Assembly: GCF_003150675.1 (NCBI RefSeq)
Contig: NZ_QGGB01000007.1
Span: 248,001-312,000, forward strand
DNA length: 64,000 nucleotides
From: Rhodohalobacter mucosus
Lineage (GTDB): Bacteria; Bacteroidota; Rhodothermia; Balneolales; Balneolaceae
Reading direction: 5' to 3'
Part shown: piece after piece, positions 1 through 64,000 of the stretch
Position numbering within the stretch: position 1 is the stretch's first letter
How the letters are laid out: every line of letters starts with the position of its first letter
Program-made: the position numbers and the translations under genes
Notes under the pieces: model-generated
Seen by the model: the letters and a program-made list of their open reading frames with translations, nothing else
The model's database searches: none
What the model was told of the DNA's origin: nothing

Positions 1-107
1 TACTGCTAAATGCTCGATAAGCTGTCAGAAATATTCGCTGCCCGAATGCGGCCAGCCTCAGGTTGATTGAGAGATAACTGATCGTCCGGACACAACCGGT
101 ATCAAAG

Positions 108-875
108 TTAAAACTTATACGAAACCGTACCTTCTGCCTCGTCCGTGCTCTTCTTGTAGGTCTTTTCGGTGAACGTGTTTAATTTCCCGGTATTTGAACC
201 GGCTTTGATTAGCGTGGAACAGCGCGTTCCATAGGATTCGGATGTGATAAATATCGATGATACCAGCCGTTCCATCTGCGGCGATAAGCCTGTTGACGGA
301 AGGCGATCGTCGGGAAAAATTTCCCGGTCTCTTAATAGCTCAAAAACTTCATTGTCCAGGTCTGCCCGCCTGTGCTTAAGGATTTGCCTGAAACAGCCTT
401 TAGCCTTTTCTGTTTTTGGCCAGGGTGTGTCCAGAAAAGCATTGCTCAGGGTATGTATACCGGGCGCTACTTTTGATATTTCGTCAAGCTCATTTGAGTA
501 GTACCAAAGTTCGGTTGTTGTACCGGCAATAAGATTAAACCCGTTATACTGATCCGCAGTGCCTCTGAGTTTTTTTAAATAATCCGGTGCCTCCATTCCG
601 GATGTCAGATAGGCGGTTACGATATCGCCGCGACTGGGTGCATTGTCCTTGATATTCTCAATGTCTCTGTAGTTGGTGATTGCAGCAAAACGATGATCAC
701 TGGTGATCCCCAGCCAGGTGCCGCCGGCCTTAAGATCCCGTCCCGCAAGCAAGCCGGGGTGATCATACCAAAACGTTGCAGGCTGGGCGGGCCGGTCGTA
801 AAATTCATCCCGGTTGGATGCAAAAATCAGAGGATAATCGGGGTCTGCCTGAAATGCAAAAACTGTAAGGCACAT
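108..875 (-). CDS. NRDE family protein (TANGO2-like)
   Basis: The 255-residue product starts MCLTVFAF and carries the family hallmark NRDE at residues 21-24 (FASNRDEFYDRP), followed by a GGTWLGI segment. Length and motif fit the NRDE/TANGO2 family, whose bacterial members have no firmly established reaction. No signal peptide or membrane segment is visible, so it is probably cytoplasmic. It is transcribed away from the phosphatase gene that follows. The 107 bases before it in the window hold no gene I can identify. Confidence 0.85.
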   Translation of the reverse strand: MCLTVFAFQADPDYPLIFASNRDEFYDRPAQPATFWYDHPGLLAGRDLKAGGTWLGITSDHRFAAITNYRDIENIKDNAPSRGDIVTAYLTSGMEAPDYLKKLRGTADQYNGFNLIAGTTTELWYYSNELDEISKVAPGIHTLSNAFLDTPWPKTEKAKGCFRQILKHRRADLDNEVFELLRDREIFPDDRLPSTGLSPQMERLVSSIFITSESYGTRCSTLIKAGSNTGKLNTFTEKTYKKSTDEAEGTVSYKF

Positions 876-988
876 TTTGAATAGAAACCGTTTTTTATAA
901 ACTTAAAAATTATGAAACATATCCATGTAAAATACGATGTAATCCGGCGGATATCATTTTTTAAGAATCGGGATTAAAAAAGAATAGT

Positions 989-3562
989 TTGGCCACTTTC
1001 AGTGATAGTACAAAACGGGATTGGGGACTGGTAATAGCCGGCTTTTTGGGCCTAGGTCTTTTCTTTTGGTTTTATGGCATCTACCATCCTTTGAGTGTAT
1101 CTGAGAATCAACTCTCAGAAACCGATGCTATTCAAAAATCGGAAGTAGTTTTCAGAAGCCTGGGCTACACGTCCGATTTTGAACCAAAAGCAAGGTTTAT
1201 GGCGAATCCGCGGCTTCTGGATTCCCTGCAGGTAAGGATGGAACTGGACGAATACGGCGAAAATAATGAGATGCGCAGGCGTCTTCCTGCATACTTTTGG
1301 GAGTCCTCTTTTTTCGTAGGTGAACCGCAAGGCGATAATCCGCTTCTCGATTTAAGCGCCACGCGAGTAGTTCAGATCCTTCTGAATGAGGATGGCGATT
1401 TTCTGGGTATCAACAATAACACCAACGTACTGCCATCAGCAGGATTTAATTCTGATCTTCTGGAGGGAATATTGGGTACAGAGATATCCGGCTCATTGCC
1501 TCCCGATTCACTCCCGGTAAACCGCATTCAGTTCAGGTTCGACCCGGATGATGAAGAAACGGAGACTGGTCCGTCTTCAATTGATCTCAGTCAGATCAAT
1601 TATCTGAACAGGGTAGCTGCTGAAGATATTGCGCGTTATTACCTGGGTTTGTCTACCTGGGAAGAACAGGAATTGATCGTCTCGAATGTCGAGGCTGTAA
1701 ATGCGGATGGAACAGGAGCCGCCCTGGTTACATTTGTCAGGGACAATGAGATACCAGGGTATCCTACGGAAGTAAACCTGACGGTTCTGGCAACGGGTCA
1801 ACTGATCTCGATGGGTTACACGCTTTTGGAAAGTCCGCCTACCGGTATCGCTCAGAGCGAGCTTGTGAATAATATTCGCATAGGAGCTGTACTTCTGGGG
1901 ATATTCTGGATTTTAATCCTGTTGATTATTCGTTTCCGGATGAGGCTTATCGACATGAAGGCTGCAGTGCTTGTTGCCGTTCTTGCTGGATTCACTCTTC
2001 CGTTTATCGTGCTCATGCAGCTGCTGTACCAGTTTTTATACAATTTCGGTTCTTTCTCACTCTCATATCTGGTCACCGTCCTTACAATTCTTGGGATAAC
2101 TGCTGCACTCACATCTGTGATCTACTTTATGGTAACATCGATTGCAGATTCCATTACCAGAGAAAAGTGGGTTGACAAACTCAGGACCGTGGACCTGATA
2201 AGGATTGGTCATTTTGCAAGCCGTCCCGTGGGCCTGGCGCTTTTGAGGGGTACACTCTATTCGTTTGTTTTATCAGGCTTGTGGGCTCTGATGTATGCCC
2301 TTTTACCGGGTTATCTTACAGTAGAGGAGGCCTTCTACGGGTCGAGTACGTATCTGCCGGGCGTGGTAACAACTCTTGGCAACCTCCTCTGGATCTTTAT
2401 TATCTGTGAGGCGGTATTTCTGATAGTAATCTCATATTTAAGATCATATAAGAAGTCAGCAGTTACAGTAATTCTGGCTGCAGGAGTCATATTCGCTTTA
2501 ATGAATCCTCTCGCAGTTCAGGTTGGACCGTTTAGCACCGAGATGTTGCTGCTTGGATTGATAGGGATTTCAGCGGGTTTAATCTACTATTACGAAGATT
2601 TCCTGACCGTATTTGTTACCCTTTTCTTTACAACCGGATTTCTTTATTCCCCGTCCGGCTGGCTTGTGGATCATTCGCCCGATGTAACGCTGATTTATAT
2701 TCACATGGCACTGATCGTTCTTACGCTCATTGCAGGTATATACTCCATAAGGAAGGGAAAGTTAAACAGTGATATACCTGAATTTATTCCAGAGTACATT
2801 GAGGAGCTCGCACAGGAAGAGAGAATAAAACAGGAGCTGCAGATTGCAAGGAAGGTTCAGCAGTCATTTCTGCCGGTAAGCACACCCGATTTCAGGGGGC
2901 TGGAAATTGCTGCAATATGTAAGCCTGCATATGAAACGGGTGGGGACTATTACGACTTTATTGAACTGGATGATGACACACTGGCTGTAACGATTGGCGA
3001 CGTTAGCGGAAAGGGCATTCAGGCTGCGTTTTACATGACGTTTACTAAAGGTGTACTTCATGCCCTTTGCAACGATTTCTATTCAACCATTGATGTGCTC
3101 TCTAAAAGCAATACACTGTTCAGGAAGAACGCGGATAAAGGAACATTTATCTCACTTATTTTTGGGGTTGTTGATCTTAAAAACAGCCTGTTCAGGTTCT
3201 CGCGCGCAGGTCATAACCCCTTACTCTATTACAGTATCAAGGAAGAAAAGCTTCATGAGTATACTCCCCTTGGCATAGGTCTTGGTATGGCGGATCAAGA
3301 GGTCTTTGAAAAGAACACAAGTGAACAGTCCATTAAGCTTGAAAAAGGCGATGTGCTGATCATGTTTACGGATGGTGTGGTTGAAGCAGTTAACAACAAT
3401 GACTCGTTTTATGGTGAGGCACGGCTTCAAAAACTGATTCGTGCAAATTGTCATTTATCTCCGGAGAAACTGCTTAAGGTAATTGTGGATGATTTGGAGA
3501 GATTTTCTGATGGTGCCAGTCAGCATGATGATATGACAATGCTGATTATCCGGAAGCAGTGA
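989..3562 (+). CDS. Membrane-anchored SpoIIE/RsbU-type PP2C phosphatase
   Basis: The 857-residue protein has one N-terminal membrane segment (about residues 13-33), a roughly 250-residue probable extracytoplasmic region, a block of several membrane segments (about 295-585), a short charged helix and a C-terminal SpoIIE-type serine/threonine phosphatase domain. The metal-binding motifs are present: GDYYDF near 651, GDVSGKG near 670 and a C-terminal QHDDMT. Such enzymes dephosphorylate anti-anti-sigma proteins in partner-switching stress or envelope signalling. That role is family knowledge; no anti-sigma or STAS partner gene is beside it. The chosen start is TTG and gives a sensible first membrane segment 13 codons later. 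It probably senses an envelope signal. Confidence 0.88.
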   Translation: MATFSDSTKRDWGLVIAGFLGLGLFFWFYGIYHPLSVSENQLSETDAIQKSEVVFRSLGYTSDFEPKARFMANPRLLDSLQVRMELDEYGENNEMRRRLPAYFWESSFFVGEPQGDNPLLDLSATRVVQILLNEDGDFLGINNNTNVLPSAGFNSDLLEGILGTEISGSLPPDSLPVNRIQFRFDPDDEETETGPSSIDLSQINYLNRVAAEDIARYYLGLSTWEEQELIVSNVEAVNADGTGAALVTFVRDNEIPGYPTEVNLTVLATGQLISMGYTLLESPPTGIAQSELVNNIRIGAVLLGIFWILILLIIRFRMRLIDMKAAVLVAVLAGFTLPFIVLMQLLYQFLYNFGSFSLSYLVTVLTILGITAALTSVIYFMVTSIADSITREKWVDKLRTVDLIRIGHFASRPVGLALLRGTLYSFVLSGLWALMYALLPGYLTVEEAFYGSSTYLPGVVTTLGNLLWIFIICEAVFLIVISYLRSYKKSAVTVILAAGVIFALMNPLAVQVGPFSTEMLLLGLIGISAGLIYYYEDFLTVFVTLFFTTGFLYSPSGWLVDHSPDVTLIYIHMALIVLTLIAGIYSIRKGKLNSDIPEFIPEYIEELAQEERIKQELQIARKVQQSFLPVSTPDFRGLEIAAICKPAYETGGDYYDFIELDDDTLAVTIGDVSGKGIQAAFYMTFTKGVLHALCNDFYSTIDVLSKSNTLFRKNADKGTFISLIFGVVDLKNSLFRFSRAGHNPLLYYSIKEEKLHEYTPLGIGLGMADQEVFEKNTSEQSIKLEKGDVLIMFTDGVVEAVNNNDSFYGEARLQKLIRANCHLSPEKLLKVIVDDLERFSDGASQHDDMTMLIIRKQ

Positions 3563-3641
3563 CCGGCCGCAAAACAGAGGAAAAAGTAAGAATAAGCCTC
3601 AAACATCACTTTTTTGCGGGAACTTCGTTATTTTGAATGTT

Positions 3642-4160
3642 ATGAAACTTTCCGCACTCTATTTCACACTGTTTTCATTGATTTCGGTAGTCATGCTGAG
3701 CTCTACCGCACTGGCACAGTCTCAAAGCATGGAAGCTGTTGACCGGAATATCAATCCCGTTAGCCTGGAGGAAGCTTTAAAAGCAGCCGCCAGGGAGGAG
3801 AAAAAGATACTTATCGACGTTTATGCTGAATGGTGTCCCTATTGCCAGAGAATGCACAGCAACGTATATACAAGCGAAGAAGTGCTAAAAGCCATTTCAG
3901 AGTATTTTATCTGGGTGAAAATCAATGTGGAATCACCTTCGCCGGTTAGCTATTTCGGTACAGAAATGACGGAATCACAATTTGCATCGGCACTTGAAAA
4001 TGAGAGTGTGCCAACAACCTATTTTCTCAATTCGGAAGGTGCAATCATAGGTTCTCAACCGGGCTTTATAGAAACAGAGGTCTTTGCAGCACTCCTTACG
4101 TTTGTGGGCAGCGATGCATACCTTGAACAGTCTTTTCAGGAGTACACCGGGCGCAGGTAA
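3642..4160 (+). CDS. Exported thioredoxin-fold protein
   Basis: I chose the ATG at 3642 (an in-frame TTG lies three codons upstream) because it opens a clean signal peptide ending ALAQS near residue 27. The mature part is a thioredoxin-like domain with active site WCPYC at about residues 64-68 and the cis-proline region SVPTTYFL. It resembles the Thioredoxin_7/DUF255-like exported family that acts on disulfides in the periplasm. The substrate is unknown. It lies 80 bases after the phosphatase and 41 bases before the DtxR-type regulator, all on the same strand. Confidence 0.82.
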   Translation: MKLSALYFTLFSLISVVMLSSTALAQSQSMEAVDRNINPVSLEEALKAAAREEKKILIDVYAEWCPYCQRMHSNVYTSEEVLKAISEYFIWVKINVESPSPVSYFGTEMTESQFASALENESVPTTYFLNSEGAIIGSQPGFIETEVFAALLTFVGSDAYLEQSFQEYTGRR

Positions 4161-4201
4161 ACAGACCACCTTTTTATTTCAGAATTTATCCTACTAACCA
4201 C

Positions 4202-4861
4202 ATGTCCCGCAGTCAGTCAGTTGAAGATTATCTGAAAGCAATTTACAAGCTGGAGAACGAAGAGGAGGGAGGCGTCTCCAACTCACGGCTGGCCTCTGAG
4301 ATGGAGGTGTCAAATGCATCGGTTACAAATATGGTGAAACGACTCTCGGACAGAGGGTTAGTTGACTATACCTCGTACTACGGATCCAGGCTTACCGCTC
4401 CGGGCAGAAAAATTGCTCTGGAAATTATTCGCCATCACCGTCTTCTTGAGCTGTACCTGAAGGAGATGTTGGGATATTCCTGGGATGAGGTGCATGAGGA
4501 AGCTGAAAAGCTGGAGCATCACATTTCCGAGCAATTTGGGGATAAAATTGCGGAGATGCTAAATGATCCGCGATTCGATCCGCATGGAGATCCCATTCCA
4601 AGTAAGGACGGAGAGATGCCTGTCATGAAAACCTATCCGCTGTCAGAGTTCGAAAGCGGCCTGCATTGCATGATTAGCAGGGTAAAGGATCAAAACCCTG
4701 AATTGCTGCGCTACCTGGAAAAGCTGGGGCTGATTCCCGGTGTAAAACTGAGAATTGTTGACAGGGAGCCTTTTGATGGACCCATTACACTTGAAATTGC
4801 AGATAAGAAAATATCCATAGGCTACAACGTAGCCGAAAGCATTTTTGTGATTCAGGAGTAA
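4202..4861 (+). CDS. DtxR/MntR-family metal-dependent repressor
   Basis: The 219-residue protein has an N-terminal winged helix (SRLASEMEVSNASVTNMVKR), a dimerisation and metal-binding region with HHRLLELYL, the His/Glu-rich EEAEKLEHH and DPHGDPIP, and a C-terminal FeoA/SH3-like domain from about residue 145. This is the full DtxR/IdeR/MntR layout. It should bind Fe(II) or Mn(II) and repress uptake genes; which metal cannot be told from sequence. No feo or mntH gene is nearby, so its targets lie outside the window. The ATG at 4202 starts directly at the conserved SRSQSVEDYLKAIY. Confidence 0.92.
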   Translation: MSRSQSVEDYLKAIYKLENEEEGGVSNSRLASEMEVSNASVTNMVKRLSDRGLVDYTSYYGSRLTAPGRKIALEIIRHHRLLELYLKEMLGYSWDEVHEEAEKLEHHISEQFGDKIAEMLNDPRFDPHGDPIPSKDGEMPVMKTYPLSEFESGLHCMISRVKDQNPELLRYLEKLGLIPGVKLRIVDREPFDGPITLEIADKKISIGYNVAESIFVIQE

Positions 4862-4875
4862 TAATCAGTCTCTGC

Positions 4876-5700
4876 TTATGGAGTGTGATCCATGGGATTG
4901 GGGTAGGTAAAGCTGAAATTCAGCTCTTTCTTCAGCTTTTTATTCGAAACCACCCGATAATCGATGGCCGGAGTATCTTTGAATTCAGGCGGCGGAAGTT
5001 CAAAATGCCGTGCAGCTGACGTATAGAATTCACCTCGCGGCGGATGTCCGTCCGATACCACATTGAAGATCTCATTTTTTATTTCCTTTCCAAGCACTTC
5101 AGCAATAACCCGTATGCAGTCATCCTGATGGATCAGGTTAACCGGTTTCAGCGGATCACGGAGCCCTTTTCTTCCGGAAAGATATTTGATGGGGTGCCGG
5201 TTGTATCCGTAAAGACCGCCAAGACGCAGGATCACGTATTCGAGACCTGACTCCATAATGACGTTTTCGGCCTTCAGAACAGCCTCACCGGATGGTCTTG
5301 CTGCAGTACCGGGTTTGGCGTGCTCCTCGGTTGTTAACCCTCCTGTGCTGCTGTAAACAGATGTGGAGCTGGTAAAGATGATTTTAGAAATGCCGCCCTC
5401 TGCAGCCCGTTTCAGGATATCTGAAATAAGTTGGGGGTATGAGTCCGGTGTCGGATCTGTACCGGCGGAAGGTGGTATATTCAGAATCAGGATATCGGAT
5501 TCCCAGAAGGATGCGGAATCAGAATCGTGTAAATCGTCAGGCAGACGAATCAAATACGATGTTATACCTGCCTGTTTGAGCAGCGGTAATTTACTTTTTG
5601 AGGTGGTAGATCCTTTCACTGCAATGCCGGACACCTCTTTTTTTAAAAATTGTGCAAGCGGCAATCCCAGCCACCCGCATCCCAATATTGATACAACCAT
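4876..5700 (-). CDS. SDR-type NAD(P)-binding epimerase-like protein
   Basis: The product is 274 residues with an N-terminal Rossmann motif GCGWLG at 7-12, a TSSTSVYS strand near the usual catalytic Ser/Tyr region and LRLGGLYG typical of extended or atypical short-chain dehydrogenases (YeeZ-like). The canonical YxxxK is not clear, so activity is uncertain. It converges on the DtxR gene with a gap of 14 bases. The substrate is unknown. It is soluble, with no signal peptide. Confidence 0.8.
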   Translation of the reverse strand: MVVSILGCGWLGLPLAQFLKKEVSGIAVKGSTTSKSKLPLLKQAGITSYLIRLPDDLHDSDSASFWESDILILNIPPSAGTDPTPDSYPQLISDILKRAAEGGISKIIFTSSTSVYSSTGGLTTEEHAKPGTAARPSGEAVLKAENVIMESGLEYVILRLGGLYGYNRHPIKYLSGRKGLRDPLKPVNLIHQDDCIRVIAEVLGKEIKNEIFNVVSDGHPPRGEFYTSAARHFELPPPEFKDTPAIDYRVVSNKKLKKELNFSFTYPNPMDHTP

Positions 5701-5973
5701 TTGAAAAAACGTTTAATTGGGCAGAAAAGGTAATCACTGATTGATGATAAATAAAGAAAAAGTGGCGATCGTTCAGCAGGTCAGATTTGCATTGTACAGT
5801 TTGCCGTAAAACTGAGAATGCGGCGTAAGGCAGAAATGACAAAGAGATTTAAATTTATACGGAACAAAGAATAGGAATCCATGTTTTTTCCATGATAAAG
5901 AAGCTTATTTTATACAAACCGGAAGTAAAGGTAAATTAACGGCCGAAAGTACGGTCCAAAAAGCTGAAGTGTC
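5701..5973. other. Intergenic region between divergent SDR and hemY genes
   Basis: This 273-base divergent gap must hold the promoters of both flanking genes. I see no ORF with coding character, no strong hairpin and no recognisable riboswitch. Confidence 0.5.
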
Positions 5974-7317
5974 TTGTCTGAAAAAAAAATAGCCGTCATC
6001 GGAGCGGGGATTACAGGTCTTGTTACTGCCTACATTCTGCAGCAAAACGGAACCCAAACCCACCTTTTTGAAAGAAGGGCAGAAGCGGGCGGTTCAATAA
6101 AGACAGAAAGAAAAGAGAACTGGCAGTATGAATATGGACCAAATACACTGCTTCTGAAAGACAGAGAGGTGGCCGACTTTTTGAGCCGGATTCAGTTGAA
6201 TGATGCGATTGTAGAAGCCAACCCTGCCGCTTCAAAACGCTTTATAGTAAAAGACAACACCCTGATGGCGTTGCCATCATCTTTAGCTTCCGCAGTAAAA
6301 ACCCCGCTTTTTGGATTTGGGTCGAAGCTGCGAATTCTGGCCGAACCTTTTATCGGGAGATCTCAGGACCCCGATGAAACAGTGGCATCATTTGTGGAGC
6401 GAAGACTGGGCCGTGAGGTTCTGGATTACGCCATCAATCCATTCGTAGCGGGTATATTTGCATCCAATCCGGAGGATCTGGCTGTACGGCATGCATTTCC
6501 GCTTCTGTACAATCTGGAAAAAGAGTACGGTTCACTTGTAAAAGGAACGGTTTTGGGCCGTAAAAAACGAAAAGAAAGCGGCCGTGTGAAACGGAAGCTT
6601 ATTTCGTTCAAAAACGGGATGCAAATGCTCACTGATACTCTCTCAGAGAAGATGGAGCACCTGAACCTTGAAAGTGAGGTTACCGAAATTCTGCAGTCAT
6701 CCGATGGGTGGACTTTGCGTGTGAACGGAAAGGTGAAAGGTCCGTACTCCGATGTTGTAGTGAATATTCCGTTGTACAGGTGGGGAACCGATTTGCTGCC
6801 GGTACCGGATTCGATGCTCAGTAAGCTTCAGGAAGTGACATATCAGCCACTTTCGGTTATGATTGTGGGATATAAAAAAGCCGATATCGATCATCAACTG
6901 GATGGGTTTGGTTTTCTTGTACCTGAAGCTGAAAAGAGGTCGATTCTGGGGGCGCTTTTTTCATCGACCCTGTTTCCGGGCCGCGCACCTTCCGATTCGC
7001 ATCTTCTTACCGTGTTTATTGGTGGCGGACGCCAGCCCGAAGCAGCTGCCCTTTCGAGCGAAGAGTTGTTTAAAAGAGTGGAAAAAGAGCTTTTTGAGCT
7101 TATCGGGCTAACAGGCGAACCTGTCATGAAAGACCATATTTACTGGCCAAACGCAATACCATCGTATCATCCCGGTTACGATGAAATACTGAACGTGTTC
7201 GATCAGATAGAGAGTGAACTTCCGGGGCTGCACCTTGCAGGAAATTTCAGGGGTGGGGTTTCAGTACCCGATTGCATCAAAAACGGAATGGAGCTGGGCG
7301 ACAGACTTTCGGGGTGA
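5974..7317 (+). CDS. hemY: Protoporphyrinogen/coproporphyrinogen oxidase (HemY type)
   Basis: This 447-residue FAD amine-oxidase-fold protein has the dinucleotide motif GAGITG at 10-15, the second FAD contact ERRAEAGGS, and the C-terminal FAD-binding LHLAGNFRGGVSVPDCI. It matches the oxygen-dependent HemY family, which oxidises protoporphyrinogen IX (or coproporphyrinogen III in the coproporphyrin branch) in late heme synthesis. The branch cannot be decided here. The start is TTG, placing MSEKKIAVIGAG at the conserved N-terminus. No other heme gene lies in the window. Confidence 0.92.
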   Translation: MSEKKIAVIGAGITGLVTAYILQQNGTQTHLFERRAEAGGSIKTERKENWQYEYGPNTLLLKDREVADFLSRIQLNDAIVEANPAASKRFIVKDNTLMALPSSLASAVKTPLFGFGSKLRILAEPFIGRSQDPDETVASFVERRLGREVLDYAINPFVAGIFASNPEDLAVRHAFPLLYNLEKEYGSLVKGTVLGRKKRKESGRVKRKLISFKNGMQMLTDTLSEKMEHLNLESEVTEILQSSDGWTLRVNGKVKGPYSDVVVNIPLYRWGTDLLPVPDSMLSKLQEVTYQPLSVMIVGYKKADIDHQLDGFGFLVPEAEKRSILGALFSSTLFPGRAPSDSHLLTVFIGGGRQPEAAALSSEELFKRVEKELFELIGLTGEPVMKDHIYWPNAIPSYHPGYDEILNVFDQIESELPGLHLAGNFRGGVSVPDCIKNGMELGDRLSG

Positions 7318-7341
7318 AACGGAAAGTGATAGCAATCAGTA

Positions 7342-8850
7342 TCAATTCTGCTCTTCCGGCCTTGACGAAAAAGTCTCCACCACCTGCTGCAGCAGATTTT
7401 TTCCGAAAAGCATCACGCGTTCCTGATTGCCCAGCGCCAGGAACCGGAGAAGAAGCCTTAAATCATCCATCAGCTTCGGCGGATCGGTGACCAGGGTTTC
7501 ATGTTCGATCACAAAATCCCAGTCGATAGGGTGGTCGAATTTCACACCGTGTTTCTCCATGGATTGACGGTAGATATTTGCAATTAATCCATAGCCGATG
7601 GTTGTAGGATGAAGTCCGTCAAGACTGAAAATGCCGCCGCGGTCAATCTTGCCTGTTTCACGGTTGAGGCGCAGGTAGTCGGTCGAAATCTTCGGATATC
7701 CGTTTTCATCAACCATAAACGATGTTTTGGGGTTGCGAATCAGCGCGTCGATAAAATCAGTGGGGTAGGGCTGGATGCGCTCTCCCTTATGTCTTCGGCG
7801 CGCGGCAGCTTTCACATACCGGCCTACGGGAACCGTGATGAAACCAAACTCATCAGCCTGTTTTCTGATGATCTGATTGTACTGATCCACAATTTGGTCG
7901 AGAAGGATGGCGTCATTTCGTGTAAGGTGAGGATGCTTTACCGGATCAAAATCTTCATCCCAGATCCAAAACCGTGCATAGTAATCATAGTAACCGCTTT
8001 CAGGTTTGCTTCCGTCCAGATTTACACCCCGAATAGCGGGTGGAATGGTGATGTAGGGGATGGTGGGTACAAAAACGCGTTTGATATCGAGGCCTGACAG
8101 TGATGTATAGAGTGTTCTGAGCTCCTGCTCAAAATGCTCGGGTCTGAACACCGTGCACTTGCGGTCAGGATAGGGTGCATTCAGGTCACTCTCTTCCGAA
8201 AAGGCGATCTGAAGCTTGGTGGCGGCGCCTACGACATTATTATGACCGATACATACAATAAGATTTTCGATACCCCCGTCTTCCTGCAGTTCGATAATGT
8301 TATCGACCATGGTATTTTTCTGGTAATGATCACTGAATGACGGGTTAAGTACCATTCGTGCTGTGGTATACATCGCCTTGTCGGGCAGTACACTGAAAAC
8401 TGAGTAGCGCGTTTTCTTTTCCTGAATGTGAAAACGGCAAAAATCATCATTAATCAGCCAGCAGTCACTGATTGAAAAACCCCAGACTCCCTGATTGTGG
8501 AAAAGCTTGTGCTGATCTGTAAAGAGTTCCTTTTTATTCCCTTCCCAGTAGGATTTTATTCTCCGGAGAGTGTTATAAACGTATCGTCCGGCCTTTACCG
8601 AATTCCAGAGATTGACGGAGCTGCCCAGTTCCTGCTCAAGTCCACGAATAAGCACCTCCATATTAATGGGAATGCCCGCCTGAGCAGTAAACGAAGGGAG
8701 GTCGAATACTGCTTTGTTGTTCATCGATCGCGCCAGAATGGCCGGGAAACTGAGATCGGTTCGGTAGATACCGCCGTTTTTGAATCCCTGGGCCATACTG
8801 TCGCCCATGGCTACCAGCTTATGTTTGTATGAATTGCGCCTGAAAAACAC
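7342..8850 (-). CDS. SGNH/GDSL-type hydrolase
   Basis: Block I is present as AMGDSMAQGF with the putative nucleophile Ser18, an Asn block as GHNN, and block V as DGLHPTTIGYGLIA with the Asp/His pair in the C-terminal third. The protein is 502 residues, far longer than a bare SGNH domain of about 200, so large inserts lie between blocks I and V. There is no signal peptide, which is unusual for exported lipases of this class. It would be an esterase of unknown substrate. It converges with hemY over a 24-base gap. Confidence 0.82.
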   Translation of the reverse strand: MFFRRNSYKHKLVAMGDSMAQGFKNGGIYRTDLSFPAILARSMNNKAVFDLPSFTAQAGIPINMEVLIRGLEQELGSSVNLWNSVKAGRYVYNTLRRIKSYWEGNKKELFTDQHKLFHNQGVWGFSISDCWLINDDFCRFHIQEKKTRYSVFSVLPDKAMYTTARMVLNPSFSDHYQKNTMVDNIIELQEDGGIENLIVCIGHNNVVGAATKLQIAFSEESDLNAPYPDRKCTVFRPEHFEQELRTLYTSLSGLDIKRVFVPTIPYITIPPAIRGVNLDGSKPESGYYDYYARFWIWDEDFDPVKHPHLTRNDAILLDQIVDQYNQIIRKQADEFGFITVPVGRYVKAAARRRHKGERIQPYPTDFIDALIRNPKTSFMVDENGYPKISTDYLRLNRETGKIDRGGIFSLDGLHPTTIGYGLIANIYRQSMEKHGVKFDHPIDWDFVIEHETLVTDPPKLMDDLRLLLRFLALGNQERVMLFGKNLLQQVVETFSSRPEEQN

Positions 8851-8923
8851 GTGATGAATTGCTTACCTTGATTTTTGTGAGTTTGTTATCAGAAACCCTC
8901 CGCCGTTGTACAGATCTCAAATA

Positions 8924-9313
8924 ATGAATAAGAATATGTCGTCAAAACCAAATCCTCTTCAGGAATTTCGTGATACCCGAAAGATAATGAATGAAAAGAT
9001 CATGAACCTTGATCACCTGGGTATCAAGCGGTTCTTTAACCTCGATACAAATACCTATAAGGATGGTGCTCTGCCGGGTAAGACTAAAGAGCTGCTTGGC
9101 CTGGTTGCCTCGGCTGTTCTTCGGTGCAATGACTGTATCGATTATCATCTTGAGCAATGTGCTGAAAGCGGATTCTCAAAAGAGGAAATTGTGGACGCAC
9201 TGAATGTGGCGCTTGTGGTGGGCGGCAGCATTGTGATTCCGCACATGCGTCACGCCATCGCTACACTCGAACTGCTTGAGGAAGAAGGAACTCTCTCAGC
9301 GCCTCTGCGGTGA
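8924..9313 (+). CDS. Carboxymuconolactone decarboxylase/AhpD-like protein
   Basis: The short alpha-helical protein has the AhpD-type redox motif CNDC at about residues 68-71 followed by His75 (DYHLEQC), and the downstream helix ALNVALVVGGS typical of CMD-fold proteins. These often act as small peroxidase or disulfide partners. I prefer the ATG at 8924 to the TTG at 8906. The last five codons and stop are made of GCGCCTCTGCGGTGA, which is half of an intergenic repeat seen elsewhere in the window, so the C-terminus SAPLR is probably repeat-derived. It lies 20 bases before the MtfA gene. Confidence 0.87.
   Translation: MNKNMSSKPNPLQEFRDTRKIMNEKIMNLDHLGIKRFFNLDTNTYKDGALPGKTKELLGLVASAVLRCNDCIDYHLEQCAESGFSKEEIVDALNVALVVGGSIVIPHMRHAIATLELLEEEGTLSAPLR
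9299..9313 (+). repeat. Solo repeat half forming a gene's stop codon
   Basis: GCGCCTCTGCGGTGA is identical to part of the right arm of the inverted pair at 10302-10324 and close to the arm at 29938-29960. Here it overlaps the last four full codons and the TGA stop of the AhpD-like gene. Confidence 0.7.
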
Positions 9314-9333
9314 AAAAAAGATGAAGAATCTGT

Positions 9334-10101
9334 ATGCCCCTGTTTCAATATCTGCGACGAAAATGGATTGCACGCAAACCGTTTCCCGACAGCTGGAAGA
9401 AAGTCCTTGAACAGAAGGTGCCCGTCTGGAGAAGGCTGCCCTCAGCGTACAGGGAAGTACTGCAACAGCACATACCTATCATCATAGCCGAAAAAAACTT
9501 TGAGGGTTGTGCCGGTCTCGATCTCACTGAGGAGATGAAGGTGATCATCACCGCCTATGCGTGCGTACCAATCCTGGAGGAAACCGCAAATTACTATGAG
9601 GATCTTCAGGCGATCCTGGTTTACCCCGACAGCTATGTGGCACCGGTTATGGAGTATAATGAGGGCGGTGTGGTAACTGAAGGCTTTGAGCCGAGAAGCG
9701 GGGAGTATTGGGGCACGGGGAATATTGTGCTGGCATGGAGCGAGATTGAAAAAACACTGCAGGGTGAGGCATCCGGACAAAACCTGATCTACCATGAATT
9801 TTCACATCTGCTCGATGATCGATACGGCCTCACATCGGGTGTTTCGGATGAGGGTGAAATAATGCGCGAAGACGAATGGACCCGCACACTGGCCAAAGCG
9901 TACAGAAAGCATCTCAGCAATATGCGAGGGAATCGACGATCGGTTTTGGATGAGTATGGGGCCACCTCGCCCGCCGAGTTTTTTTCGGTGGCTTCTGAAG
10001 CCTTTTTCGAAAGCGCCGATGAATTGTTCAGGGAAATGCCTGATCTCTACCGCATCCTGAAGGATTTCTATGGCCTCGATCCCATCTCGTGGAAGGGGTA
10101 G
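9334..10101 (+). CDS. mtfA: MtfA-like zinc peptidase
   Basis: The 255-residue protein carries the zinc-peptidase motif HEFSH at about residues 154-158 and follows the MtfA (DgsA anti-repressor) family in length and pattern, including the N-terminal PFPDSWKKVLEQ region. In E. coli MtfA binds the repressor Mlc and has aminopeptidase activity. Here only the peptidase fold can be asserted, since no Mlc-type gene is near. The GluZ ligand probably lies in the EFFSVASEAFFE segment. No signal peptide is visible. Confidence 0.88.
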   Translation: MPLFQYLRRKWIARKPFPDSWKKVLEQKVPVWRRLPSAYREVLQQHIPIIIAEKNFEGCAGLDLTEEMKVIITAYACVPILEETANYYEDLQAILVYPDSYVAPVMEYNEGGVVTEGFEPRSGEYWGTGNIVLAWSEIEKTLQGEASGQNLIYHEFSHLLDDRYGLTSGVSDEGEIMREDEWTRTLAKAYRKHLSNMRGNRRSVLDEYGATSPAEFFSVASEAFFESADELFREMPDLYRILKDFYGLDPISWKG

Positions 10102-10120
10102 CGGCTTTTCAAAAAATGAA

Positions 10121-10324
10121 TCACCGCGGAGGCGCAAAGGGCGAAGAGGAGGAATAGGTGAGCCGTTGGATAATATTTACCCTAAACATCGCTCCAGCCG
10201 GTTTCAATGAACCGGGAATAGATATAGTAATCATATCGACTTTCAGAGCAGTACACACCTGAATGCACCACAACCCGTTTTCGAAACCCCTATATACTCC
10301 GCGGCCTTTGCGCCTCTGCGGTGA
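10121..10324. repeat. Inverted GCGGAGGCGCAAAGG pair, MITE-like
   Basis: The left arm at 10121-10143 begins TCACCGCGGAGGCGCAAAGG. The right arm at 10302-10324 is its inverse with 21 of 23 positions matching. The arms bracket about 160 bases with no ORF. A second inverted pair lies at 29851-29960 and a solo half at 9299-9313. The arrangement resembles a miniature inverted-repeat element, but no target-site duplication was identified. It fills most of the 294-base gap between mtfA and the DUF1456 gene. Confidence 0.7.
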
Positions 10325-10395
10325 ACCAAGCCGTTTTAACTCCTGAAGGGAGATGCGTATTTTTACCTGTTCACAAACAGCAATTAATATAATCC

Positions 10396-10857
10396 ATGCG
10401 AAATAACGACATTCTGAAAAGCCTGCGGTATATACTTGATATTAATGAGGCCGAAATGGCACAGATTCTGAAACTGGCCGGCTATCAGCCCAAACGCTCC
10501 GAGATCGAATACATTTTTGAAGAGCATGACGATGAGGCACCCGACACAACCCATGAGCTGACGGCCCATTTTCTGGATGGGGTTATCTTTCACAAAAGAG
10601 GCAAAAGCGATAAGCACCCGCCTCAGCCCATTCGCTATCCGGTAACCAATAACATGGTGTTAAAAAAATTACGCGTGGCGTTTAAACTAAGGGAAGACGA
10701 TATACTGGAACTTTTAAAACGTACGGGATTTAAGATCTCATCAACAGAACTGAGTGCTTTTTTCCGAAAAGAGAATCAAAAAAATTACCGTCCGGCAGGC
10801 GATCAGGTTCTCCGCTATTTTTTGAGAGGCCTGGCGGAAAGAGAAAGGGGGAGTTAG
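10396..10857 (+). CDS. DUF1456 family protein (YehS-like)
   Basis: The 153-residue protein consists of two related halves. MRNNDILKSLRYIL recurs as NNMVLKKLRVAF, and each half continues with an acidic helix and a GY/GF-containing motif (LKLAGYQ, LKRTGFK). This is the duplicated architecture of DUF1456/YehS. The function is not known. It is probably cytoplasmic. It stands alone, bounded by repeats on both sides. Confidence 0.88.
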   Translation: MRNNDILKSLRYILDINEAEMAQILKLAGYQPKRSEIEYIFEEHDDEAPDTTHELTAHFLDGVIFHKRGKSDKHPPQPIRYPVTNNMVLKKLRVAFKLREDDILELLKRTGFKISSTELSAFFRKENQKNYRPAGDQVLRYFLRGLAERERGS

Positions 10858-10860
10858 GGG

Positions 10861-10888
10861 TATTGAGTAGTGTGTATTGAGTGTGAAG
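10861..10888. repeat. Short heptamer tract
   Basis: Four 7-base units follow the DUF1456 stop: TATTGAG, TAGTGTG, TATTGAG, TGTGAAG. On the other strand they read like the CTCAATA/CACACTA words of the tracts near 15.5 and 18.5 kb. Confidence 0.5.
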
Positions 10889-11065
10889 CGGATGCGATGC
10901 GGATCAATTTCAGTAGTAGCTTACAACGAACAACGATATAACGGCTATCCCGAAAAAGTCATAATTCTGGACATGAAACCCTCCTGTTCCCAAACAGGGT
11001 AACGGATTGATGCTCCAGCACTGTATCTATGATCTTATGCAATATCGGGCTATATTTAGTGCCCT

Positions 11066-11707
11066 ATGAATAAAAGGACGTCACACTCCCTCAATATACT
11101 TGAAACCCCTTTTTCAACGGTAACATCTGCCGGCCATTGGTTTCATGCCACACGAAAAACAATTGAAGATTTTGTGCCCGGGCTTCTTAAAAAGTATGAG
11201 TACGAAACCCTGATTGCGAAGGCTGTTGCATGGATCGATAGTGCCGATTCGATTGCCATGCTGCTCTATTTTATCCTGGCTTATACCACCGATGTCTGGG
11301 TGGCCGCTGTGCTTGCCCCGATTTTTCATTTCTTCTGGTATCACAACAAAAGCGGATTTGTCAATATCACGGTCACACCCATTCTATCGCTGATTAATAA
11401 GGATCTCTTTCAAATTACTGTCGCCGCCATTGCGCTGAGTTTTATGGGTATTTATGGCATGTACACTGCACTGATTTTTGGCATTATTTACTTTTTTCTG
11501 TTTAAAGTGGGGCTGCTCCGAAGATTATGGGACAGTTTGGACAGGCGTAAAACATCCAGGGGGAACGGGCTGCCGCTCAACGATCGTGTACTGAAGATGA
11601 TAATGGTGCGTTATGCACTGTACGAAAATATGCCGCCACCCGAGGTAGAGAGACTTGAACGGCATGTTGAGCAAGCCGTTATTGATTTTAACACCAGGAA
11701 AAAATGA
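11066..11707 (+). CDS. Uncharacterised membrane protein
   Basis: I do not recognise this 213-residue protein. It has a soluble N-terminal third, two hydrophobic blocks (about residues 63-92 and 115-152, probably three or four membrane segments) and a basic, charged C-terminal tail with a possible coiled segment (PPPEVERLERHVEQAV). Its stop overlaps the start of the histidine phosphatase gene by four bases (ATGA), so the two are probably translationally coupled and functionally linked. No catalytic motif is visible. Confidence 0.75.
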   Translation: MNKRTSHSLNILETPFSTVTSAGHWFHATRKTIEDFVPGLLKKYEYETLIAKAVAWIDSADSIAMLLYFILAYTTDVWVAAVLAPIFHFFWYHNKSGFVNITVTPILSLINKDLFQITVAAIALSFMGIYGMYTALIFGIIYFFLFKVGLLRRLWDSLDRRKTSRGNGLPLNDRVLKMIMVRYALYENMPPPEVERLERHVEQAVIDFNTRKK

Positions 11708-12318
11708 AAAAGATACGGTTATTCATCGCACGGCACGGACAAACGGATTATAACAGGAGAGGTCTGCTGCAGGGGCGCGGTATCGATGCGCCGCTCGACG
11801 AGACCGGATTCCGGCAGGCTGACCTGCTTTCAACATACTTGAGCGGATATGACACGGACGGTTTGTACTCCAGTTCACTGGTGCGAACGTGGCAAACCGC
11901 TGAACCTCTTCGAAAAGCCAAAAAAATGGACATTGTCCGTGAAAAAGACCTGGATGAGATGCATTTTGGTGAATTTGAGGGCAAACCGTACCTGGACGCC
12001 GCCAGGGAGTTGGACAATATCCAGAAATTCTGGAAACGGGGAGACCTGGACGTGCCTGTACCCGGAGGGGAGTCGCCCCGTCAGGTTTTTGACAGGGCCA
12101 ACGCTGCTTTTCATGACATTGTAAGGAAATTTTCCGGTACGAGCCTGGTAATGATATTACACGGGCGGCTGATCAGGATACTTGTTTCGGAATGGCTGGG
12201 GATGGGACTGAAGAATATGCATAAAATTGAGCATCAGAACGCGGGAATCAATCAGCTTGTTTATGATGGCAGCTTTAAAGCCGTTTATCTGAATAAAACC
12301 GATCACCTGGTTTCATAA
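11704..12318 (+). CDS. Histidine phosphatase (phosphoglycerate mutase superfamily)
   Basis: The 204-residue protein opens with the RHG signature FIARHGQTDYN (catalytic His11), keeps the LQGRGIDAPLDETG segment, the YSSSLVRTWQTAEP arginine region, a DEMHFGEFEG acid region and the second histidine in MILHGRLIRIL near residue 153. It is a broad-substrate or alpha-ribazole/phosphoglycerate-like phosphatase; the substrate cannot be fixed. It overlaps the preceding membrane protein gene by four bases and is followed 52 bases later by menG. Confidence 0.88.
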   Translation: MKKIRLFIARHGQTDYNRRGLLQGRGIDAPLDETGFRQADLLSTYLSGYDTDGLYSSSLVRTWQTAEPLRKAKKMDIVREKDLDEMHFGEFEGKPYLDAARELDNIQKFWKRGDLDVPVPGGESPRQVFDRANAAFHDIVRKFSGTSLVMILHGRLIRILVSEWLGMGLKNMHKIEHQNAGINQLVYDGSFKAVYLNKTDHLVS

Positions 12319-12370
12319 ACGGCATGACTGCTTTGAACAAGTTGAATTTAAACATAGTGATTTAAAGAGT

Positions 12371-13060
12371 ATGAGTGAGAAAGTAAGATCCATGTTTGCA
12401 GATATTGCTGACGATTATGACCGGATCAATAGTATTCTGTCTTTTGGTGTACATAATGCATGGAGAAAAAAAACTGTGCTGGAAAGCGGTGCTGCACCGG
12501 GCGATCGCGTACTCGATTGTGCAACCGGAACCGGTGATCTTGCCCTCGAATTCAAGAAAACTGTAGGGCATGAGGGATATGTATTGGGTACGGATTTCTG
12601 CAGGGAGATGATAGAGCACGCTCCCGGCAAGGCTGAAAACCGAAAGCTGGTTGTAGATTTTGAAGTTGCCGACGCCATGAACCTGCCCTATGAGGATAAC
12701 GGTTTTGACATAGCCAGTATCGCATTTGGAATCCGAAATGTGGATGATCCGTCCGTGGCACTGAAAGAGATGGCCCGCGTCGTAAAACCCGGTGGCCGCG
12801 TGGTGGTTCTGGAATTCGGGCAGCCTGAGGGGATGATGAGCTATCCGTTCAAAATGTACAGCAGACACGTTATGCCCGCAATCGGTGGGTGGATCAGCGG
12901 TAACCGGGAAGCTTACACATATCTGCCGGAAACCAGCGCAGCATTTCCGGCCGGTGACCTTTTTTTAAAGCTCATGGAAGAGACCGGTTCATTCGCTTCT
13001 CAGCGTGCCGTAAAACTTACAGGTGGAATTGCTTACGTCTATGTGGGTACCGTGGCTTAG
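12371..13060 (+). CDS. menG: Demethylmenaquinone methyltransferase MenG/UbiE
   Basis: The 229-residue class I SAM methyltransferase has the start VRSMFADIADDYDRIN typical of UbiE/MenG, SAM motif I as DCATGTGD near residue 50, the FGIRNVDD block and YLPETSAAFP near the C-terminus. It methylates demethylmenaquinone at the last step of menaquinone synthesis (and the ubiquinone counterpart in other groups). In this lineage menaquinone is the expected quinone. Length is standard. Confidence 0.94.
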   Translation: MSEKVRSMFADIADDYDRINSILSFGVHNAWRKKTVLESGAAPGDRVLDCATGTGDLALEFKKTVGHEGYVLGTDFCREMIEHAPGKAENRKLVVDFEVADAMNLPYEDNGFDIASIAFGIRNVDDPSVALKEMARVVKPGGRVVVLEFGQPEGMMSYPFKMYSRHVMPAIGGWISGNREAYTYLPETSAAFPAGDLFLKLMEETGSFASQRAVKLTGGIAYVYVGTVA

Positions 13061-13215
13061 ATTTACTATATTCAAATCCTGCCGCCGGCCTTGATTGTTG
13101 TGACAGACTGTAATCAAAATACACCAGGCGTCGGTGCCGGGCAGCAGTTTCGGGAAGTACCCGTTTCCTGCTGATGGAAAATATTGAAATGTGTTTCAAA
13201 CTATAACGACGACAG

Positions 13216-13653
13216 ATGGATGTAGAAGAGATCAAAAAGTATATACCGCACCGGTATCCGTTTCTATTAATCGACAGGGTTCTCGAGCTGGAAGAAGACC
13301 GTATTGTTACCATAAAAAATGTCACCGTTAACGAAGATTATTTTAACGGCCACTTTCCGGGCTCTCCGATCATGCCGGGTGTGCTCCAGGTGGAAGCCAT
13401 GGCGCAAAGCGGAGCGCTGATGATTATGAAGAATTCGGTTGATGATCCTGAAAAAACCCTGATGGTTTTTACGGGAATAAAAAACGCCAAATTCAGGAAA
13501 TCGGTGGTTCCGGGAGACCAGCTGCGTATGGAAGTTCAGATGGTGAACCGGCGTCGAAATTTTATCACAATGATCGGAAAGGCGTCTGTTGATGGGAATG
13601 TGGTTTGCGAACTGGAAGCTTCAGCGGCGCTCGTACCAAAAGAGAAAGCATGA
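13216..13653 (+). CDS. fabZ: 3-hydroxyacyl-ACP dehydratase FabZ
   Basis: The 145-residue hot-dog-fold protein has [13 protein letters not shown] and [20 protein letters not shown], with the catalytic His in HFPG near residue 46 and the downstream Glu. It dehydrates 3-hydroxyacyl-ACP in type II fatty acid synthesis. Its TGA overlaps the ATG of panB (ATGA). In many relatives fabZ sits with lpxA/lpxC; here it is with panB, whose product leads to the pantothenate part of ACP and CoA. Confidence 0.94.
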
Positions 13654-14477
13654 GCACAGAATCAGGAAACGACCGTCCCGAGAAAGTAACTACGCAAACC
13701 GTTGTGGAGATGAAGCGCAACGGGAAAAAAATCAGCATGCTCACCGCATATGATTATACCATGGCGGGAATCATTGACGGAGCCGGAGTAGACGTTATAC
13801 TGGTGGGTGATTCGGCAAGCAACGTCATGGCCGGATATGATACAACCGTACCGATGACGATTGAGCACATGATTTACCACACCTCTTGCGTGGTTCGTGG
13901 TGTGGACCGTGCACTGGTCATTGCAGACCTTCCGTTCATGAGTTACCAGGTTACGGCCAAGGAAGCGTTGATTAATGCGGGACGAATGATGAAAGAAGCC
14001 GGTGCGCATGCTGTAAAGCTGGAGGGCGGGAAACCGATTGCAGCAACCGTGAAGCGAATTGTAGAAGCCGGTATACCGGTTATGGGCCATCTTGGGCTGA
14101 CCCCGCAGAGCATCTATAAATTCGGAACCTACAAGGTGCGTGCCAAAGAGGATGAAGAGGCCGAACAGCTGCTGAAAGATGCAAAGGTTCTTGAAAAAGC
14201 AGGTGTATTTTCAATTGTACTCGAAAAAATTCCTGCGCCACTCGCCAAAAAAGTAACTGAATCTGTGTCTGTTCCAACAATAGGTATTGGGGCGGGTCCG
14301 CATTGTGACGGGCAGGTTCTGGTTTTACATGACATGCTTGGGCTGAATAAGGATTTTTCACCCCGTTTTCTCAGGCGCTACGCCGATCTGCATGAGTCTA
14401 TGACAAAAGCCGTACAGCACTACATCCAGGATGTGAAGAGCGGTGACTTTCCCAATGAAAATGAACAGTATAAGTGA
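13650..14477 (+). CDS. panB: 3-methyl-2-oxobutanoate hydroxymethyltransferase PanB
   Basis: I start it at 13650, where ATG overlaps the fabZ stop, giving 275 residues; an upstream in-frame start at 13605 would lie inside fabZ. The (beta/alpha)8 enzyme shows [17 protein letters not shown], the metal-binding [25 protein letters not shown] and the conserved [11 protein letters not shown]. It makes ketopantoate from 2-oxoisovalerate and methylene-tetrahydrofolate in pantothenate synthesis. It is cytoplasmic and co-transcribed with fabZ. Confidence 0.95.
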
Positions 14478-14568
14478 TTTGGGCAGACGTCAGACGTGAG
14501 CCGGAGAATCAGTACGAAGTACAACGCATTCATTTGCAAAGCAGTGAAACTGTAAATCTCTTTCTTGC

Positions 14569-14624
14569 TTTTACACTTTATCACATCATCACATACATAC
14601 TCTTACACATTAACACGTAAGCAC
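14569..14624. repeat. Octamer tract upstream of surE
   Basis: Seven consecutive 8-base units, each ending in AC and most in CAC, end exactly at 14576, 14584, 14592, 14600, 14608, 14616 and 14624 (for example TTTATCAC, ATCATCAC, ATTAACAC, GTAAGCAC). A shorter heptamer duplication CAGACGT lies at 14484-14497 in the same gap. The tract ends 15 bases before the surE start, so it must lie in or near its leader. Confidence 0.7.
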
Positions 14625-14638
14625 ATTGGTTTTTAGAA

Positions 14639-15403
14639 ATGCAGCAATCCTCAAAACCCCTTATCCTTGTCTGTAACGATGACGGGATTTTTTCACCCGG
14701 TATCAAAGCGTTGGCTGAGGTAGCCGATGAGTTCGGGGATGTGGAAATTGTTGCCCCCGACAGGCAGCAGAGCGCAGTGGGACATGCCATTACGGTATCC
14801 ACACCTCTCAGGGCGCGACCTTTTCTTATTGACAACAGATTCAGTGGCCAGGCGGTAACCGGTACGCCCGCCGATTCTGTTAAGCTTGCCCATAATCAGC
14901 TTTTAAACCGTAAACCGGACCTGGTGGTAAGCGGCATTAATCATGGAAGCAACGCAGGAATCAATATACTCTACTCCGGTACGGTCAGTGCTGCAACTGA
15001 GGGCACCATCCTGGGATACCCCTCCATTGCTTTCTCCTGTACCGATTTCAAGGAAGATGCGGATCTGGCCGGATGTCAGGACGCTGCACGTAAAGTGATC
15101 GGGTATGTACTGAACCATGGTCTCCCGAAAGGTGTAACGCTTAATGTGAATGCTCCGGCCGGTTCGCTGAAAGGAATTAAGTGGGCGAGACAGGCCAACA
15201 GCCGTTATGTGGAGGAATTTGAGGGACGCGTGGACCCGCAAAATCGCTCCTACTACTGGATGACCGGAAAATTCCAGCTATTGGATGAGGATGAACAAAA
15301 TGATATCGCCGTACTGGATAAAGGATTCGCCTCAGTTACGCCGATTCAGTACGACCTGACCGCCTATTCACTCATGAATGATTTGAAGGATATTCAGCTG
15401 TAG
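14639..15403 (+). CDS. surE: 5'-nucleotidase SurE
   Basis: The 254-residue protein has the SurE metal-binding start ILVCNDDGIFSPGI (Asp14, Asp15), GHAITVSTPLRA, TGTPADSVKLA and SGINHGSNAGINILYSGTVSAATEG. It dephosphorylates nucleoside monophosphates and may act on polyphosphate. It is cytoplasmic. It is separated from panB by a 161-base gap carrying short tandem repeats. Confidence 0.94.
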   Translation: MQQSSKPLILVCNDDGIFSPGIKALAEVADEFGDVEIVAPDRQQSAVGHAITVSTPLRARPFLIDNRFSGQAVTGTPADSVKLAHNQLLNRKPDLVVSGINHGSNAGINILYSGTVSAATEGTILGYPSIAFSCTDFKEDADLAGCQDAARKVIGYVLNHGLPKGVTLNVNAPAGSLKGIKWARQANSRYVEEFEGRVDPQNRSYYWMTGKFQLLDEDEQNDIAVLDKGFASVTPIQYDLTAYSLMNDLKDIQL

Positions 15404-15487
15404 GAGACATTGATCAGAGTATCAGGGTTAAAGTGTGTCGGTGTCATCAGGCAGAGGTCAAACTTCAGACGGAAAATCCTATAAAAA

Positions 15488-15620
15488 GCCGTCTGAAATA
15501 TTCTATCTCATTACTCACTACTCACTACTTCATTCTGCCTTTTCCCTTTTCACTACTCTCTACGGCCGTCTGACGTTTGAAGTCTCCCTTTCAAAGACTC
15601 ATAACTCAGCACTCCAATTT
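15488..15620. repeat. In-phase degenerate heptamer tract between surE and lipase
   Basis: Nineteen consecutive 7-base units run in one phase from 15488 to 15620. Most end in CT, for example CATTACT, CACTACT (three copies), AAAGACT, CATAACT and CAGCACT; GCCGTCT appears at both 15488 and 15565. The tract fills most of the space between the convergent surE and lipase genes and reaches the lipase stop codon. Confidence 0.75.
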
Positions 15621-16477
15621 CACAGCCCTTTCTCTCTCAGATTGATCACAATATCCTTCCACATCTCTTCCACAAGCGGCTTGCGCTCTTTGCTTACCTG
15701 GATGTCGATCTGTTCAAGGTGACTGATGGGCTTGGTGCCCAGATGTTCGCCCCATATACCGCTCTTTGCAGTCACGAACGCATCATTTTCTCCTTCCCGC
15801 TGATAAATGAGCTGATTTTGAAGACGATATATCGGGTTTAAAGGATGCTCTGTACCCTTGCCGACAGCAGCGCTTACTGAGAAATAGGCAACAGACTCCT
15901 GGTCGGGCGTCTCCGGGTTGAACTCGTTTTCCACATACTGCGGGGTAAGCTGCTCCACGGCTGCTGCTGCGTCACTTCTGCTTCCGGGCAGTATATTCTC
16001 ACCCAGCCAATTCATCAGCTCATTCAGCTTGTCTTTCAGAAGTTCCGGGGCGGTTAATACAATATCTGCAAGGCTTGTTCCGTGGTGGGGTGTAGAAATC
16101 GTGGTAAGGGAAGCAACGGAACCATCCATGCCAAGCCGTGTAATAGCAGCTCTCATATCGAGCCCGCCCATGCTGTGTGCCACCACGTTCATTTTTTCGT
16201 AGCCGTATTGTTGTTGAAGCTGCACAATTCTTTCAGCCCACTGTTCGGCACGTACCTGAATAGTTGAATAAGGGACAATATTGGGTGCAAAGGCTTCTAC
16301 TCCGTAGGATCTAAGCCTCATGCAGGGGTCATGAATCGGTGAAGGCTTTATAAGCATTGAAATACCGCCATAACCGTGACAGAGCAGTACCGGATATTTC
16401 AGCTTAATTATTTCAGGCTGCGGAAACTCCTTCAGCTGAAATTTTTTCATGTATTTTTGGGGTTCAATCCACTTCAT
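15620..16477 (-). CDS. Lipase/esterase, alpha/beta-hydrolase fold
   Basis: I start at the ATG at 16477 (MKWIEPQKY), which gives 285 residues and overlaps the upstream gene by 14 bases; a start at 16540 would extend it deep into that gene. The protein has the oxyanion strand PVLLCHGYGG, the nucleophile elbow AHSMGGLDMR, STPHHGTSLAD and a late GENDAFVTAKSGIWG carrying the probable acid. This pattern fits triacylglycerol lipases of the LipA/thermoalkaliphilic type. No clear signal peptide is present. Confidence 0.82.
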   Translation of the reverse strand: MKWIEPQKYMKKFQLKEFPQPEIIKLKYPVLLCHGYGGISMLIKPSPIHDPCMRLRSYGVEAFAPNIVPYSTIQVRAEQWAERIVQLQQQYGYEKMNVVAHSMGGLDMRAAITRLGMDGSVASLTTISTPHHGTSLADIVLTAPELLKDKLNELMNWLGENILPGSRSDAAAAVEQLTPQYVENEFNPETPDQESVAYFSVSAAVGKGTEHPLNPIYRLQNQLIYQREGENDAFVTAKSGIWGEHLGTKPISHLEQIDIQVSKERKPLVEEMWKDIVINLREKGL

Positions 16478-16961
16478 GGGAAGCCTGACCGGATGAGGTT
16501 GAGGTTTGAGACTGCCGCACGCGCAGTTCGGGATCATCAATAATGATAACGGAGCTGAGAATATTGTCGTTTAGCATAAAATGTAAATTCAGTGTGCGTG
16601 CAGGGAACTCTACAAGTCCAACTGTGGATACTCCGTAGGGCCAGACTGCCTGCTGTAAAGAGTAGTGCAGGGAAGTTTTTGAATATCCGGGCGCTACATA
16701 CACCCGATACACGCTTCGCGAAAAAAGAGAGTCGACACGTACCGTATGTTTTTGGAGCTGTGAGCTCGAAAGCCCGGTCTCCTCAAGTGCAGATGAAAGA
16801 AGGGAGTCGAGCTGGGAAGCTGATTGCAGCCTCTTTTGGACTACGGGCTCACTTTTCCATAGTAACAGGGCTGAAAGCAGGGTGCTCGCAAAGAGCAACC
16901 CGGTGATCCAGCGTCTCTTTTGAATGCTTTTCTTCAGATTGTAAGATGAATCGTCAGTCAA
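16464..16961 (-). CDS. Membrane-anchored hypothetical protein
   Basis: The 165-residue protein has a charged N-terminus (KKSIQKRRW), one membrane segment (about residues 17-36) and a roughly 130-residue outer part ending in a low-complexity Ser/Gln tail. I do not recognise the family. It overlaps the lipase start and lies just upstream on the same strand, so it is probably co-expressed and may anchor or help the lipase. That link is inference from position only. Confidence 0.65.
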   Translation of the reverse strand: MTDDSSYNLKKSIQKRRWITGLLFASTLLSALLLWKSEPVVQKRLQSASQLDSLLSSALEETGLSSSQLQKHTVRVDSLFSRSVYRVYVAPGYSKTSLHYSLQQAVWPYGVSTVGLVEFPARTLNLHFMLNDNILSSVIIIDDPELRVRQSQTSTSSGQASHEVD

Positions 16962-17088
16962 AACCGTCCATTTAATGTTTGTACATACCGTACTCTGCTT
17001 GTACTTTCTGATGATAGTCAGGCCTGAGTAACAAGATACTTAAAAAAACAACGCAGAGTTGTTCTCCGGAGTAGCTGGCGCGATATTC

Positions 17089-17133
17089 TTGCCGGTTGCC
17101 TGTGAGTACATAACAGGCCGGATACACCGGCAA
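17089..17133 (+). promoter_or_regulatory. Two-tier stem-loop in divergent leader
   Basis: Outer arms TTGCCGG (17089-17095) and CCGGCAA (17127-17133) enclose inner arms GCCTGT (17098-17103) and ACAGGC (17113-17118). The structure sits 22 bases upstream of the GNAT-like gene start and between divergent genes. It could be a 5'-UTR element, an operator or a bidirectional structure. Confidence 0.5.
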
Positions 17134-17155
17134 ATGTAAGCATTGAATCTTATTG

Positions 17156-18298
17156 ATGGCATATACTTTTCAAAAGGTAAGCAGCAAAAAACAGGCTGAT
17201 CTGTTTTATCAATTTCCCTTTCAGATCTACCGGGATTATCCGAAGTGGGTGCCGCCATTCAGGTTTGAGCTGGAAAACATTTTTGATCCAGCAAAAAACC
17301 CCCTTTTTGAACAGGGCGAGTGTGAACGCTACCTCATGTTTGAGGGAAATGAACAGGTGGGGCGGTTTGCGGTAATGAACCACGCCGAGCGCGATGCAGT
17401 GTTCGACCCGCCTCTGGGTGGTTTTGGATTTCCGGAGATGGTCAATGACCAGGCGGTTGCAGATTCTCTGATTGGTTTTGTGAAGGAGTGGCATGGTAAA
17501 AGAGGATACAAAGCATTTCGGGGGCCCGTTAACTTTGGTGAAAACATAAACTGGTGGGGGCTGCTGGTTGAAAATTTTGAGGAACCCCCTATTTACGGCA
17601 TGCACTACCACCCACCCTACTATCGTCGGCTGCTGGAAGCTACCGGCGCCGAAAAAATGGACGATCACTGGAGCTACAAACGTGATTTTTCAGATCCGCT
17701 TCCCGAACGTCTGGTACGCATTACAGATAGAATTGAGAGCCGGCCCGGTGTTAGCATACGTTCATTTGATATGAGCAATCCGGAACAGGATGCGGAGCTC
17801 ATTCGGAAAATATACAGCAGAGCCTGGAGAGACCAGGATATCGAGGAGCGTGAGCATGAGTTTACAGAACTGACACGTGAAGATGTGCAGCAAATGGTAA
17901 AACAGCTCAAAAAAATTATGATTCCGGAAAGTGTTCTGCTTGCATTTGTTAATGGAGAACCGGCTTCCTTTATCGTTTGCGTGCCTGACTTGAATGAAAT
18001 TTCAGCCGAGACGGGCGGCAGGCTGAAATTGTGGCATCTGCCGAAACTTTTTCGATTCAAAAAAAGGGCCAGGCACTTGAGAACAACGGTTTACGGAACG
18101 TTGCCAAAGTATCGCAAACTGGGTTTAGAGGCGCTTACGTTCGTTCGCGGCATTCAGATGACCCACGCCGCTGCTCCAACGCTTGAGTACCTTGAGGGGG
18201 CATGGGTGAGTGAAAAAAACTGGCTGATGCAGCGAAGCCTCGAAGCACTTGGCTGTCACCATCATAAAACGCACAGAACGTACCGCTGGGAGGTGTAA
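17156..18298 (+). CDS. GNAT-like N-acetyltransferase domain protein (YghO-like)
   Basis: The 380-residue protein starts at ATG 17156 (TTG at 17153 is adjacent). It shows the features of the large YghO-like family: FPFQIYRDYPKWVPP, GYKAFRGPVNFGENINWWGLLVENF, IYGMHYHPPYYRRLLEATG and a C-terminal GNAT-like fold ending in LEYLEGAWVSEKNWLMQRSLEA. No substrate is known for this family. A neighbouring convergent gene encodes another large GNAT-like protein. Confidence 0.75.
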   Translation: MAYTFQKVSSKKQADLFYQFPFQIYRDYPKWVPPFRFELENIFDPAKNPLFEQGECERYLMFEGNEQVGRFAVMNHAERDAVFDPPLGGFGFPEMVNDQAVADSLIGFVKEWHGKRGYKAFRGPVNFGENINWWGLLVENFEEPPIYGMHYHPPYYRRLLEATGAEKMDDHWSYKRDFSDPLPERLVRITDRIESRPGVSIRSFDMSNPEQDAELIRKIYSRAWRDQDIEEREHEFTELTREDVQQMVKQLKKIMIPESVLLAFVNGEPASFIVCVPDLNEISAETGGRLKLWHLPKLFRFKKRARHLRTTVYGTLPKYRKLGLEALTFVRGIQMTHAAAPTLEYLEGAWVSEKNWLMQRSLEALGCHHHKTHRTYRWEV

Positions 18299-18500
18299 TG
18301 TTATGCCACGAATCAGCTTGCCCCGATACAGGGTTGTCAATTAACGGTATTAGTGGTTGGCAGGGGGGGCGATGTGAGTTTCGAACCGATAAAAAATGTC
18401 CAGAAAACCAATCCAGACTTTCCCGGTTTCACTGTTTGTCGGTTTCCCCTTGCTAATGAAAACTAAGGGTCGCAAAATATCAATCACTAACATATCATTT

Positions 18501-18542
18501 TACTCCATACTCCATACTCGATACTCACTACCATCCCCCATC
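18501..18542. repeat. Heptamer tract TACTCNN
   Basis: Six in-phase 7-base units: TACTCCA twice, then TACTCGA, TACTCAC, TACCATC and CCCCATC. The tract runs into the stop codon of the GNAT-like gene on the minus strand. The remaining 200 bases of this convergent gap show nothing else. Confidence 0.7.
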
Positions 18543-19629
18543 ACACAGTCAGTTCCAGGTTCAGCCAGTCAGGACGCCCGTCATCCTGCAGCTCTTTGTA
18601 GATTGCCGGATTCTGTGCGTAGAGATACATTTCGCTTTGAACCGATACACCCCTGCATGATTTTAAGAGATCGAAAACAGGATCCTTTTTTTGCGCATAG
18701 AGGGTAATCAGGGTGTATTCGGATCCCCGATACGTGTTGTTTACATGGTGAAAAAGGGTTTTAAGCGCATCAGGACTGTCCTTGTGAGCGTAAAGAACCA
18801 TAGAGAGCTGTTTCAATGGTTGATTGAGCCGGATAGGCGATGGCAGATTCATGACAGGAGAAAATAGCTTCAGTGCACCATTTACGAGACGTATAGCGGG
18901 AGTCAGTTCCAGTACCTGATAGCTTTTATAGAGATGCTCATCCCATAGTGCGGTAACCGCTTTGATCCGCCCGTTTTCACGTGCTACCAGAAAATTGTTA
19001 AGGGAAAGGTTCTCCAGTGCACCCAAATAATGTGTAAGGGTGGATTCATTGATTACCGGAGCAATCCGGAAACGTCCGGCGTACGATTGGTACACCTGAA
19101 CAAGCTCCGAAAGATCCTCAACGGTGGGATGGCCAATGGTAAACCGGGGGTCTGTTTTCAGATTGAACAGCGGCAACAGGTTGAAGATGCGGTTGTCTCC
19201 AAGATGAAAAGCCTCCGGAATTCCTGCCCGACCACTGGCAAAAACAAGAGAGTTCTGATTGGATTTCAAAAAATTACCGACTACAAAGTCAGTATCTGAG
19301 GATAGTACATGATCAATTGCTTTTTTAACCATACGGAAAGCGGTGAGCCCTTTACGATATGCATCGTCGAGCCGAAGATCCATCATATAGGCAAACTTTC
19401 TGGGTACTCCGAGTACGGTTGCCATGTAATGAATGACGCCCACCTGACCCACAATCTTGCCATCATCCTCCACCACATAGTGCCATGAATCCGAATCAAG
19501 AAGCTTGTGAAGGGTATTAAAGCGCGGCGATCTGTTTACAAAAAATGTGATCATCCCTTCCTGATGGCATCGTTTGGAAAGAGCCTGTATCTGATCATTA
19601 TCCGATTTCCCGGCAAGACGGATCTGCAT
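18541..19629 (-). CDS. GNAT family acetyltransferase, large form
   Basis: The 362-residue protein has a GNAT-type first half (MQIRLAGKSDNDQIQALSKR, VVEDDGKIVGQVGVIHY, MMDLRLDDAYRKGLTAFRMVKKAI), with the segment after the beta-4 strand standing where acetyl-CoA is bound. The second half appears to repeat a similar fold (FTIGHPTVEDLSELVQVYQSYAGRF, NFLVARENGRIKAVTALWD), suggesting a tandem GNAT. The substrate is unknown. It is convergent with the YghO-like gene. Confidence 0.75.
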   Translation of the reverse strand: MQIRLAGKSDNDQIQALSKRCHQEGMITFFVNRSPRFNTLHKLLDSDSWHYVVEDDGKIVGQVGVIHYMATVLGVPRKFAYMMDLRLDDAYRKGLTAFRMVKKAIDHVLSSDTDFVVGNFLKSNQNSLVFASGRAGIPEAFHLGDNRIFNLLPLFNLKTDPRFTIGHPTVEDLSELVQVYQSYAGRFRIAPVINESTLTHYLGALENLSLNNFLVARENGRIKAVTALWDEHLYKSYQVLELTPAIRLVNGALKLFSPVMNLPSPIRLNQPLKQLSMVLYAHKDSPDALKTLFHHVNNTYRGSEYTLITLYAQKKDPVFDLLKSCRGVSVQSEMYLYAQNPAIYKELQDDGRPDWLNLELTV

Positions 19630-19798
19630 GTGGCTTGTACCTGAGTTTTTTTAACACATTCAATAACATAGGAAATTTGAGATAAAGCATCGACGATACC
19701 AACACCATGTTGTGAAGTTCGAAACGTATGGGACAAGGATGCCGTTGTGTATTCAGGGCGAACAAACCGCAAAATTCAATCAATAATCAGGTATACGA

Positions 19799-20764
19799 AT
19801 GGAAAAAAGCGAACATCAAAACTGGCGTTCAAGAAAAGTGGCCATTGTAGGGGCGGGAGCCGTAGGAGCCACATTTGCATATGCCATGGCCCAGAACGGG
19901 TCGGCTGACGAAATCTGTCTCATCGACCTGAACGAGGAACTATGCAAGGGGCAGGTTCTGGACTTGTCGCACGGGCTTCCGTTTTACCCGACAATCAATA
20001 TCTACGCCGGTTCCGAAAAAGATTACGCTGATGCGGATGTGATCGTAATCACTGCGGGTGCAGCCCAGAAAAAAGGCGAAACCAGACTCGATCTTCTCAA
20101 AAAAAACAGTGTTATCATCGAAGGTATCGTTGATCAGATTACGGCACAAAACTCACAGGCGGTTATTGTCGTTGTAACCAATCCGGTGGATATCCTTACA
20201 AAAATTGCTCTCGAACGATCGGGATGGGACCGGAGCCGGGTTATCGGTTCGGGTACGGTACTCGACAGTTCACGTTTTAAATATCTGCTCAGTGAGTTTT
20301 TTGATGTTTACGTGGGAAGCATTCATGCGTATGTTCTGGGCGAACATGGTGACAGTGAGTTTGCAGCATGGTCGATGGCCAATATCTCCGGTGTTCAGCT
20401 GGATGAATATTCCAGACAACTTGGAATAAAAGACTGGGATCATGAAAAGGAAAAAATTGAGCACGAAGTCAGAAATTCCGCCTATCACATTATTGACTAC
20501 AAGGGTGCAACCAATTTTGGAGTCGGACTTGCCCTGGTTCAGATCGTAAGTGCGATTCTGAAGAATCAAAGAAGGGTGTTGACGGTATCGTATCACCTTG
20601 AGGGTGAATATGGTATTGAAAACATAAGCCTGGCAACTCCCTGCCTGATCACACAACACGGTGTAGAATCCATTGTGGGTACCGAACTTACTGATGATGA
20701 GCAGAATAAGCTGTTTCGATCTGCAGAGGTGTTAACATCGGAGTATGACTCCCTTAAAGCGTAA
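19799..20764 (+). CDS. ldh: L-lactate dehydrogenase
   Basis: This 321-residue NAD-dependent enzyme has GAGAVG at 18-23, the specificity loop AAQKKGETRLDLLKKN with Gln where malate dehydrogenases have Arg, VVVTNPVDILT, and the catalytic GEHGDSEF histidine. It interconverts pyruvate and L-lactate. The Gln in the loop is the reason for calling lactate rather than malate dehydrogenase. It is a single gene followed by a strong hairpin. Confidence 0.93.
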   Translation: MEKSEHQNWRSRKVAIVGAGAVGATFAYAMAQNGSADEICLIDLNEELCKGQVLDLSHGLPFYPTINIYAGSEKDYADADVIVITAGAAQKKGETRLDLLKKNSVIIEGIVDQITAQNSQAVIVVVTNPVDILTKIALERSGWDRSRVIGSGTVLDSSRFKYLLSEFFDVYVGSIHAYVLGEHGDSEFAAWSMANISGVQLDEYSRQLGIKDWDHEKEKIEHEVRNSAYHIIDYKGATNFGVGLALVQIVSAILKNQRRVLTVSYHLEGEYGIENISLATPCLITQHGVESIVGTELTDDEQNKLFRSAEVLTSEYDSLKA

Positions 20765-20790
20765 CCGTATCAGTTAAACGAAGCATCTGC

Positions 20791-20843
20791 TAAAAAAAGT
20801 GCGCCCCGGCTTTGCATGTAGCAGCAATGCACCGGCGACGCAC
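20791..20843 (-). terminator. Bidirectional stem-loop, intrinsic terminator on minus strand
   Basis: Arms GTGCG/CGCAC, CCGG/CCGG and TGCAT/ATGCA nest around a short loop at 20799-20843. Read on the minus strand the hairpin is followed by seven T residues (complement of 20792-20798). It would terminate the carbonic anhydrase transcript and may also serve ldh. Confidence 0.75.
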
Positions 20844-20879
20844 CTGAGTAAGTGACGTATACTTAATTACTGCACGAGT

Positions 20880-21623
20880 TTAGTCGAGCATGGTAACACG
20901 GCCTGTATCCAGATCATAAAAGGCACCGGCAATCACAACATCACCGTTTCTTTCCAGTTCTGCAATGATTGGGCTTCGCTCACGCATTTGCTCGATGGTG
21001 TAGCGAACATTGTTGTTTACTACATCGGTTACAAAGCTGTCATTTTCCGTGGTGGTTTCACCCTCGTAACCTTCCTCTGTACGTTCTACAGCAGGCTTGA
21101 TTTTAGAAAGCATGGCCGTAATGTTGCCCATCTGAACGTCGTCAATGGCTGATTTAACAGCACCACAATGTTCGTGGCCCATAACAAGTATCACTTTGGA
21201 TCCCGCTACGGCAGTGGCAAATTCCGTGCTGCCAAGTATATCCTCGTTTACGAAGTTACCGGCGACACGCGCTACGAAGATGTCGCCAACGCCTTTGTCA
21301 AACACATGCTCAACGGGCACGCGGCTGTCAATGCAGGAGATGACAACAGCTTCAGGGTACTGACCATCCGCGGTTTTGCTGACTTGAGCAGAGTAGTCGC
21401 GCGGTGTAAGATTATTGTTTACATAGCGCTCGTTTCCTTCCTGTAAATCCTGAAGGATTTCATCGGCTGTCAAAGCCTGCTGATCTTCCTGCGTCATGAC
21501 GTCATCAACAAGTTCAGCTTCAGCTGATGCGGACTGTGAATTCATATCAGCGCCCGAACAGGCTGCGAAAAAGAGAAGAATTGCCGGAATGATTAATTTC
21601 ATGGCTATATGTAGTTGTTTCAT
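20880..21623 (-). CDS. Exported lipoprotein beta-carbonic anhydrase
   Basis: From the ATG at 21623 (a second at 21602) the 247-residue protein has a lipoprotein signal (LLFFAACSG), a short acidic linker and a beta-class carbonic anhydrase domain. The zinc motifs are intact: CIDSR and GHEHCGAV. It hydrates CO2 in the periplasm or at a membrane surface. Beta-class enzymes are more often cytoplasmic, so the lipoprotein signal is notable. A gamma-class homologue lies at 27763-28362. The longer upstream reading frame lacks coding character. Confidence 0.9.
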   Translation of the reverse strand: MKQLHIAMKLIIPAILLFFAACSGADMNSQSASAEAELVDDVMTQEDQQALTADEILQDLQEGNERYVNNNLTPRDYSAQVSKTADGQYPEAVVISCIDSRVPVEHVFDKGVGDIFVARVAGNFVNEDILGSTEFATAVAGSKVILVMGHEHCGAVKSAIDDVQMGNITAMLSKIKPAVERTEEGYEGETTTENDSFVTDVVNNNVRYTIEQMRERSPIIAELERNGDVVIAGAFYDLDTGRVTMLD

Positions 21624-21836
21624 TGTGTGTATGGTTTTGATTGTGTTTACTTGTTTTTGATGTTTGTTTAACATGCTTCTGCAGGTCAGACTCAGGACAT
21701 ACGAATCGGACCTGTTTATAACGGATTTGCCGGGATAGCGAAGCCTTTGGAGGCCATGCAAGCAGGGCAGGGTCCTTTGTTTGCCTGCTATCTTACCCCG
21801 GCCTGTATAGAATAATCCGTGGATTTAGGGCAGGTA

Positions 21837-22142
21837 TCAGACTAAATCGGGGGGAGGAGTGGGCACTACCACAACGGTCCTGGCCCTGGGGTCAGTGAAA
21901 AATGCGCCGCTGCTGTACGGAACAGCTTGTGGTTGGAATGATGTATTGCGGATATGGACATCATCTTCTTTACTCAGCTCTTCCACCGTTTCGGAGAGTG
22001 TGTTAACGAGGTTATCGGATTGTGACTGTTCAACCGGCGCCGGGGCAAAATGCTCCGAATCCAGCGTATGCTGAATACTTATCCCCAGCAAAAGCGGGAC
22101 AAGCAGCATAAGAACAAAGCCGTATTTCCGAAATAAATGCAT
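21837..22142 (-). CDS. Small secreted or anchored hypothetical protein
   Basis: The 101-residue product has a signal-like N-terminus (FVLMLLVPLLLGISIQ), a Ser/Glu-rich middle and a C-terminus ending VVVVPTPPPDLV. I do not recognise it. It lies 213 bases upstream of the carbonic anhydrase on the same strand. Its codon pattern looks real, but no homology motif supports it. Confidence 0.5.
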   Translation of the reverse strand: MHLFRKYGFVLMLLVPLLLGISIQHTLDSEHFAPAPVEQSQSDNLVNTLSETVEELSKEDDVHIRNTSFQPQAVPYSSGAFFTDPRARTVVVVPTPPPDLV

Positions 22143-22499
22143 TATAGTAGAGTCGGTTGTACTGAGTACCTCAATTTCGGCAGTTCTCAGATCATGGTCA
22201 AATAATCAATTCAGAAAACAAATCGTTCTCTGCACAAAAAATAAATTCGAATGGTTAAATCGTTGACCTGAAAGATCTAAACGCATTCTTCCGTTACTGA
22301 ATATCCTCTGTTAAAAAATTTGCCGCAAAAATTTCCGGATAAACCTCCGAAGCGTATTGGTAAGGCAATATACCCATTCTGAAAATGCACTACATTTTGT
22401 ATACTGAAGACTAAGGGAGAATAGTTAACTGCCCATGATTTATGGTGTTTTGCTTACAAATAAATAGATAAAACAGACAGATTCTTAAATCAGGTGATT
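22143..22499. other. Gene-free region upstream of DUF2914 gene
   Basis: This 357-base divergent gap is AT-rich and carries no ORF, long repeat or strong hairpin that I can see. It should contain promoters for both flanking genes. An AGGTGAT ribosome-binding-like sequence at 22492-22498 precedes the DUF2914 start. Confidence 0.5.
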
Positions 22500-22889
22500 A
22501 TGATGAAATCAATTTTAGGTACTGCTATACTACTTCTTGCTTTTCAGTCTGTTGCTTCAGGCCAGACAATAGCTGTAGAGGAATTTGAATTCGGAACGGC
22601 TGTTGAAAATCGTCAGATCGTAAATGCAGACTCCGCCTTTTCAGCCGATGTAGGGCAGGTTTTTTGTTTTACACGAATAACGGGTGCAGAGTCGGAAACA
22701 TCCGTAACCCACATCTGGTATCTTGATGGGGTTGAAATGGCTACTGTTGAGCTGCCGGTTCGCGGAACCGACTGGAGGACCTGGAGTTCCAAAACCATAT
22801 TCTCTGACTGGACGGGAGAATGGAGTGTGGATGTGCTCGACGCTGAAGGGAATATGCTGATGAGCAAATCATTTACGGTTGGGATGTAA
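22500..22889 (+). CDS. DUF2914 domain protein, exported
   Basis: Starting at ATG 22500 (the GTG at 22494 overlaps the ribosome-binding-like AGGTGAT), the roughly 129-residue protein has a signal peptide ending near SVASGQ. The DUF2914 pattern follows: VFCFTRITGAES, THIWYLDG and DWTGEWSVDVLDAEGNML. DUF2914 is an envelope beta-sandwich domain of unknown function. A lipoprotein gene follows 57 bases later on the same strand. Confidence 0.85.
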   Translation: MMKSILGTAILLLAFQSVASGQTIAVEEFEFGTAVENRQIVNADSAFSADVGQVFCFTRITGAESETSVTHIWYLDGVEMATVELPVRGTDWRTWSSKTIFSDWTGEWSVDVLDAEGNMLMSKSFTVGM

Positions 22890-22946
22890 GAATAAGGCAA
22901 CAGGGATGGAAATAGCATTAACTATTACCGCTAAAAAATACGGTTG

Positions 22947-23984
22947 ATGAAACAGACGCTGTCCGTTTTTTTACTGATGTTATTTACAGGATGCAGTGCG
23001 ACCAACACTCTAACACTCAGCGTGATGGAACCTGCGGCTGTTCATTTATCTCCTGAAGTTGAGCGGGTGGGAGTGCTCAACAGAACGCTCTCCGAAGAGC
23101 CGCAGAGAGCACTGGAAACCCTTGATCAAATCTTTTCTGTGAAGGGTCCCGAACTTGATAGCCTGGGGGCCGAAGCCGGCCTTGACGCACTGAAAAGGGA
23201 GCTCTCTATGAACAACCGGTTTAGTGACGTTGTGTTTGTACGGGCAGTTTGGCTTGAGAATACGCCATACGGTACTTTTCCCTCTCCGCTTAGCTGGGAT
23301 CATGCAGAACGTATCTCCCGCGAGAATGATGTGCAGGCGATCTTTTCACTTGAGTACTATGATACGGACTCCAACATCGGATACTCCACCAGAACTGTGA
23401 TGGTAGAAGGACCGCTCGGTATCGAAGTACCGGTTCTTGAGCATATTGCAGAAGTGCAGACATCGTTGGAAGCCGGCTGGCGAGTGTACGATAGTGAGGC
23501 CATGCTGATCAGAGATGAGTTTCTTACGGGAGATGAGGTCCTTACCATAGGCAGCGGAATCAATCCCGGTGAAGCAGTAAAGGCACTTAGCGGACGCACA
23601 GAAGCTGTTCAGGCGGTAAGCCGGGAGATGGGTATGGCTTATGCACAGCGGGTTCTTCCTTACTGGATACGTGTTGAACGGGACTATTTTGTAAAAGGCA
23701 ACGATCAGTTTGAGCTTGCAAAACGACGGGCACAGACCGGCAACTGGGAAGGGGCAGGGGAGATTTGGTTCAGACAAACGCTGCATTCGGATCCCAGGAT
23801 AGCCGGCCGGGCTCATTACAACATGGGCATCATTTCGGAAATAAACGGCAATCTGGAAGAAGCTATCGATTGGGTACGAATGGCCTATGAAGATTACGGG
23901 GAAAAGAGAGCACTCGACTACCTGCGGATTTTGCAGAACCGCCTTGCCGCTGACGCAGTACTGAAACATCAGCAGACTCAATAG
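22947..23984 (+). CDS. Lipoprotein resembling DUF6340
   Basis: The 345-residue protein begins at ATG 22947 with a lipoprotein signal (LLMLFTGCSA). The following MEPAAVHLSPEVERVGVLNRT matches the start I remember for DUF6340-type lipoproteins, and a helical, TPR-like C-terminus follows (AQTGNWEGAGEIWFRQT, AHYNMGIISEINGNLEEAIDW). The role is unknown; it is presumably at the inner leaflet of the outer membrane. The family call is from memory and moderate. It may be transcribed with the DUF2914 gene. Confidence 0.72.
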   Translation: MKQTLSVFLLMLFTGCSATNTLTLSVMEPAAVHLSPEVERVGVLNRTLSEEPQRALETLDQIFSVKGPELDSLGAEAGLDALKRELSMNNRFSDVVFVRAVWLENTPYGTFPSPLSWDHAERISRENDVQAIFSLEYYDTDSNIGYSTRTVMVEGPLGIEVPVLEHIAEVQTSLEAGWRVYDSEAMLIRDEFLTGDEVLTIGSGINPGEAVKALSGRTEAVQAVSREMGMAYAQRVLPYWIRVERDYFVKGNDQFELAKRRAQTGNWEGAGEIWFRQTLHSDPRIAGRAHYNMGIISEINGNLEEAIDWVRMAYEDYGEKRALDYLRILQNRLAADAVLKHQQTQ

Positions 23985-24113
23985 TCCCTCTTGATTTATT
24001 ATTCACCCGCCTGCCACCGATTTGAACAAAGGACTCTGCACACTTGATTGCCGCCTTTTGAGAACCCCCTTGTTATTTAAGCAATCTTAAAATAATATTT
24101 TTCAGCATTCACA

Positions 24114-25430
24114 ATGGAAAACCCCTATAAGCCTCAACCCTTTGTTACCATCTCAACCCCTGAATGGGCGAAGGAAGCTGCAATCTATCAAATTAATACG
24201 CGTCAATTTACCCCAGAGGGAACCTTTCAAGCAGCTGAGAAGCACCTGCCGCGGCTCAAAGAGCTTGGAGTGGATATTCTCTGGCTGATGCCTGTGCATG
24301 AGATCGGCGTTCAAAACCGAAAAGGATCGCTGGGCAGTCCCTATTCGGTGAGGGACTATTACAGCGTGAATCCGGAATTCGGTACAAAGGATGATCTGAA
24401 GCATTTTATCAGCCGGGCCCAGGCTTCAGGCTTCAGGGTGATTCTGGATTGGGTACCCAACCATACGGCCTGGGATAACCCGCTTGTGCAGGAACATCCC
24501 GAATGGTATGCGCGTGACTGGAAAGGGGATTTCAGGCCTACTCCGTGGTGGGATTGGGACGACATCATCGAACTGGATTACAGCCACACGGGGCTCCGTG
24601 AATATATGGCTGAAGCCATGACATACTGGATACGTGAAGTGGGATTCGACGGGTTCAGGATGGACGTAGCCGGTTTTGTGCCAAACGATTTCTGGGCTCG
24701 CGTCAGAAAAGAACTGGATGAAATCAAACCGGTATTTATGCTTGCAGAGTGGGATGCGCGCGATCTGCATGCGAAAGCCTTTGATATGACCTACGCCTGG
24801 AGCTGGTGGGATGCGGTGAAAGCAGTGTCAACCGGCGGAGGTTCGCTTCAGCAGCTTTTCATGTACTATTCATGGAATGAACGGGCATATCCAGATGAGG
24901 CCATACGGATGACCTTTGTGACCAACCACGACAAGAATGCATGGGAGGGAACCATGTTTGAGAACTTTGGCCATGCGCTGGAAGCGGCCATTGCTCTCTC
25001 TGTGGTGGGTGAAGGGATGCCGCTGATCTACAACGGACAGGAAGCGGGCAACGACCGTGCGCTGGCTTTCTTTGAAAAAGACCCGATCGAGTGGAAAGAC
25101 CATCCGATTGGTACCCTCTACAGGAAAATGATCCGCCTCATGAAGGAAAATCAGGCTTTATGGCATGGCCGCTGGGGCGGGCGGATGATACGGGTGCCGA
25201 ATAGCTCCGAGGAAAAGGTTATCAGTTTTGTGAGAATGAAGAATGGAAACAAGGTTTTTGCTGTGATTAACTTTTCGGAAAAAGAGAAGGAAATTCAGTT
25301 CAGTGGCGATCTGTTTCCCGGAAGCTATCTGGATACAGAAGCTGGCAATAAACTGACTCTGAAAAAGGATTCAACACTCAAGGTTCAGCCCGGAGGATTC
25401 CGGATTTTTACGGCTAGGCCCGGTTCATAA
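24114..25430 (+). CDS. GH13 alpha-amylase family glycoside hydrolase
   Basis: The 438-residue protein has the four GH13 regions: DWVPNHTAWD, GFRMDVAGF (nucleophile Asp near 184), MLAEWDA (acid Glu near 211) and FVTNHDKNAW (Asp near 272), plus a C-terminal beta domain. There is no signal peptide, so it acts in the cytoplasm on maltodextrin-like or storage glucans. A phosphoglucomutase gene follows, which fits a path from glucan to glucose phosphate; no transporter or phosphorylase gene is beside them. Confidence 0.92.
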   Translation: MENPYKPQPFVTISTPEWAKEAAIYQINTRQFTPEGTFQAAEKHLPRLKELGVDILWLMPVHEIGVQNRKGSLGSPYSVRDYYSVNPEFGTKDDLKHFISRAQASGFRVILDWVPNHTAWDNPLVQEHPEWYARDWKGDFRPTPWWDWDDIIELDYSHTGLREYMAEAMTYWIREVGFDGFRMDVAGFVPNDFWARVRKELDEIKPVFMLAEWDARDLHAKAFDMTYAWSWWDAVKAVSTGGGSLQQLFMYYSWNERAYPDEAIRMTFVTNHDKNAWEGTMFENFGHALEAAIALSVVGEGMPLIYNGQEAGNDRALAFFEKDPIEWKDHPIGTLYRKMIRLMKENQALWHGRWGGRMIRVPNSSEEKVISFVRMKNGNKVFAVINFSEKEKEIQFSGDLFPGSYLDTEAGNKLTLKKDSTLKVQPGGFRIFTARPGS

Positions 25431-25554
25431 AAAGTTGCTTTCAATCACGATCGGATGTTCGTATCCGATATACACTCTAAGAATAATCTAATTTCAATTT
25501 TATTGGCAGTTGTAGATTATGAAATATCATCAGGAGCGCGTTGAGTTAGCAAAG

Positions 25555-25587
25555 GGAAGGAGCTGAAACAGGCTTCTTCCTTTTTTT
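25555..25587 (+). terminator. Intrinsic terminator before phosphoglucomutase gene
   Basis: Arms GGAAGGAGC (25555-25563) and GCTTCTTCC (25572-25580) pair over nine positions with one wobble, with the loop TGAAACAG, followed by seven T (25581-25587). It lies 125 bases after the amylase stop. A 15-codon ORF (25519-25566) opens just upstream and ends in the stem, so a leader or small RNA is possible. Confidence 0.7.
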
Positions 25588-25687
25588 GGCAATCATCTTT
25601 TCAGGAACCACACTTCATTCAGCAACATCATTTCTTTACCTTAACCGTAGCAGTTCAACCCATAAATCAGGAAAAGATACTTTGTCC

Positions 25688-27424
25688 ATGAAAGAACTTG
25701 ACCAAAACGTGCAAAACCGGGTGAATGCCTGGCTGGAAGGGAATTATGATGAGGAGGCCCAGGCTGATATCCGAAAAATGCTTGATGAGGAAAAATACGA
25801 TGAGCTGACCGATGCCTTTTATAAGGATCTGGAGTTCGGTACCGGCGGACTCCGGGGGATTATGGGTGTGGGTACCAACCGGGTAAACCGCTATACGCTG
25901 GGCATGGCAACGCAGGGGCTAAGCAACTACCTGAAAAAAGTGTATCCTGATGACGAGATCAGCGTGGCCATCGCTCACGACAGCCGCAACAATGCCACGA
26001 TCTTTGCACGCGTTGTGGCGGATGTTTTTTCCGCAAACGGTATCAAGGTATTCTATTTCGAATCTCTGAGACCAACTCCCGAGCTTTCGTTTGCCATTCG
26101 CGAACTTGGATGCAAGAGCGGAGTGATGCTGACAGCGTCCCACAACCCGAAGGAGTACAGCGGATATAAGGCGTACTGGGATGATGGCTGCCAGGTGCTG
26201 CCGCCGCACGACAAGAATATCATCCGTGAAGTTCAGGCCATTGAAAGCGTTGACCAGGTAAATTTTGAGGGAGATGAAGATCTGATAGAGCTCATTGGTC
26301 CGGACATGGATGAAAAGTTCATCGATACGGTTGTCTCCACATCCGTGAACCGGGATGTGATCAAAAAGCAGCACGACCTCAATATCGTCTTTTCCCCCAT
26401 CCACGGTACGGCTGTTGATATCGTGCCCCGCGCTCTAAGGAAGCTCGGTTTTGACAATGTAAACCTGGTGGAAGAGCAGTGCACCATCGACGGTGATTTT
26501 CCAACCGTTGTCTATCCGAATCCTGAGGAAGAAGAGGCACTCAGCATGGCGCTGGAACAGGCCCGTGAATCCGACGCCGACCTGGTGATGGCCACCGACC
26601 CGGATGCCGACCGCGTGGGCATTGCGGTAAAGAACGAAAAAGGGGAGTTTGAGCTGCTGAACGGCAATCAGACGGCTGTACTCCTGTTTCACTACCTGCT
26701 GACGGCCTGGGAAGAGGCAGGCAAGTTTCGGGGAAATGAGTACATCGTCAAGACCATTGTAACCACCTACCTGATCGATAAGATTGCCGCTTCAATGAAC
26801 GTAACCTGTTACAATGTGCTCACAGGGTTCAAGTATATTGGCGACCTTATGACGAAAAAACTGGGTGAAGAGGTCTTTATCGCAGGCGGTGAGGAGAGCT
26901 ACGGCTACCTGGTGGGCGACCACGTTCGCGATAAGGATGCGGTGGTATCGTGCACGATGATTGCAGAGATGGCCGCGCACTATAAAGAGCAGGGCCGGTC
27001 CCTGTATGAAGCGCTGATTGATGTCTACACCGAATACGGATTCTACAAGGAGGAGCTGATCTCCCTTACAAAAAAAGGAAAGAAGGGCGCGGAAGAGATC
27101 AAGGCGATTATGGAAAAACTGCGGTATCAGCCGCCGTCCGAGATTGCGGGCTTCAAGGTGAAAGCCATTCGCGACTATCTGATGCAAACCGAAAAGCATG
27201 TGGAGTCGGGACGGGTGAACAGTATCGATTTCCCTGCATCCAACGTACTGCAGTTTATCACTTTGGATGATTATATCATCTCCGCCAGGCCCTCGGGAAC
27301 CGAACCGAAGATCAAGTTCTACATCAGTGTGAATGGCAGGCTAGATTCACGGGAAGAGTACCGGCAGAAAGAGAAAGAGCTGGATCAGCTTATCGGGAAA
27401 ATAAGGAAGGGTCTGGATTTTTAA
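25688..27424 (+). CDS. Phosphoglucomutase/phosphomannomutase
   Basis: I place the start at ATG 25688 (MKELDQNVQNRV), giving 578 residues; the longer frame upstream crosses the terminator region and lacks conserved sequence. The active-site phosphoserine is in TASHNPKEYSGYK (Ser near 151), the metal loop is DPDADRVGIAV (304-309), the sugar loop is GGEESYGYLVGDHVRDKD and the phosphate site is RPSGTEPKIKFY. This is the PgcA-like group that interconverts glucose 1- and 6-phosphate (some act on pentoses). Confidence 0.93.
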   Translation: MKELDQNVQNRVNAWLEGNYDEEAQADIRKMLDEEKYDELTDAFYKDLEFGTGGLRGIMGVGTNRVNRYTLGMATQGLSNYLKKVYPDDEISVAIAHDSRNNATIFARVVADVFSANGIKVFYFESLRPTPELSFAIRELGCKSGVMLTASHNPKEYSGYKAYWDDGCQVLPPHDKNIIREVQAIESVDQVNFEGDEDLIELIGPDMDEKFIDTVVSTSVNRDVIKKQHDLNIVFSPIHGTAVDIVPRALRKLGFDNVNLVEEQCTIDGDFPTVVYPNPEEEEALSMALEQARESDADLVMATDPDADRVGIAVKNEKGEFELLNGNQTAVLLFHYLLTAWEEAGKFRGNEYIVKTIVTTYLIDKIAASMNVTCYNVLTGFKYIGDLMTKKLGEEVFIAGGEESYGYLVGDHVRDKDAVVSCTMIAEMAAHYKEQGRSLYEALIDVYTEYGFYKEELISLTKKGKKGAEEIKAIMEKLRYQPPSEIAGFKVKAIRDYLMQTEKHVESGRVNSIDFPASNVLQFITLDDYIISARPSGTEPKIKFYISVNGRLDSREEYRQKEKELDQLIGKIRKGLDF

Positions 27425-27428
27425 TCAA

Positions 27429-27614
27429 GATACAAGGCTCACGGTGCAGTCTACTACGCTAAAGCTTCGCAGATCAGGAAAGCTACGTAGACCAGGGGGG
27501 CAGGGTGCAAGGTGTCAGCTGTTAGTCCGCAGGACGACAAACACGAGCGGGGAATTCATTCCCCGTGGCGACAGGGTGCATGCTGCAAGCGACAAGCTGC
27601 GCGCAACAGGGCGC
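27429..27614. repeat. Heptamer tract with palindromic inserts
   Basis: Seven-base words (GATACAA, GGCTCAC, GGTGCAG; later AGGGTGC, ATGCTGC, AAGCGAC, AAGCTGC, AGGGCGC) alternate with two palindromic inserts. One is an imperfect pair, GTCTACTACGC near 27448 and GCTACGTAGAC at 27481-27491. The other is a perfect hairpin CGGGGAAT/ATTCCCCG at 27548-27565. The 338-base gap holds no gene. Confidence 0.65.
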
Positions 27615-27762
27615 AAAATATTTTTGAAATCACAAATCGCAACTTCATGCGTCTCACTTTCTCTTCACGGTTCTAGGATACGCTTCGGATCATTTTTGCC
27701 ATATGCCATTTCACTTGACAAATCTGCGCAAATCCTCGAGAAATAACCAGGTATGAATTTTT

Positions 27763-28362
27763 TTAAGAGGACTTTTTCCTTGATTTCCAGGTTTGGTAGC
27801 CCGGCTCCTGATCGTTTCTGTCTTCGGGAATTTCGCGAAGCGGTTCACACTCTTTTAGCGTTTCGTGCAGCTGCTTCGGCAGGCGCTGATACCAGCCGGT
27901 ACCCTCTGTTTTCCAGGCTGCCATCTCGTCGGTGACATCCTTCACGATTTTAGCGGGATTGCCCACCACCACCTTCCGGTCCGGAATGGTCATCCCTTCC
28001 TTCAGAAATGCGAGTGCTCCGATAATACACTCTTTCCCGACCGTCACATTATCCATTACCACCGCGTTCATGCCCACCAGGGTGTTTTCACCGATGGTGG
28101 AGCCGTGAATAATGGCCCCGTGCCCGATGTGTGCCGCCTTGTGCAGCGTTACCGTCACGCCCGGAAACATATGAATGGTGCAGTTCTCCTGAACGTTGCA
28201 GCCGTCTTCAATCACGATCTTGCCCCAGTCGCCCCGGATCGCCGCACCGGGACCGATATAGACATCCCGCCCGATAATCACATTTCCGGTCACTGCAGCG
28301 AGAGGATGGATGTAGGCCGATTCATGAATGACGGGCTTGTAGCCTTTGAATTCGTAGATCAT
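27763..28362 (-). CDS. Gamma-carbonic anhydrase-like hexapeptide protein (PaaY-like)
   Basis: The 199-residue left-handed beta-helix protein carries hexapeptide repeats from about residue 15 to 140. The three zinc-ligand histidines are recognisable in NCTIHMFPG and AAHIGHGAIIHG, and VGMNAVVMDNV is conserved. The C-terminal helix with WYQRLPKQLHETLKECEPL is that of PaaY. PaaY in phenylacetate degraders is a thioesterase-like accessory protein; others are gamma-carbonic anhydrases. The nearby acyl-CoA dehydrogenases make an acyl-CoA link plausible. Confidence 0.87.
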   Translation of the reverse strand: MIYEFKGYKPVIHESAYIHPLAAVTGNVIIGRDVYIGPGAAIRGDWGKIVIEDGCNVQENCTIHMFPGVTVTLHKAAHIGHGAIIHGSTIGENTLVGMNAVVMDNVTVGKECIIGALAFLKEGMTIPDRKVVVGNPAKIVKDVTDEMAAWKTEGTGWYQRLPKQLHETLKECEPLREIPEDRNDQEPGYQTWKSRKKSS

Positions 28363-28551
28363 GGTTCAGGGTACAAGGTACAAGGTTCAGGGTTTCCCGA
28401 AGTCTCGGGACTGCGAACTGTACGCAGCAGGGTTTAAGTTTCAGGCAGCAAGCGTCAGGCTACAAGCTGCAGGCGACAGGACTTACGCATCATCAAATAA
28501 TCAATCATCAATAATAAATCATCAATCATAAATCGCCAATCGTCAATCGTT
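28363..28551. repeat. Long in-phase heptamer tract
   Basis: The whole 180-base space between the PaaY-like start and the acyl-CoA dehydrogenase stop can be cut into 27 consecutive 7-base units without a phase slip. It begins GGTTCAG, GGTACAA (twice) and ends with units such as AATCATC, AATCATA, AATCGCC and AATCGTC. The middle holds two small palindromes, CCCGAAGTCTCGGG and CTGCGAACTGTACGCAG. Unit sequence drifts along the tract but the 7-base period stays. It enters the stop codon of the dehydrogenase gene. Confidence 0.8.
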
Positions 28552-29751
28552 CCCTTTCGGCGTAAACGCCTGGATGCCGGTAATTTCGCGGCCCAGGATG
28601 AGTCCGTGGATATCGTAGGTACCCTCGTAGGTGTTTACGGACTCCAGGTTCACCATGTGGTGGATCACGCGGTACTCGCCGGTGATGCCGTTGCCGCCGT
28701 GCATATCGCGGGCTACACGGGCAATTTCGAGTGCCTTGCCCACATTGTTTCGCTTTGCCAGGGAGGTCATGGAGGGATGATCGCGTCCCTCATCCTTGAG
28801 CTTGCCCAAACGCCATGCCAGCATCTGCATCGAGGTGATGTCGGTAAGCATATTGGCCAGCTTGGTTTGAGGCAGCTGGTTGGCCGCTATCGGCTTGCCG
28901 AACTGCTTGCGGTCGAGAACGTACTGCCGGGCCTTTTGATAGCAGAATTCAGCGGCTCCGACCGCTCCCCATGCGATGCCGTACCGTGCGCTGTTCAGGC
29001 ACATAAAAGGGCCTTTTAACCCTCGTATATCGGGAAACACGTTCTCGTCGGGAATGAATACATCCTCGAACACCAGTTCGCCGGTGGAAGAGGCGCGGAG
29101 GCTCATCTTGTTGTGTGTAACCGGCGCTGAGAATCCATCCATGCCCTTTTCCACGAGGAAACCGCGGATCACCGGCTTGTCATCCTTGTGCTCTTTGGCT
29201 TTAGCCCAGACCACGGCAACGTCCGAAATGGGGGAGTTGGTGATCCACATTTTGGCGCCGTTCATGATCCATCCGCCATCGGTCTTTACGGCAGTGGTTA
29301 CCATAGATCCCGGGTCAGAACCGTGATCAGGTTCCGTGAGTCCAAAGCACCCGATGATTTCACCGGTTGCAAGACGCGGTAAAAAACGCTGTTTCTGGTC
29401 CTCGGTACCAAAAATGGAAATGGGATACATCACCAGGGATGACTGCACCGACATGAATGACCGGTAGCCCGAATCGACCCGTTCCACCTCGCGGGCAACG
29501 AGTCCGTAGGCCGTCTGGCTGGCACCCACGCCGCCGTACTTGGGATCGATGGTGGCACCCAGCAGGCCGAGGTCGCCCATCTCTTTGGCGATCTCCATAT
29601 CAAAAATTTCTTCCTGGTTGCCTTTCAGGGCACGCGGTTCCAGCTTCGACTGGGCATAATCGCGCGCGGTTTCCATGATCATTTTGTCATCTTCGGAAAG
29701 CTCCGATTCAAACAGGTAGGCGTCATCAATATTAAAGGGGTTTCGTGCCAT
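28543..29751 (-). CDS. Acyl-CoA dehydrogenase, glutaryl-CoA dehydrogenase-like
   Basis: The 402-residue flavoprotein has the acyl-CoA dehydrogenase fold with CFGLTEPDHGSDPGSM, WITNSPISDVAVVWAK and a C-terminal VNTYEGTYDIHGLILGR carrying the catalytic Glu in YEGT. The start NPFNIDDAYLFESELSEDD and the overall pattern are those of glutaryl-CoA dehydrogenases, which oxidise and decarboxylate glutaryl-CoA in lysine and tryptophan breakdown. The substrate is inferred, not proven. It forms a same-strand group with a second acyl-CoA dehydrogenase and the PaaY-like gene. Confidence 0.9.
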   Translation of the reverse strand: MARNPFNIDDAYLFESELSEDDKMIMETARDYAQSKLEPRALKGNQEEIFDMEIAKEMGDLGLLGATIDPKYGGVGASQTAYGLVAREVERVDSGYRSFMSVQSSLVMYPISIFGTEDQKQRFLPRLATGEIIGCFGLTEPDHGSDPGSMVTTAVKTDGGWIMNGAKMWITNSPISDVAVVWAKAKEHKDDKPVIRGFLVEKGMDGFSAPVTHNKMSLRASSTGELVFEDVFIPDENVFPDIRGLKGPFMCLNSARYGIAWGAVGAAEFCYQKARQYVLDRKQFGKPIAANQLPQTKLANMLTDITSMQMLAWRLGKLKDEGRDHPSMTSLAKRNNVGKALEIARVARDMHGGNGITGEYRVIHHMVNLESVNTYEGTYDIHGLILGREITGIQAFTPKGND

Positions 29752-29827
29752 TTAAACAGGTGATTAGCTGTCAAAAAATTTAAGTTTCTGAAATGTAAAG
29801 AAACTAGAATTGAATACAGAATGGTTT

Positions 29828-29960
29828 TCACCGCGAAGAATGGTTTGGTTTTACCGCAGAGGCGCAGAGTATCGCGGGGAATTAAATTAATTCCTTAGAA
29901 ATATTTGAGTCAATTAGAGCTCCCCTTAATACTCTCTGCGACTTTGCGCCTCCGCGGTGA
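29828..29960. repeat. Second inverted GCGGAGGCGCAAAG pair
   Basis: The left arm starts TTACCGCAGAGGCGCAGAG at 29851. The right arm at 29938-29960 reads, inverted, TCACCGCGGAGGCGCAAAG; 16 of 19 positions agree. A further partial half, TCACCGCGAAG, starts at 29828. It matches the element at 10121-10324. It occupies most of the gap between the two acyl-CoA dehydrogenase genes. Confidence 0.65.
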
Positions 29961-29977
29961 GTTCCTTAGGTCAGAGC

Positions 29978-31168
29978 TCAGGAGTTATAACCCATTTCAT
30001 TCTTCAATTCTCTTGCAAGAATCAACCGCTGGATCTCGGACGTGCCCTCGCCGATGGTCATCAGTTTCACGTCGCGCATGAACCGCTCTACGTGGTACTC
30101 CTTGGTGTAGCCGTAGCCGCCGTGAATCTGTACCGCATCGAGCGTGGCTCGTTCGGCCATTTCGGACGCAAAGAGTTTGGCCATGGAGGCCTCTTTGGTG
30201 AAGGGACGTCCCTTATCCTTCAGCCATGCGGCTTTGTGAACCAGCAGACGTGCCGCTTCGATCTCCACCGCCATATTCACCATTTTGTGTTCAATTGCCT
30301 GAAAATCACCGATCGACCGGCCAAACTGCTTGCGCTCTTTGGCGTACTTCATCGACTCTTCCAATGCGCCGCGGGCAATACCCACCGAAAGCGCGCCGAT
30401 ACCGATTCGTCCGCCGTCGAGTACTTTCATCGTATCCACGAAGCCCATGCCCAACTCGCCAAGCAGATTGCCTGCCGGTATTTTTACATTATCAAAAACC
30501 ACCTCGGTGGTGTCGGAGGAGTTCATCCCCAGCTTATGCATCGGCTCACCGGGCTTCACTCCCTCCATGGACCGCTCCACGATGAACGCACTGATGCCCT
30601 TCGTGCCTTTATTGGGATCGGTCTTTGCCAGCACCACATAGGTGTCGCCCACAGAGCCCTGAGTGATAAATATTTTGGAACCGTTGATGATCCAGTGGTC
30701 GCCATCCCTGACGGCCGTTGTTTTCATACCGGAGGCGTCGCTGCCTGAACCCGGCTCGGTCAGGCACCAGGCGGCCAGCTTTTCACCCTGTGCCAGGGGG
30801 GTAAGAAATTTCAATTTTTGTTCATGTGATCCGGCAAGGGCGATGTGTCCGCTGCCAAGTGATGTATGCGAAGCGACGGTGAGCGCCAGGGATGCATCCC
30901 ACCTGCCGATCTCTTCCAACGCCAGGCAGAAGCTGACGGTATCGAATCCGGCACCGCCGTACTGCTCTTCGTGGTAGATGCCCATCAGGCCCTGATCGGC
31001 CAGCATTTTTACAATATCATGTGGAAATTTCTTGGAATTGTCGCGCTCGATCACGCCCGGGGCGATGTGGCGATCGGCAAAGTCGCGAATGGTGTCGCGA
31101 ATCATCGACTGATCGTCGGTCAGGTCGAATGATAGTGAAGCTGTGTTTTCAAGTACGTCTAAGGCCAT
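29978..31168 (-). CDS. Acyl-CoA dehydrogenase, short-chain type
   Basis: Starting at ATG 31168 ([16 protein letters not shown]; the frame extends to 31207), the 396-residue enzyme has [64 protein letters not shown]-like substrate-pocket sequence and [19 protein letters not shown] with the catalytic Glu in the GEGT segment. This matches butyryl/isovaleryl-type dehydrogenases. Fatty or branched-chain acyl-CoA oxidation is the likely role; an electron-transfer flavoprotein must be encoded elsewhere. Confidence 0.9.
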
Positions 31169-31343
31169 GTATAAAAATCTTTTTGAGTTTATTGGAACCG
31201 CTTCCAAAAGGTAACGAATTTGAGCGGGTTTTCATTTACAGAATTCTTTAAAGTTTACAGATTGAGTGTCATCGGGCTGTCTGAGACGAGTGTTTCCCTG
31301 AAACGGCATTGCGATGCAGGCAGATAGAGCTGGAGGGTTCTTT

Positions 31344-32399
31344 TTAGTCCTGAAAAAGTGTCCGAAGGCTTTTACTGTAATCGGGGTGTACTATTCCTTT
31401 TTCCGTTATGATTCCCGAGATCAGCCTTCCAGGAGTTACATCAAATGCGGGATTGTAAACCTCCACTTTTTTGGGGGCTGTGCGCTTATTTCCAAAATGG
31501 GTCACTTCGTCCTCATCGCGAAGCTCTATTTCAATGCTTTCGCCATTTTCCAGTTTTAGATCGATGGTGGAGTAGGGTGCTGCGATGTAGAAAGGGATAT
31601 CATGCTCTTTTGCAAGCACTGCCAGCGTATAGGTACCTATTTTATTGGCTGCGTCCCCGTTTGCGGTGATGCGGTCAGCCCCGGTTATGACCAGGTCCAC
31701 TTTTCCGGTCTGCATCAGGAATCCGGCCGCCGAGTCAATATTAAGGGTAAAGGGAATTTCCGCCTGCTGAAGCTCCCATGTGGTGAGCCGTGCTCCCTGC
31801 AGAAGCGGTCGTGTTTCATCCACCCACACGTGTTCCAGCTTGCCCGCATGGAAGGCGTGAAGGATAACGGAAAAAGCCGTTCCGAACTCGCCCGTCGCCA
31901 GTCCGCCCGTATTACAGTGGGTGAGAATGCGTGCGCGGTCGGGCACTATCTCAAGTCCATGCTCTCCGATTGATTTGCAGAGCCTGCGGTCTTCGTCGTG
32001 AATTGTTTTTGCCGTTTGAAGCGCCAGCTGTTTCAGCTCGTCAATGGATTGATCCTTTTTGGCGTAGATCACGTCCATCATTCTCTGCAGAGCCCATGAT
32101 AGGTTCACTGCAGTAGGCCTGGAAGAGTTGAGGTAGTCCGAAATGCGTTTACACTCCCGATAAAAACTGTCAAAACCATTCAGATTGGTTAATTCACGGA
32201 TTCCAAGGTAAAGGCCGTATGCACCCGCAATACCGATGGCCGGAGCGCCGCGCACGCGAAGCTTTTTGATGGCTTCCCAGACCTGTCCGGCAGAATCAAG
32301 GTCAGCGTAAACTTCCCTTTCGGGCAGGAATGTCTGATCGAGGATGCGCAAGCGATCGTTCTGCCATTCAAGGGATTTAAATGGGGATGTGAAAGTCAT
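31344..32399 (-). CDS. mtnA: Methylthioribose-1-phosphate isomerase MtnA
   Basis: The 351-residue protein has the eIF2B-related fold with RVRGAPAIGIAGAYG, the catalytic Cys in THCNTGGLATGEFG and the catalytic Asp in ITGADRITANGDAANKIGTY. It isomerises 5-methylthioribose 1-phosphate to the ribulose form in methionine salvage. No other salvage gene is in the window. Start and length are typical. Confidence 0.94.
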   Translation of the reverse strand: MTFTSPFKSLEWQNDRLRILDQTFLPEREVYADLDSAGQVWEAIKKLRVRGAPAIGIAGAYGLYLGIRELTNLNGFDSFYRECKRISDYLNSSRPTAVNLSWALQRMMDVIYAKKDQSIDELKQLALQTAKTIHDEDRRLCKSIGEHGLEIVPDRARILTHCNTGGLATGEFGTAFSVILHAFHAGKLEHVWVDETRPLLQGARLTTWELQQAEIPFTLNIDSAAGFLMQTGKVDLVITGADRITANGDAANKIGTYTLAVLAKEHDIPFYIAAPYSTIDLKLENGESIEIELRDEDEVTHFGNKRTAPKKVEVYNPAFDVTPGRLISGIITEKGIVHPDYSKSLRTLFQD

Positions 32400-32708
32400 A
32401 CGTCAAGTTCTGATTACGCTACAAAAGAGTGTATTTAAAAATAATGATAATAATTGACTATACCGGAATGTAACACGTATAAGGGAATCCCTTATGCGCG
32501 ATTAGGTGCGAGCATGACTATCGATTCAGGGTAGCGACTCTAATCTTTAAATGGCGCATAAGCTATCATATGGATGAATCAAATACAGATCTCCGGGTAA
32601 TCAGGAACCTGTTTACCCGGTGGTAAAAAACCCTTAACCGGTTTTTTGGAGTTTTAATCAGGAAGGTCCGGTAAGTAACATAAATAAAGATAGAGAAAGG
32701 TGATTGTT
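32400..32708. promoter_or_regulatory. Hairpin-rich divergent leader region
   Basis: The 309-base gap between mtnA and a DUF2892 gene has no ORF but three strong inverted repeats. There is an 8-1-8 palindrome (ATAAGGGA/TCCCTTAT) at 32479-32495, a long stem CCGGGTAA/TTACCCGG at 32593-32620 with an inner AGG/CCT, and a terminator-like AAAAAACC/GGTTTTTT at 32625-32647. The last two lie in series in the probable leader of the plus-strand gene and look like an attenuator pair. No known riboswitch consensus was recognised. Confidence 0.55.
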
Positions 32709-32915
32709 ATGATTTTGAAAAAGAATGTAGGATATATGGATTCCATCATCCGCGTTATTTTAGGTACGCTCATTATAGCAGCAGGGCTATATTACGATAG
32801 CTATTGGGGATTTATCGGATTGATACCCGTGATTACCGGTGCAATATCGTTCTGCCCGATTTACAGGCTCTTTAAACTGGAAACGGTTAATCCTAATGCT
32901 GAACGAGCGAATTAG
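32709..32915 (+). CDS. DUF2892 small membrane protein
   Basis: The ATG at 32709 follows AGAAAGG at a normal ribosome-binding distance and gives 68 residues. Two hydrophobic segments (about 13-30 and 34-50) flank a short loop, and the typical ISFCPIYRLF follows, as in the YgaP-type DUF2892 membrane domain. In rhodanese fusions this domain anchors sulfurtransferases; standalone versions are of unknown role. A paralogue is at 50431-50667. Confidence 0.85.
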   Translation: MILKKNVGYMDSIIRVILGTLIIAAGLYYDSYWGFIGLIPVITGAISFCPIYRLFKLETVNPNAERAN

Positions 32916-32944
32916 AAAAAACTTCACACGTACTTACTCTAAGA

Positions 32945-33024
32945 AGGCAGGTTTAAGCCTGTCACCATATCTGTCGAGATAGGATAAGGGGCGGTTTCTG
33001 ATTTGGAACCGTCTCTTTTTTTTT
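32945..33024 (+). terminator. Three stem-loops ending in an intrinsic terminator
   Basis: After the DUF2892 gene come AGGC/GCCT (32945-32960), TATCT/AGATA with a GTCG tetraloop (32968-32981) and GGCGGTT/AACCGTC (32990-33013) followed by nine T (33016-33024). The last is a good rho-independent terminator. The two upstream hairpins may be part of a 3' structured RNA. Confidence 0.7.
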
Positions 33025-33071
33025 GATATTCTGCCTGGATAACATCAAAACTACCATTGTATCTGATCCAT

Positions 33072-34121
33072 ATGGCATTACGTCTTATTCAAATACTGCC
33101 GCCGCCTGATTTTAAGGATCATGAATCGCTTATCGATCACGATGCTGTTGTTGACTCATGGATTGAGCACGAGGAGCAGGGACGTACGACCATTAACATG
33201 CTTGCAGATGTTGAGCTGACTGAAAACATCCTCAACGAGCTCGATCAGCAGTTTACCACAGAAGAGGACTACAGGATTATCCTGCTGCCTGTATCCGCTA
33301 CGCTTCCGTCGCATGTACCGGACGATGAAGAGGATGAGGAAGAAGATGACGGACAGGGAAAGCGTACAATGCCCGGTACAAAAGGCGATGAGAAGGAGAA
33401 AGAGGAGGATAAGCGCGTAAAACGAATTTCCAGGGAGGAGCTTTACGAAGAGATCAAGAAAGTAGTTGACAGTTCCTGGGTGTATATGTTACTGATTGCG
33501 CTATCAGTGGTTGTGGCAGCAAACGGCCTTATCCGGAACAGTGCCGCCATGGTAATAGGCGCGATGGTCATTGCTCCCATTCTGGGGCCGAATGTTGGAC
33601 TCTCCCTGGCAACTACGCTGGGCGATAAATCCCTTTTAAAACGATCCCTGAAATCAATTTTTTATGGCTTTTCACTCACGCTGCTCCTCTCTGTTCTGAT
33701 GGGGCTTGCTATTGAATTCGATGAAACCGTGTATGAGATCGCATCAAGAACGCAGGTCAGTTTTGCTGATATTGCACTGGGGCTCGCAGCCGGTGTAGCC
33801 GGATGTTTATCATTCACCAGAGGCGTTTCTGCAGCCGTTATCGGCGTGATGGTTGCAGTTGCATTGCTGCCGCCTCTGGTTGCAACGGGCCTTTTGCTGG
33901 GTAGCGGTCAGATTGAACTCGCGATGAGGGCAGGGCTGCTTACCGTAACATATATTATTTGCGTAAACCTGGCAGGGGTTCTCACGTTTTTCCTTCAGGG
34001 GATCAAGCCCCAGAGCTTCATCAAGCAGAAAGAAGGTGAGGAGCTCAGCATATACGCCATAATTGTTTGGGCGGGAATGCTGATTGTGCTCGCATTGATT
34101 ATCTATTACGAATTTATGTAA
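33072..34121 (+). CDS. DUF389/TIGR00341 membrane protein
   Basis: From ATG 33072 the 349-residue protein has an N-terminal soluble domain of about 80 residues (LRLIQILPPPDFKDHESLI), a very acidic then mixed-charge linker (DDEEDEEEDDGQG, about residues 88-120) and a C-terminal membrane domain with IRNSAAMVIGAMVIAPILGPNVG, the signature of DUF389. Function is unknown; membrane channel-like roles have been suggested for the family. The charged linker is unusually rich in acidic and basic runs. Confidence 0.9.
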   Translation: MALRLIQILPPPDFKDHESLIDHDAVVDSWIEHEEQGRTTINMLADVELTENILNELDQQFTTEEDYRIILLPVSATLPSHVPDDEEDEEEDDGQGKRTMPGTKGDEKEKEEDKRVKRISREELYEEIKKVVDSSWVYMLLIALSVVVAANGLIRNSAAMVIGAMVIAPILGPNVGLSLATTLGDKSLLKRSLKSIFYGFSLTLLLSVLMGLAIEFDETVYEIASRTQVSFADIALGLAAGVAGCLSFTRGVSAAVIGVMVAVALLPPLVATGLLLGSGQIELAMRAGLLTVTYIICVNLAGVLTFFLQGIKPQSFIKQKEGEELSIYAIIVWAGMLIVLALIIYYEFM

Positions 34122-34169
34122 TTGATCCAAGAAGCAGAACACTACAAGCGCCCGGAATGTGAGCAGTAA

Positions 34170-35336
34170 CTATGCGGAGAGCAATTCATCCACCAGGGAA
34201 CGGTCAATTTTAAGTTGTTTACTGTACGATTTCAGTAAATCAACTTTGTATTCTTTCAGCTCGGAAGTGTCGCCCACCACGATCTGCTCTATGATACGGT
34301 TACTGAAGATAAATGTAGTGGCCTGCTCACCATACTCTTCCCGAAGTTTATCTTTCACAGGCTTAAAGATTTGAGTATTGAACCGGTTCACCTCACTTTT
34401 TCTGCGCTGCATAGCACGAAACTCCTCTTTACTGAGCGGTTTCTGAGCCGGTTTTTCAGGTGACAGTCCCATTTTTCTGGCTTCATTCTCCTTTTGCCGA
34501 ATTAACTTTTTCAGTTTCTGCTGGAAGTGAGGTGTCTTGATTTTGCGAAAAATGCCGTTAAGGCCCAGAAAATTATCGGCCAGCTGCCGGTTAACGGCCA
34601 TCTTCTTTAACAGTTTGTTTGGAATGACCTGAAATCCGGGTTTATTGTATGAACGTGCGGTTTCTTCTCGTAAACTGACGAGAGCTTTATAGATATGCCA
34701 TTCAGTTTCGCTGAGGTTTCTTTTGTCCTTCTCCTTGAGAACACCATTATGGTCCTCGTCTGAATAGTCCAGATCATCCCAGACTTGATTTTCCTCCTGA
34801 ATCCAATGGGAGATATTTTTCTGCTCTGCTTCGGAGTGCAGCAGCGAGTGCAGGTCAAGAAGATGCAGCACATCCTGAGCTGCATACCGGATCTGATTTT
34901 CTGTAAGCGGACGCTTAAACCAATTGCTTCTTTGCGAGGAGGCTCCCGTATCCACATTCAGAACATCTTCAAGAAGTGCATTGAGAGAGCAGGGAGGATA
35001 GTTGAGAAGACTTGTGGCAATATTCAGATCATAAATATTGCGGGGGAAGCAGCCCAGCGAATGTAAAAGCCGCAGGTCCTCACCAAAAGCAAATGTAATT
35101 TTTTTGATATCCGGATTTTCAATGACCGGAAAAACCTGTTCAATATCGACTTTACGGCTTAGCGGATCGATCAGGTAACAGGAGCTGCCGTCAAATATCT
35201 GCATAAGGCAGAGATTGAATCCGTACCGGTAAAAATTGCGGTCAAATTCGAGGTCAATTGCAATCCTGGATGCCTTTGAGAGGGTGCCGGCAACACGGGA
35301 CAGGTCGGAGTCAGAATTAATATAGTGTACGGACAT
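34170..35336 (-). CDS. rnd: Ribonuclease D
   Basis: The 388-residue protein has a DEDD 3'-5' exonuclease domain (IAIDLEFDRNF, YDLNIATSLLNY, QIRYAAQDVLHLLDL with the DEDDy tyrosine) and a downstream HRDC domain (LVSLREETARSYNKPGFQVIPNKLL). RNase D trims the 3' ends of tRNA and other stable RNAs. A basic C-terminal extension follows. It converges on the DUF389 gene. Confidence 0.93.
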   Translation of the reverse strand: MSVHYINSDSDLSRVAGTLSKASRIAIDLEFDRNFYRYGFNLCLMQIFDGSSCYLIDPLSRKVDIEQVFPVIENPDIKKITFAFGEDLRLLHSLGCFPRNIYDLNIATSLLNYPPCSLNALLEDVLNVDTGASSQRSNWFKRPLTENQIRYAAQDVLHLLDLHSLLHSEAEQKNISHWIQEENQVWDDLDYSDEDHNGVLKEKDKRNLSETEWHIYKALVSLREETARSYNKPGFQVIPNKLLKKMAVNRQLADNFLGLNGIFRKIKTPHFQQKLKKLIRQKENEARKMGLSPEKPAQKPLSKEEFRAMQRRKSEVNRFNTQIFKPVKDKLREEYGEQATTFIFSNRIIEQIVVGDTSELKEYKVDLLKSYSKQLKIDRSLVDELLSA

Positions 35337-35539
35337 ATAAGCGCTTATTCAGATGCGCAGACAATGTAGCAAGATGTACGCGAATTCAAAAAAACAGGGC
35401 CTCTGATTCAGAAACGAGTAAATAAGGGATGACCCTATACCGAAAGGTTTCAATGGTTTGTAATATGAATGCATCGTTGATTGATAACCGGATGTACGGT
35501 GACATTACCCTGTACAAGTAAAATTTAAACGTAAAAATC

Positions 35540-36418
35540 ATGCGGGATTCCGGATTAAAGGAAAAAGATCGAATCGTAACTGTATTGGTGATATTCATCG
35601 TTTTGCTGGCGGGTGTTGCCGCTTCAGCAGGCATCTTTTCAGGGTCGGGGCCGGGATCATTTGAGATAGAGAGTGTTCGGGGTGAAACGGTTCAGATTTA
35701 CGGGAAAGGAATATATAAACACATGTCGGCAGACGTTGCTCCGCAAGGTATTGCACAGGATGTGGTAACTCTGTTTATTGGCATTCCGTTGCTGCTGATT
35801 GTTTTCTGGCAAACCCGAAAGGGTTCGTTGAGAGCACGGTTTTTGCTGGCCGGAGTACTCGGGTACTTTTTGGTGACCTACCTTTTTTACCTGGTGATGG
35901 GTATGTATAATGCACTGTTCCTGGTGTATGCAGCCCTTCTGGGGCTGTCTTTTCATGCATTCAGTCTTGTCATGATCAGTCTCGGTTCACTGGATTTACA
36001 GCAGCTGTTTACTGAACGCACGCCGCATAAAGCCGCAGGTGCTTTCCTGATGATTGACGCCGTGCTGATTGGCGCTCTCTGGCTGCAGATTGTGGTGCCT
36101 CCGCTGCTCGACGGCACAATCATACCCCTCCAGGTGGAGCACTATACCACTCTGATTGTTCAGGGGCTTGATCTGGGGTTGCTGCTTCCGCTGGCTTTTG
36201 TCGCCGGCTGGCTGTTTTACAGGAAAAAACCTTTTGGATACCTTCTGGCGCCTGTATATCTGGGGTTTCTTTCGTTAATGATGACAGCACTTGTAGCAAA
36301 AATCATTGGCATGGGAATCTTGGGACAGAATATTATCCCGGTGATCTTCATCATTCCGGCGATCACACTGATATCGGTTTATTTGCTGGTCAAAACTTTA
36401 AAAGTTATTAAACCGTGA
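35540..36418 (+). CDS. Polytopic membrane protein of unknown family
   Basis: The 292-residue protein has about eight hydrophobic segments: one at 14-33, an outer loop of about 35 residues, then segments from about 75 to the end. The C-terminus is IPAITLISVYLLVKTLKVIKP. No catalytic motif or family is recognised. It lies 112 bases upstream of a LytTR regulator on the same strand and could serve as its sensor or partner; that is inferred from position. Confidence 0.75.
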   Translation: MRDSGLKEKDRIVTVLVIFIVLLAGVAASAGIFSGSGPGSFEIESVRGETVQIYGKGIYKHMSADVAPQGIAQDVVTLFIGIPLLLIVFWQTRKGSLRARFLLAGVLGYFLVTYLFYLVMGMYNALFLVYAALLGLSFHAFSLVMISLGSLDLQQLFTERTPHKAAGAFLMIDAVLIGALWLQIVVPPLLDGTIIPLQVEHYTTLIVQGLDLGLLLPLAFVAGWLFYRKKPFGYLLAPVYLGFLSLMMTALVAKIIGMGILGQNIIPVIFIIPAITLISVYLLVKTLKVIKP

Positions 36419-36530
36419 ATAAAACCGGGATTCGGGGTAACCAACCGGCGAATCTTCCGTACTACTTGTCGATACCACAGCAGGGATTGGATCCTGCTAC
36501 AAGAGTGTGTGCAACTAAAAGCCGGATGGA

Positions 36531-36884
36531 ATGAATGAGCCAACACGCTTATCGCTTCACGACAAGGTGCTTTTTGAAGATGGCAGCCACTGCTGCCTGG
36601 TAGCACTACGGGAAGTCAGATACTTTGAAACATTCGGCAATTACAGCAAAACTTTTTTCCCTGAAGGATCGCTGCTGATCCATCGGTCATTGAACTATCT
36701 TGAGTCCAGGCTGCCTTCAGATCACTTCTTCAGGGCCAATCGTCAGTTTATTGTCAATTTTTCACATATCCAAAACGTACACCTGCTGAAAGATTCCACC
36801 TATTCTATCGTAATGAGCTGTGGGAAACAGATCAATATATCCAGGAGGCGGTCTGCGGCATTCCGTGAGTTGCTCTGCTTATAG
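36531..36884 (+). CDS. LytTR DNA-binding domain regulator without receiver
   Basis: The 117-residue protein consists almost wholly of a LytTR domain: VALREVRYFETFGNYSKTF, LIHRSLNYLESRLP, HFFRANRQFIVNFSHI, SIVMSCGKQINISRRRSAAF. LytTR domains bind imperfect direct repeats and are usually fused to a receiver; this one is not, so activity must be set otherwise, perhaps by the membrane protein before it. Confidence 0.9.
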   Translation: MNEPTRLSLHDKVLFEDGSHCCLVALREVRYFETFGNYSKTFFPEGSLLIHRSLNYLESRLPSDHFFRANRQFIVNFSHIQNVHLLKDSTYSIVMSCGKQINISRRRSAAFRELLCL

Positions 36885-36981
36885 CACGGACCGGATCAAA
36901 AAGTGATTAAACGTTCAGGTATAATGGAGGGGCCTTTCAAGGGAGTGAATATCTAAAATACATGTTTGAGAGGATAAGATG

Positions 36982-37076
36982 GGAACCCTGCCACGTCAGT
37001 GCAGGCTTCGGTCAGATTCGTGTTGGTTTGGAGGGCTTATGCGACTACTCTTCTGGCCGAAACAAAACAGGGTTCC
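36982..37076. other. Candidate structured element flanked by inverted repeat
   Basis: Nine-base arms GGAACCCTG (36982-36990) and CAGGGTTCC (37068-37076) enclose an inner complementary pair TTCGG/CCGAA. The 95-base unit sits between the LytTR gene and a convergent hypothetical gene. It could be a non-coding RNA or a miniature element. The ORF covering it shows no family features. Confidence 0.4.
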
Positions 37077-37118
37077 ATTTTATAGTTGGATTATTAAAGA
37101 ACTGATTAAAATTCAGAT

Positions 37119-37637
37119 TCATGAAATGCGATCAATCGGTTTAGCGTACTGGTCAAAATGCTCTACACGGACTTCACCATCCCGGCTCAGTACCACTTTG
37201 TAGGTAATTTTATTTTTGTCAAAATTGCGGATCTCGACCTCATTGCCGATCATGGTCCACGATTTGAATTCATCCGAAACAAGTACTTCACAAAGGTGTT
37301 TGGGAAGTGCAACGTTACGCTGAATCACGGTTGCCCTGAGAAGTTCCCCGCGTGCGTTGTAGACGGCATAAACCTCCTCATTTTTCGATTTGCCTTCTAC
37401 CACATAGTTGCCGGTCATGTTGCTGCCGAGAATAACCTCTTCGAGATTACTTTGATTGAAGGGATTGTTGCTTTTAAGGCAATTCAGATCCTGAAAGCAG
37501 GCCAGGTTCCCTTCATGAATCGTTAGCGAGTTCACAAGGGTGTCAGGGTTCGAATGTTTATTCGGGTTGTTATCGTACGAATCCGATGTGGCTGCAAAAG
37601 CAAGCACAGTGGATAGAATTAAATTGCTGAGAGTCAT
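37119..37637 (-). CDS. Exported hypothetical protein
   Basis: The 172-residue product has a short signal peptide (ILSTVLAFAATS), an Asn-rich stretch with two cysteines (ACFQDLNCLKSNNPFNQ) and a beta-rich C-terminal half (VEGKSKNEEVYAVYNARGELLRATVIQ; ITYKVVLSRDGEVRVEHFDQ) that resembles PepSY-like folds in pattern only. I do not recognise a family. It is monocistronic. Confidence 0.65.
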   Translation of the reverse strand: MTLSNLILSTVLAFAATSDSYDNNPNKHSNPDTLVNSLTIHEGNLACFQDLNCLKSNNPFNQSNLEEVILGSNMTGNYVVEGKSKNEEVYAVYNARGELLRATVIQRNVALPKHLCEVLVSDEFKSWTMIGNEVEIRNFDKNKITYKVVLSRDGEVRVEHFDQYAKPIDRIS

Positions 37638-37944
37638 AATATTGGGTTTTAATTGAGGGTTAATGGCAGATACGATCTTTCAATTCAGGCTGTTTCGCTT
37701 TTAGAGCTTTCTTTTTTTGAACGGCATTATCAGGTGATGAACGGATCCCGTAATCGCTGTCCGGATGAGTTTTTTGAACCTAAAGGCAATGGTGAGGAAA
37801 AAACTGTTTCAGCAGCAAAAAAGCATCTGCTGCTATCATAGCTGTTTCATTGATTCAGGCTTCAGTTTAATCAATAGTTTTCGACAGGTATTGCATGGAA
37901 TTAATAGAACCTGATTCTTACAAGTGAATTGAATAGCTTTCAGC
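37638..37944. other. Gene-free region before glycosyltransferase
   Basis: This 307-base divergent gap contains a small hairpin AGCAGC/GCTGCT near 37810-37834 and no convincing gene. A 62-codon ORF from TTG 37653 was examined and not accepted. Confidence 0.45.
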
Positions 37945-39192
37945 ATGAAAGATTCAAAACACATTCTGATAATAGGTACTGTATGGCCTGAGCCTGATTC
38001 TTCAGCTGCAGGAAGCCGGATGATGCAGCTGATCAATCTGTTTCAAAAAAGCGGCTGGAAAGTAACCTTTGCAAGTCCATCTGCAAAAAGCGAACACTCG
38101 GAAGACCTGGAACAGCTGAACATTCGATGCGCCGCCATTGAGATGAACAGCTCGACATTTGATGACTTTATCAGGAAGGAGAAGCCTGATGCGGTTATGT
38201 TCGACCGGTTCATGATTGAAGAACAGTTTGGGTGGAGAGTGGCCGAAAACTGTCCGGAGGCAATCCGGATACTCGATACGGAAGATCTTCACTGCCTTCG
38301 TAATGCCAGAAAGAAAGCCGTTGAAGAAGGCCGCTCGTTTGCGGAAAAGGATCTCTTTCTGGACAACATGGCCAAACGGGAAATTGCAAGCATCTACCGG
38401 TGCGATCTCTCTCTGATTATTTCAGTTTATGAGTACGACCTGCTTCGATATCATTTCGGCATTGATAAATCATTGCTTTGTCATTTGCCCTTTTTGTTCG
38501 AACCTATTGAGGAATCCCAAAAAAATTCGCTGCCCTCATTTGATGAACGCTCAGGATTTATTACGATAGGTAACTTTCTACATGAACCAAACCGGGATGC
38601 GGTTATACAGCTGAAGGAGCAGGTATGGCCGCTGATTACCAAAAAACTGCCGGAAGCCAGATTGCACGTTTATGGTGCGTACCCCTCTCAGCATATTTTT
38701 GATCTCCATAATGAAGAAGAGGGCTTTTTAGTGCATGGCCGAGCAGATGATTCGTTCGACGTGGTAAGCCGGGCAAAAGTATTGCTTGCCCCTCTGCGTT
38801 TTGGTGCAGGCCTGAAGGGCAAACTGATCGAGTCGATGATTTGCGGAACACCAAGCGTGACAACCACGATCGGTGCAGAAGGCATCAACGGGTATCTGCC
38901 CTGGCCCGGTGCAGTGTCTGAAAATCCGGAAATATTTGCAGCATCAGCTGTGGAACTTTATCGCGATAAATTCACCTGGCAAAGGGCCAGTGAATACGGA
39001 TTCAAAATACTGGAACTGCGTTTTTTAAGAGAACGGCATGAAAAGCGATTTAAGGATACCCTTAGGGAGCTTATGTCGGGGCTGGTTGAGCATAGAAAAA
39101 CGAACTTTACAGGTGCCATGCTGATGCACCACACCATGGCGGGTACGAGATACATGTCGAAGTGGATAGAAGAGAAAAATAAAATCAAATGA
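37945..39192 (+). CDS. Group 1-like glycosyltransferase
   Basis: The 415-residue protein has an N-terminal GT-B half (HILIIGTVWPEPDSSAAGSRMMQL, the DDFIRKEKPDAVMFDRF region) and a C-terminal nucleotide-sugar half with HVYGAYPSQHI, VHGRADDSFDVVSRAKVLLAPL and FGAGLKGKLIESMICGTPSV, the last holding the conserved Glu. It transfers a sugar to an unknown acceptor, probably envelope polysaccharide. It is not part of a visible polysaccharide cluster. Confidence 0.85.
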   Translation: MKDSKHILIIGTVWPEPDSSAAGSRMMQLINLFQKSGWKVTFASPSAKSEHSEDLEQLNIRCAAIEMNSSTFDDFIRKEKPDAVMFDRFMIEEQFGWRVAENCPEAIRILDTEDLHCLRNARKKAVEEGRSFAEKDLFLDNMAKREIASIYRCDLSLIISVYEYDLLRYHFGIDKSLLCHLPFLFEPIEESQKNSLPSFDERSGFITIGNFLHEPNRDAVIQLKEQVWPLITKKLPEARLHVYGAYPSQHIFDLHNEEEGFLVHGRADDSFDVVSRAKVLLAPLRFGAGLKGKLIESMICGTPSVTTTIGAEGINGYLPWPGAVSENPEIFAASAVELYRDKFTWQRASEYGFKILELRFLRERHEKRFKDTLRELMSGLVEHRKTNFTGAMLMHHTMAGTRYMSKWIEEKNKIK

Positions 39193-39311
39193 AGTCAACC
39201 TAAGAAGGTTAAAGCAAAGGAAAGAAAAAGAATTCTTCTCAGCGATCTTATTGGATAATTCTGCAACTGTGCAGGCGACCAGGCCGAAATTCAAATATCA
39301 GTCATATTACA

Positions 39312-40250
39312 ATGAAAATCGTATTTCTCGATGCCTCTACCGTGGGTGACGTTCCGAATCTGGATTCTCTTAAGGAGATGGGTGATGTGACACTCTACCC
39401 GGTAACCAGGCCTGATGAAACAGAGGAACGTATCCGTGACGCAGAGGTCATCATCACAAACAAGGTGGTACTCGACAGGAAATTGATGAGCGGAGCGGCA
39501 AATCTGAAACTGATCTGTGTGGCCGCAACCGGAATGAATAATATTGACAGGGAAGCTGCAGAAGAACTCGGGATACCTGTGAAGAATGTGGCAGGTTATG
39601 CGTCGAACAGTGTTGCGCAAAGTACGTTTGCGATGGTCCTGCATCTGATGCAGGGAATTTCATACTATGACAGGTACATAAAGAGCGGAGAGTACTCGAA
39701 AAGCCCCATTTTCACACATCTGGGAAGGCCATTTCATGAAATTGCCGGCAAGCAGTTCGGTATTATCGGCCTGGGAAGCATCGGCCGCAGAGTGGCATCG
39801 ATAGCGGAGGCCTTTGGGGCGAATGTAGTTTACTATTCAACAACAGGTAAAAATACCGATCAGCCTTATGCGCTTCTGGGTCTGACAGAACTTTTAAAGA
39901 GCTCGGATTTTGTATCTGTCCATGCGCCGCTGAATGAGCAAACTGAAAACCTGATAGGGTACAAGGAAATGAAGCAGATGAAATCATCCGCACTTCTGAT
40001 CAATACGGGTCGCGGAGGCATAGTTAACGAAGAGGATCTGGTCAGAGCCATCGATGAGAAGCTGATTGCAGGTGCTGCCCTGGACGTATTTGAGAAGGAA
40101 CCTCTGCCCTCTGATCACCCGCTTCTGAGGGTTCAGAATCCGGAGAGGCTGCTGATGACCCCGCATATGACCTGGTCGAGCGTGGAGGCCAGGACGGAGC
40201 TGATTGAGGGGGTGAAGAGCAATATTGAGGAGTTTGGTCAGCGGAGCTGA
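39312..40250 (+). CDS. D-2-hydroxyacid dehydrogenase
   Basis: The 312-residue enzyme has the NAD motif GIIGLGSIGRRV, the substrate-binding VAGYASNSVAQST, the catalytic Arg in INTGRGGIVNEEDL, Glu in DVFEKEPLP and His in MTPHMTWSSVEAR. It belongs to the glycerate/hydroxypyruvate/phosphoglycerate dehydrogenase superfamily; a glycerate dehydrogenase-like role is likely but substrate is not settled by sequence. Confidence 0.9.
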   Translation: MKIVFLDASTVGDVPNLDSLKEMGDVTLYPVTRPDETEERIRDAEVIITNKVVLDRKLMSGAANLKLICVAATGMNNIDREAAEELGIPVKNVAGYASNSVAQSTFAMVLHLMQGISYYDRYIKSGEYSKSPIFTHLGRPFHEIAGKQFGIIGLGSIGRRVASIAEAFGANVVYYSTTGKNTDQPYALLGLTELLKSSDFVSVHAPLNEQTENLIGYKEMKQMKSSALLINTGRGGIVNEEDLVRAIDEKLIAGAALDVFEKEPLPSDHPLLRVQNPERLLMTPHMTWSSVEARTELIEGVKSNIEEFGQRS

Positions 40251-40309
40251 CAGCTTTGTTTGGGAGAGCAGAGCTCTCCCAAAGCATCCCTCCAATAGCC
40301 CCTATCACA

Positions 40310-41863
40310 TCAATTGAGTCCGCCACGGCGGTTCGGTGTTCTGGGATTGGGCCAGGTCATCTGTTCACCGGTTCGCGGGTTTATGGGAAGTACTCTTCGT
40401 TCACGTGAGGTTTTCTCCGGATCCTCACTGGCCATATAGGCAAGCGTGGCTATCAGGATCACGTTATTACGCACGTCATCAAATACCAGCTTATCATAGG
40501 TATCGCGGTTGGTATGCCAGGTGTAGTTCCAGTACGACCAGTTGAGTGAACTCAGGAAAAATCCCGGTGCACCGGCGCTTACAAAGGAGGCGTGGTCGGA
40601 ACCGCCTCCGCTTGGCATGCCCGGAAAGGTAGTTTCAATATGTTGCGTTACATCACGCGGAGCGGCCGACAACCATCTGCCGAGGTAGTCGTAGGAATTC
40701 ACAAAACCCTGACCGCTGATGCTTACTACACGGCCGGTGCCGTTGTCCTGATTAAACAGAGCCTGAAGCCCCTCAACAATGTCAGGATTGTCCTCCACAA
40801 AGGCAGCAGATCCGTTCAGGCCCTGCTCTTCAGCTCCCCAGAGCCCGACCAGAATGGTTCTTTTTGGGTTGGGATAGATTTTCTTGAGTATCCTGGCCAC
40901 TTCCATCATGGTAATGGAGCCTGTACCGTTATCGGTGGCGCCGGTGCCAGCTTCCCAGGAATCGTAATGTGCAGAGAGAATAATGTATTCATCGGGCTTC
41001 TCGGTTCCGCGTATCTCCGCTATCGTATTGAAAGTCGGAACCACACCATGATCTTTGGATTCTGCCCGAACACGGATAACGGGATCGTGTCCGCTTTCAA
41101 CCAGCCGGTAGAGCATACCGTAGTCTTCGAGCAAAATGTCGATGGTGGGGATGTTTTCCGTACCGGCCCCGAAAATTTTATTGGTACCGAATCCCTGGCT
41201 CCAGTTCGACATGATGATACCCGCCGCACCTGCTTCTTCGAGAGCCTGAACCAGGGTTCTGTTGTTGTGGCCGGTATTGGCAATTCGCTCTCTCCAGGCA
41301 CGTGTTGCATCCTGTCGCTCCTGACGTATTTTCTCCAGCGATTCCTCAGTGGCAAACTCCTCCCAGTTATAGTCGGGACGGCCGGTTGGCTGGTGCATGG
41401 AGATCATGACGAATTTGCCTTCCGCATTCGGAAGCCAGGCACTGAACTCTTCTTCATCAGACACTTCCGGAATAATTACCAGTCCGGCTTCCACGCCGCC
41501 TTCAGGAGTGGGAGGGCTCCACGCAAGCTGCATCGCTTCGAGGGTTACAACGCGGGGTGAAATCATGTCTACATGAGTTATGCCGCGCTCCCAGCCTCTC
41601 CATTCTCCAAATTGTTCATTTCTGGCGGTTATTCCCCAGTTTTCAAACGTTTCGACAGCCCAGTCGTGTGCGTGCTGCATCTGCGGGGTGCCGACCAGAC
41701 GGGGACCAATTACATCCATCAGGTGATGAGCCATCTCTTCGATCTGTGAATTTTCGGTGGCTTCCAGTACAATTTGTTCAACAATTTCGTCCTGATTCTG
41801 TGCAACGGCAGTAAAAACGAGGCAGAGAATCAGAAGGGCAGACATCAGGCTTTTTTGGATCAT
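40310..41863 (-). CDS. Secreted M28 family metallopeptidase
   Basis: I start at ATG 41863 (MIQKSLM), where the signal peptide LLILCLVFTAVAQ begins cleanly; the frame extends upstream to 41905. The 517-residue protein has a PA-like inserted domain (about 110-260) and an M28 catalytic domain with SAHYDSW, TDNGTGSI, GAEEQGLNG and HTNRDTYDKL supplying the two-zinc ligands and catalytic Glu. It resembles carboxypeptidase Q-like exported peptidases and is probably periplasmic or extracellular. Confidence 0.9.
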   Translation of the reverse strand: MIQKSLMSALLILCLVFTAVAQNQDEIVEQIVLEATENSQIEEMAHHLMDVIGPRLVGTPQMQHAHDWAVETFENWGITARNEQFGEWRGWERGITHVDMISPRVVTLEAMQLAWSPPTPEGGVEAGLVIIPEVSDEEEFSAWLPNAEGKFVMISMHQPTGRPDYNWEEFATEESLEKIRQERQDATRAWRERIANTGHNNRTLVQALEEAGAAGIIMSNWSQGFGTNKIFGAGTENIPTIDILLEDYGMLYRLVESGHDPVIRVRAESKDHGVVPTFNTIAEIRGTEKPDEYIILSAHYDSWEAGTGATDNGTGSITMMEVARILKKIYPNPKRTILVGLWGAEEQGLNGSAAFVEDNPDIVEGLQALFNQDNGTGRVVSISGQGFVNSYDYLGRWLSAAPRDVTQHIETTFPGMPSGGGSDHASFVSAGAPGFFLSSLNWSYWNYTWHTNRDTYDKLVFDDVRNNVILIATLAYMASEDPEKTSRERRVLPINPRTGEQMTWPNPRTPNRRGGLN

Positions 41864-42075
41864 GGGTGAATAGGGTTGGTTGATGTTGGAATCGGTAGCA
41901 TTCATAGGCTGAAAGTACTGTAATTGAACGGAAAAAAATCGTAAAAAACGGCTAACGGCAGAAGCACGCCGGATCCCCGCGCTGCTGAAAAAAATAAAAC
42001 CTCCCTGCCGGCAGAATTCCGGATGATTCTGCCTACCTTTAAAAGATCATTCAACTTCTGAAAAAGACATTCAGC

Positions 42076-43632
42076 GTGAAGAAAGAAATCAATATTCGGG
42101 TGGATCCTCAAACGGCGGCCGAACCCGGATTGCTAACATCATTTATTGCCGCAAAAGAGGATCTTCCGGAGGATGAGATCCGTCATGTAGAGATACTCAG
42201 GCGCTCAATCGACGCGCGGCAGCGCAACGTGATCATTAACCTGAGGGTGGAGGTGTATATTGATGAACCGTTCATGGAAGAACCGGTTACGCTACCCGAC
42301 TATCCGAATGTTCGAAATGAAGAGGAGGTGCTGATCATCGGAATGGGTCCGGCCGGACTCTTTGCTGCACTCAAACTGATCGAATGCGGCAAAAAGCCGG
42401 TGATTCTGGAGCGGGGGAAGGATGTAAAAGACCGGATTCGCGACCTCAAGGCGATCAACGTGGATCATATTGTAAATGAGGATTCCAACTACTGTTTTGG
42501 CGAGGGCGGTGCGGGCACCTACTCCGACGGCAAGCTGTATACCCGGTCGCACAAGCGCGGCAACGTGGAGCGAATTCTTAAGCTGCTTGTCGGCTTTGGT
42601 GCGGTGAAGGATATCATGGTGGATGCCCATCCTCATATCGGCACCAACAAGCTGCCGCCGATTATCGCTTCCATGAGAGAGTGCATCCTGCAGCATGGCG
42701 GTGAGATTTATTTCAATACCAGGGTGACAGACTTCATTCTGGAAAGTGACTCCATAAAGGGCGTAAGAACACAAGGCGGCGGGTCGTTCAAAGCAGACAG
42801 TGTGATCCTGGCAACGGGTCACTCAGCACGCGATATTTTCAGGCTGCTGGAGCGCAATGAGATTGAAATTGAGCTGAAACCGCTGGCGGTCGGAGTACGG
42901 GTTGAGCATCCGCAGAAACTGATCGACTCCATACAGTACAGCTGTGATGTGCGCAGCGACTACCTGCCGCCTTCGCCTTACAGCATTGCAAAACAGGTGG
43001 GCGATCGCGGCGTTTACAGCTTCTGTATGTGTCCCGGCGGGGTAATTGCTCCCTGTGCCACAAGCCCCGGAGAGATTGTGACAAATGGCTGGTCGTCATC
43101 GAGAAGGGCGCGGGCTACAGCCAACTCCGGAATTGTAGTGGAACTGAGCAAAGAGGACTTCAAACCGTTTAAAGAGCACGGAGCACTCGCAGCCGTAGAA
43201 TTTCAAAAAGTGATTGAGAAAAGGGCGTGGGAGGCAGGCGGTAAAACTCAGACCGCTCCGGCTCAGAGGCTGACTGATTTTCTGGAAGGCAGAATCTCGC
43301 AATCTCTGCCGAATACCTCCTATACGCCGGGTGTCCGCTCCGTTGAGCTGGCTGAAGTTCTGCCCGGATTTATTCATGAAGCACTAAAACGCGGATTTGT
43401 CAAATTCGAGCAGTCGATGAAGGGATACATCACGGAAGAGGCCATTGTACACGCACCGGAAACACGAACGTCCTCACCGGTTCGTATTCCGCGCGACAGG
43501 GAGACCCTGCAGCATATCCGGATCAAAGGACTCTATCCCTGCGGGGAGGGAGCAGGATATGCGGGTGGAATCATTTCTGCCGCAATGGACGGTGAAAAAT
43601 GTGCCGCTGCTTGTGTTAATCAGAATAGGTAA
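42076..43632 (+). CDS. COG2509-type FAD-dependent oxidoreductase
   Basis: The 518-residue protein has an N-terminal domain of about 85 residues (INIRVDPQTAAEP...), then a Rossmann FAD motif VLIIGMGPAGLFAALKL, the EDSNYCFGEGGAGTYSDGKLYTR signature of COG2509 spread over about residues 135-158, VGVRVEHPQKLID, YSFCMCPGGVIAP and C-terminal LYPCGEGAGYAGGIISAAMDG. The reaction is unknown. The start is GTG. It is monocistronic. Confidence 0.88.
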   Translation: MKKEINIRVDPQTAAEPGLLTSFIAAKEDLPEDEIRHVEILRRSIDARQRNVIINLRVEVYIDEPFMEEPVTLPDYPNVRNEEEVLIIGMGPAGLFAALKLIECGKKPVILERGKDVKDRIRDLKAINVDHIVNEDSNYCFGEGGAGTYSDGKLYTRSHKRGNVERILKLLVGFGAVKDIMVDAHPHIGTNKLPPIIASMRECILQHGGEIYFNTRVTDFILESDSIKGVRTQGGGSFKADSVILATGHSARDIFRLLERNEIEIELKPLAVGVRVEHPQKLIDSIQYSCDVRSDYLPPSPYSIAKQVGDRGVYSFCMCPGGVIAPCATSPGEIVTNGWSSSRRARATANSGIVVELSKEDFKPFKEHGALAAVEFQKVIEKRAWEAGGKTQTAPAQRLTDFLEGRISQSLPNTSYTPGVRSVELAEVLPGFIHEALKRGFVKFEQSMKGYITEEAIVHAPETRTSSPVRIPRDRETLQHIRIKGLYPCGEGAGYAGGIISAAMDGEKCAAACVNQNR

Positions 43633-43666
43633 AAAGTGCCGGGTGCATGGAGCCGGATGCACGTAC

Positions 43667-44614
43667 TCAGTTGCTTCTTGACCACTTTCTTCGTTCCCGC
43701 CGGCTCATTTCGGATGTAATCACTTCTTCAGGGTGTACACTCTCGTAAAGTTCGTTGCTTGTTACATGCAGCGATCTGTTTTGTGTGGTTCTGAAGACTG
43801 GCTTAATGTATCGCCAATTGCTGACACCATCAGCATCCGCGGGATTGAAAACCACCGAATCGTCATTTCGATAGTATACCAGCATGCGTATCTGATTGCC
43901 GAGTTCAAATTCATCTCCTGCCATTTTGCCGAGCGGCTGACCCGGATAAACGGTTTCGCCTTCACTTACATAAATTTCATCGTCTCGGAATACGGAGTAC
44001 CGGGCGAAAGTACAATCTTCATGAACCACGGTAACCGTGTTTCGGTTGCTTGTATACAGCAAATTTGAACCCGGATCATTCTCACCATCCTGTACATCGA
44101 CCACCACACCTTTCCGTGCCGAATAGATCTCTGTTTCATTTTCGGTTCGGAATGAGATGGAATACCAGTCATCGGGTGCTTCCCGGTTAACCATTTCACC
44201 CAGGTAACTCAGTTCGGAAGCCCTGGCAAACGTCCCTTCCCTGAATGGGAGCAGATACTCTACATCATCGGGATCCGTATCCAGACAACCAGAGTGGTAC
44301 CGCGTACTGTAACGGAAATGGCTCTGTTGGTCGGACCACTGCTTTGACAGTGTGAGCAGGCGGACTCTGGCCCCGCTTACATTTCGCGAGAATGGCAGAG
44401 CTTCCGACGCATCGAGGTTTCTGAGATCGGAAAAACCAATAGTAACGATCATCGGTATGGGAGTCCTGTTTATGGCATAAAAAGAATAGCCGTCACGGTT
44501 ATTTGCTTCATAAGTTACTTCAATGGGGCGGTGCTGGGCATTGGCGGAATGTGAGAGTCCACTCAGCATAATTGAGCACAGAATCCATGTTGAAAATGTA
44601 AGAATCTGTTTCAT
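43667..44614 (-). CDS. Secreted M23-like protein with lost catalytic residues
   Basis: From ATG 44614 (another at 44620) the roughly 315-residue protein has a signal peptide ending ANAQ, an N-terminal beta domain and a C-terminal duplicated hybrid-motif region resembling peptidase M23: EIYSARKGVVVDVQDG, TVTVVHEDCTFARYSVFRDDEIYVSEG, VYPGQPLGKMAG. The M23 zinc ligands (HxxxD, HxH) are not seen where expected, so it is probably a non-catalytic LytM-like regulator or peptidoglycan binder. The C-terminus is basic (SRRERRKWSRSN). Confidence 0.75.
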   Translation of the reverse strand: MKQILTFSTWILCSIMLSGLSHSANAQHRPIEVTYEANNRDGYSFYAINRTPIPMIVTIGFSDLRNLDASEALPFSRNVSGARVRLLTLSKQWSDQQSHFRYSTRYHSGCLDTDPDDVEYLLPFREGTFARASELSYLGEMVNREAPDDWYSISFRTENETEIYSARKGVVVDVQDGENDPGSNLLYTSNRNTVTVVHEDCTFARYSVFRDDEIYVSEGETVYPGQPLGKMAGDEFELGNQIRMLVYYRNDDSVVFNPADADGVSNWRYIKPVFRTTQNRSLHVTSNELYESVHPEEVITSEMSRRERRKWSRSN

Positions 44615-44649
44615 ATCCATTATTTCAATTCCATTCAGATAATAATTTC

Positions 44650-44667
44650 AATATGATATATATCATA
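44650..44667. promoter_or_regulatory. 18-base perfect palindrome upstream of M23-like gene
   Basis: ATATGATATATATCATAT is identical to its reverse complement and lies 36 bases upstream of the M23-like start codon, in the core promoter range on that strand. It is a candidate operator. The rest of the 44621-44930 gap holds no gene. Confidence 0.5.
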
Positions 44668-44872
44668 TCCATTATAAATAATCAAAGCACATTGGCGGAA
44701 ACAGGTTAGGCCCCGGAGGTTTAAGGTGGATCAATCCTGAAGTGCATATCGGTTGCAAACTAAGCGTCGTCTGCAGGGTATCCAGAGGGATTCACCTCAG
44801 TCAAAATGGTCGCTTTAAAGAGTGACGTTTCTTATGAATGCGTGCACACAGAATTGATATCTATTCAATAAT

Positions 44873-44908
44873 AAATCATCTCCTCTTTGATCATAGAGGA
44901 GATGATTT
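44873..44908 (-). terminator. Terminator of the DUF5916 gene
   Basis: Perfect 14-base arms AAATCATCTCCTCT and AGAGGAGATGATTT enclose eight bases, 23 bases downstream of the DUF5916 stop. The minus-strand read continues into an AT-rich ATTATTG. Confidence 0.75.
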
Positions 44909-44930
44909 CAATCTGCTTGCAAGTAGCAGG

Positions 44931-47621
44931 TTACGATCCCAGCCAATAGGAGAATTTGACCAGGAAGGTGTGAGTGGCCGGCGTGCTGAAAAGATCGCTG
45001 AATGTATCGCCTACGTCCAGGCTGCCGCTGTTACGGTAACCAGATCGGGCCTGCGACCAAACAAAAAAGATGGTGGACCCCGGGCGATATTCCCATCGGA
45101 CTACGGCATTTCCGAGCAGCGAATGGATATTAAAATCGGGATTTGGGAGCTGAAATGCATTGCTTGAACCGGCGGGACTCACTTCATAGCGGTTGCTTGC
45201 CGGGTTAAACGATATGTTCCCGGTATCTTCACCGTATACCTCATAATCCATAGAGCCGGGACGGTCTAACTCTTTAAACCCGCTGAAATGTCCGGATGAA
45301 ATAAACGGCTGTGCAAACATCTGGAAGCTGAGAGAGGGACTGAATGTCCACTCCATTCGTACGGTCGCGGAAACTGTCTGCTGACGGAGGTCTGCAAAGA
45401 CGTACCTGTTCCCAAACGTGGCTGTCTTCTCGGGGGTTGCTACGCTCGACACATACTGGGTTTTATTTTCTCTCACGGAAAATGTCGGTTCAACGGAGAT
45501 GTTTGCGGCAGGGTGAGGCCGGTACTGAAAGCGTACAGAACCGGTTCCTGAAAAACCGCCAAGTTCATCTGCTTGCCGCCGGGCAAGAATGCGAACCCGC
45601 AGGGCTTTTCTGTTATCTGAACTGAGTATCATTGCAGATGACATAGAAGCGGGTCGTCGTGCAACGGGCCCGCCTCTGGTCAGCTTGTCGTCGACGGAGC
45701 GCACAGAAGCAAAAACCTCCGTATTGAGCGACCAGAAGTTGCTGAAGCGGAATGATCCTCCAACCCCGTGCAAATTATTCACGTAGTCTCCACCCGAGTT
45801 GAATGTATTGGCAGAAAACAGATACGTGTTGAAGTTGCGAAGCCAGCCCAGGCCGGAATTGGGCTGCTGATAGATCTGCATGGCGGTTGTGGTTGTCCGG
45901 TCTGCTATGGTCTGAAAACCAAGGTCATTCACTTCAAAGCCCGGGGTGACGTGATAGGCACGAACCTGCGAAATCCAGTGTCTTGTTTGGCGGGTAATCA
46001 TTACATCCCCATACATTCCGGAAAGAGAGGTTTTTTTTTCATTCAGTGAAAGGTTGTCCGCATCGGGCCTCTGAAAGTAGCGTGCACTGCTTAGCTGCAG
46101 AGAACGAATTACTTCGCTGCTGCCGCTTACATGGCTGGCTGCAAACCGTCCGCTGATCATGTATTTGTTATTATTCCAGCGGTGCTGGCCATCCATTCCT
46201 GCCGTAAAGGCGTTGTCGGCAAGCAACCTGGTGAGGTTGGGGTCACTGTTTTCGCGAAGCACGGAATTGAAGATGATTCCGGCTACGCTGTTGCCGTCAT
46301 TGAAATCCCGCTGAAAGCGAGCTACACTATAGTTTGTAAACGGCTCTACGCTTGCTGAAAGGGTTTCACCGCTGCCATTGGTGTAGGCTGCCTGCTGTTC
46401 CGTGGTTACGGCGTTCAGAAAACCCAAAGACCAGCCACCCGATGTTTTGCCGCTTAGCTTCACCGCACCGATAATAGGCGTTGATTCCGGCATGTTACTG
46501 AATTCGGCTCCGGAGGGAATACGGCCCTGTGGCGCCCTGCCGATTCTTCTGGAGTAAAAAATGGTGGGTACATCACCCAAACGCAGCATGCTGTTGGTGC
46601 TGAAATCGAAAATTTCAGTTCCCTCAAGGAAAAAGGGCCTCCGCTCTGAAAAGAACGTTTCAAATGCTGTCAGGTTCACCTCAGCCGGGTCTGCCTCAAC
46701 CTGGCCAAAGTCCGGATTAAGGGTAGCGCTCAGCGTAAGGTTGGATGTAAGCCCGTAGGTAACATCTGCTCCTGCCTGCAGGGAGGATTCATATTCATTC
46801 AAAAATGGATTGCCGTTCGAAAAAGGTGAGCGATTTAACTGTGATGAGAGGTATGGAACAATTTCCAGCTGGTTCTTTTTCGGCAGATTATTGAGTTCCG
46901 TTAGCCTTCCGAACTTAGATACAATTCCTGCATCATCGGGCGGCGTGGGCGCCCAGTACGACTCTTCATCACGGTCTGCAATATACCGGGAAAAGTTAAC
47001 TCCCCATCCTTCGCGCATCTCCTCAGATGACTCATCATATCGCAGCTGGGAAAGCGGTATTCTCATCTCAAGGGTCCATACATTGTTTTCAATAACAGAT
47101 TTACCCTGCCATACGGCATTCCAGCTGATATCCTCCCGGCTGTCATTGTAAATCAGCACATCCTTTTGGACACCGCGCGGGTTGAGTGCAAATACAAATG
47201 CGGTGCGCTGGTCGTTATAGCTGTCGATGCCCGCAAAAAACCAGTCGCTGTATCCGTCTCCGTCTCTTCTGAAAAGAGTCGAAGCAATTGAGTCGGCAGA
47301 ACTGTAACGGAGAGTGGCACCAATGTATATCGCGTCATCATCATACAGAATCTTTACGTCAGTCTGTTCAGAAGAGGGTTTGCCGGTGTCGGGTGTTCTC
47401 TGTGTGAATCCGCTGATAGTTTCGGACTGCTGCCAGGCTGACTCATCCAGTATCCCGTCAAGCTTTACGGACCCTTTTTCCAGGTGGGTCGCCTTGTAGG
47501 TAAAAACGGTGGACGGCTTGTGCGGACCAAGATCTGTGGAGTCAGGATCATCTGTATCAGCAGGTGCAAAAGCCAGAGCGGAAATGGCCGCTAAAATGAT
47601 AATAGATATTGTAGATTTCAT
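44931..47621 (-). CDS. DUF5916 outer-membrane protein with CBM9-like domain
   Basis: The 896-residue protein has a signal peptide (IIILAAISALAFAPA), a CBM9-like beta domain (KLDGILDESAWQQSETISGFTQRTPDTG split over about 50-75, WTLEMRIPLSQL) and a long C-terminal beta-barrel-like region with alternating hydrophobic strands ending FLVKFSYWLGS, including FFSERRPFFLEGTEIFDF. This is the DUF5916 layout common in Bacteroidota-type genomes. It is presumably an outer-membrane barrel of unknown substrate. Confidence 0.9.
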   Translation of the reverse strand: MKSTISIIILAAISALAFAPADTDDPDSTDLGPHKPSTVFTYKATHLEKGSVKLDGILDESAWQQSETISGFTQRTPDTGKPSSEQTDVKILYDDDAIYIGATLRYSSADSIASTLFRRDGDGYSDWFFAGIDSYNDQRTAFVFALNPRGVQKDVLIYNDSREDISWNAVWQGKSVIENNVWTLEMRIPLSQLRYDESSEEMREGWGVNFSRYIADRDEESYWAPTPPDDAGIVSKFGRLTELNNLPKKNQLEIVPYLSSQLNRSPFSNGNPFLNEYESSLQAGADVTYGLTSNLTLSATLNPDFGQVEADPAEVNLTAFETFFSERRPFFLEGTEIFDFSTNSMLRLGDVPTIFYSRRIGRAPQGRIPSGAEFSNMPESTPIIGAVKLSGKTSGGWSLGFLNAVTTEQQAAYTNGSGETLSASVEPFTNYSVARFQRDFNDGNSVAGIIFNSVLRENSDPNLTRLLADNAFTAGMDGQHRWNNNKYMISGRFAASHVSGSSEVIRSLQLSSARYFQRPDADNLSLNEKKTSLSGMYGDVMITRQTRHWISQVRAYHVTPGFEVNDLGFQTIADRTTTTAMQIYQQPNSGLGWLRNFNTYLFSANTFNSGGDYVNNLHGVGGSFRFSNFWSLNTEVFASVRSVDDKLTRGGPVARRPASMSSAMILSSDNRKALRVRILARRQADELGGFSGTGSVRFQYRPHPAANISVEPTFSVRENKTQYVSSVATPEKTATFGNRYVFADLRQQTVSATVRMEWTFSPSLSFQMFAQPFISSGHFSGFKELDRPGSMDYEVYGEDTGNISFNPASNRYEVSPAGSSNAFQLPNPDFNIHSLLGNAVVRWEYRPGSTIFFVWSQARSGYRNSGSLDVGDTFSDLFSTPATHTFLVKFSYWLGS

Positions 47622-47927
47622 GATAGGGTAGATTTATTGATAGATCACACATCGAAGAGAGGAGCGCCGGCAAGTTCTCCAATCCTCTTGCTGGCAATCG
47701 ATTACGGGATGCCGCCCGAATAAGTTTCAAAATTATTTCAGAGGGTATCTTTGCTGTTCAGAAACAGAACAGTAGAAGGAAATTGCGGAGAAATCATTTG
47801 GATGAACCGAAATGAATAACCAAAAGAATACGCCTGCACAGATTTGGATAGGTATATAAATAAACGATACGAACTGCTTATCCGTTATGTATAGAAAGGC
47901 TAACAGCAACGAAAAACAGGAGAAACC
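47622..47927. other. Divergent gap with a leader hairpin
   Basis: The 306-base region upstream of both DUF5916 and the CsbD gene has one strong stem, GCCGGCAAG (47666-47674) with CTTGCTGGC (47687-47695), within the likely DUF5916 leader. An AACAGGAGAAACC ribosome-binding-like stretch precedes the CsbD start. Nothing else is evident. Confidence 0.5.
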
Positions 47928-48146
47928 ATGAGTAATCTGGACCTAAAAGGAAGCTGGAATGAACTGAAGGGAAAACTGAAACAGGAGTACGGGGAGCTTA
48001 CCGATGACGATCTTGCTTACGTTGAGGGCAAGGAAGATGAGCTGATTGGCAGAATTCAAAAAAGACTTGGTAAAAAACGCGAAGAGATTGCGGCTGAGAT
48101 TAAAGACTGGCTTGAGGAGTTTGAGGGAGAGCAAGAAAAGGCATAA
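47928..48146 (+). CDS. CsbD family small stress protein
   Basis: The 72-residue acidic, helical protein has the CsbD pattern: LKGSWNELKGKLKQEYGELTDDD and EGKEDELIGRIQKRLGKKREEIAAEIKDWL. CsbD-like proteins are small general-stress proteins of unknown mechanism. A good AGGAG precedes the ATG. It is monocistronic or linked to a possible 25-residue ORF just downstream. Confidence 0.93.
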   Translation: MSNLDLKGSWNELKGKLKQEYGELTDDDLAYVEGKEDELIGRIQKRLGKKREEIAAEIKDWLEEFEGEQEKA

Positions 48147-48166
48147 TCAGTTAAAATCGGCCGGAA

Positions 48167-48244
48167 ATGGATAACATTTCTTCAATAAGAGTTTTTCTTA
48201 AGTTTTCAGTTATCGTATTGCTTCTGCTTACAGCCGGTGTTTAG
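48167..48244 (+). CDS. Possible 25-residue hydrophobic peptide
   Basis: An ORF begins at ATG 48167, 20 bases after CsbD, and encodes a short polar N-terminus (MDNISSIRVFLKF) and a hydrophobic helix (SVIVLLLLTAGV). Length and composition fit a single-span membrane microprotein, but there is no homologue I recognise and it could be chance or the remnant of a longer gene. A hairpin CACCG/CGGTG lies 16 bases after it. Confidence 0.3.
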   Translation: MDNISSIRVFLKFSVIVLLLLTAGV

Positions 48245-48361
48245 GCTACTGGCATGCACACCGTTTTTCACGGTGCGAATAAGCCATTCGAATTATGCAA
48301 CAGACATAGGCGGGCAGCCAAAATGATCTGAAAGCAGCAAATTTAATCTTGAGCAGGAAGG

Positions 48362-48829
48362 CTATATCCTCTTTATCCGGGTCTTGGTGAATGTAAGCAG
48401 AACGTCTCCGTCAGGTTTCAGCAGTGAAAGCTCTGTAAAGTCCTCATTGAATTGATAATGAGTGACGGTATTCAGCCTGTCGAAAAACGCTGTCTCGGAA
48501 GCCTGGTTGACGCATGTCATTTGGGTGGCAACAATATCACCGAATGTGAGAGTACCATCATCGCCGGGCAGATATGCGCCTGAAAAACGGTTGCATCCTC
48601 CTGAACCAAAAATTCGGTTCTCCTCCAGACCGAAAATAAGCATTGGAATCTCTTCCGCGGATGTTGCCTCTTGAGAAAGTTTGGTATCTGATGACCCAAT
48701 CAGCTGCCATTCCGTATTAAAGAACTGATCCGGAAGGCCGGTTTTTTCGATGGTACTTTGATTGGCTGCCGTACTGCATCCGGTGAGGACTGCAAACAGC
48801 ATCAGGACGATGACAATGGGTAAACGCAT
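48362..48829 (-). CDS. META domain lipoprotein
   Basis: Starting at ATG 48829, the 155-residue protein has a lipoprotein signal (LFAVLTGCSTAAN) and a META/HslJ-like domain (FFNTEWQLIGSSD, FGSGGCNRFSGAYLPGDDGTLTFGDIVATQMTCV spread over about 75-110), with the conserved GGCNRFSG. META domains occur in heat-inducible or secreted proteins of unclear function. It is anchored in a membrane of the envelope. Confidence 0.88.
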   Translation of the reverse strand: MRLPIVIVLMLFAVLTGCSTAANQSTIEKTGLPDQFFNTEWQLIGSSDTKLSQEATSAEEIPMLIFGLEENRIFGSGGCNRFSGAYLPGDDGTLTFGDIVATQMTCVNQASETAFFDRLNTVTHYQFNEDFTELSLLKPDGDVLLTFTKTRIKRI

Positions 48830-48951
48830 GATAAACGAAGTGGCAAAGAGAGATAAAAAGTTACATTCTACAGATCCTTTCACTCATGCTATGTAAAAAA
48901 GTTCCCTTGGAAGGATGTATTTGAGAAGAAATAGAAGAAACGGATCAGACC

Positions 48952-49398
48952 CTATTTTTCTTCCAGAACTCTTCGCAGATAGTTGATCTGTCCCAGGTGA
49001 TAGGAGAGGTGCGTGGAGAGATGAATCAGCATAAAAGAGGTGGTCATCTCATATCCGAATACGGGTTCGGGATACGGCTTGGACAGATCACGCTCACTTA
49101 GACTGCGAAGGGTTTGTGAAACCGTTTGGCTTGCCTTATCCAGGCCTTCCAGAAGTTCTGCAACCTGCACATTCTTTGAGTCGAATTCTGCAGTGCGGTT
49201 CCGCACATAGCCTGTATTACCGAGAATGCTCCCGATGTAGTGATTCAGGTTGCCCGTCAGGTGCAGGGCAAGATTGCCTGCTGAATTGGAAATACGGCCG
49301 GTTGTTTTCCAGAGGTTTTCTTCTTTCTGAAAGGATTCGATTTCCAGTTTCAGTTTTTGAAGATCCCGTTCAAAAATTGTGATGAGCTCCCGGATCAT
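48952..49398 (-). CDS. DinB/DUF1572 family protein
   Basis: The 148-residue four-helix protein resembles the DinB/YfiT group, with the metal-binding histidines in LTGNLNHYIGSI and LIHLSTHLSYHLGQI in the expected helices. Members are metal-dependent, often thiol or transferase enzymes of unclear substrate. It is monocistronic and soluble. Confidence 0.85.
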   Translation of the reverse strand: MIRELITIFERDLQKLKLEIESFQKEENLWKTTGRISNSAGNLALHLTGNLNHYIGSILGNTGYVRNRTAEFDSKNVQVAELLEGLDKASQTVSQTLRSLSERDLSKPYPEPVFGYEMTTSFMLIHLSTHLSYHLGQINYLRRVLEEK

Positions 49399-49659
49399 AG
49401 GTCAGATCTGTTTTGGTTCGTTGAGAAGTTGAGTTGCAGACAGAATACCCCGCTCTTGCGAAATATAAAACAGAAAGATGATGTTTTTGGATAATCTGAA
49501 ACCAAACAATTGTCCAGCGGGATGGCGGTAACGGAAGGTACAGGATTTCTCCGGTTTAACTTGAATATTGACTTACATGGAAATTATTTCTAACTGTTCA
49601 TCCTGACAGAAAAAGAACCGGTATTTATTAGCTCCGAAAAATATAACCTTCGTTTTCTT

Positions 49660-50292
49660 ATGACAATAACACAAAAGCTTCGACACGCTTTTCCTCGCCT
49701 GAATGATGAATTGATTTCGGAAATTGAGTCGAGTGCCCTTAAGAAAGATATCCCCAAAGGCACCGAAATATTGAGAGAGGGCCAGTATGTGTCGGCCGTA
49801 CCGATTGTTCTGAGCGGGCTTATCAAAGTCTACAAACAGTATGAAGCTAGAGACCTGCTGCTTTATTATATCAAGCCGAATGAAAGCTGCATTATGTCGT
49901 TTGCAGCCGGTTTAAGAAACGAACCGAGCAATGTTTTCGCCTTAACAGAAGAGAACACCACAGCCCTTCTGCTGCCGGTTGATAAGATATCGGGGTGGAT
50001 GAACCGGTACCCGGACCTGAACTCCCTTTTTTTCCAGCAGTACAACCTGCGTTACGCTGAACTGCTCGAGACCATTCAGAATGTACTGTTCAATAAAATG
50101 GATCAGCGCCTCTATGATTATCTCAGGGAAAAATCGGAGCTGCTAAACAAGAACCCGTTGAAAATCTCCCACAGGCAAATTGCAGCCGATTTGGGAACTG
50201 CGCGGGAGGTGGTGAGCAGGGTTATGAAAAAGCTCGAAAATGAAGGGAAACTGGAGCAGAATACGGATGGAATTAAAATTTCAGGGTTGTGA
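49660..50292 (+). CDS. Crp/Fnr family transcription regulator
   Basis: The 210-residue protein has a cyclic-nucleotide-binding-like domain (ILREGQYVSAVPIVLSGLIKVYK, about 36-60) and a Crp-type winged helix (KISHRQIAADLGTAREVVSRVMKKLE) at the C-terminus. The N-terminal Fnr cysteines are not present, so it is not an iron-sulfur oxygen sensor of the Fnr kind. A small DUF2892 gene follows on the same strand 138 bases later and may be its target. Confidence 0.9.
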   Translation: MTITQKLRHAFPRLNDELISEIESSALKKDIPKGTEILREGQYVSAVPIVLSGLIKVYKQYEARDLLLYYIKPNESCIMSFAAGLRNEPSNVFALTEENTTALLLPVDKISGWMNRYPDLNSLFFQQYNLRYAELLETIQNVLFNKMDQRLYDYLREKSELLNKNPLKISHRQIAADLGTAREVVSRVMKKLENEGKLEQNTDGIKISGL

Positions 50293-50430
50293 CTTTGGTC
50301 ACTGAAGCGGGGATGTAAGGAGTGTATGTTCTGGTAAGAAAGATGTAGTGAGGGTATTAAAAGCTCTCACAAATCAGTCGCCTGCAAATGTTTGATCACA
50401 GGCGACAATTCTTTGATTCAAAACCTGAAC

Positions 50431-50667
50431 ATGAAAAATACCGGAACAATGAAAAAAAATATGGGAAGTGCAGACCGCATTATCAGAGTGATTTTGGCTG
50501 CCGTAGTTGCAACACTCTACTTTACAAACGTAATCACGGGAACGCTGGGAATCGTACTGATGGTGGTTGCCGCTGTTTTTGTTCTTACCAGCCTGATCAG
50601 TTTTTGTCCGCTTTATGCTCCTTTTGGACTTAAAACCTGTGCAGTGAAAAGTGATCAGACGGCTTAA
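50431..50667 (+). CDS. DUF2892 small membrane protein (second copy)
   Basis: From ATG 50431 the 78-residue protein has two hydrophobic segments (about 18-35 and 40-58) and the family end SFCPLYAPFGL. It resembles the copy at 32709-32915. A Crp/Fnr gene precedes it, a pairing often seen for DUF2892/rhodanese genes. Alternative starts at 50392 and 50449 exist; the family homology starts at MGSADRIIRVILAA. Confidence 0.85.
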   Translation: MKNTGTMKKNMGSADRIIRVILAAVVATLYFTNVITGTLGIVLMVVAAVFVLTSLISFCPLYAPFGLKTCAVKSDQTA

Positions 50668-50799
50668 ACTGGCTTGGTTTGAAGCAGAATTTAGCGGCTC
50701 AGCCGGGATTGTTCTATAGCTTGAATCCGGAGGCAAAGAGGGTGGTGGAAAAGCAATAAGATTATGATTCAACATGATCCTTATTGGAATTGAATCGAA

Positions 50800-52020
50800 T
50801 CACTCTCTTCTCAATGCATCAATTGGGTTTAACTGGCTCGCCTTCCAGGCAGGAAAGGTACCGAAGAGTATTCCGATAAACATTGATATAACGGTAATTA
50901 GGCCTATCGTGAGAAGCGAGAATGCGGGGCTAAAAGAAACCTCAACGATTCTGTGGACTATGGGGACCACCGCAAGTGATACCAATATTCCAAACAGGAT
51001 TCCGACCACTGTCCCGAAGAGGGAGATTACCATCGATTCGGACAGAAACTGGATATAAATATCCCGCTTTCTTGAACCGACGGCTTTACGAACTCCAATT
51101 TCTTTGGTTCTCTGGGTCACAGAAATCAGCAGTACATTCATTACCCCCACGCCACCAACCACTACGGAAATACCGACGATTAGTCCCATGATAATTCTGA
51201 AGAGCTGAAAGCCCTGCATTGTCTGAGATACACGAAAATCCTGACTGAAGATCCTGAAATCATTGTCGGTATATGGGGAGGAAGCAAGCCATTCGGTTAT
51301 GGATTCTTTGATCACCGGGACATCTGCAACATCCGTTGCTTCAAGGGCTATAAACGGTGGATTATCGAGCAGCAACTCCCCCTTCAGGTGATCTATCGGC
51401 ACCACCAGTTCAGGGCTTGGTGAATAACCGTCCACAATCCCTATCACTTCAAAGTTCACGCCGTCCAGGGTCAGCCCGGAACCGACAATTTCTTCCGGCT
51501 GATATGACGGGCCGCCAATTCGCGCGGCCAGGGTTGTATCCACAACGGCAACCCGGCGCTCAAAATCCGTGGAATCTTTTCCAAAGAAATGGGTACCGTA
51601 ATTAACGATGAATTTATCCGTGTTCCCGGAGTCCGAATAATAGACCAGTGAACCGGTGGTCTGTTTCCCTATGATTATTTCTCTTGCCACCTCTGAAACT
51701 CTGAAAGATGATACCGGTACTGTAATATTGGAGATCAGCTCACGATGAATGCTGCGCGTAAGAATAGCCGGATCTGCTTTTTTGATCGAAACGCCATCAA
51801 TAGTCTCTGAAGTTGCGCTTGAAACCTCCACAACTTTCACCGAAGTTGTATTGCTGATCTGCTCTCTTGCATATTTTTCAAGCCCGTCGATCATGGACAG
51901 GATCACAATAAGAGCTGAAACTCCAATGATAATCCCGAGTACAGAAAGAAGCGTATGGAAAAAATTGGTGCGGATATTTTCCAGGGCATACAGCAGGGCG
52001 GATTGGAAGGATTTCAGCAT
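50800..52020 (-). CDS. MacB-type ABC transporter permease
   Basis: The 406-residue protein has an N-terminal membrane segment (about 20-45), a MacB-type periplasmic core domain (about 45-260) and three C-terminal segments of the FtsX domain (LFRIIMGLIVGISVVVGGVGVMNVLL, KEIGVRKAVGSRKRDI). Such permeases with an ATPase and an HlyD adaptor make mechanotransmission exporters. Here no ATPase or adaptor is adjacent; a complete set of a related type lies at 57249-60279. Confidence 0.9.
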   Translation of the reverse strand: MLKSFQSALLYALENIRTNFFHTLLSVLGIIIGVSALIVILSMIDGLEKYAREQISNTTSVKVVEVSSATSETIDGVSIKKADPAILTRSIHRELISNITVPVSSFRVSEVAREIIIGKQTTGSLVYYSDSGNTDKFIVNYGTHFFGKDSTDFERRVAVVDTTLAARIGGPSYQPEEIVGSGLTLDGVNFEVIGIVDGYSPSPELVVPIDHLKGELLLDNPPFIALEATDVADVPVIKESITEWLASSPYTDNDFRIFSQDFRVSQTMQGFQLFRIIMGLIVGISVVVGGVGVMNVLLISVTQRTKEIGVRKAVGSRKRDIYIQFLSESMVISLFGTVVGILFGILVSLAVVPIVHRIVEVSFSPAFSLLTIGLITVISMFIGILFGTFPAWKASQLNPIDALRRE

Positions 52021-52464
52021 GGGGATCCAAATTATGGGTTAAATCCTGAGTGAGAGCGTCAGGTTCCTCGGAATTTTTTTTAAAATGCAGAAATAGGTCA
52101 TAAATCAATCAATTCATGCATTTCAGGCGTTGTTCTAATGAATAAAACTGCCGGAACCAACAGGTCAATATCAGATGGATCCAACCGTTGGAAGATCTGT
52201 TTTGTTAAATCCATTATCTCAGATGATGCCTTTATGGCCCAGATGATTACGTTTTAGGGTAATACGGCACCGCTACCCAAAAAGTTATAAGGGCTTGTTA
52301 CTTTCCAACTTCATTTATAGGCAAGCATCCGGGTGTACCTTTTAAATTTTCCCGAAAAGAGAGCCGGCCGCCAATCGAAAAAGGGTGCGTTATGGCGGCA
52401 TTTATTACCTGATGGCAGTTCCGGTGTTGAAGATTGCACTAGGGCAGTTCGCAAATCCGTCACA
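52021..52464. other. Gene-free region, 444 bases
   Basis: Between the MacB-type permease start and the stop of the next minus-strand gene I find no ORF with coding character, repeat or strong terminator. It contains the permease promoter. It is the longest gap without an explanation in the window. Confidence 0.45.
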
Positions 52465-53349
52465 TTACTCTCTGAGATTGTTTCGAAGCTTGAAGGATTG
52501 AACATCAGAATCCTGATTATCATCAGGAATTTCAATTTCAGATGCAGATCTGCTCTTGCCTGAAGAACTCTCTTTACTCTTGCTAACCGAGGATTGTAAA
52601 ACAAAATCAGAAAGCTGCCTTGCGGTCTCGGCCACTTCATTTTTGTGCTTCTTCAGAAATTGTTTTGTTAAAAATCGCACGATCGGATAACATCCCAAAG
52701 CAAGCAGTAGTCCCGCCGTTATTCCCGGCCACTCAATTCCCAAAACGCTGGAACTTGTTAATCCACCCAGAACGGCAAATACTACAGCTACCGGAACAAG
52801 CGGAATGAGGTAATTCAGGGAGTTTCCCCACTCCAGGCCCATGAATCGGCGTTTGCTTACCCGAATGCGAAAGCGATCACCCCGGCGCTGCATCAACACC
52901 CGGGTAGAGTACATTCCCGCTTCCGTTTTGTAGTCCCACTCCGTGGTGCTTGCCGTTTTTGTTACTTTTGCCTTACCCTCGTGCGTACCCCAGAGATTAT
53001 CCCACCAGTTAAGCTCATCGGTGGTTCCATACATGTGGTTCAATTCTGTGACAAGCAAATCCACGGTTTCCCGCGAGGGCTGATAATCGAGCCAGACTTC
53101 GGATGAAATCTCTTCCCTGTTTACCCGTACACGCTCTTTTGGGTGCGTTTGCTCACTATCCAGTTCCAAGGCAGCTTTTACAATCAGCTCAGGGTCGAGC
53201 CCGGCTTCGGATGCAACGGCTTTCAATTCATCGATGGTCAGGCCGTTTCTGCCGCTATCCTTACCGGATACGGACCTTTCGGCTTCGAGTTCAGCAGCCC
53301 GTTTAATAAGCTTTTGAACTTCACCCTCATTAAAAATGCGGTCTGACAT
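52465..53349 (-). CDS. Membrane protein with N-terminal helical domain
   Basis: Starting at ATG 53349, the 294-residue protein begins with a helical module (EGEVQKLIKRAAELEAE..., LTIDELKAVASEAGLDPELIVKAALEL) that I recall from several unrelated proteins of Gemmatimonadetes and Bacteroidota, then a beta-rich part (WWDNLWGTHEGKAKVTKT, MQRRGDRFRIRVSKRR), two membrane segments (about 180-230) and a polar Ser-rich tail. The function is unknown. Confidence 0.7.
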   Translation of the reverse strand: MSDRIFNEGEVQKLIKRAAELEAERSVSGKDSGRNGLTIDELKAVASEAGLDPELIVKAALELDSEQTHPKERVRVNREEISSEVWLDYQPSRETVDLLVTELNHMYGTTDELNWWDNLWGTHEGKAKVTKTASTTEWDYKTEAGMYSTRVLMQRRGDRFRIRVSKRRFMGLEWGNSLNYLIPLVPVAVVFAVLGGLTSSSVLGIEWPGITAGLLLALGCYPIVRFLTKQFLKKHKNEVAETARQLSDFVLQSSVSKSKESSSGKSRSASEIEIPDDNQDSDVQSFKLRNNLRE

Positions 53350-53544
53350 GCAGAAGTGCTGTTTATTAACCATTGAATCGGAATTCACAATATATGTAAA
53401 CCAATGATATTTTACACTTTCAGGACACTTTTCCAGTATATATGTTTAGGAGCTTGTCTCATATTAACGTGAGTTTCCCGAGGGGATCCCTGCGGTGGAA
53501 GGGGGACACTCTTCAACAAACTCTTATATCGAACTGAGCTTATT

Positions 53545-54213
53545 CTAAAACAGGTACATTTGATAATAAATCACATACCCGCCCGCACCGATCAGAAGCC
53601 AGCCGGTAACCGTTTCCATATAGGGGAGAACCTTTCCGAGAAATTTCATCAGGAAATCCCTCGCCAGTACCGAGAGAAGGATCGCCCCGACCATCATCAG
53701 GCTCATGCCGCCGAAATAGGCCAGAAAATAGCCCGCGCCGGTAAATACGGAAGGCGCAGCCATCGCCTGGGTAGCCACCACCAGGAAAAGAGGGAAGAGG
53801 CAGCCCAATGAACCGATGGCATAGGCCGTACCGAAAAGAAAAGCTTCTTTCGATTCCGAACCTGCAGATGTTCGATTCACATTCAGGGTCATCGACACGC
53901 TCTTTCCGGCTGCCATCATTATTCCAAGTACAATGAGTATCCCGCCCATGCCCATGGTGATCCACTTCATATAGGCTTTCAATACCTGGGCTGCCAACAG
54001 AATGAAAACTCCTGCCAGGGCGTAAACAGCCAGAATGCCCAAAATGCTCAGAAAAGCGAGCTTTAGCCCGCGGATGAATCGTGATCTGCTGCCGGGTGCG
54101 TTATTTTCAGGCCGTGATATAAATGCTGTGATGTACGCCGGCAGGAGGGCAACTGCGCAGGGTGCCAGGAATGCCAGCACTCCCTGCATGAAGGAGAACG
54201 TGTAAAATTCCAT
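53545..54213 (-). CDS. CcdA-like thiol-disulfide transmembrane protein
   Basis: The 222-residue protein has six predicted membrane segments. The two conserved cysteines are in FLAPCAVALLPAY (segment 1) and GSLGCLFPLFLVV (segment 4), as in CcdA/DsbD membrane domains that carry electrons from cytoplasmic thioredoxin across the membrane. Its start is four bases after the stop of the TlpA-like gene, so the two form a transmembrane reductase and its probable client. Confidence 0.9.
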   Translation of the reverse strand: MEFYTFSFMQGVLAFLAPCAVALLPAYITAFISRPENNAPGSRSRFIRGLKLAFLSILGILAVYALAGVFILLAAQVLKAYMKWITMGMGGILIVLGIMMAAGKSVSMTLNVNRTSAGSESKEAFLFGTAYAIGSLGCLFPLFLVVATQAMAAPSVFTGAGYFLAYFGGMSLMMVGAILLSVLARDFLMKFLGKVLPYMETVTGWLLIGAGGYVIYYQMYLF

Positions 54214-54217
54214 TCTT

Positions 54218-54781
54218 TCAGTTCAGCAGCCCGGAGAAGAGCTCCCTGAACTCATCGGCGGTGAGGGCTTGTTTGGACTTTTTGAATGCAATGTTACCGT
54301 CAAGATTAACTCCCACTGTTGTTGCCTGACTTTCAACGCCGAAATCAATCATGATTTCGGGGCGACCTGCCGTACTTGGGAATAAAAAATCTTCATTTTC
54401 GGCCAGTTCACGCATTACATCTTCCGTGTCGGTAGGGTCAATACTGACCGCAACCAGCGTCAGGCGGTCTTCAAATTCCGGGTACACCTCTGAAAGCACC
54501 GGCCAGTTGCGCGCACAAACGGGACACCAGGACGCCGTAAAGTAAACGACAACCGGCTTCCCACTTTCAAGTGATTTTTGCAGGCTGATGGATTCGCCTT
54601 CAAGTGTTGTAACCTCAAAATCAGGTGCGGCCATAAGCGTGTTCTCGCTATGCGAAGCAGTCTCCGAGTCCGCCGCTTCAGACGTATCTGCGCCCGGCCG
54701 GCTGTCAATGTTGGAGCACGACACGAGTATGAAGGCAAATGCTGTGATTGTATGAATAAGAATAGAACTATAGTGCTTCAT
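54218..54781 (-). CDS. TlpA-like lipoprotein thioredoxin
   Basis: The 187-residue protein has a lipoprotein signal (ITAFAFILVSCSN), a linker and a TlpA/AhpC-TSA domain with redox motif WCPVC and cis-proline region ATTVGVNLDGN (Pro replaced by Val near the usual position). It should reduce periplasmic disulfides or accept electrons from the CcdA-like protein encoded next. Lipid anchoring of the thioredoxin places both at the membrane. Cytochrome c maturation genes are not present. Confidence 0.88.
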   Translation of the reverse strand: MKHYSSILIHTITAFAFILVSCSNIDSRPGADTSEAADSETASHSENTLMAAPDFEVTTLEGESISLQKSLESGKPVVVYFTASWCPVCARNWPVLSEVYPEFEDRLTLVAVSIDPTDTEDVMRELAENEDFLFPSTAGRPEIMIDFGVESQATTVGVNLDGNIAFKKSKQALTADEFRELFSGLLN

Positions 54782-54918
54782 CGGGATGTAACTCCGTTAA
54801 TTGCGTTGATTTTTAAATCCGTTTGTTTGATTAGGTAAAATCAAACTAACCTATTGGCGGATATGAAGTCTCCCGAATCTGTAACGAATTGGTAATCAGT
54901 TGAGAACTGTGGGCAGGA

Positions 54919-56379
54919 TCATGTGTGGGTTGGCAGATGTACGGTAAATGTGGTGCCCTCATTTGTGATACTGCTCACCGAGATTTCCCCGCCATGGAGA
55001 GCAAAAATTTTGCGTGCAATGGCCAGTCCCAGTCCGGCGCCGCCCGTGTCGGAACGGCTCTTGTCGGCCTGGTAAAACCGGTCGAAAATGTGTGGCAGAT
55101 CCGTCTCCGGAATGCCGGAACCCGTATCTGAAATCTCGAGCACTACGTCTTCGCCGTTCATGACAGAGGAGACCGTGACGGTACCGCCTTCCGGGGTATG
55201 TGTAATGGCGTTGTCGATCAGATTGGTGATGGCGCGGTTCAGCATGCTGATGTCGGCCTCAATAAGTACGTTTGGATAGTCGGGAAACACCGCTTCCAGA
55301 CGAATGCCCTTGTTATCGGCCAGCGGTTTGAACTGCTGTACCAAATCCTGAACAAGCTCAGGCAGGGAAATGGGTTCTATGCTAAGGCGCACCTGCTCGG
55401 TATCGAGTTTGGTGAGCTCAAAGAGATCATCAATGAGCCTGTTCAGCTTTTGGGTGTTTCCCAATACGGTTTTCAGATAGCTGTGAAGATCGTCTCTGGA
55501 CAATGATTCCCTTTTCATATCGATGGTTTCCAGGTATCCCTGAATGGATGCAAGCGGGCTGCGGAGGTCGTGAGAGACGTTTGCAATCAGCTCCCTGCGC
55601 ATGCGATCCGACTTTTCGATCTCTTTCATATTGTCGACCAGGGTGTCGGCCATGCGGTTGAAGCAAACGGCCAGATCGGTCAGTTCATCGCTCCCTTCCG
55701 TTTCAATCCGCTCGGTAAGCTGTCCGCGCTCAAACTTTTTTACCGTTGTTTTCATTTTGTCGAGACGGCGTGAGATGCTTGAAAAAAGAAAGAGTCCGGT
55801 TGCAAGGCTGATAGCCAGAACAATTCCGATCACCCAAAGGGTGCCGCGGGTGATATAGCTTTCGGAAACCATTGCCGTTGCTTTGGTAAACTGATCACCT
55901 TCCAGAACCACATAGAGATAACACCCTTCGGATCCCATGATGCTGATATTGGCCGCGCTGAACGTTTTTCTCTTATCCGGATTCAGGGGGTCCTGCGCTA
56001 CGATAGGAAGTGCCTTACCCTGAATAAATGCATCGAGCGGGCGCGTGTCGATCATGGAGTTTTCGAGCACCACCAGCTCGCGGCTGGCCGGTATCACGCT
56101 TTTTACCTTTCCTTCATAGTTGAGAAGGTAAAAATCGAACTGCGGGTTCTTGCCGCTGAGCTCGGTAAGCTTTTGTTCAATTTTCTGCTGATCGAATTCG
56201 TCGATCAGCATCGGCTGAAACTCTTTGGCAAGAAGCGGTGCCAGGTCTTTGTTTGTTGTCTGGATGGCCTCCTGCACCACATCGGATGAAGCTTTTGTTG
56301 TGATCAAAGCAACGGCAATGCCGAATACGATCAGGATGACTGAAAAAATGGCCGCTATTTTTAAATAAAATCTGTTCAT
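54919..56379 (-). CDS. Sensor histidine kinase
   Basis: The 486-residue protein has a first membrane segment (about 7-28), a periplasmic sensor region of about 150 residues, a second segment (about 180-200), HAMP, a HisKA domain with the phospho-acceptor in VSHDLRSPLASI, and a HATPase with NAITHTPEGG, DTGSGIPETDLPHIFDRF and GGAGLGLAIARK. It pairs with the response regulator encoded 17 bases upstream. Signal unknown. Confidence 0.94.
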   Translation of the reverse strand: MNRFYLKIAAIFSVILIVFGIAVALITTKASSDVVQEAIQTTNKDLAPLLAKEFQPMLIDEFDQQKIEQKLTELSGKNPQFDFYLLNYEGKVKSVIPASRELVVLENSMIDTRPLDAFIQGKALPIVAQDPLNPDKRKTFSAANISIMGSEGCYLYVVLEGDQFTKATAMVSESYITRGTLWVIGIVLAISLATGLFLFSSISRRLDKMKTTVKKFERGQLTERIETEGSDELTDLAVCFNRMADTLVDNMKEIEKSDRMRRELIANVSHDLRSPLASIQGYLETIDMKRESLSRDDLHSYLKTVLGNTQKLNRLIDDLFELTKLDTEQVRLSIEPISLPELVQDLVQQFKPLADNKGIRLEAVFPDYPNVLIEADISMLNRAITNLIDNAITHTPEGGTVTVSSVMNGEDVVLEISDTGSGIPETDLPHIFDRFYQADKSRSDTGGAGLGLAIARKIFALHGGEISVSSITNEGTTFTVHLPTHT

Positions 56380-56396
56380 CTGCCGTGGTATTGGAT

Positions 56397-57119
56397 TTAC
56401 ACTTCTGCTTCTTCAAGGTCAGCGAACCGGTATCCGACCCCCCATACCGTACGGATATAGTGTGGATCTGAGGCATCGTCCTCAATCTTGCTGCGAAGCC
56501 GGTTGATATGAGAATTAACGGTATGGCTGTATCCCTCAAAACTGTACCCCCAGATTGTGTTGAGGAGTTCCTCACGGCTGTACGCTTTGCCCGGATTGGA
56601 GAAAAAAAGGTGCAGCAGATCATACTCTTTGCTGGTAAGCTCTATGGGCCGGCCGTTCAGGGTGACCTTGCGCTTGGATACATCCAGCATCAGTCCGTCA
56701 AACTTGTACACTGAATTCTCTCTGACAGAGCTGTCTAAGCCAACCTCCACACGACGAAAGATGGCTTTCACCCTTGCCAGCAGTTCCCGGATACTGAACG
56801 GCTTGGTCATATAGTCATCAGCGCCGATTTCAAGGCCCAATACTTTATCCACCTCTTCGGTTTTGGCGGTCAGCATCAGAATCGGAACCTGCTTGTTTTC
56901 ACTTCGGATGGCTTTACAGACGTCAAACCCGTCCATTTCGGGCATCATTACATCCAGAATAACCAGGCCGGGCTGCTCCTGATGAAACGCCTCCATTGCT
57001 TTTTTTCCGTCAGTAGCGGTAATAACCTGATAACTCTGATCGGTGAGATTGATTTTAAGCAGGTTCAGAAGATCCCTGTTATCTTCAGCAATAAGAATCG
57101 TTTTACCGTTGTTGTCCAT
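56397..57119 (-). CDS. OmpR-family response regulator
   Basis: I use the ATG at 57119 (MDNNGKTILIAEDN); the frame extends to 57164 but the preceding sequence is a palindromic leader. The 240-residue protein has a receiver with phospho-acceptor Asp56 (LVILDVMMPEMDG), Lys near 105 (TKPFSIRELL) and a winged-helix effector (YDLLHLFFSNPGKAYSREELL, HINRLRSKIED, VWGVGYRF). It is followed by its kinase gene. Confidence 0.94.
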   Translation of the reverse strand: MDNNGKTILIAEDNRDLLNLLKINLTDQSYQVITATDGKKAMEAFHQEQPGLVILDVMMPEMDGFDVCKAIRSENKQVPILMLTAKTEEVDKVLGLEIGADDYMTKPFSIRELLARVKAIFRRVEVGLDSSVRENSVYKFDGLMLDVSKRKVTLNGRPIELTSKEYDLLHLFFSNPGKAYSREELLNTIWGYSFEGYSHTVNSHINRLRSKIEDDASDPHYIRTVWGVGYRFADLEEAEV

Positions 57120-57137
57120 GGCTTCGATATTTAAATG

Positions 57138-57154
57138 ACGTGAGAAACTCACGT
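57138..57154. promoter_or_regulatory. 7-3-7 palindrome upstream of response regulator
   Basis: ACGTGAG-AAA-CTCACGT is a perfect spaced palindrome 19 bases before the response regulator start. The 14-mer GAAACTCACGTTAA covering half of it also occurs inverted at 53464-53477, upstream of the 53349 gene. It is a candidate binding site, perhaps for autoregulation. Confidence 0.45.
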
Positions 57155-57248
57155 TAAGTAACAAAAAATCCGTTAATCAGACGTTGAAATCATCACGCTT
57201 TCGTAACATGAGACCCGCCGCCCAGATGATACCACAAAGTCCGTGTGA

Positions 57249-57929
57249 TTATTTCTCGATCCTGCCGTCCAGCATCCGGATCTGGCGATCGGTTTTTGAG
57301 GAATAGGTGTCGTCGTGTGTTACCATCAAAATGGTCTGATCAAAGGAGCGCGTCAGTTTTTTCAACATGTCGAAGACGATGGATGCATTTTCCGAATCCA
57401 GGTTGCCGGTGGGTTCATCACAAAAGATAATTCGGGGTTCGTTGATCAGTGCACGGGCAACGGAGACGCGCTGCTGCTGCCCGCCCGACATCAGATTTAT
57501 CTTTTTACCTGCCTGATCAGCAATACCCAGAAGATCCAGCTTCTCCATCGCTTTTTCTTCCAGCTCTTCATGGGAAAGCTCCCCCAGCTTCAGCCCCGGG
57601 AGCATCACATTGTCGAGCGCAGTAAAGTCGGACAGGAGATAGTGAAACTGGAAAATAAAGCCGATGGACTTGTTGCGGAGGGTGGAGAGCTTGTGGTTGG
57701 TGAGTGTCTTCAGTTCCGTACCATCGATGTGCACGCTGCCCTCGTAGTCTCGGTCAAGCGATGAAAGTACATACAAAAGCGTCGATTTACCGCTGCCGGA
57801 GGGACCTATGATGGAGACGAATTCGCCCGATTCAATTGTCAGGTTGATATCTTTCAATACGTGAAATTCCACCGGTTCGCGGAAATATTTGTTTACATCT
57901 ATGGCCTCTACGACGTTACTCACGGTCAC
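57249..57929 (-). CDS. LolD-like ABC transporter ATPase
   Basis: The 226-residue ATPase has Walker A GPSGSGKST, the signature LMSGGQQQRVSVARAL, Walker B IIFCDEPTGNLDSE and the H-loop MVTHDD. Pattern and length match the LolD/MacB ATPase class that powers mechanotransmission. Its start overlaps the permease gene stop by four bases. It acts with the permease and HlyD-like adaptor encoded upstream. Confidence 0.94.
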   Translation of the reverse strand: MTVSNVVEAIDVNKYFREPVEFHVLKDINLTIESGEFVSIIGPSGSGKSTLLYVLSSLDRDYEGSVHIDGTELKTLTNHKLSTLRNKSIGFIFQFHYLLSDFTALDNVMLPGLKLGELSHEELEEKAMEKLDLLGIADQAGKKINLMSGGQQQRVSVARALINEPRIIFCDEPTGNLDSENASIVFDMLKKLTRSFDQTILMVTHDDTYSSKTDRQIRMLDGRIEK

Positions 57930-59185
57930 TGGGTTCTGATGATCTCAATGGGATCGATTTTGGATGCTTTCAATGCCGGCAGGTAGCCCGCTATGGCTGT
58001 AGCCACCAGGCCGAAGGCGAATGCAAGCAGGTAAAATGCGGGATCAAAGTTGATGGTCAGGTATTCGGAGGTGACAAACCCTTCTATGTTGGCGGGAATG
58101 ACCGATGTGACCCAGGAGATGATGAATCCCGTCACCAGGCCGACAAGACCTCCTGCAAAACCGATGAACAGGGCTTCCAGCAGAAAGATATTGCGAACAT
58201 CTTTATCGGAGTACCCGATCGACTTCAGGATGGCGATATCGTTCATCTTCTCGTATATCATCATCGAGAGCACGTTGAAAATACCGAAACCGGACACCAG
58301 CAGGATGGAGATGATGACCAGGTAGGTCACGATATTCTGTATGCGGAAGACGCTGAAGATGCCTTCGTTCACCTCTTTCCAGTCTTCCGCGGTATATCCG
58401 AACCGCTTTTGAAATTCATCGGCAAGAACACCCGCACGGTCAATATCATGCAGTTTCAGGTTAATATCGGTGATGTAGTTGCCGGTCACGCTCATCAGTT
58501 TTTGCGCGTTTCGAATGCTGCTGTACGCGCGGGAGTTGTCCAGTTCGCGCAGGCCGGTTTCCAGAATTCCCACCACCTTCATTTGAAGGGTAATGCCCCC
58601 GGGTGAAACCACGGATAGATTATCATTGAGTTCTGCTCCGAGCGACTCTGCCAGTCCCGAACCCATAATCACTCCGTTGGGCACGGTCTCCATCCGGATG
58701 ATGGAACCAGCGGTCAGATCCTCCTCGAGGCTGAAGAGGCGGTTCTCCCTGCGAATATTCACTCCGTTGATGATGCCGGATACGTCGGCAATGCCCAGCT
58801 TGAAAATGGCCTGTGTGCTGAGCCCGGGCGATACGCCGGAAACCTCCGGGTACTCCTCCAGAATATCCACGATCTGCATGCCGCGTTTCAGTTTCGGGAG
58901 TTGATCCTTGCTGCGGATATTGGAGACCGATACCCAGGTATCGTCTCCCGTATACAAATCGTTAAGCAGCGGGTCCGATTTCAGGTTTGTGTCACGGTAG
59001 ATGTGAATATGAGCCGTTGAATCAATTGTTTTCTCAATAAAAAAGTCCTGAAGCCCTGTAATCACGCCTGCCTGGAAAATAAACACGGTGATACCGAAGG
59101 TAACTCCCAGCATGGAGACCAGTGTCTGGCGCTTTCGGCCCGTCAGGTGGGTCAGCACAATTTTTAATATGGGAAATCGGCTCAT
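57926..59185 (-). CDS. LolC/LolE-like ABC permease
   Basis: The 419-residue protein has an N-terminal membrane segment, a periplasmic MacB-like domain of about 200 residues and three FtsX-type segments near the C-terminus (NIVTYLVIISILLVSGFGIFNVLSMMIYEKMNDIA, ILKSIGYSDKDVRNIF). It overlaps both neighbours by four bases, indicating a tightly coupled operon. Lipoprotein release or efflux of another envelope molecule is possible; the adaptor favours export. Confidence 0.92.
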   Translation of the reverse strand: MSRFPILKIVLTHLTGRKRQTLVSMLGVTFGITVFIFQAGVITGLQDFFIEKTIDSTAHIHIYRDTNLKSDPLLNDLYTGDDTWVSVSNIRSKDQLPKLKRGMQIVDILEEYPEVSGVSPGLSTQAIFKLGIADVSGIINGVNIRRENRLFSLEEDLTAGSIIRMETVPNGVIMGSGLAESLGAELNDNLSVVSPGGITLQMKVVGILETGLRELDNSRAYSSIRNAQKLMSVTGNYITDINLKLHDIDRAGVLADEFQKRFGYTAEDWKEVNEGIFSVFRIQNIVTYLVIISILLVSGFGIFNVLSMMIYEKMNDIAILKSIGYSDKDVRNIFLLEALFIGFAGGLVGLVTGFIISWVTSVIPANIEGFVTSEYLTINFDPAFYLLAFAFGLVATAIAGYLPALKASKIDPIEIIRTQ

Positions 59186-60279
59186 GGTTCCGGTTTTAAT
59201 ACGATGTCTCCTTCTTCAAGTCCGTCTGTGATCTCCACATAGCTCAGGTCGCGGATTCCCGTTTCTACGGTTTTACGGGATCCGTCTTCCAGGATCACCT
59301 CATTCGATTCACTCACATAGAGCACGGGCAGCACCAGCACACCCTCTTTTTCGCGAATCACGATGTTGGCTTCAAGCGACATCCCGGGATAGAGCCGATG
59401 GTCTTCGGGGTCAATGGAAGCGACGACCCTGGCTGTCCGCTCAACGGGGTCGATTCGCGGATAGATCCTCATAATCTTTCCTTCCAGAACGGAATCTTCC
59501 AAAGCATCCAGCTCAAAAAAGACGGACTGGCCCTCTTCAATCAGCGTGATGTCCGTCTCGTCCACGTCCAGTTCGGCTTCAAACCGGCCGGATGCGCCGA
59601 TCTCCATAATGGGCTGATTTGGGGAAATCAGCTCTCCCTTATTCGGATGGATGTCATAGACGGTACCCTCAATGACGGAGAGCAGCGTGTAATCACCCGT
59701 CCTGCTCTGTTGCGCCAGATAGCTGTTTCGAGCATTTTCAAGCTCAATCCGGAGGCGGTCGCGGGTTTCCCGCAGGTTGCTCTTTGCAATCTCGTAGCTG
59801 CTGAGTGATGTGCGGTACTGCAGGCGTGCGCGGTCATAAGCCTGACGTGAACCGATATCGTCATCCTGCAGCCGTCCGAAACGTGCAAAATCGAGAGAAT
59901 CCTGACTGAAGACAGCATATGCTTTATCCACCTGCTCCCGAAGCCGGTTCAGAATATCCGAATCGGGTGCAGCATGTTTCCGCGCCAGCTCCAGCTGATT
60001 TTCTGCAATCTCCAGGCTGCGTTCGCTCGGCTCGTTTTCAATTCGCAGAAGCGGTGTTCCCATTTCCACGTCACGGCCGACCTCTACCAGGATCTCCGAC
60101 AGCACGCCGGAAACCTTGCTGTTTACACGGTAGTAATTTTCCGGAAGCACCTGTCCCGATGCGTAAACACCCTGGACAAGGTCCTTTGTCTCCACCCGGG
60201 CTTCTTCACGATCCGAACACCCCGCGATTCCCAAAAGCAGAAACAAAAGTATAAAAAGGCTGATTTTCGTTGCTCTCAT
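59182..60279 (-). CDS. HlyD/RND-type periplasmic adaptor lipoprotein
   Basis: The 365-residue protein has a lipoprotein signal (LLLGIAGCSD, Cys21), a barrel-sandwich hybrid and helical hairpin (about 60-200, ENQLELARKHAAPDS...), and a beta-barrel domain (FEAELDVDETDITLIEEGQSVFF). It is a membrane fusion protein linking the ABC permease to an outer-membrane channel, which is not in the window. First gene of the export operon. Confidence 0.92.
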   Translation of the reverse strand: MRATKISLFILLFLLLGIAGCSDREEARVETKDLVQGVYASGQVLPENYYRVNSKVSGVLSEILVEVGRDVEMGTPLLRIENEPSERSLEIAENQLELARKHAAPDSDILNRLREQVDKAYAVFSQDSLDFARFGRLQDDDIGSRQAYDRARLQYRTSLSSYEIAKSNLRETRDRLRIELENARNSYLAQQSRTGDYTLLSVIEGTVYDIHPNKGELISPNQPIMEIGASGRFEAELDVDETDITLIEEGQSVFFELDALEDSVLEGKIMRIYPRIDPVERTARVVASIDPEDHRLYPGMSLEANIVIREKEGVLVLPVLYVSESNEVILEDGSRKTVETGIRDLSYVEITDGLEEGDIVLKPEP

Positions 60280-60472
60280 CGATTATCCCATTTTTTGCAC
60301 ATACACTCAATGTAAGAAAAGCAGAGTGATCCTGAAGAATAAGTCCGTTAGAAAAGGTGACCCAAGAAAAAAAGGAGGGTTTACACTGCCCATAAAGTTG
60401 GATAATGTATTTGAGCACTACTGCAACATTCTTTAGTGAATGAACCAAATTTGTCCAGCAGTGATAAAAGAC

Positions 60473-60502
60473 TTGACTTTCAAAAAAAAAAAAAAATGTT
60501 AT
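60473..60502 (+). promoter_or_regulatory. Putative promoter with 15-A spacer tract
   Basis: TTGACT (60473-60478) and TGTTAT (60497-60502) are separated by 18 bases, of which 15 are an unbroken run of A (60482-60496). They precede the peptide gene start at 60536 by 33 bases. Bacteroidota sigma factors often prefer other elements, so the -35/-10 call is tentative. Slippage in the A run would change the spacer length. Confidence 0.4.
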
Positions 60503-60535
60503 TTCTAACTCAACACAAACATAATACTTAGAGTT

Positions 60536-60814
60536 ATGAAAATAATTGCAAAGTCTTTAGCTGTTGCGTTAATTCTGATATTAACCACATTGAACCTAAA
60601 TTTTGTTTATCAACTCAACCCATTTGATCTTCAATTTGGAGTTGAAATAAGTGATATTCAAGCATCTTCCACACTGGAGCATGACCATATAATGGAAGAA
60701 GAGATTTGCTGGGTTACCGGAGAAGAAATTGATATCTGCAGATATAGTCCTAATATGATCTGCGATGTACCGGCTCAGGACACATGCAGTGATTCAAATC
60801 CGGGTGAAAATTAA
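60536..60814 (+). CDS. Small secreted four-cysteine peptide, NVEALA-like
   Basis: The 92-residue product has a hydrophobic N-terminal signal (about 5-24), a polar leader with FGVEISDIQASS, and an acidic cysteine-rich tail with Cys58, 68, 76 and 84. It lacks the literal NVEALA motif but matches that family in size, layout and position directly before a 6-bladed propeller lipoprotein gene, as I recall from Bacteroides. Composition is AT-rich compared with its neighbours. The function is unknown; a processed, exported peptide is likely. Confidence 0.6.
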   Translation: MKIIAKSLAVALILILTTLNLNFVYQLNPFDLQFGVEISDIQASSTLEHDHIMEEEICWVTGEEIDICRYSPNMICDVPAQDTCSDSNPGEN

Positions 60815-60827
60815 TGATAATCAATAA

Positions 60828-60848
60828 CCCTCGAACCAAATTCGGGGG
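60828..60848 (+). terminator. Intercistronic hairpin between peptide and propeller genes
   Basis: CCCTCGAA (60828-60835), loop CCAAA, TTCGGGGG (60841-60848) form a stem of eight pairs with one wobble, 13 bases after the peptide stop. No long T run follows, so it may attenuate transcription or protect an RNA end rather than fully terminate. Confidence 0.45.
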
Positions 60849-60864
60849 TCTATTAATATCCAAA

Positions 60865-62070
60865 ATGAAATATTACTTATTGATCTTACTGTTAATTACC
60901 GGATGTACAAATAGATCTTCTGACAGATCTATAAACAGACCAGGAGATATTCAGGAAATTTTTATTGATGTTGATCAAGCCGAACCCATATATATGTCTG
61001 ATTTTTTTTCAGGTATAACATATATCCCACTGAAAAACCCTGGCAAGAGTCCTATGGGTATTATTACTAAAATAATGCCTCAAGGCAATATGATAGCGCT
61101 CTACGACCGAACAAAAAAAAGCGTATGGATTTACAAGGAAGGAGGTGCTTTTATTGGAGAGGTTAAGATTCCTGAAGGAAAAGGACCAGGTGAGCTTGAA
61201 CATATATCAGATGTTTATTTTGATGAAGATTTCAAAATTCATGTCCTGGGTGCATTTAAAATTATGACCCTGAACATGAATGGAAATTTGATAGCGGAGT
61301 CATCAATGGACCTCTTTGCCAGGTATTTTACCTACGATGTAAATTCAAATAGGTATTATGGATTTGGAAGTGGAAATTCAAATGTGCGCATTCCGGATGA
61401 ATTTAAAGGATTTGATCTGTTCAAATTCGATGATACCGGTGTTATTGAAAAAAGCTTTATTCCGATAGAAAAGAATAAGCAGGGGATATCCTATGGTATC
61501 CCCAACTACTTTCCCACATTCAACGGGGAGTACTATTTTTTCAAGCATCTTCATGATACCGTTTATAAAATCGAAGGTGATGAAGTTCAACCTGCCTATG
61601 CTCTTGATTTTGGGGATTATGCATTGCCGGATGAAGTGTTTGAAAGAAGGAAGGATTATGGAAATGAAATTTGGCAATGGACCGAATTTTGGGATAATGA
61701 GATAGAACCTTATGATTACATTGTATATAAGACAAACTTTGAAATCACTGAGAAATATATTCATATGAGAGTTGGGAATAACGACTCAAAGTATATGATA
61801 CTTTATCATAAGGATAAGAAAGAGACATATGTTGGAGAAGATAGGTTTATAAATGATATCGATTTTGGTCCTAGCCCATTTATTTTTATGAGCTCTGATA
61901 AACATTTGTATTCCTATGTGAATGCAAATGACTTTTTAAGGCATATGAATTCAGTATATGAAAGTAATCGGGAAAGATATTCCAGTAATAGGATGATTGA
62001 ATTAAGACGGTTAGCGAATTCAATGAGTGAAAACAGCAATCCGGTTTTAATGAGACTGGAATTTAAATAG
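60865..62070 (+). CDS. 6-bladed beta-propeller lipoprotein
   Basis: From ATG 60865 the 401-residue protein opens with an ideal lipoprotein signal (MKYYLLILLLITGCTN). An earlier in-frame ATG at 60814 overlaps the peptide stop as TAATG, but would add 17 residues before the signal. The repeats (YIPLKNPGKSPMGIITKI, IALYDRTKKSVWIYKEGGAF, VKIPEGKGPGELEHISDVYF) are those of 6-bladed propeller lipoproteins that often accompany NVEALA genes. It is AT-rich, and could bind or display the peptide. Confidence 0.85.
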   Translation: MKYYLLILLLITGCTNRSSDRSINRPGDIQEIFIDVDQAEPIYMSDFFSGITYIPLKNPGKSPMGIITKIMPQGNMIALYDRTKKSVWIYKEGGAFIGEVKIPEGKGPGELEHISDVYFDEDFKIHVLGAFKIMTLNMNGNLIAESSMDLFARYFTYDVNSNRYYGFGSGNSNVRIPDEFKGFDLFKFDDTGVIEKSFIPIEKNKQGISYGIPNYFPTFNGEYYFFKHLHDTVYKIEGDEVQPAYALDFGDYALPDEVFERRKDYGNEIWQWTEFWDNEIEPYDYIVYKTNFEITEKYIHMRVGNNDSKYMILYHKDKKETYVGEDRFINDIDFGPSPFIFMSSDKHLYSYVNANDFLRHMNSVYESNRERYSSNRMIELRRLANSMSENSNPVLMRLEFK

Positions 62071-62101
62071 AATTCCCGGTTCAATTCATGTCAGAGAAAT
62101 T

Positions 62102-63583
62102 TCACTGAGCAGATAGCGCCATCACACTCCTGTACCGGTTGTACCTGGAAATCACCCGGTCTACATATTGTACGGTTTCCCTGCCGCGGACGTATCCGTG
62201 CTCGGCGCGTTCGAAATGCCGTCTTTCCATCAGCATCAACAGGGCATTGGCCGTGGACGGCCAGTCGTTGGGATTGCGGTTTTGCTCCATCACCAGCCGG
62301 CGGGCATCCACCAAGTGGCCGATGCCTGCATTGTAGGTGGCCAGCGCAAATTTCACCTGGTCCAGGCTGTCGAGGTAGGCGTAGTGGTTCAGGTGGCTCT
62401 TCAGAATGGCCGCTCCCTCACGGATATTGGTTTCCGGGTCGTACAGTGTGGGGTAGTCATTTTCAGAGTAACGGGGAAGGATCTGCATCAGTCCCACGGC
62501 GCCCGCAAAGCTTTTGGAACCCGGGTTAAAAGAAGACTCCTGTGCAATCACAGCCGTGAGCAGCAGCGGATCGATACCGATGGAGTCGGCTGCCGACTGT
62601 ACAAGACCGGAGTACGGAGAAAAAAGCATGCCTCTCTCTATAGCTGCAGTCGTCGTGTCATAGTAGGCGGAGAGCTGCGGGCTCTCCTCAAAGTAGTGCC
62701 TCTTCAGAATATTCAGAAATGCGGAACTGTATCCCGCCTCTCCGGTGTCGGAAATCCGAAAATGTTTCTGCAGATAACGGCTCAGTTCCTGTTCAAGTTC
62801 CGGTGCATTCGGCCGGACCGCCCACGCGATAGAGTCACTTTCTGCAATCACAGGGCCCCTGGACAGACCCGGATGAAGCCCGGCTGCTTTTTGGAAGGAG
62901 TAGCTGTTTGAAACGGCAGCCAGTGCGCGTCCGTCGGCCAGCATGCGGTAGATCATATCCTGGTCTGCATTGCCGGAAAGGGGATCCAGATTCAGGCTGA
63001 TTCCGTTTCCCCGGATCTTTTCCAGATGGTAAGCGGCATCGCTGCCGGACAGCACGGTAATTGGAATGCCTTCTTCAGCCAGTGCAGCCAGAGAATCCGG
63101 TTGCTCCTCCAGGTGCGGAGAGTAGACCAGAAAGCGGTCGGTCAGAAGATACGGGTGTGTGAAAATTGCACCGTTGGTCCGGTGCGGAGAAGCGGCCAGT
63201 CCCATGGCAATCACGTCACCCTGTCCGCTCTTGAGAATAGTTATGGGGTCATCATCCTGACTCATAATCTCAACTTCAAGCAGCAAATTGTGTTCGCGAG
63301 CAAAGGCGTGAAGCAGTTCAAATTCGAAGCCCGCGTCCATTCCCCGGTTGAGAAAGTAGGTATCCGGGCCGTAGCGGGTAATCATACGCAGCACACCGCT
63401 ATTGGAGATCTCCGGAAAGTCGCGCTGAACGGTAGCAGCCGGCATGGCTTTTTCGGCCTGCATCTGCTCTATAAATTGATCGACGTCCTCGAAAGTGATG
63501 CAGGAGGGGAATATCAGTGCGCAAAAGCAGACCGCCATTGCTGCAGGAAGACCCGTTCTGACATTGAAAGGGGGTGTTTTCAT
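62102..63583 (-). CDS. mltF: MltF-like lytic transglycosylase
   Basis: The 493-residue protein has a lipoprotein-type signal (AVCFCALIFPSCITF), a solute-binding-protein-like domain (about 50-280, GVLRMITRYGPDTYFLNRGMDAGFEFELLHAFA in its start) and a C-terminal SLT domain with the catalytic Glu in AVIAQESSFNPGS and the GAVGLMQILPR motif. This is the MltF architecture; it cleaves peptidoglycan glycan strands, with the binding domain sensing muropeptides. Converges with the propeller gene. Confidence 0.9.
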   Translation of the reverse strand: MKTPPFNVRTGLPAAMAVCFCALIFPSCITFEDVDQFIEQMQAEKAMPAATVQRDFPEISNSGVLRMITRYGPDTYFLNRGMDAGFEFELLHAFAREHNLLLEVEIMSQDDDPITILKSGQGDVIAMGLAASPHRTNGAIFTHPYLLTDRFLVYSPHLEEQPDSLAALAEEGIPITVLSGSDAAYHLEKIRGNGISLNLDPLSGNADQDMIYRMLADGRALAAVSNSYSFQKAAGLHPGLSRGPVIAESDSIAWAVRPNAPELEQELSRYLQKHFRISDTGEAGYSSAFLNILKRHYFEESPQLSAYYDTTTAAIERGMLFSPYSGLVQSAADSIGIDPLLLTAVIAQESSFNPGSKSFAGAVGLMQILPRYSENDYPTLYDPETNIREGAAILKSHLNHYAYLDSLDQVKFALATYNAGIGHLVDARRLVMEQNRNPNDWPSTANALLMLMERRHFERAEHGYVRGRETVQYVDRVISRYNRYRSVMALSAQ

Positions 63584-63694
63584 CAGATTCCGCTATTTAT
63601 GAGAACATTCCGGTACGAAAATGACCGGTTCAGGCTAAAAGGAAGTGGGCGGATGGGGTTTGTGACAGGATTTAATGTTTGTAAAGTGTTTTTT

Positions 63695-63757
63695 AGCTAT
63701 CAGCTATCAGCTATCAGCTATCAGCTGTCAGTGGTCAGTTGTTGGTTGTTTGTGGTT
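63695..63757. repeat. Heptamer tract AGCTATC drifting to TGTGGTT
   Basis: Four exact AGCTATC units are followed, in phase, by AGCTGTC, AGTGGTC, AGTTGTT, GGTTGTT and TGTGGTT. The units drift step by step while the 7-base period is kept. Confidence 0.85.
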
Positions 63758-63790
63758 TTGAGAATTGGATAGAGATAAGAAATTTATTTT

Positions 63791-63818
63791 TGGTGCTTGG
63801 TGCTTGGTGCTTGGTGCT
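63791..63818. repeat. Heptamer array TGGTGCT x4
   Basis: Four exact copies of TGGTGCT lie 33 bases after the previous tract and 32 before the next one, not in the same phase. Confidence 0.9.
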
Positions 63819-63850
63819 TGCAATCTATACGCAATAAAATTTACCTTCAA

Positions 63851-63927
63851 GACTCAAGACTCAAGACTCAAGACTCAAGACTCAAGACTCAAGACTCAAG
63901 ACTCAAGACTCAAGACTCAAGACTCAA
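63851..63927. repeat. Heptamer array GACTCAA x11
   Basis: Eleven exact, uninterrupted copies of GACTCAA occupy 77 bases. With the two arrays before it, it accounts for most of the structure in the 417 bases from mltF to the window end, which otherwise hold no gene. Exactness suggests recent expansion; the copy number may vary between strains. Confidence 0.95.
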
Positions 63928-64000
63928 GTCACTCTTCCAAACCGGTCGAGTCGGGCTCCAAATCCGTTAATATCCGCTTATCGGCAAATATCTGAACCAC

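Follow-up and report, generated by a model that had tools for sequence, protein, structure and literature searches.

The window, the whole 64,000-nucleotide stretch of DNA analysed here, comes from a genome that its relatives place in the Balneolaceae. Near one end it carries a compact islet of two genes, one for a small peptide with four cysteines (residues 58, 68, 76 and 84) and the other for a six-bladed β-propeller lipoprotein (Table 1). The islet has a GC content of 0.34–0.36, against about 0.50–0.57 on either side. The initial annotation had described the two AT-rich frames in their higher-GC surroundings, the 92-residue product with its cysteine spacing and the propeller lipoprotein, and our analysis agrees with it on each of these points.

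The longest frame of the propeller is the forward-strand ORF 60814–62070 (418 aa), which overlaps the peptide ORF in a TAATG at 60812–60816. Alignments with homologues begin at residue 18 and the lipobox (MKYYLLILLLITGC) comes after 60865, which makes the ATG at 60865, rather than 60814, the probable start of the protein; the overlap is probably incidental. The islet has no exporter gene of its own, and the adjacent ABC and HlyD genes form a MacAB-type efflux set that lacks a C39 domain. Elsewhere in the window, positions 62102–63583 encode an MltF-like lytic transglycosylase, with a second copy in the same genome (C2:71611, 46% identical) and copies in relatives of the genus at 45–49% identity; positions 63695–63928 hold three close, perfect or near-perfect heptamer tandem repeats (AGCTATC x5, TTGGTGC x4 and TCAAGAC x12).

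Table 1. Features of the two-gene islet, in positions of the window
Feature	Position	Strand	Description and basis
Four-cysteine exported peptide gene	60536..60814	+	92 aa, ATG start; ORF, family profile matches, invariant Cys and Gln
Peptide leader, residues 1–43	60536..60664	+	Hydrophobic segment, then I-Q-A; alignments; putative cleavage after A43
Cysteine core C58–C84	60707..60787	+	C-X9-C-X7-C-X7-C with CW and Q-D-x-C motifs; alignment
Intergenic RNA hairpin	60827..60849	+	9-bp stem, 5-nt loop; RNA fold z about -3.2 to -3.8
DUF5128 six-bladed β-propeller lipoprotein	60865..62070	+	Probable start; Pfam, alignment, AlphaFold2, Foldseek
Lipoprotein signal	60865..60906	+	Lipobox ITGC, C14 invariant in the family; alignment

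The propeller lipoprotein

The second gene product matched the Pfam family PF17170 (DUF5128, '6-bladed beta-propeller') at 7e-31, scoring 108 bits against a gathering cut-off of 22.9. An AlphaFold2 model (pLDDT 82, pTM 0.79), confident apart from the signal, folds as a propeller; the assignment of six blades comes from PF17170 and from the match to 4raa. This structure (B. fragilis BF0058) is the best solved match by Foldseek (TM 0.82 by target length) and is also matched by sequence profile, but has no assigned function; further fold matches are 8ptf and 8blw. Following the predicted lipidated cysteine, three relatives have a KDE- or KEE-like stretch, comparable to the K-(D/E)2-type signal for exporting lipoproteins to the surface, and the window protein has CTNRSSD instead. 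Two motifs, GxGPGE and NDID, are invariant among the propellers; GPGE is common to other DUF5128 proteins, and both motifs look structural. Elsewhere in this genome, a long same-strand array of DUF5128 genes, mostly without peptides and interrupted by RND efflux genes, lies at C12:26000-70000 (L082-L084).

A peptide family with a propeller and a hairpin behind it

The predicted peptide is MKIIAKSLAVALILILTTLNLNFVYQLNPFDLQFGVEISDIQA-SSTLEHDHIMEEEICWVTGEEIDICRYSPNMICDVPAQDTCSDSNPGEN, the dash marking the putative cleavage. Matching peptides lie directly upstream of a full-length propeller paralogue in the same genome (C10) and of full-length relatives in six further genomes. Profile searches that started from the peptide recovered the known members plus one new one (G320), again with a propeller after it, and a separate phylum-wide search with the propeller family reached the tenth member (G165), which has exactly C-X9-C-X7-C-X7-C, with EAQTVC. 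This member was not part of the model; the core profile scores it at 6e-5 in a search of 13,201 ORFs. The resulting family has nine members in the Balneolaceae and one in another family, with the conserved core C-X9-C-X6/7-C-X7-C. Since four cysteines and one glutamine are invariant across all ten aligned sequences, the cysteine pattern is more than chance. The initial annotation had allowed that conservation might reveal an untranslated frame; the ORF is instead conserved in frame, and by this evidence the peptide gene is real.

The signal-like N-terminus described earlier also holds up. Most members have an [AVI]-x-A motif between the hydrophobic segment and the cysteine core (IQA, AEA, VQA, AQA or ANA), which on sequence grounds is a site of signal-peptidase-I type. 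In one member (G027) the motif forms an ordinary short signal peptide; in G320 it reads AHA-Q, agreeing with the Q-rule for Bacteroidetes signal peptides (PMC10653852); it is absent from G019. The long spacer of the window peptide is unusual, and we therefore only infer cleavage there. Its leader is a hydrophobic signal and not of the GG type (L-N/S-R-N/S-E-M-K-x-I-x-A-G). No family in Pfam or NCBIfam matched the peptide, a search of the PDB returned no relative, and its structure model was poor (pLDDT 60) and too uncertain for use.

A propeller lies directly downstream of the peptide in all ten members, a count that is partly biased because nine of them were first seen via the propeller. The unbiased part is the peptide-first scans: profile searches of 92 + 394 genomes gave no convincing case of a lone peptide. 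The 394-genome phylum scan yielded no further clear family member, and the four weak matches (E > 1e-4) that were opened were all chance ORFs. The initial annotation had proposed looking for small ORFs before propellers in related genomes, and had held that their absence from close relatives would undo its reading; they recur in every relative bearing the peptide. The dependence runs one way, with three propellers found without an intact peptide. In F. salsisoli the propeller and hairpin are kept and the peptide is gone; in G002 the 270 bases available contain no peptide; and in G014 the propeller is intact while the peptide is reduced to its 3' end, a remnant (MICYGGTVCNAGDQGSCSSEDRK) that scores above all 1935 scored shuffles. 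Loss of the peptide with retention of the partner is as expected of an immunity gene.

Pairing of this kind extends past the family. In the window and the other parts of this genome that were retrieved, a small ORF with four or more cysteines comes before 10 of 29 propellers, compared with 6 of 107 ORFs of other kinds (p=1.5e-4); one of the ten and most of the controls resemble chance ORFs. Among the strong propellers inspected elsewhere, in other genomes, roughly half have such a peptide as well. Three further arrangements were observed: in a member of the phylum from a distant family (L132 of G123, 900-1367), two small tandem four-cysteine peptides are followed by a hairpin and a DUF5128 propeller; a second, more distant DUF5128 lipoprotein lies just upstream of the paralogous peptide-propeller pair (L085, 4526-5734); and in the closest relative a 207-aa ORF of 28% GC comes directly after the propeller (L059, 5222-5845), a possible third islet gene that had no convincing Pfam match.

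The hairpin between the two genes was absent from the initial annotation and is new here. Scored against dinucleotide shuffles, hairpins reached z <= -2.5 in 16 of 18 pairs compared with 2 of 15 control gaps, which were same-strand gaps of similar size from the same genome (Mann-Whitney p=2e-4; p=4e-4 for the pairs of this genome only); in G037 and a few other pairs the gap is too short for folding, and these pairs, which have no hairpin, stand outside the 18. The hairpin sequence is wholly different between pairs and its structure alike, and it occurs with peptides of the present family and with GG-leader, other signal-type and NVEALA peptides. An Rfam search returned nothing. The hairpin of the window lacks a T-run and does not register as a terminator, so it would act in processing, stabilising or partial termination.

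Related systems and evolutionary behaviour

The closest architectural parallel is NVEALA (PF14055), where again a short peptide with a hydrophobic leader and a cysteine tail comes immediately before a six-bladed propeller lipoprotein. In one Bacteroidales genome each of the six NVEALA peptides precedes a propeller, with the same kind of hairpin in four of five foldable gaps. They differ from the present family in having the NVEALA motif, where ours has I-Q-A and its equivalents, in their variable rather than fixed cysteines, and in their occurrence in Bacteroidales, whereas our family is mainly in Balneolaceae. The earlier suggestion of a distinct NVEALA relative was right about the missing motif; relatedness found no support. 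PF14055 matched neither the peptide nor its family (genome-wide best E=5). The profile comparison that had been proposed as a check did align the leaders (hhalign E=4e-4), but when the columns after the hydrophobic segment were shuffled an equally good score arose in 10 of 60 trials, so that the hydrophobic segment explains the match and we rejected homology. The two kinds of pair are alike in architecture but not demonstrably in descent. A small probability, in our estimate, still attaches to a strict NVEALA-type system with a diverged member as its peptide: the six paired peptides, their hairpins and the aligned leaders speak for it, and the silence of PF14055 and the shuffling control against.

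In the same genome, a cluster at C1:234-254 kb (L080) contains four cysteine-rich peptides with GG leaders, each before a DUF5128 propeller, and hairpins lie between the genes in all three pairs folded. Unlike the window islet, with its hydrophobic signal and no adjoining exporter, this cluster combines double-glycine-type leaders with a dedicated exporter: it has a C39 peptidase exporter, HlyD and a VKOR/thioredoxin protein, a set of functions typical of peptides that are secreted and oxidised. Bacteroidetocins, class II bacteriocins of Bacteroidales (Coyne et al. 2019, PMC6671954, as cited in PMC10352776), are also small, ribosomal, exported peptides of this phylum. They have a GG leader and a peptidase transporter, whereas the window peptide has neither but does have a partner gene; according to the citation in PMC10352776, they are reported able to inhibit their producer, suggesting that no immunity protein exists. 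The word 'propeller' was not found in that Bacteroidales RiPP survey, and searches of a limited literature collection found no paper on NVEALA, DUF5128 or GG-leader Bacteroidales peptides.

One copy of the pair, beside gcvP, occupies a single conserved chromosomal site in four genomes. There the neighbouring proteins are 76–87% identical (a response regulator 58%), the propellers 41–53% and the peptides 33–52%, a fast divergence of the pair whose contrast with the flanks is in part expected, GcvP being a conserved enzyme. Over nine pairs, peptide and propeller distances were not significantly correlated (r=0.25, p=0.18). The genes flanking pairs differ from site to site. None of the relatives seen has its copy at the site of the window copy, which is closest to a copy from another genus (G045, 53% identity versus 42% for the same-genome paralogue); these two facts suggest that the islet is mobile. 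The initial annotation had suggested possible horizontal acquisition; low GC is weakened as evidence of transfer because all copies' sites are AT-rich, including the conserved gcvP site. Sought with both flanking genes, a clean empty site did not appear: close matches to the flanking efflux gene were confined to a single further genome of the genus, where there is no islet, and the matches to the transglycosylase reach only 45–49% identity. The islet flanks contain no convincing repeats and no tRNA.

Candidate functions of the pair

Given the co-occurrence, the hairpin, retention of the propeller after peptide loss and fast divergence, our best reading of the pair is a disulfide peptide that is secreted and an envelope partner dedicated to binding it. 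The first gene would give a pre-peptide that is exported via its hydrophobic leader; cutting at [AVI]-x-A would leave about 49 residues, held closed by two disulfides. The RNA hairpin past the peptide stop may keep the peptide in excess over the product of the second gene, an envelope propeller lipoprotein that would bind the producer's own peptide. More specifically, and tentatively, the two genes could form an operon for a narrow-range antagonistic, bacteriocin-like peptide and its immunity lipoprotein. Several observations weigh against this proposal: the majority of this genome's DUF5128 propellers lack an adjoining peptide, so that the fold clearly serves other purposes too; at 400 residues, the propeller would be a large immunity protein; the distances within pairs lack a significant correlation; and the islet has no exporter of its own and a peptide that is poorly modelled.

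The pairing, the hairpin and the fast divergence would equally suit a pheromone and its receptor, in which the propeller senses or captures a secreted signal peptide to recognise kin or gauge density. Surface capture of ligands is the role of Bacteroides propeller lipoproteins such as BtuG, with 8ptf and 8blw as the fold matches here. Against such signalling, the islet has no regulator, sigma/anti-sigma pair or two-component gene, its flanking genes vary by site and a response regulator occurs near the gcvP-site copies only. We consider a receptor unlikely, if a serious contender, and think immunity the more likely role, by a modest preference, since the partner persists after the peptide is lost and the sister clusters have the make-up of bacteriocin clusters. 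That no peptide was found without a propeller, although propellers without a peptide exist, would also suit a maturation partner, chaperone or enzyme, by which the peptide is folded, oxidised or trimmed once exported. This maturation role seems doubtful to us: orphan intact propellers would lose their substrate, the solved relatives 4raa and 3s9j (DUF4221) have no assigned activity in the records consulted, and the invariant motifs look structural, GPGE being shared with other DUF5128 proteins. The least probable account, to which we give hardly any credence, is a chance or housekeeping small ORF upstream of an ordinary envelope lipoprotein. DUF5128 is indeed large, with 32 matches in this genome, mostly without an upstream peptide; still, cysteines, glutamine and export signal conserved in frame in ten sequences already contradict this account, as does the one-way co-occurrence.

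More broadly, the pair may be one instance of a class spread through the Bacteroidota, in which otherwise unrelated cysteine-rich peptides have in common a DUF5128-like propeller partner and a hairpin. Such peptides would leave by at least two, perhaps three, export routes (a Sec-type signal, a GG leader with C39, and the NVEALA leader), the hairpin would set peptide over partner expression, and the propeller would be a general peptide-recognition element for self-protection or self-sensing. Taken as a whole, we regard this scheme as a realistic possibility that falls a little short of probable. Peptides of this sort are too short and too variable for family databases, and the hairpin offers an easy way to search for them. 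Bacteroidota have many propeller lipoproteins of DUF5128 and related kinds, none with an assigned role; should some of these be partners dedicated to exported cysteine-rich peptides, a ligand would be named for each and its function would become directly testable. Together, the recurring pairs point to a widespread, undescribed peptide-and-partner system.
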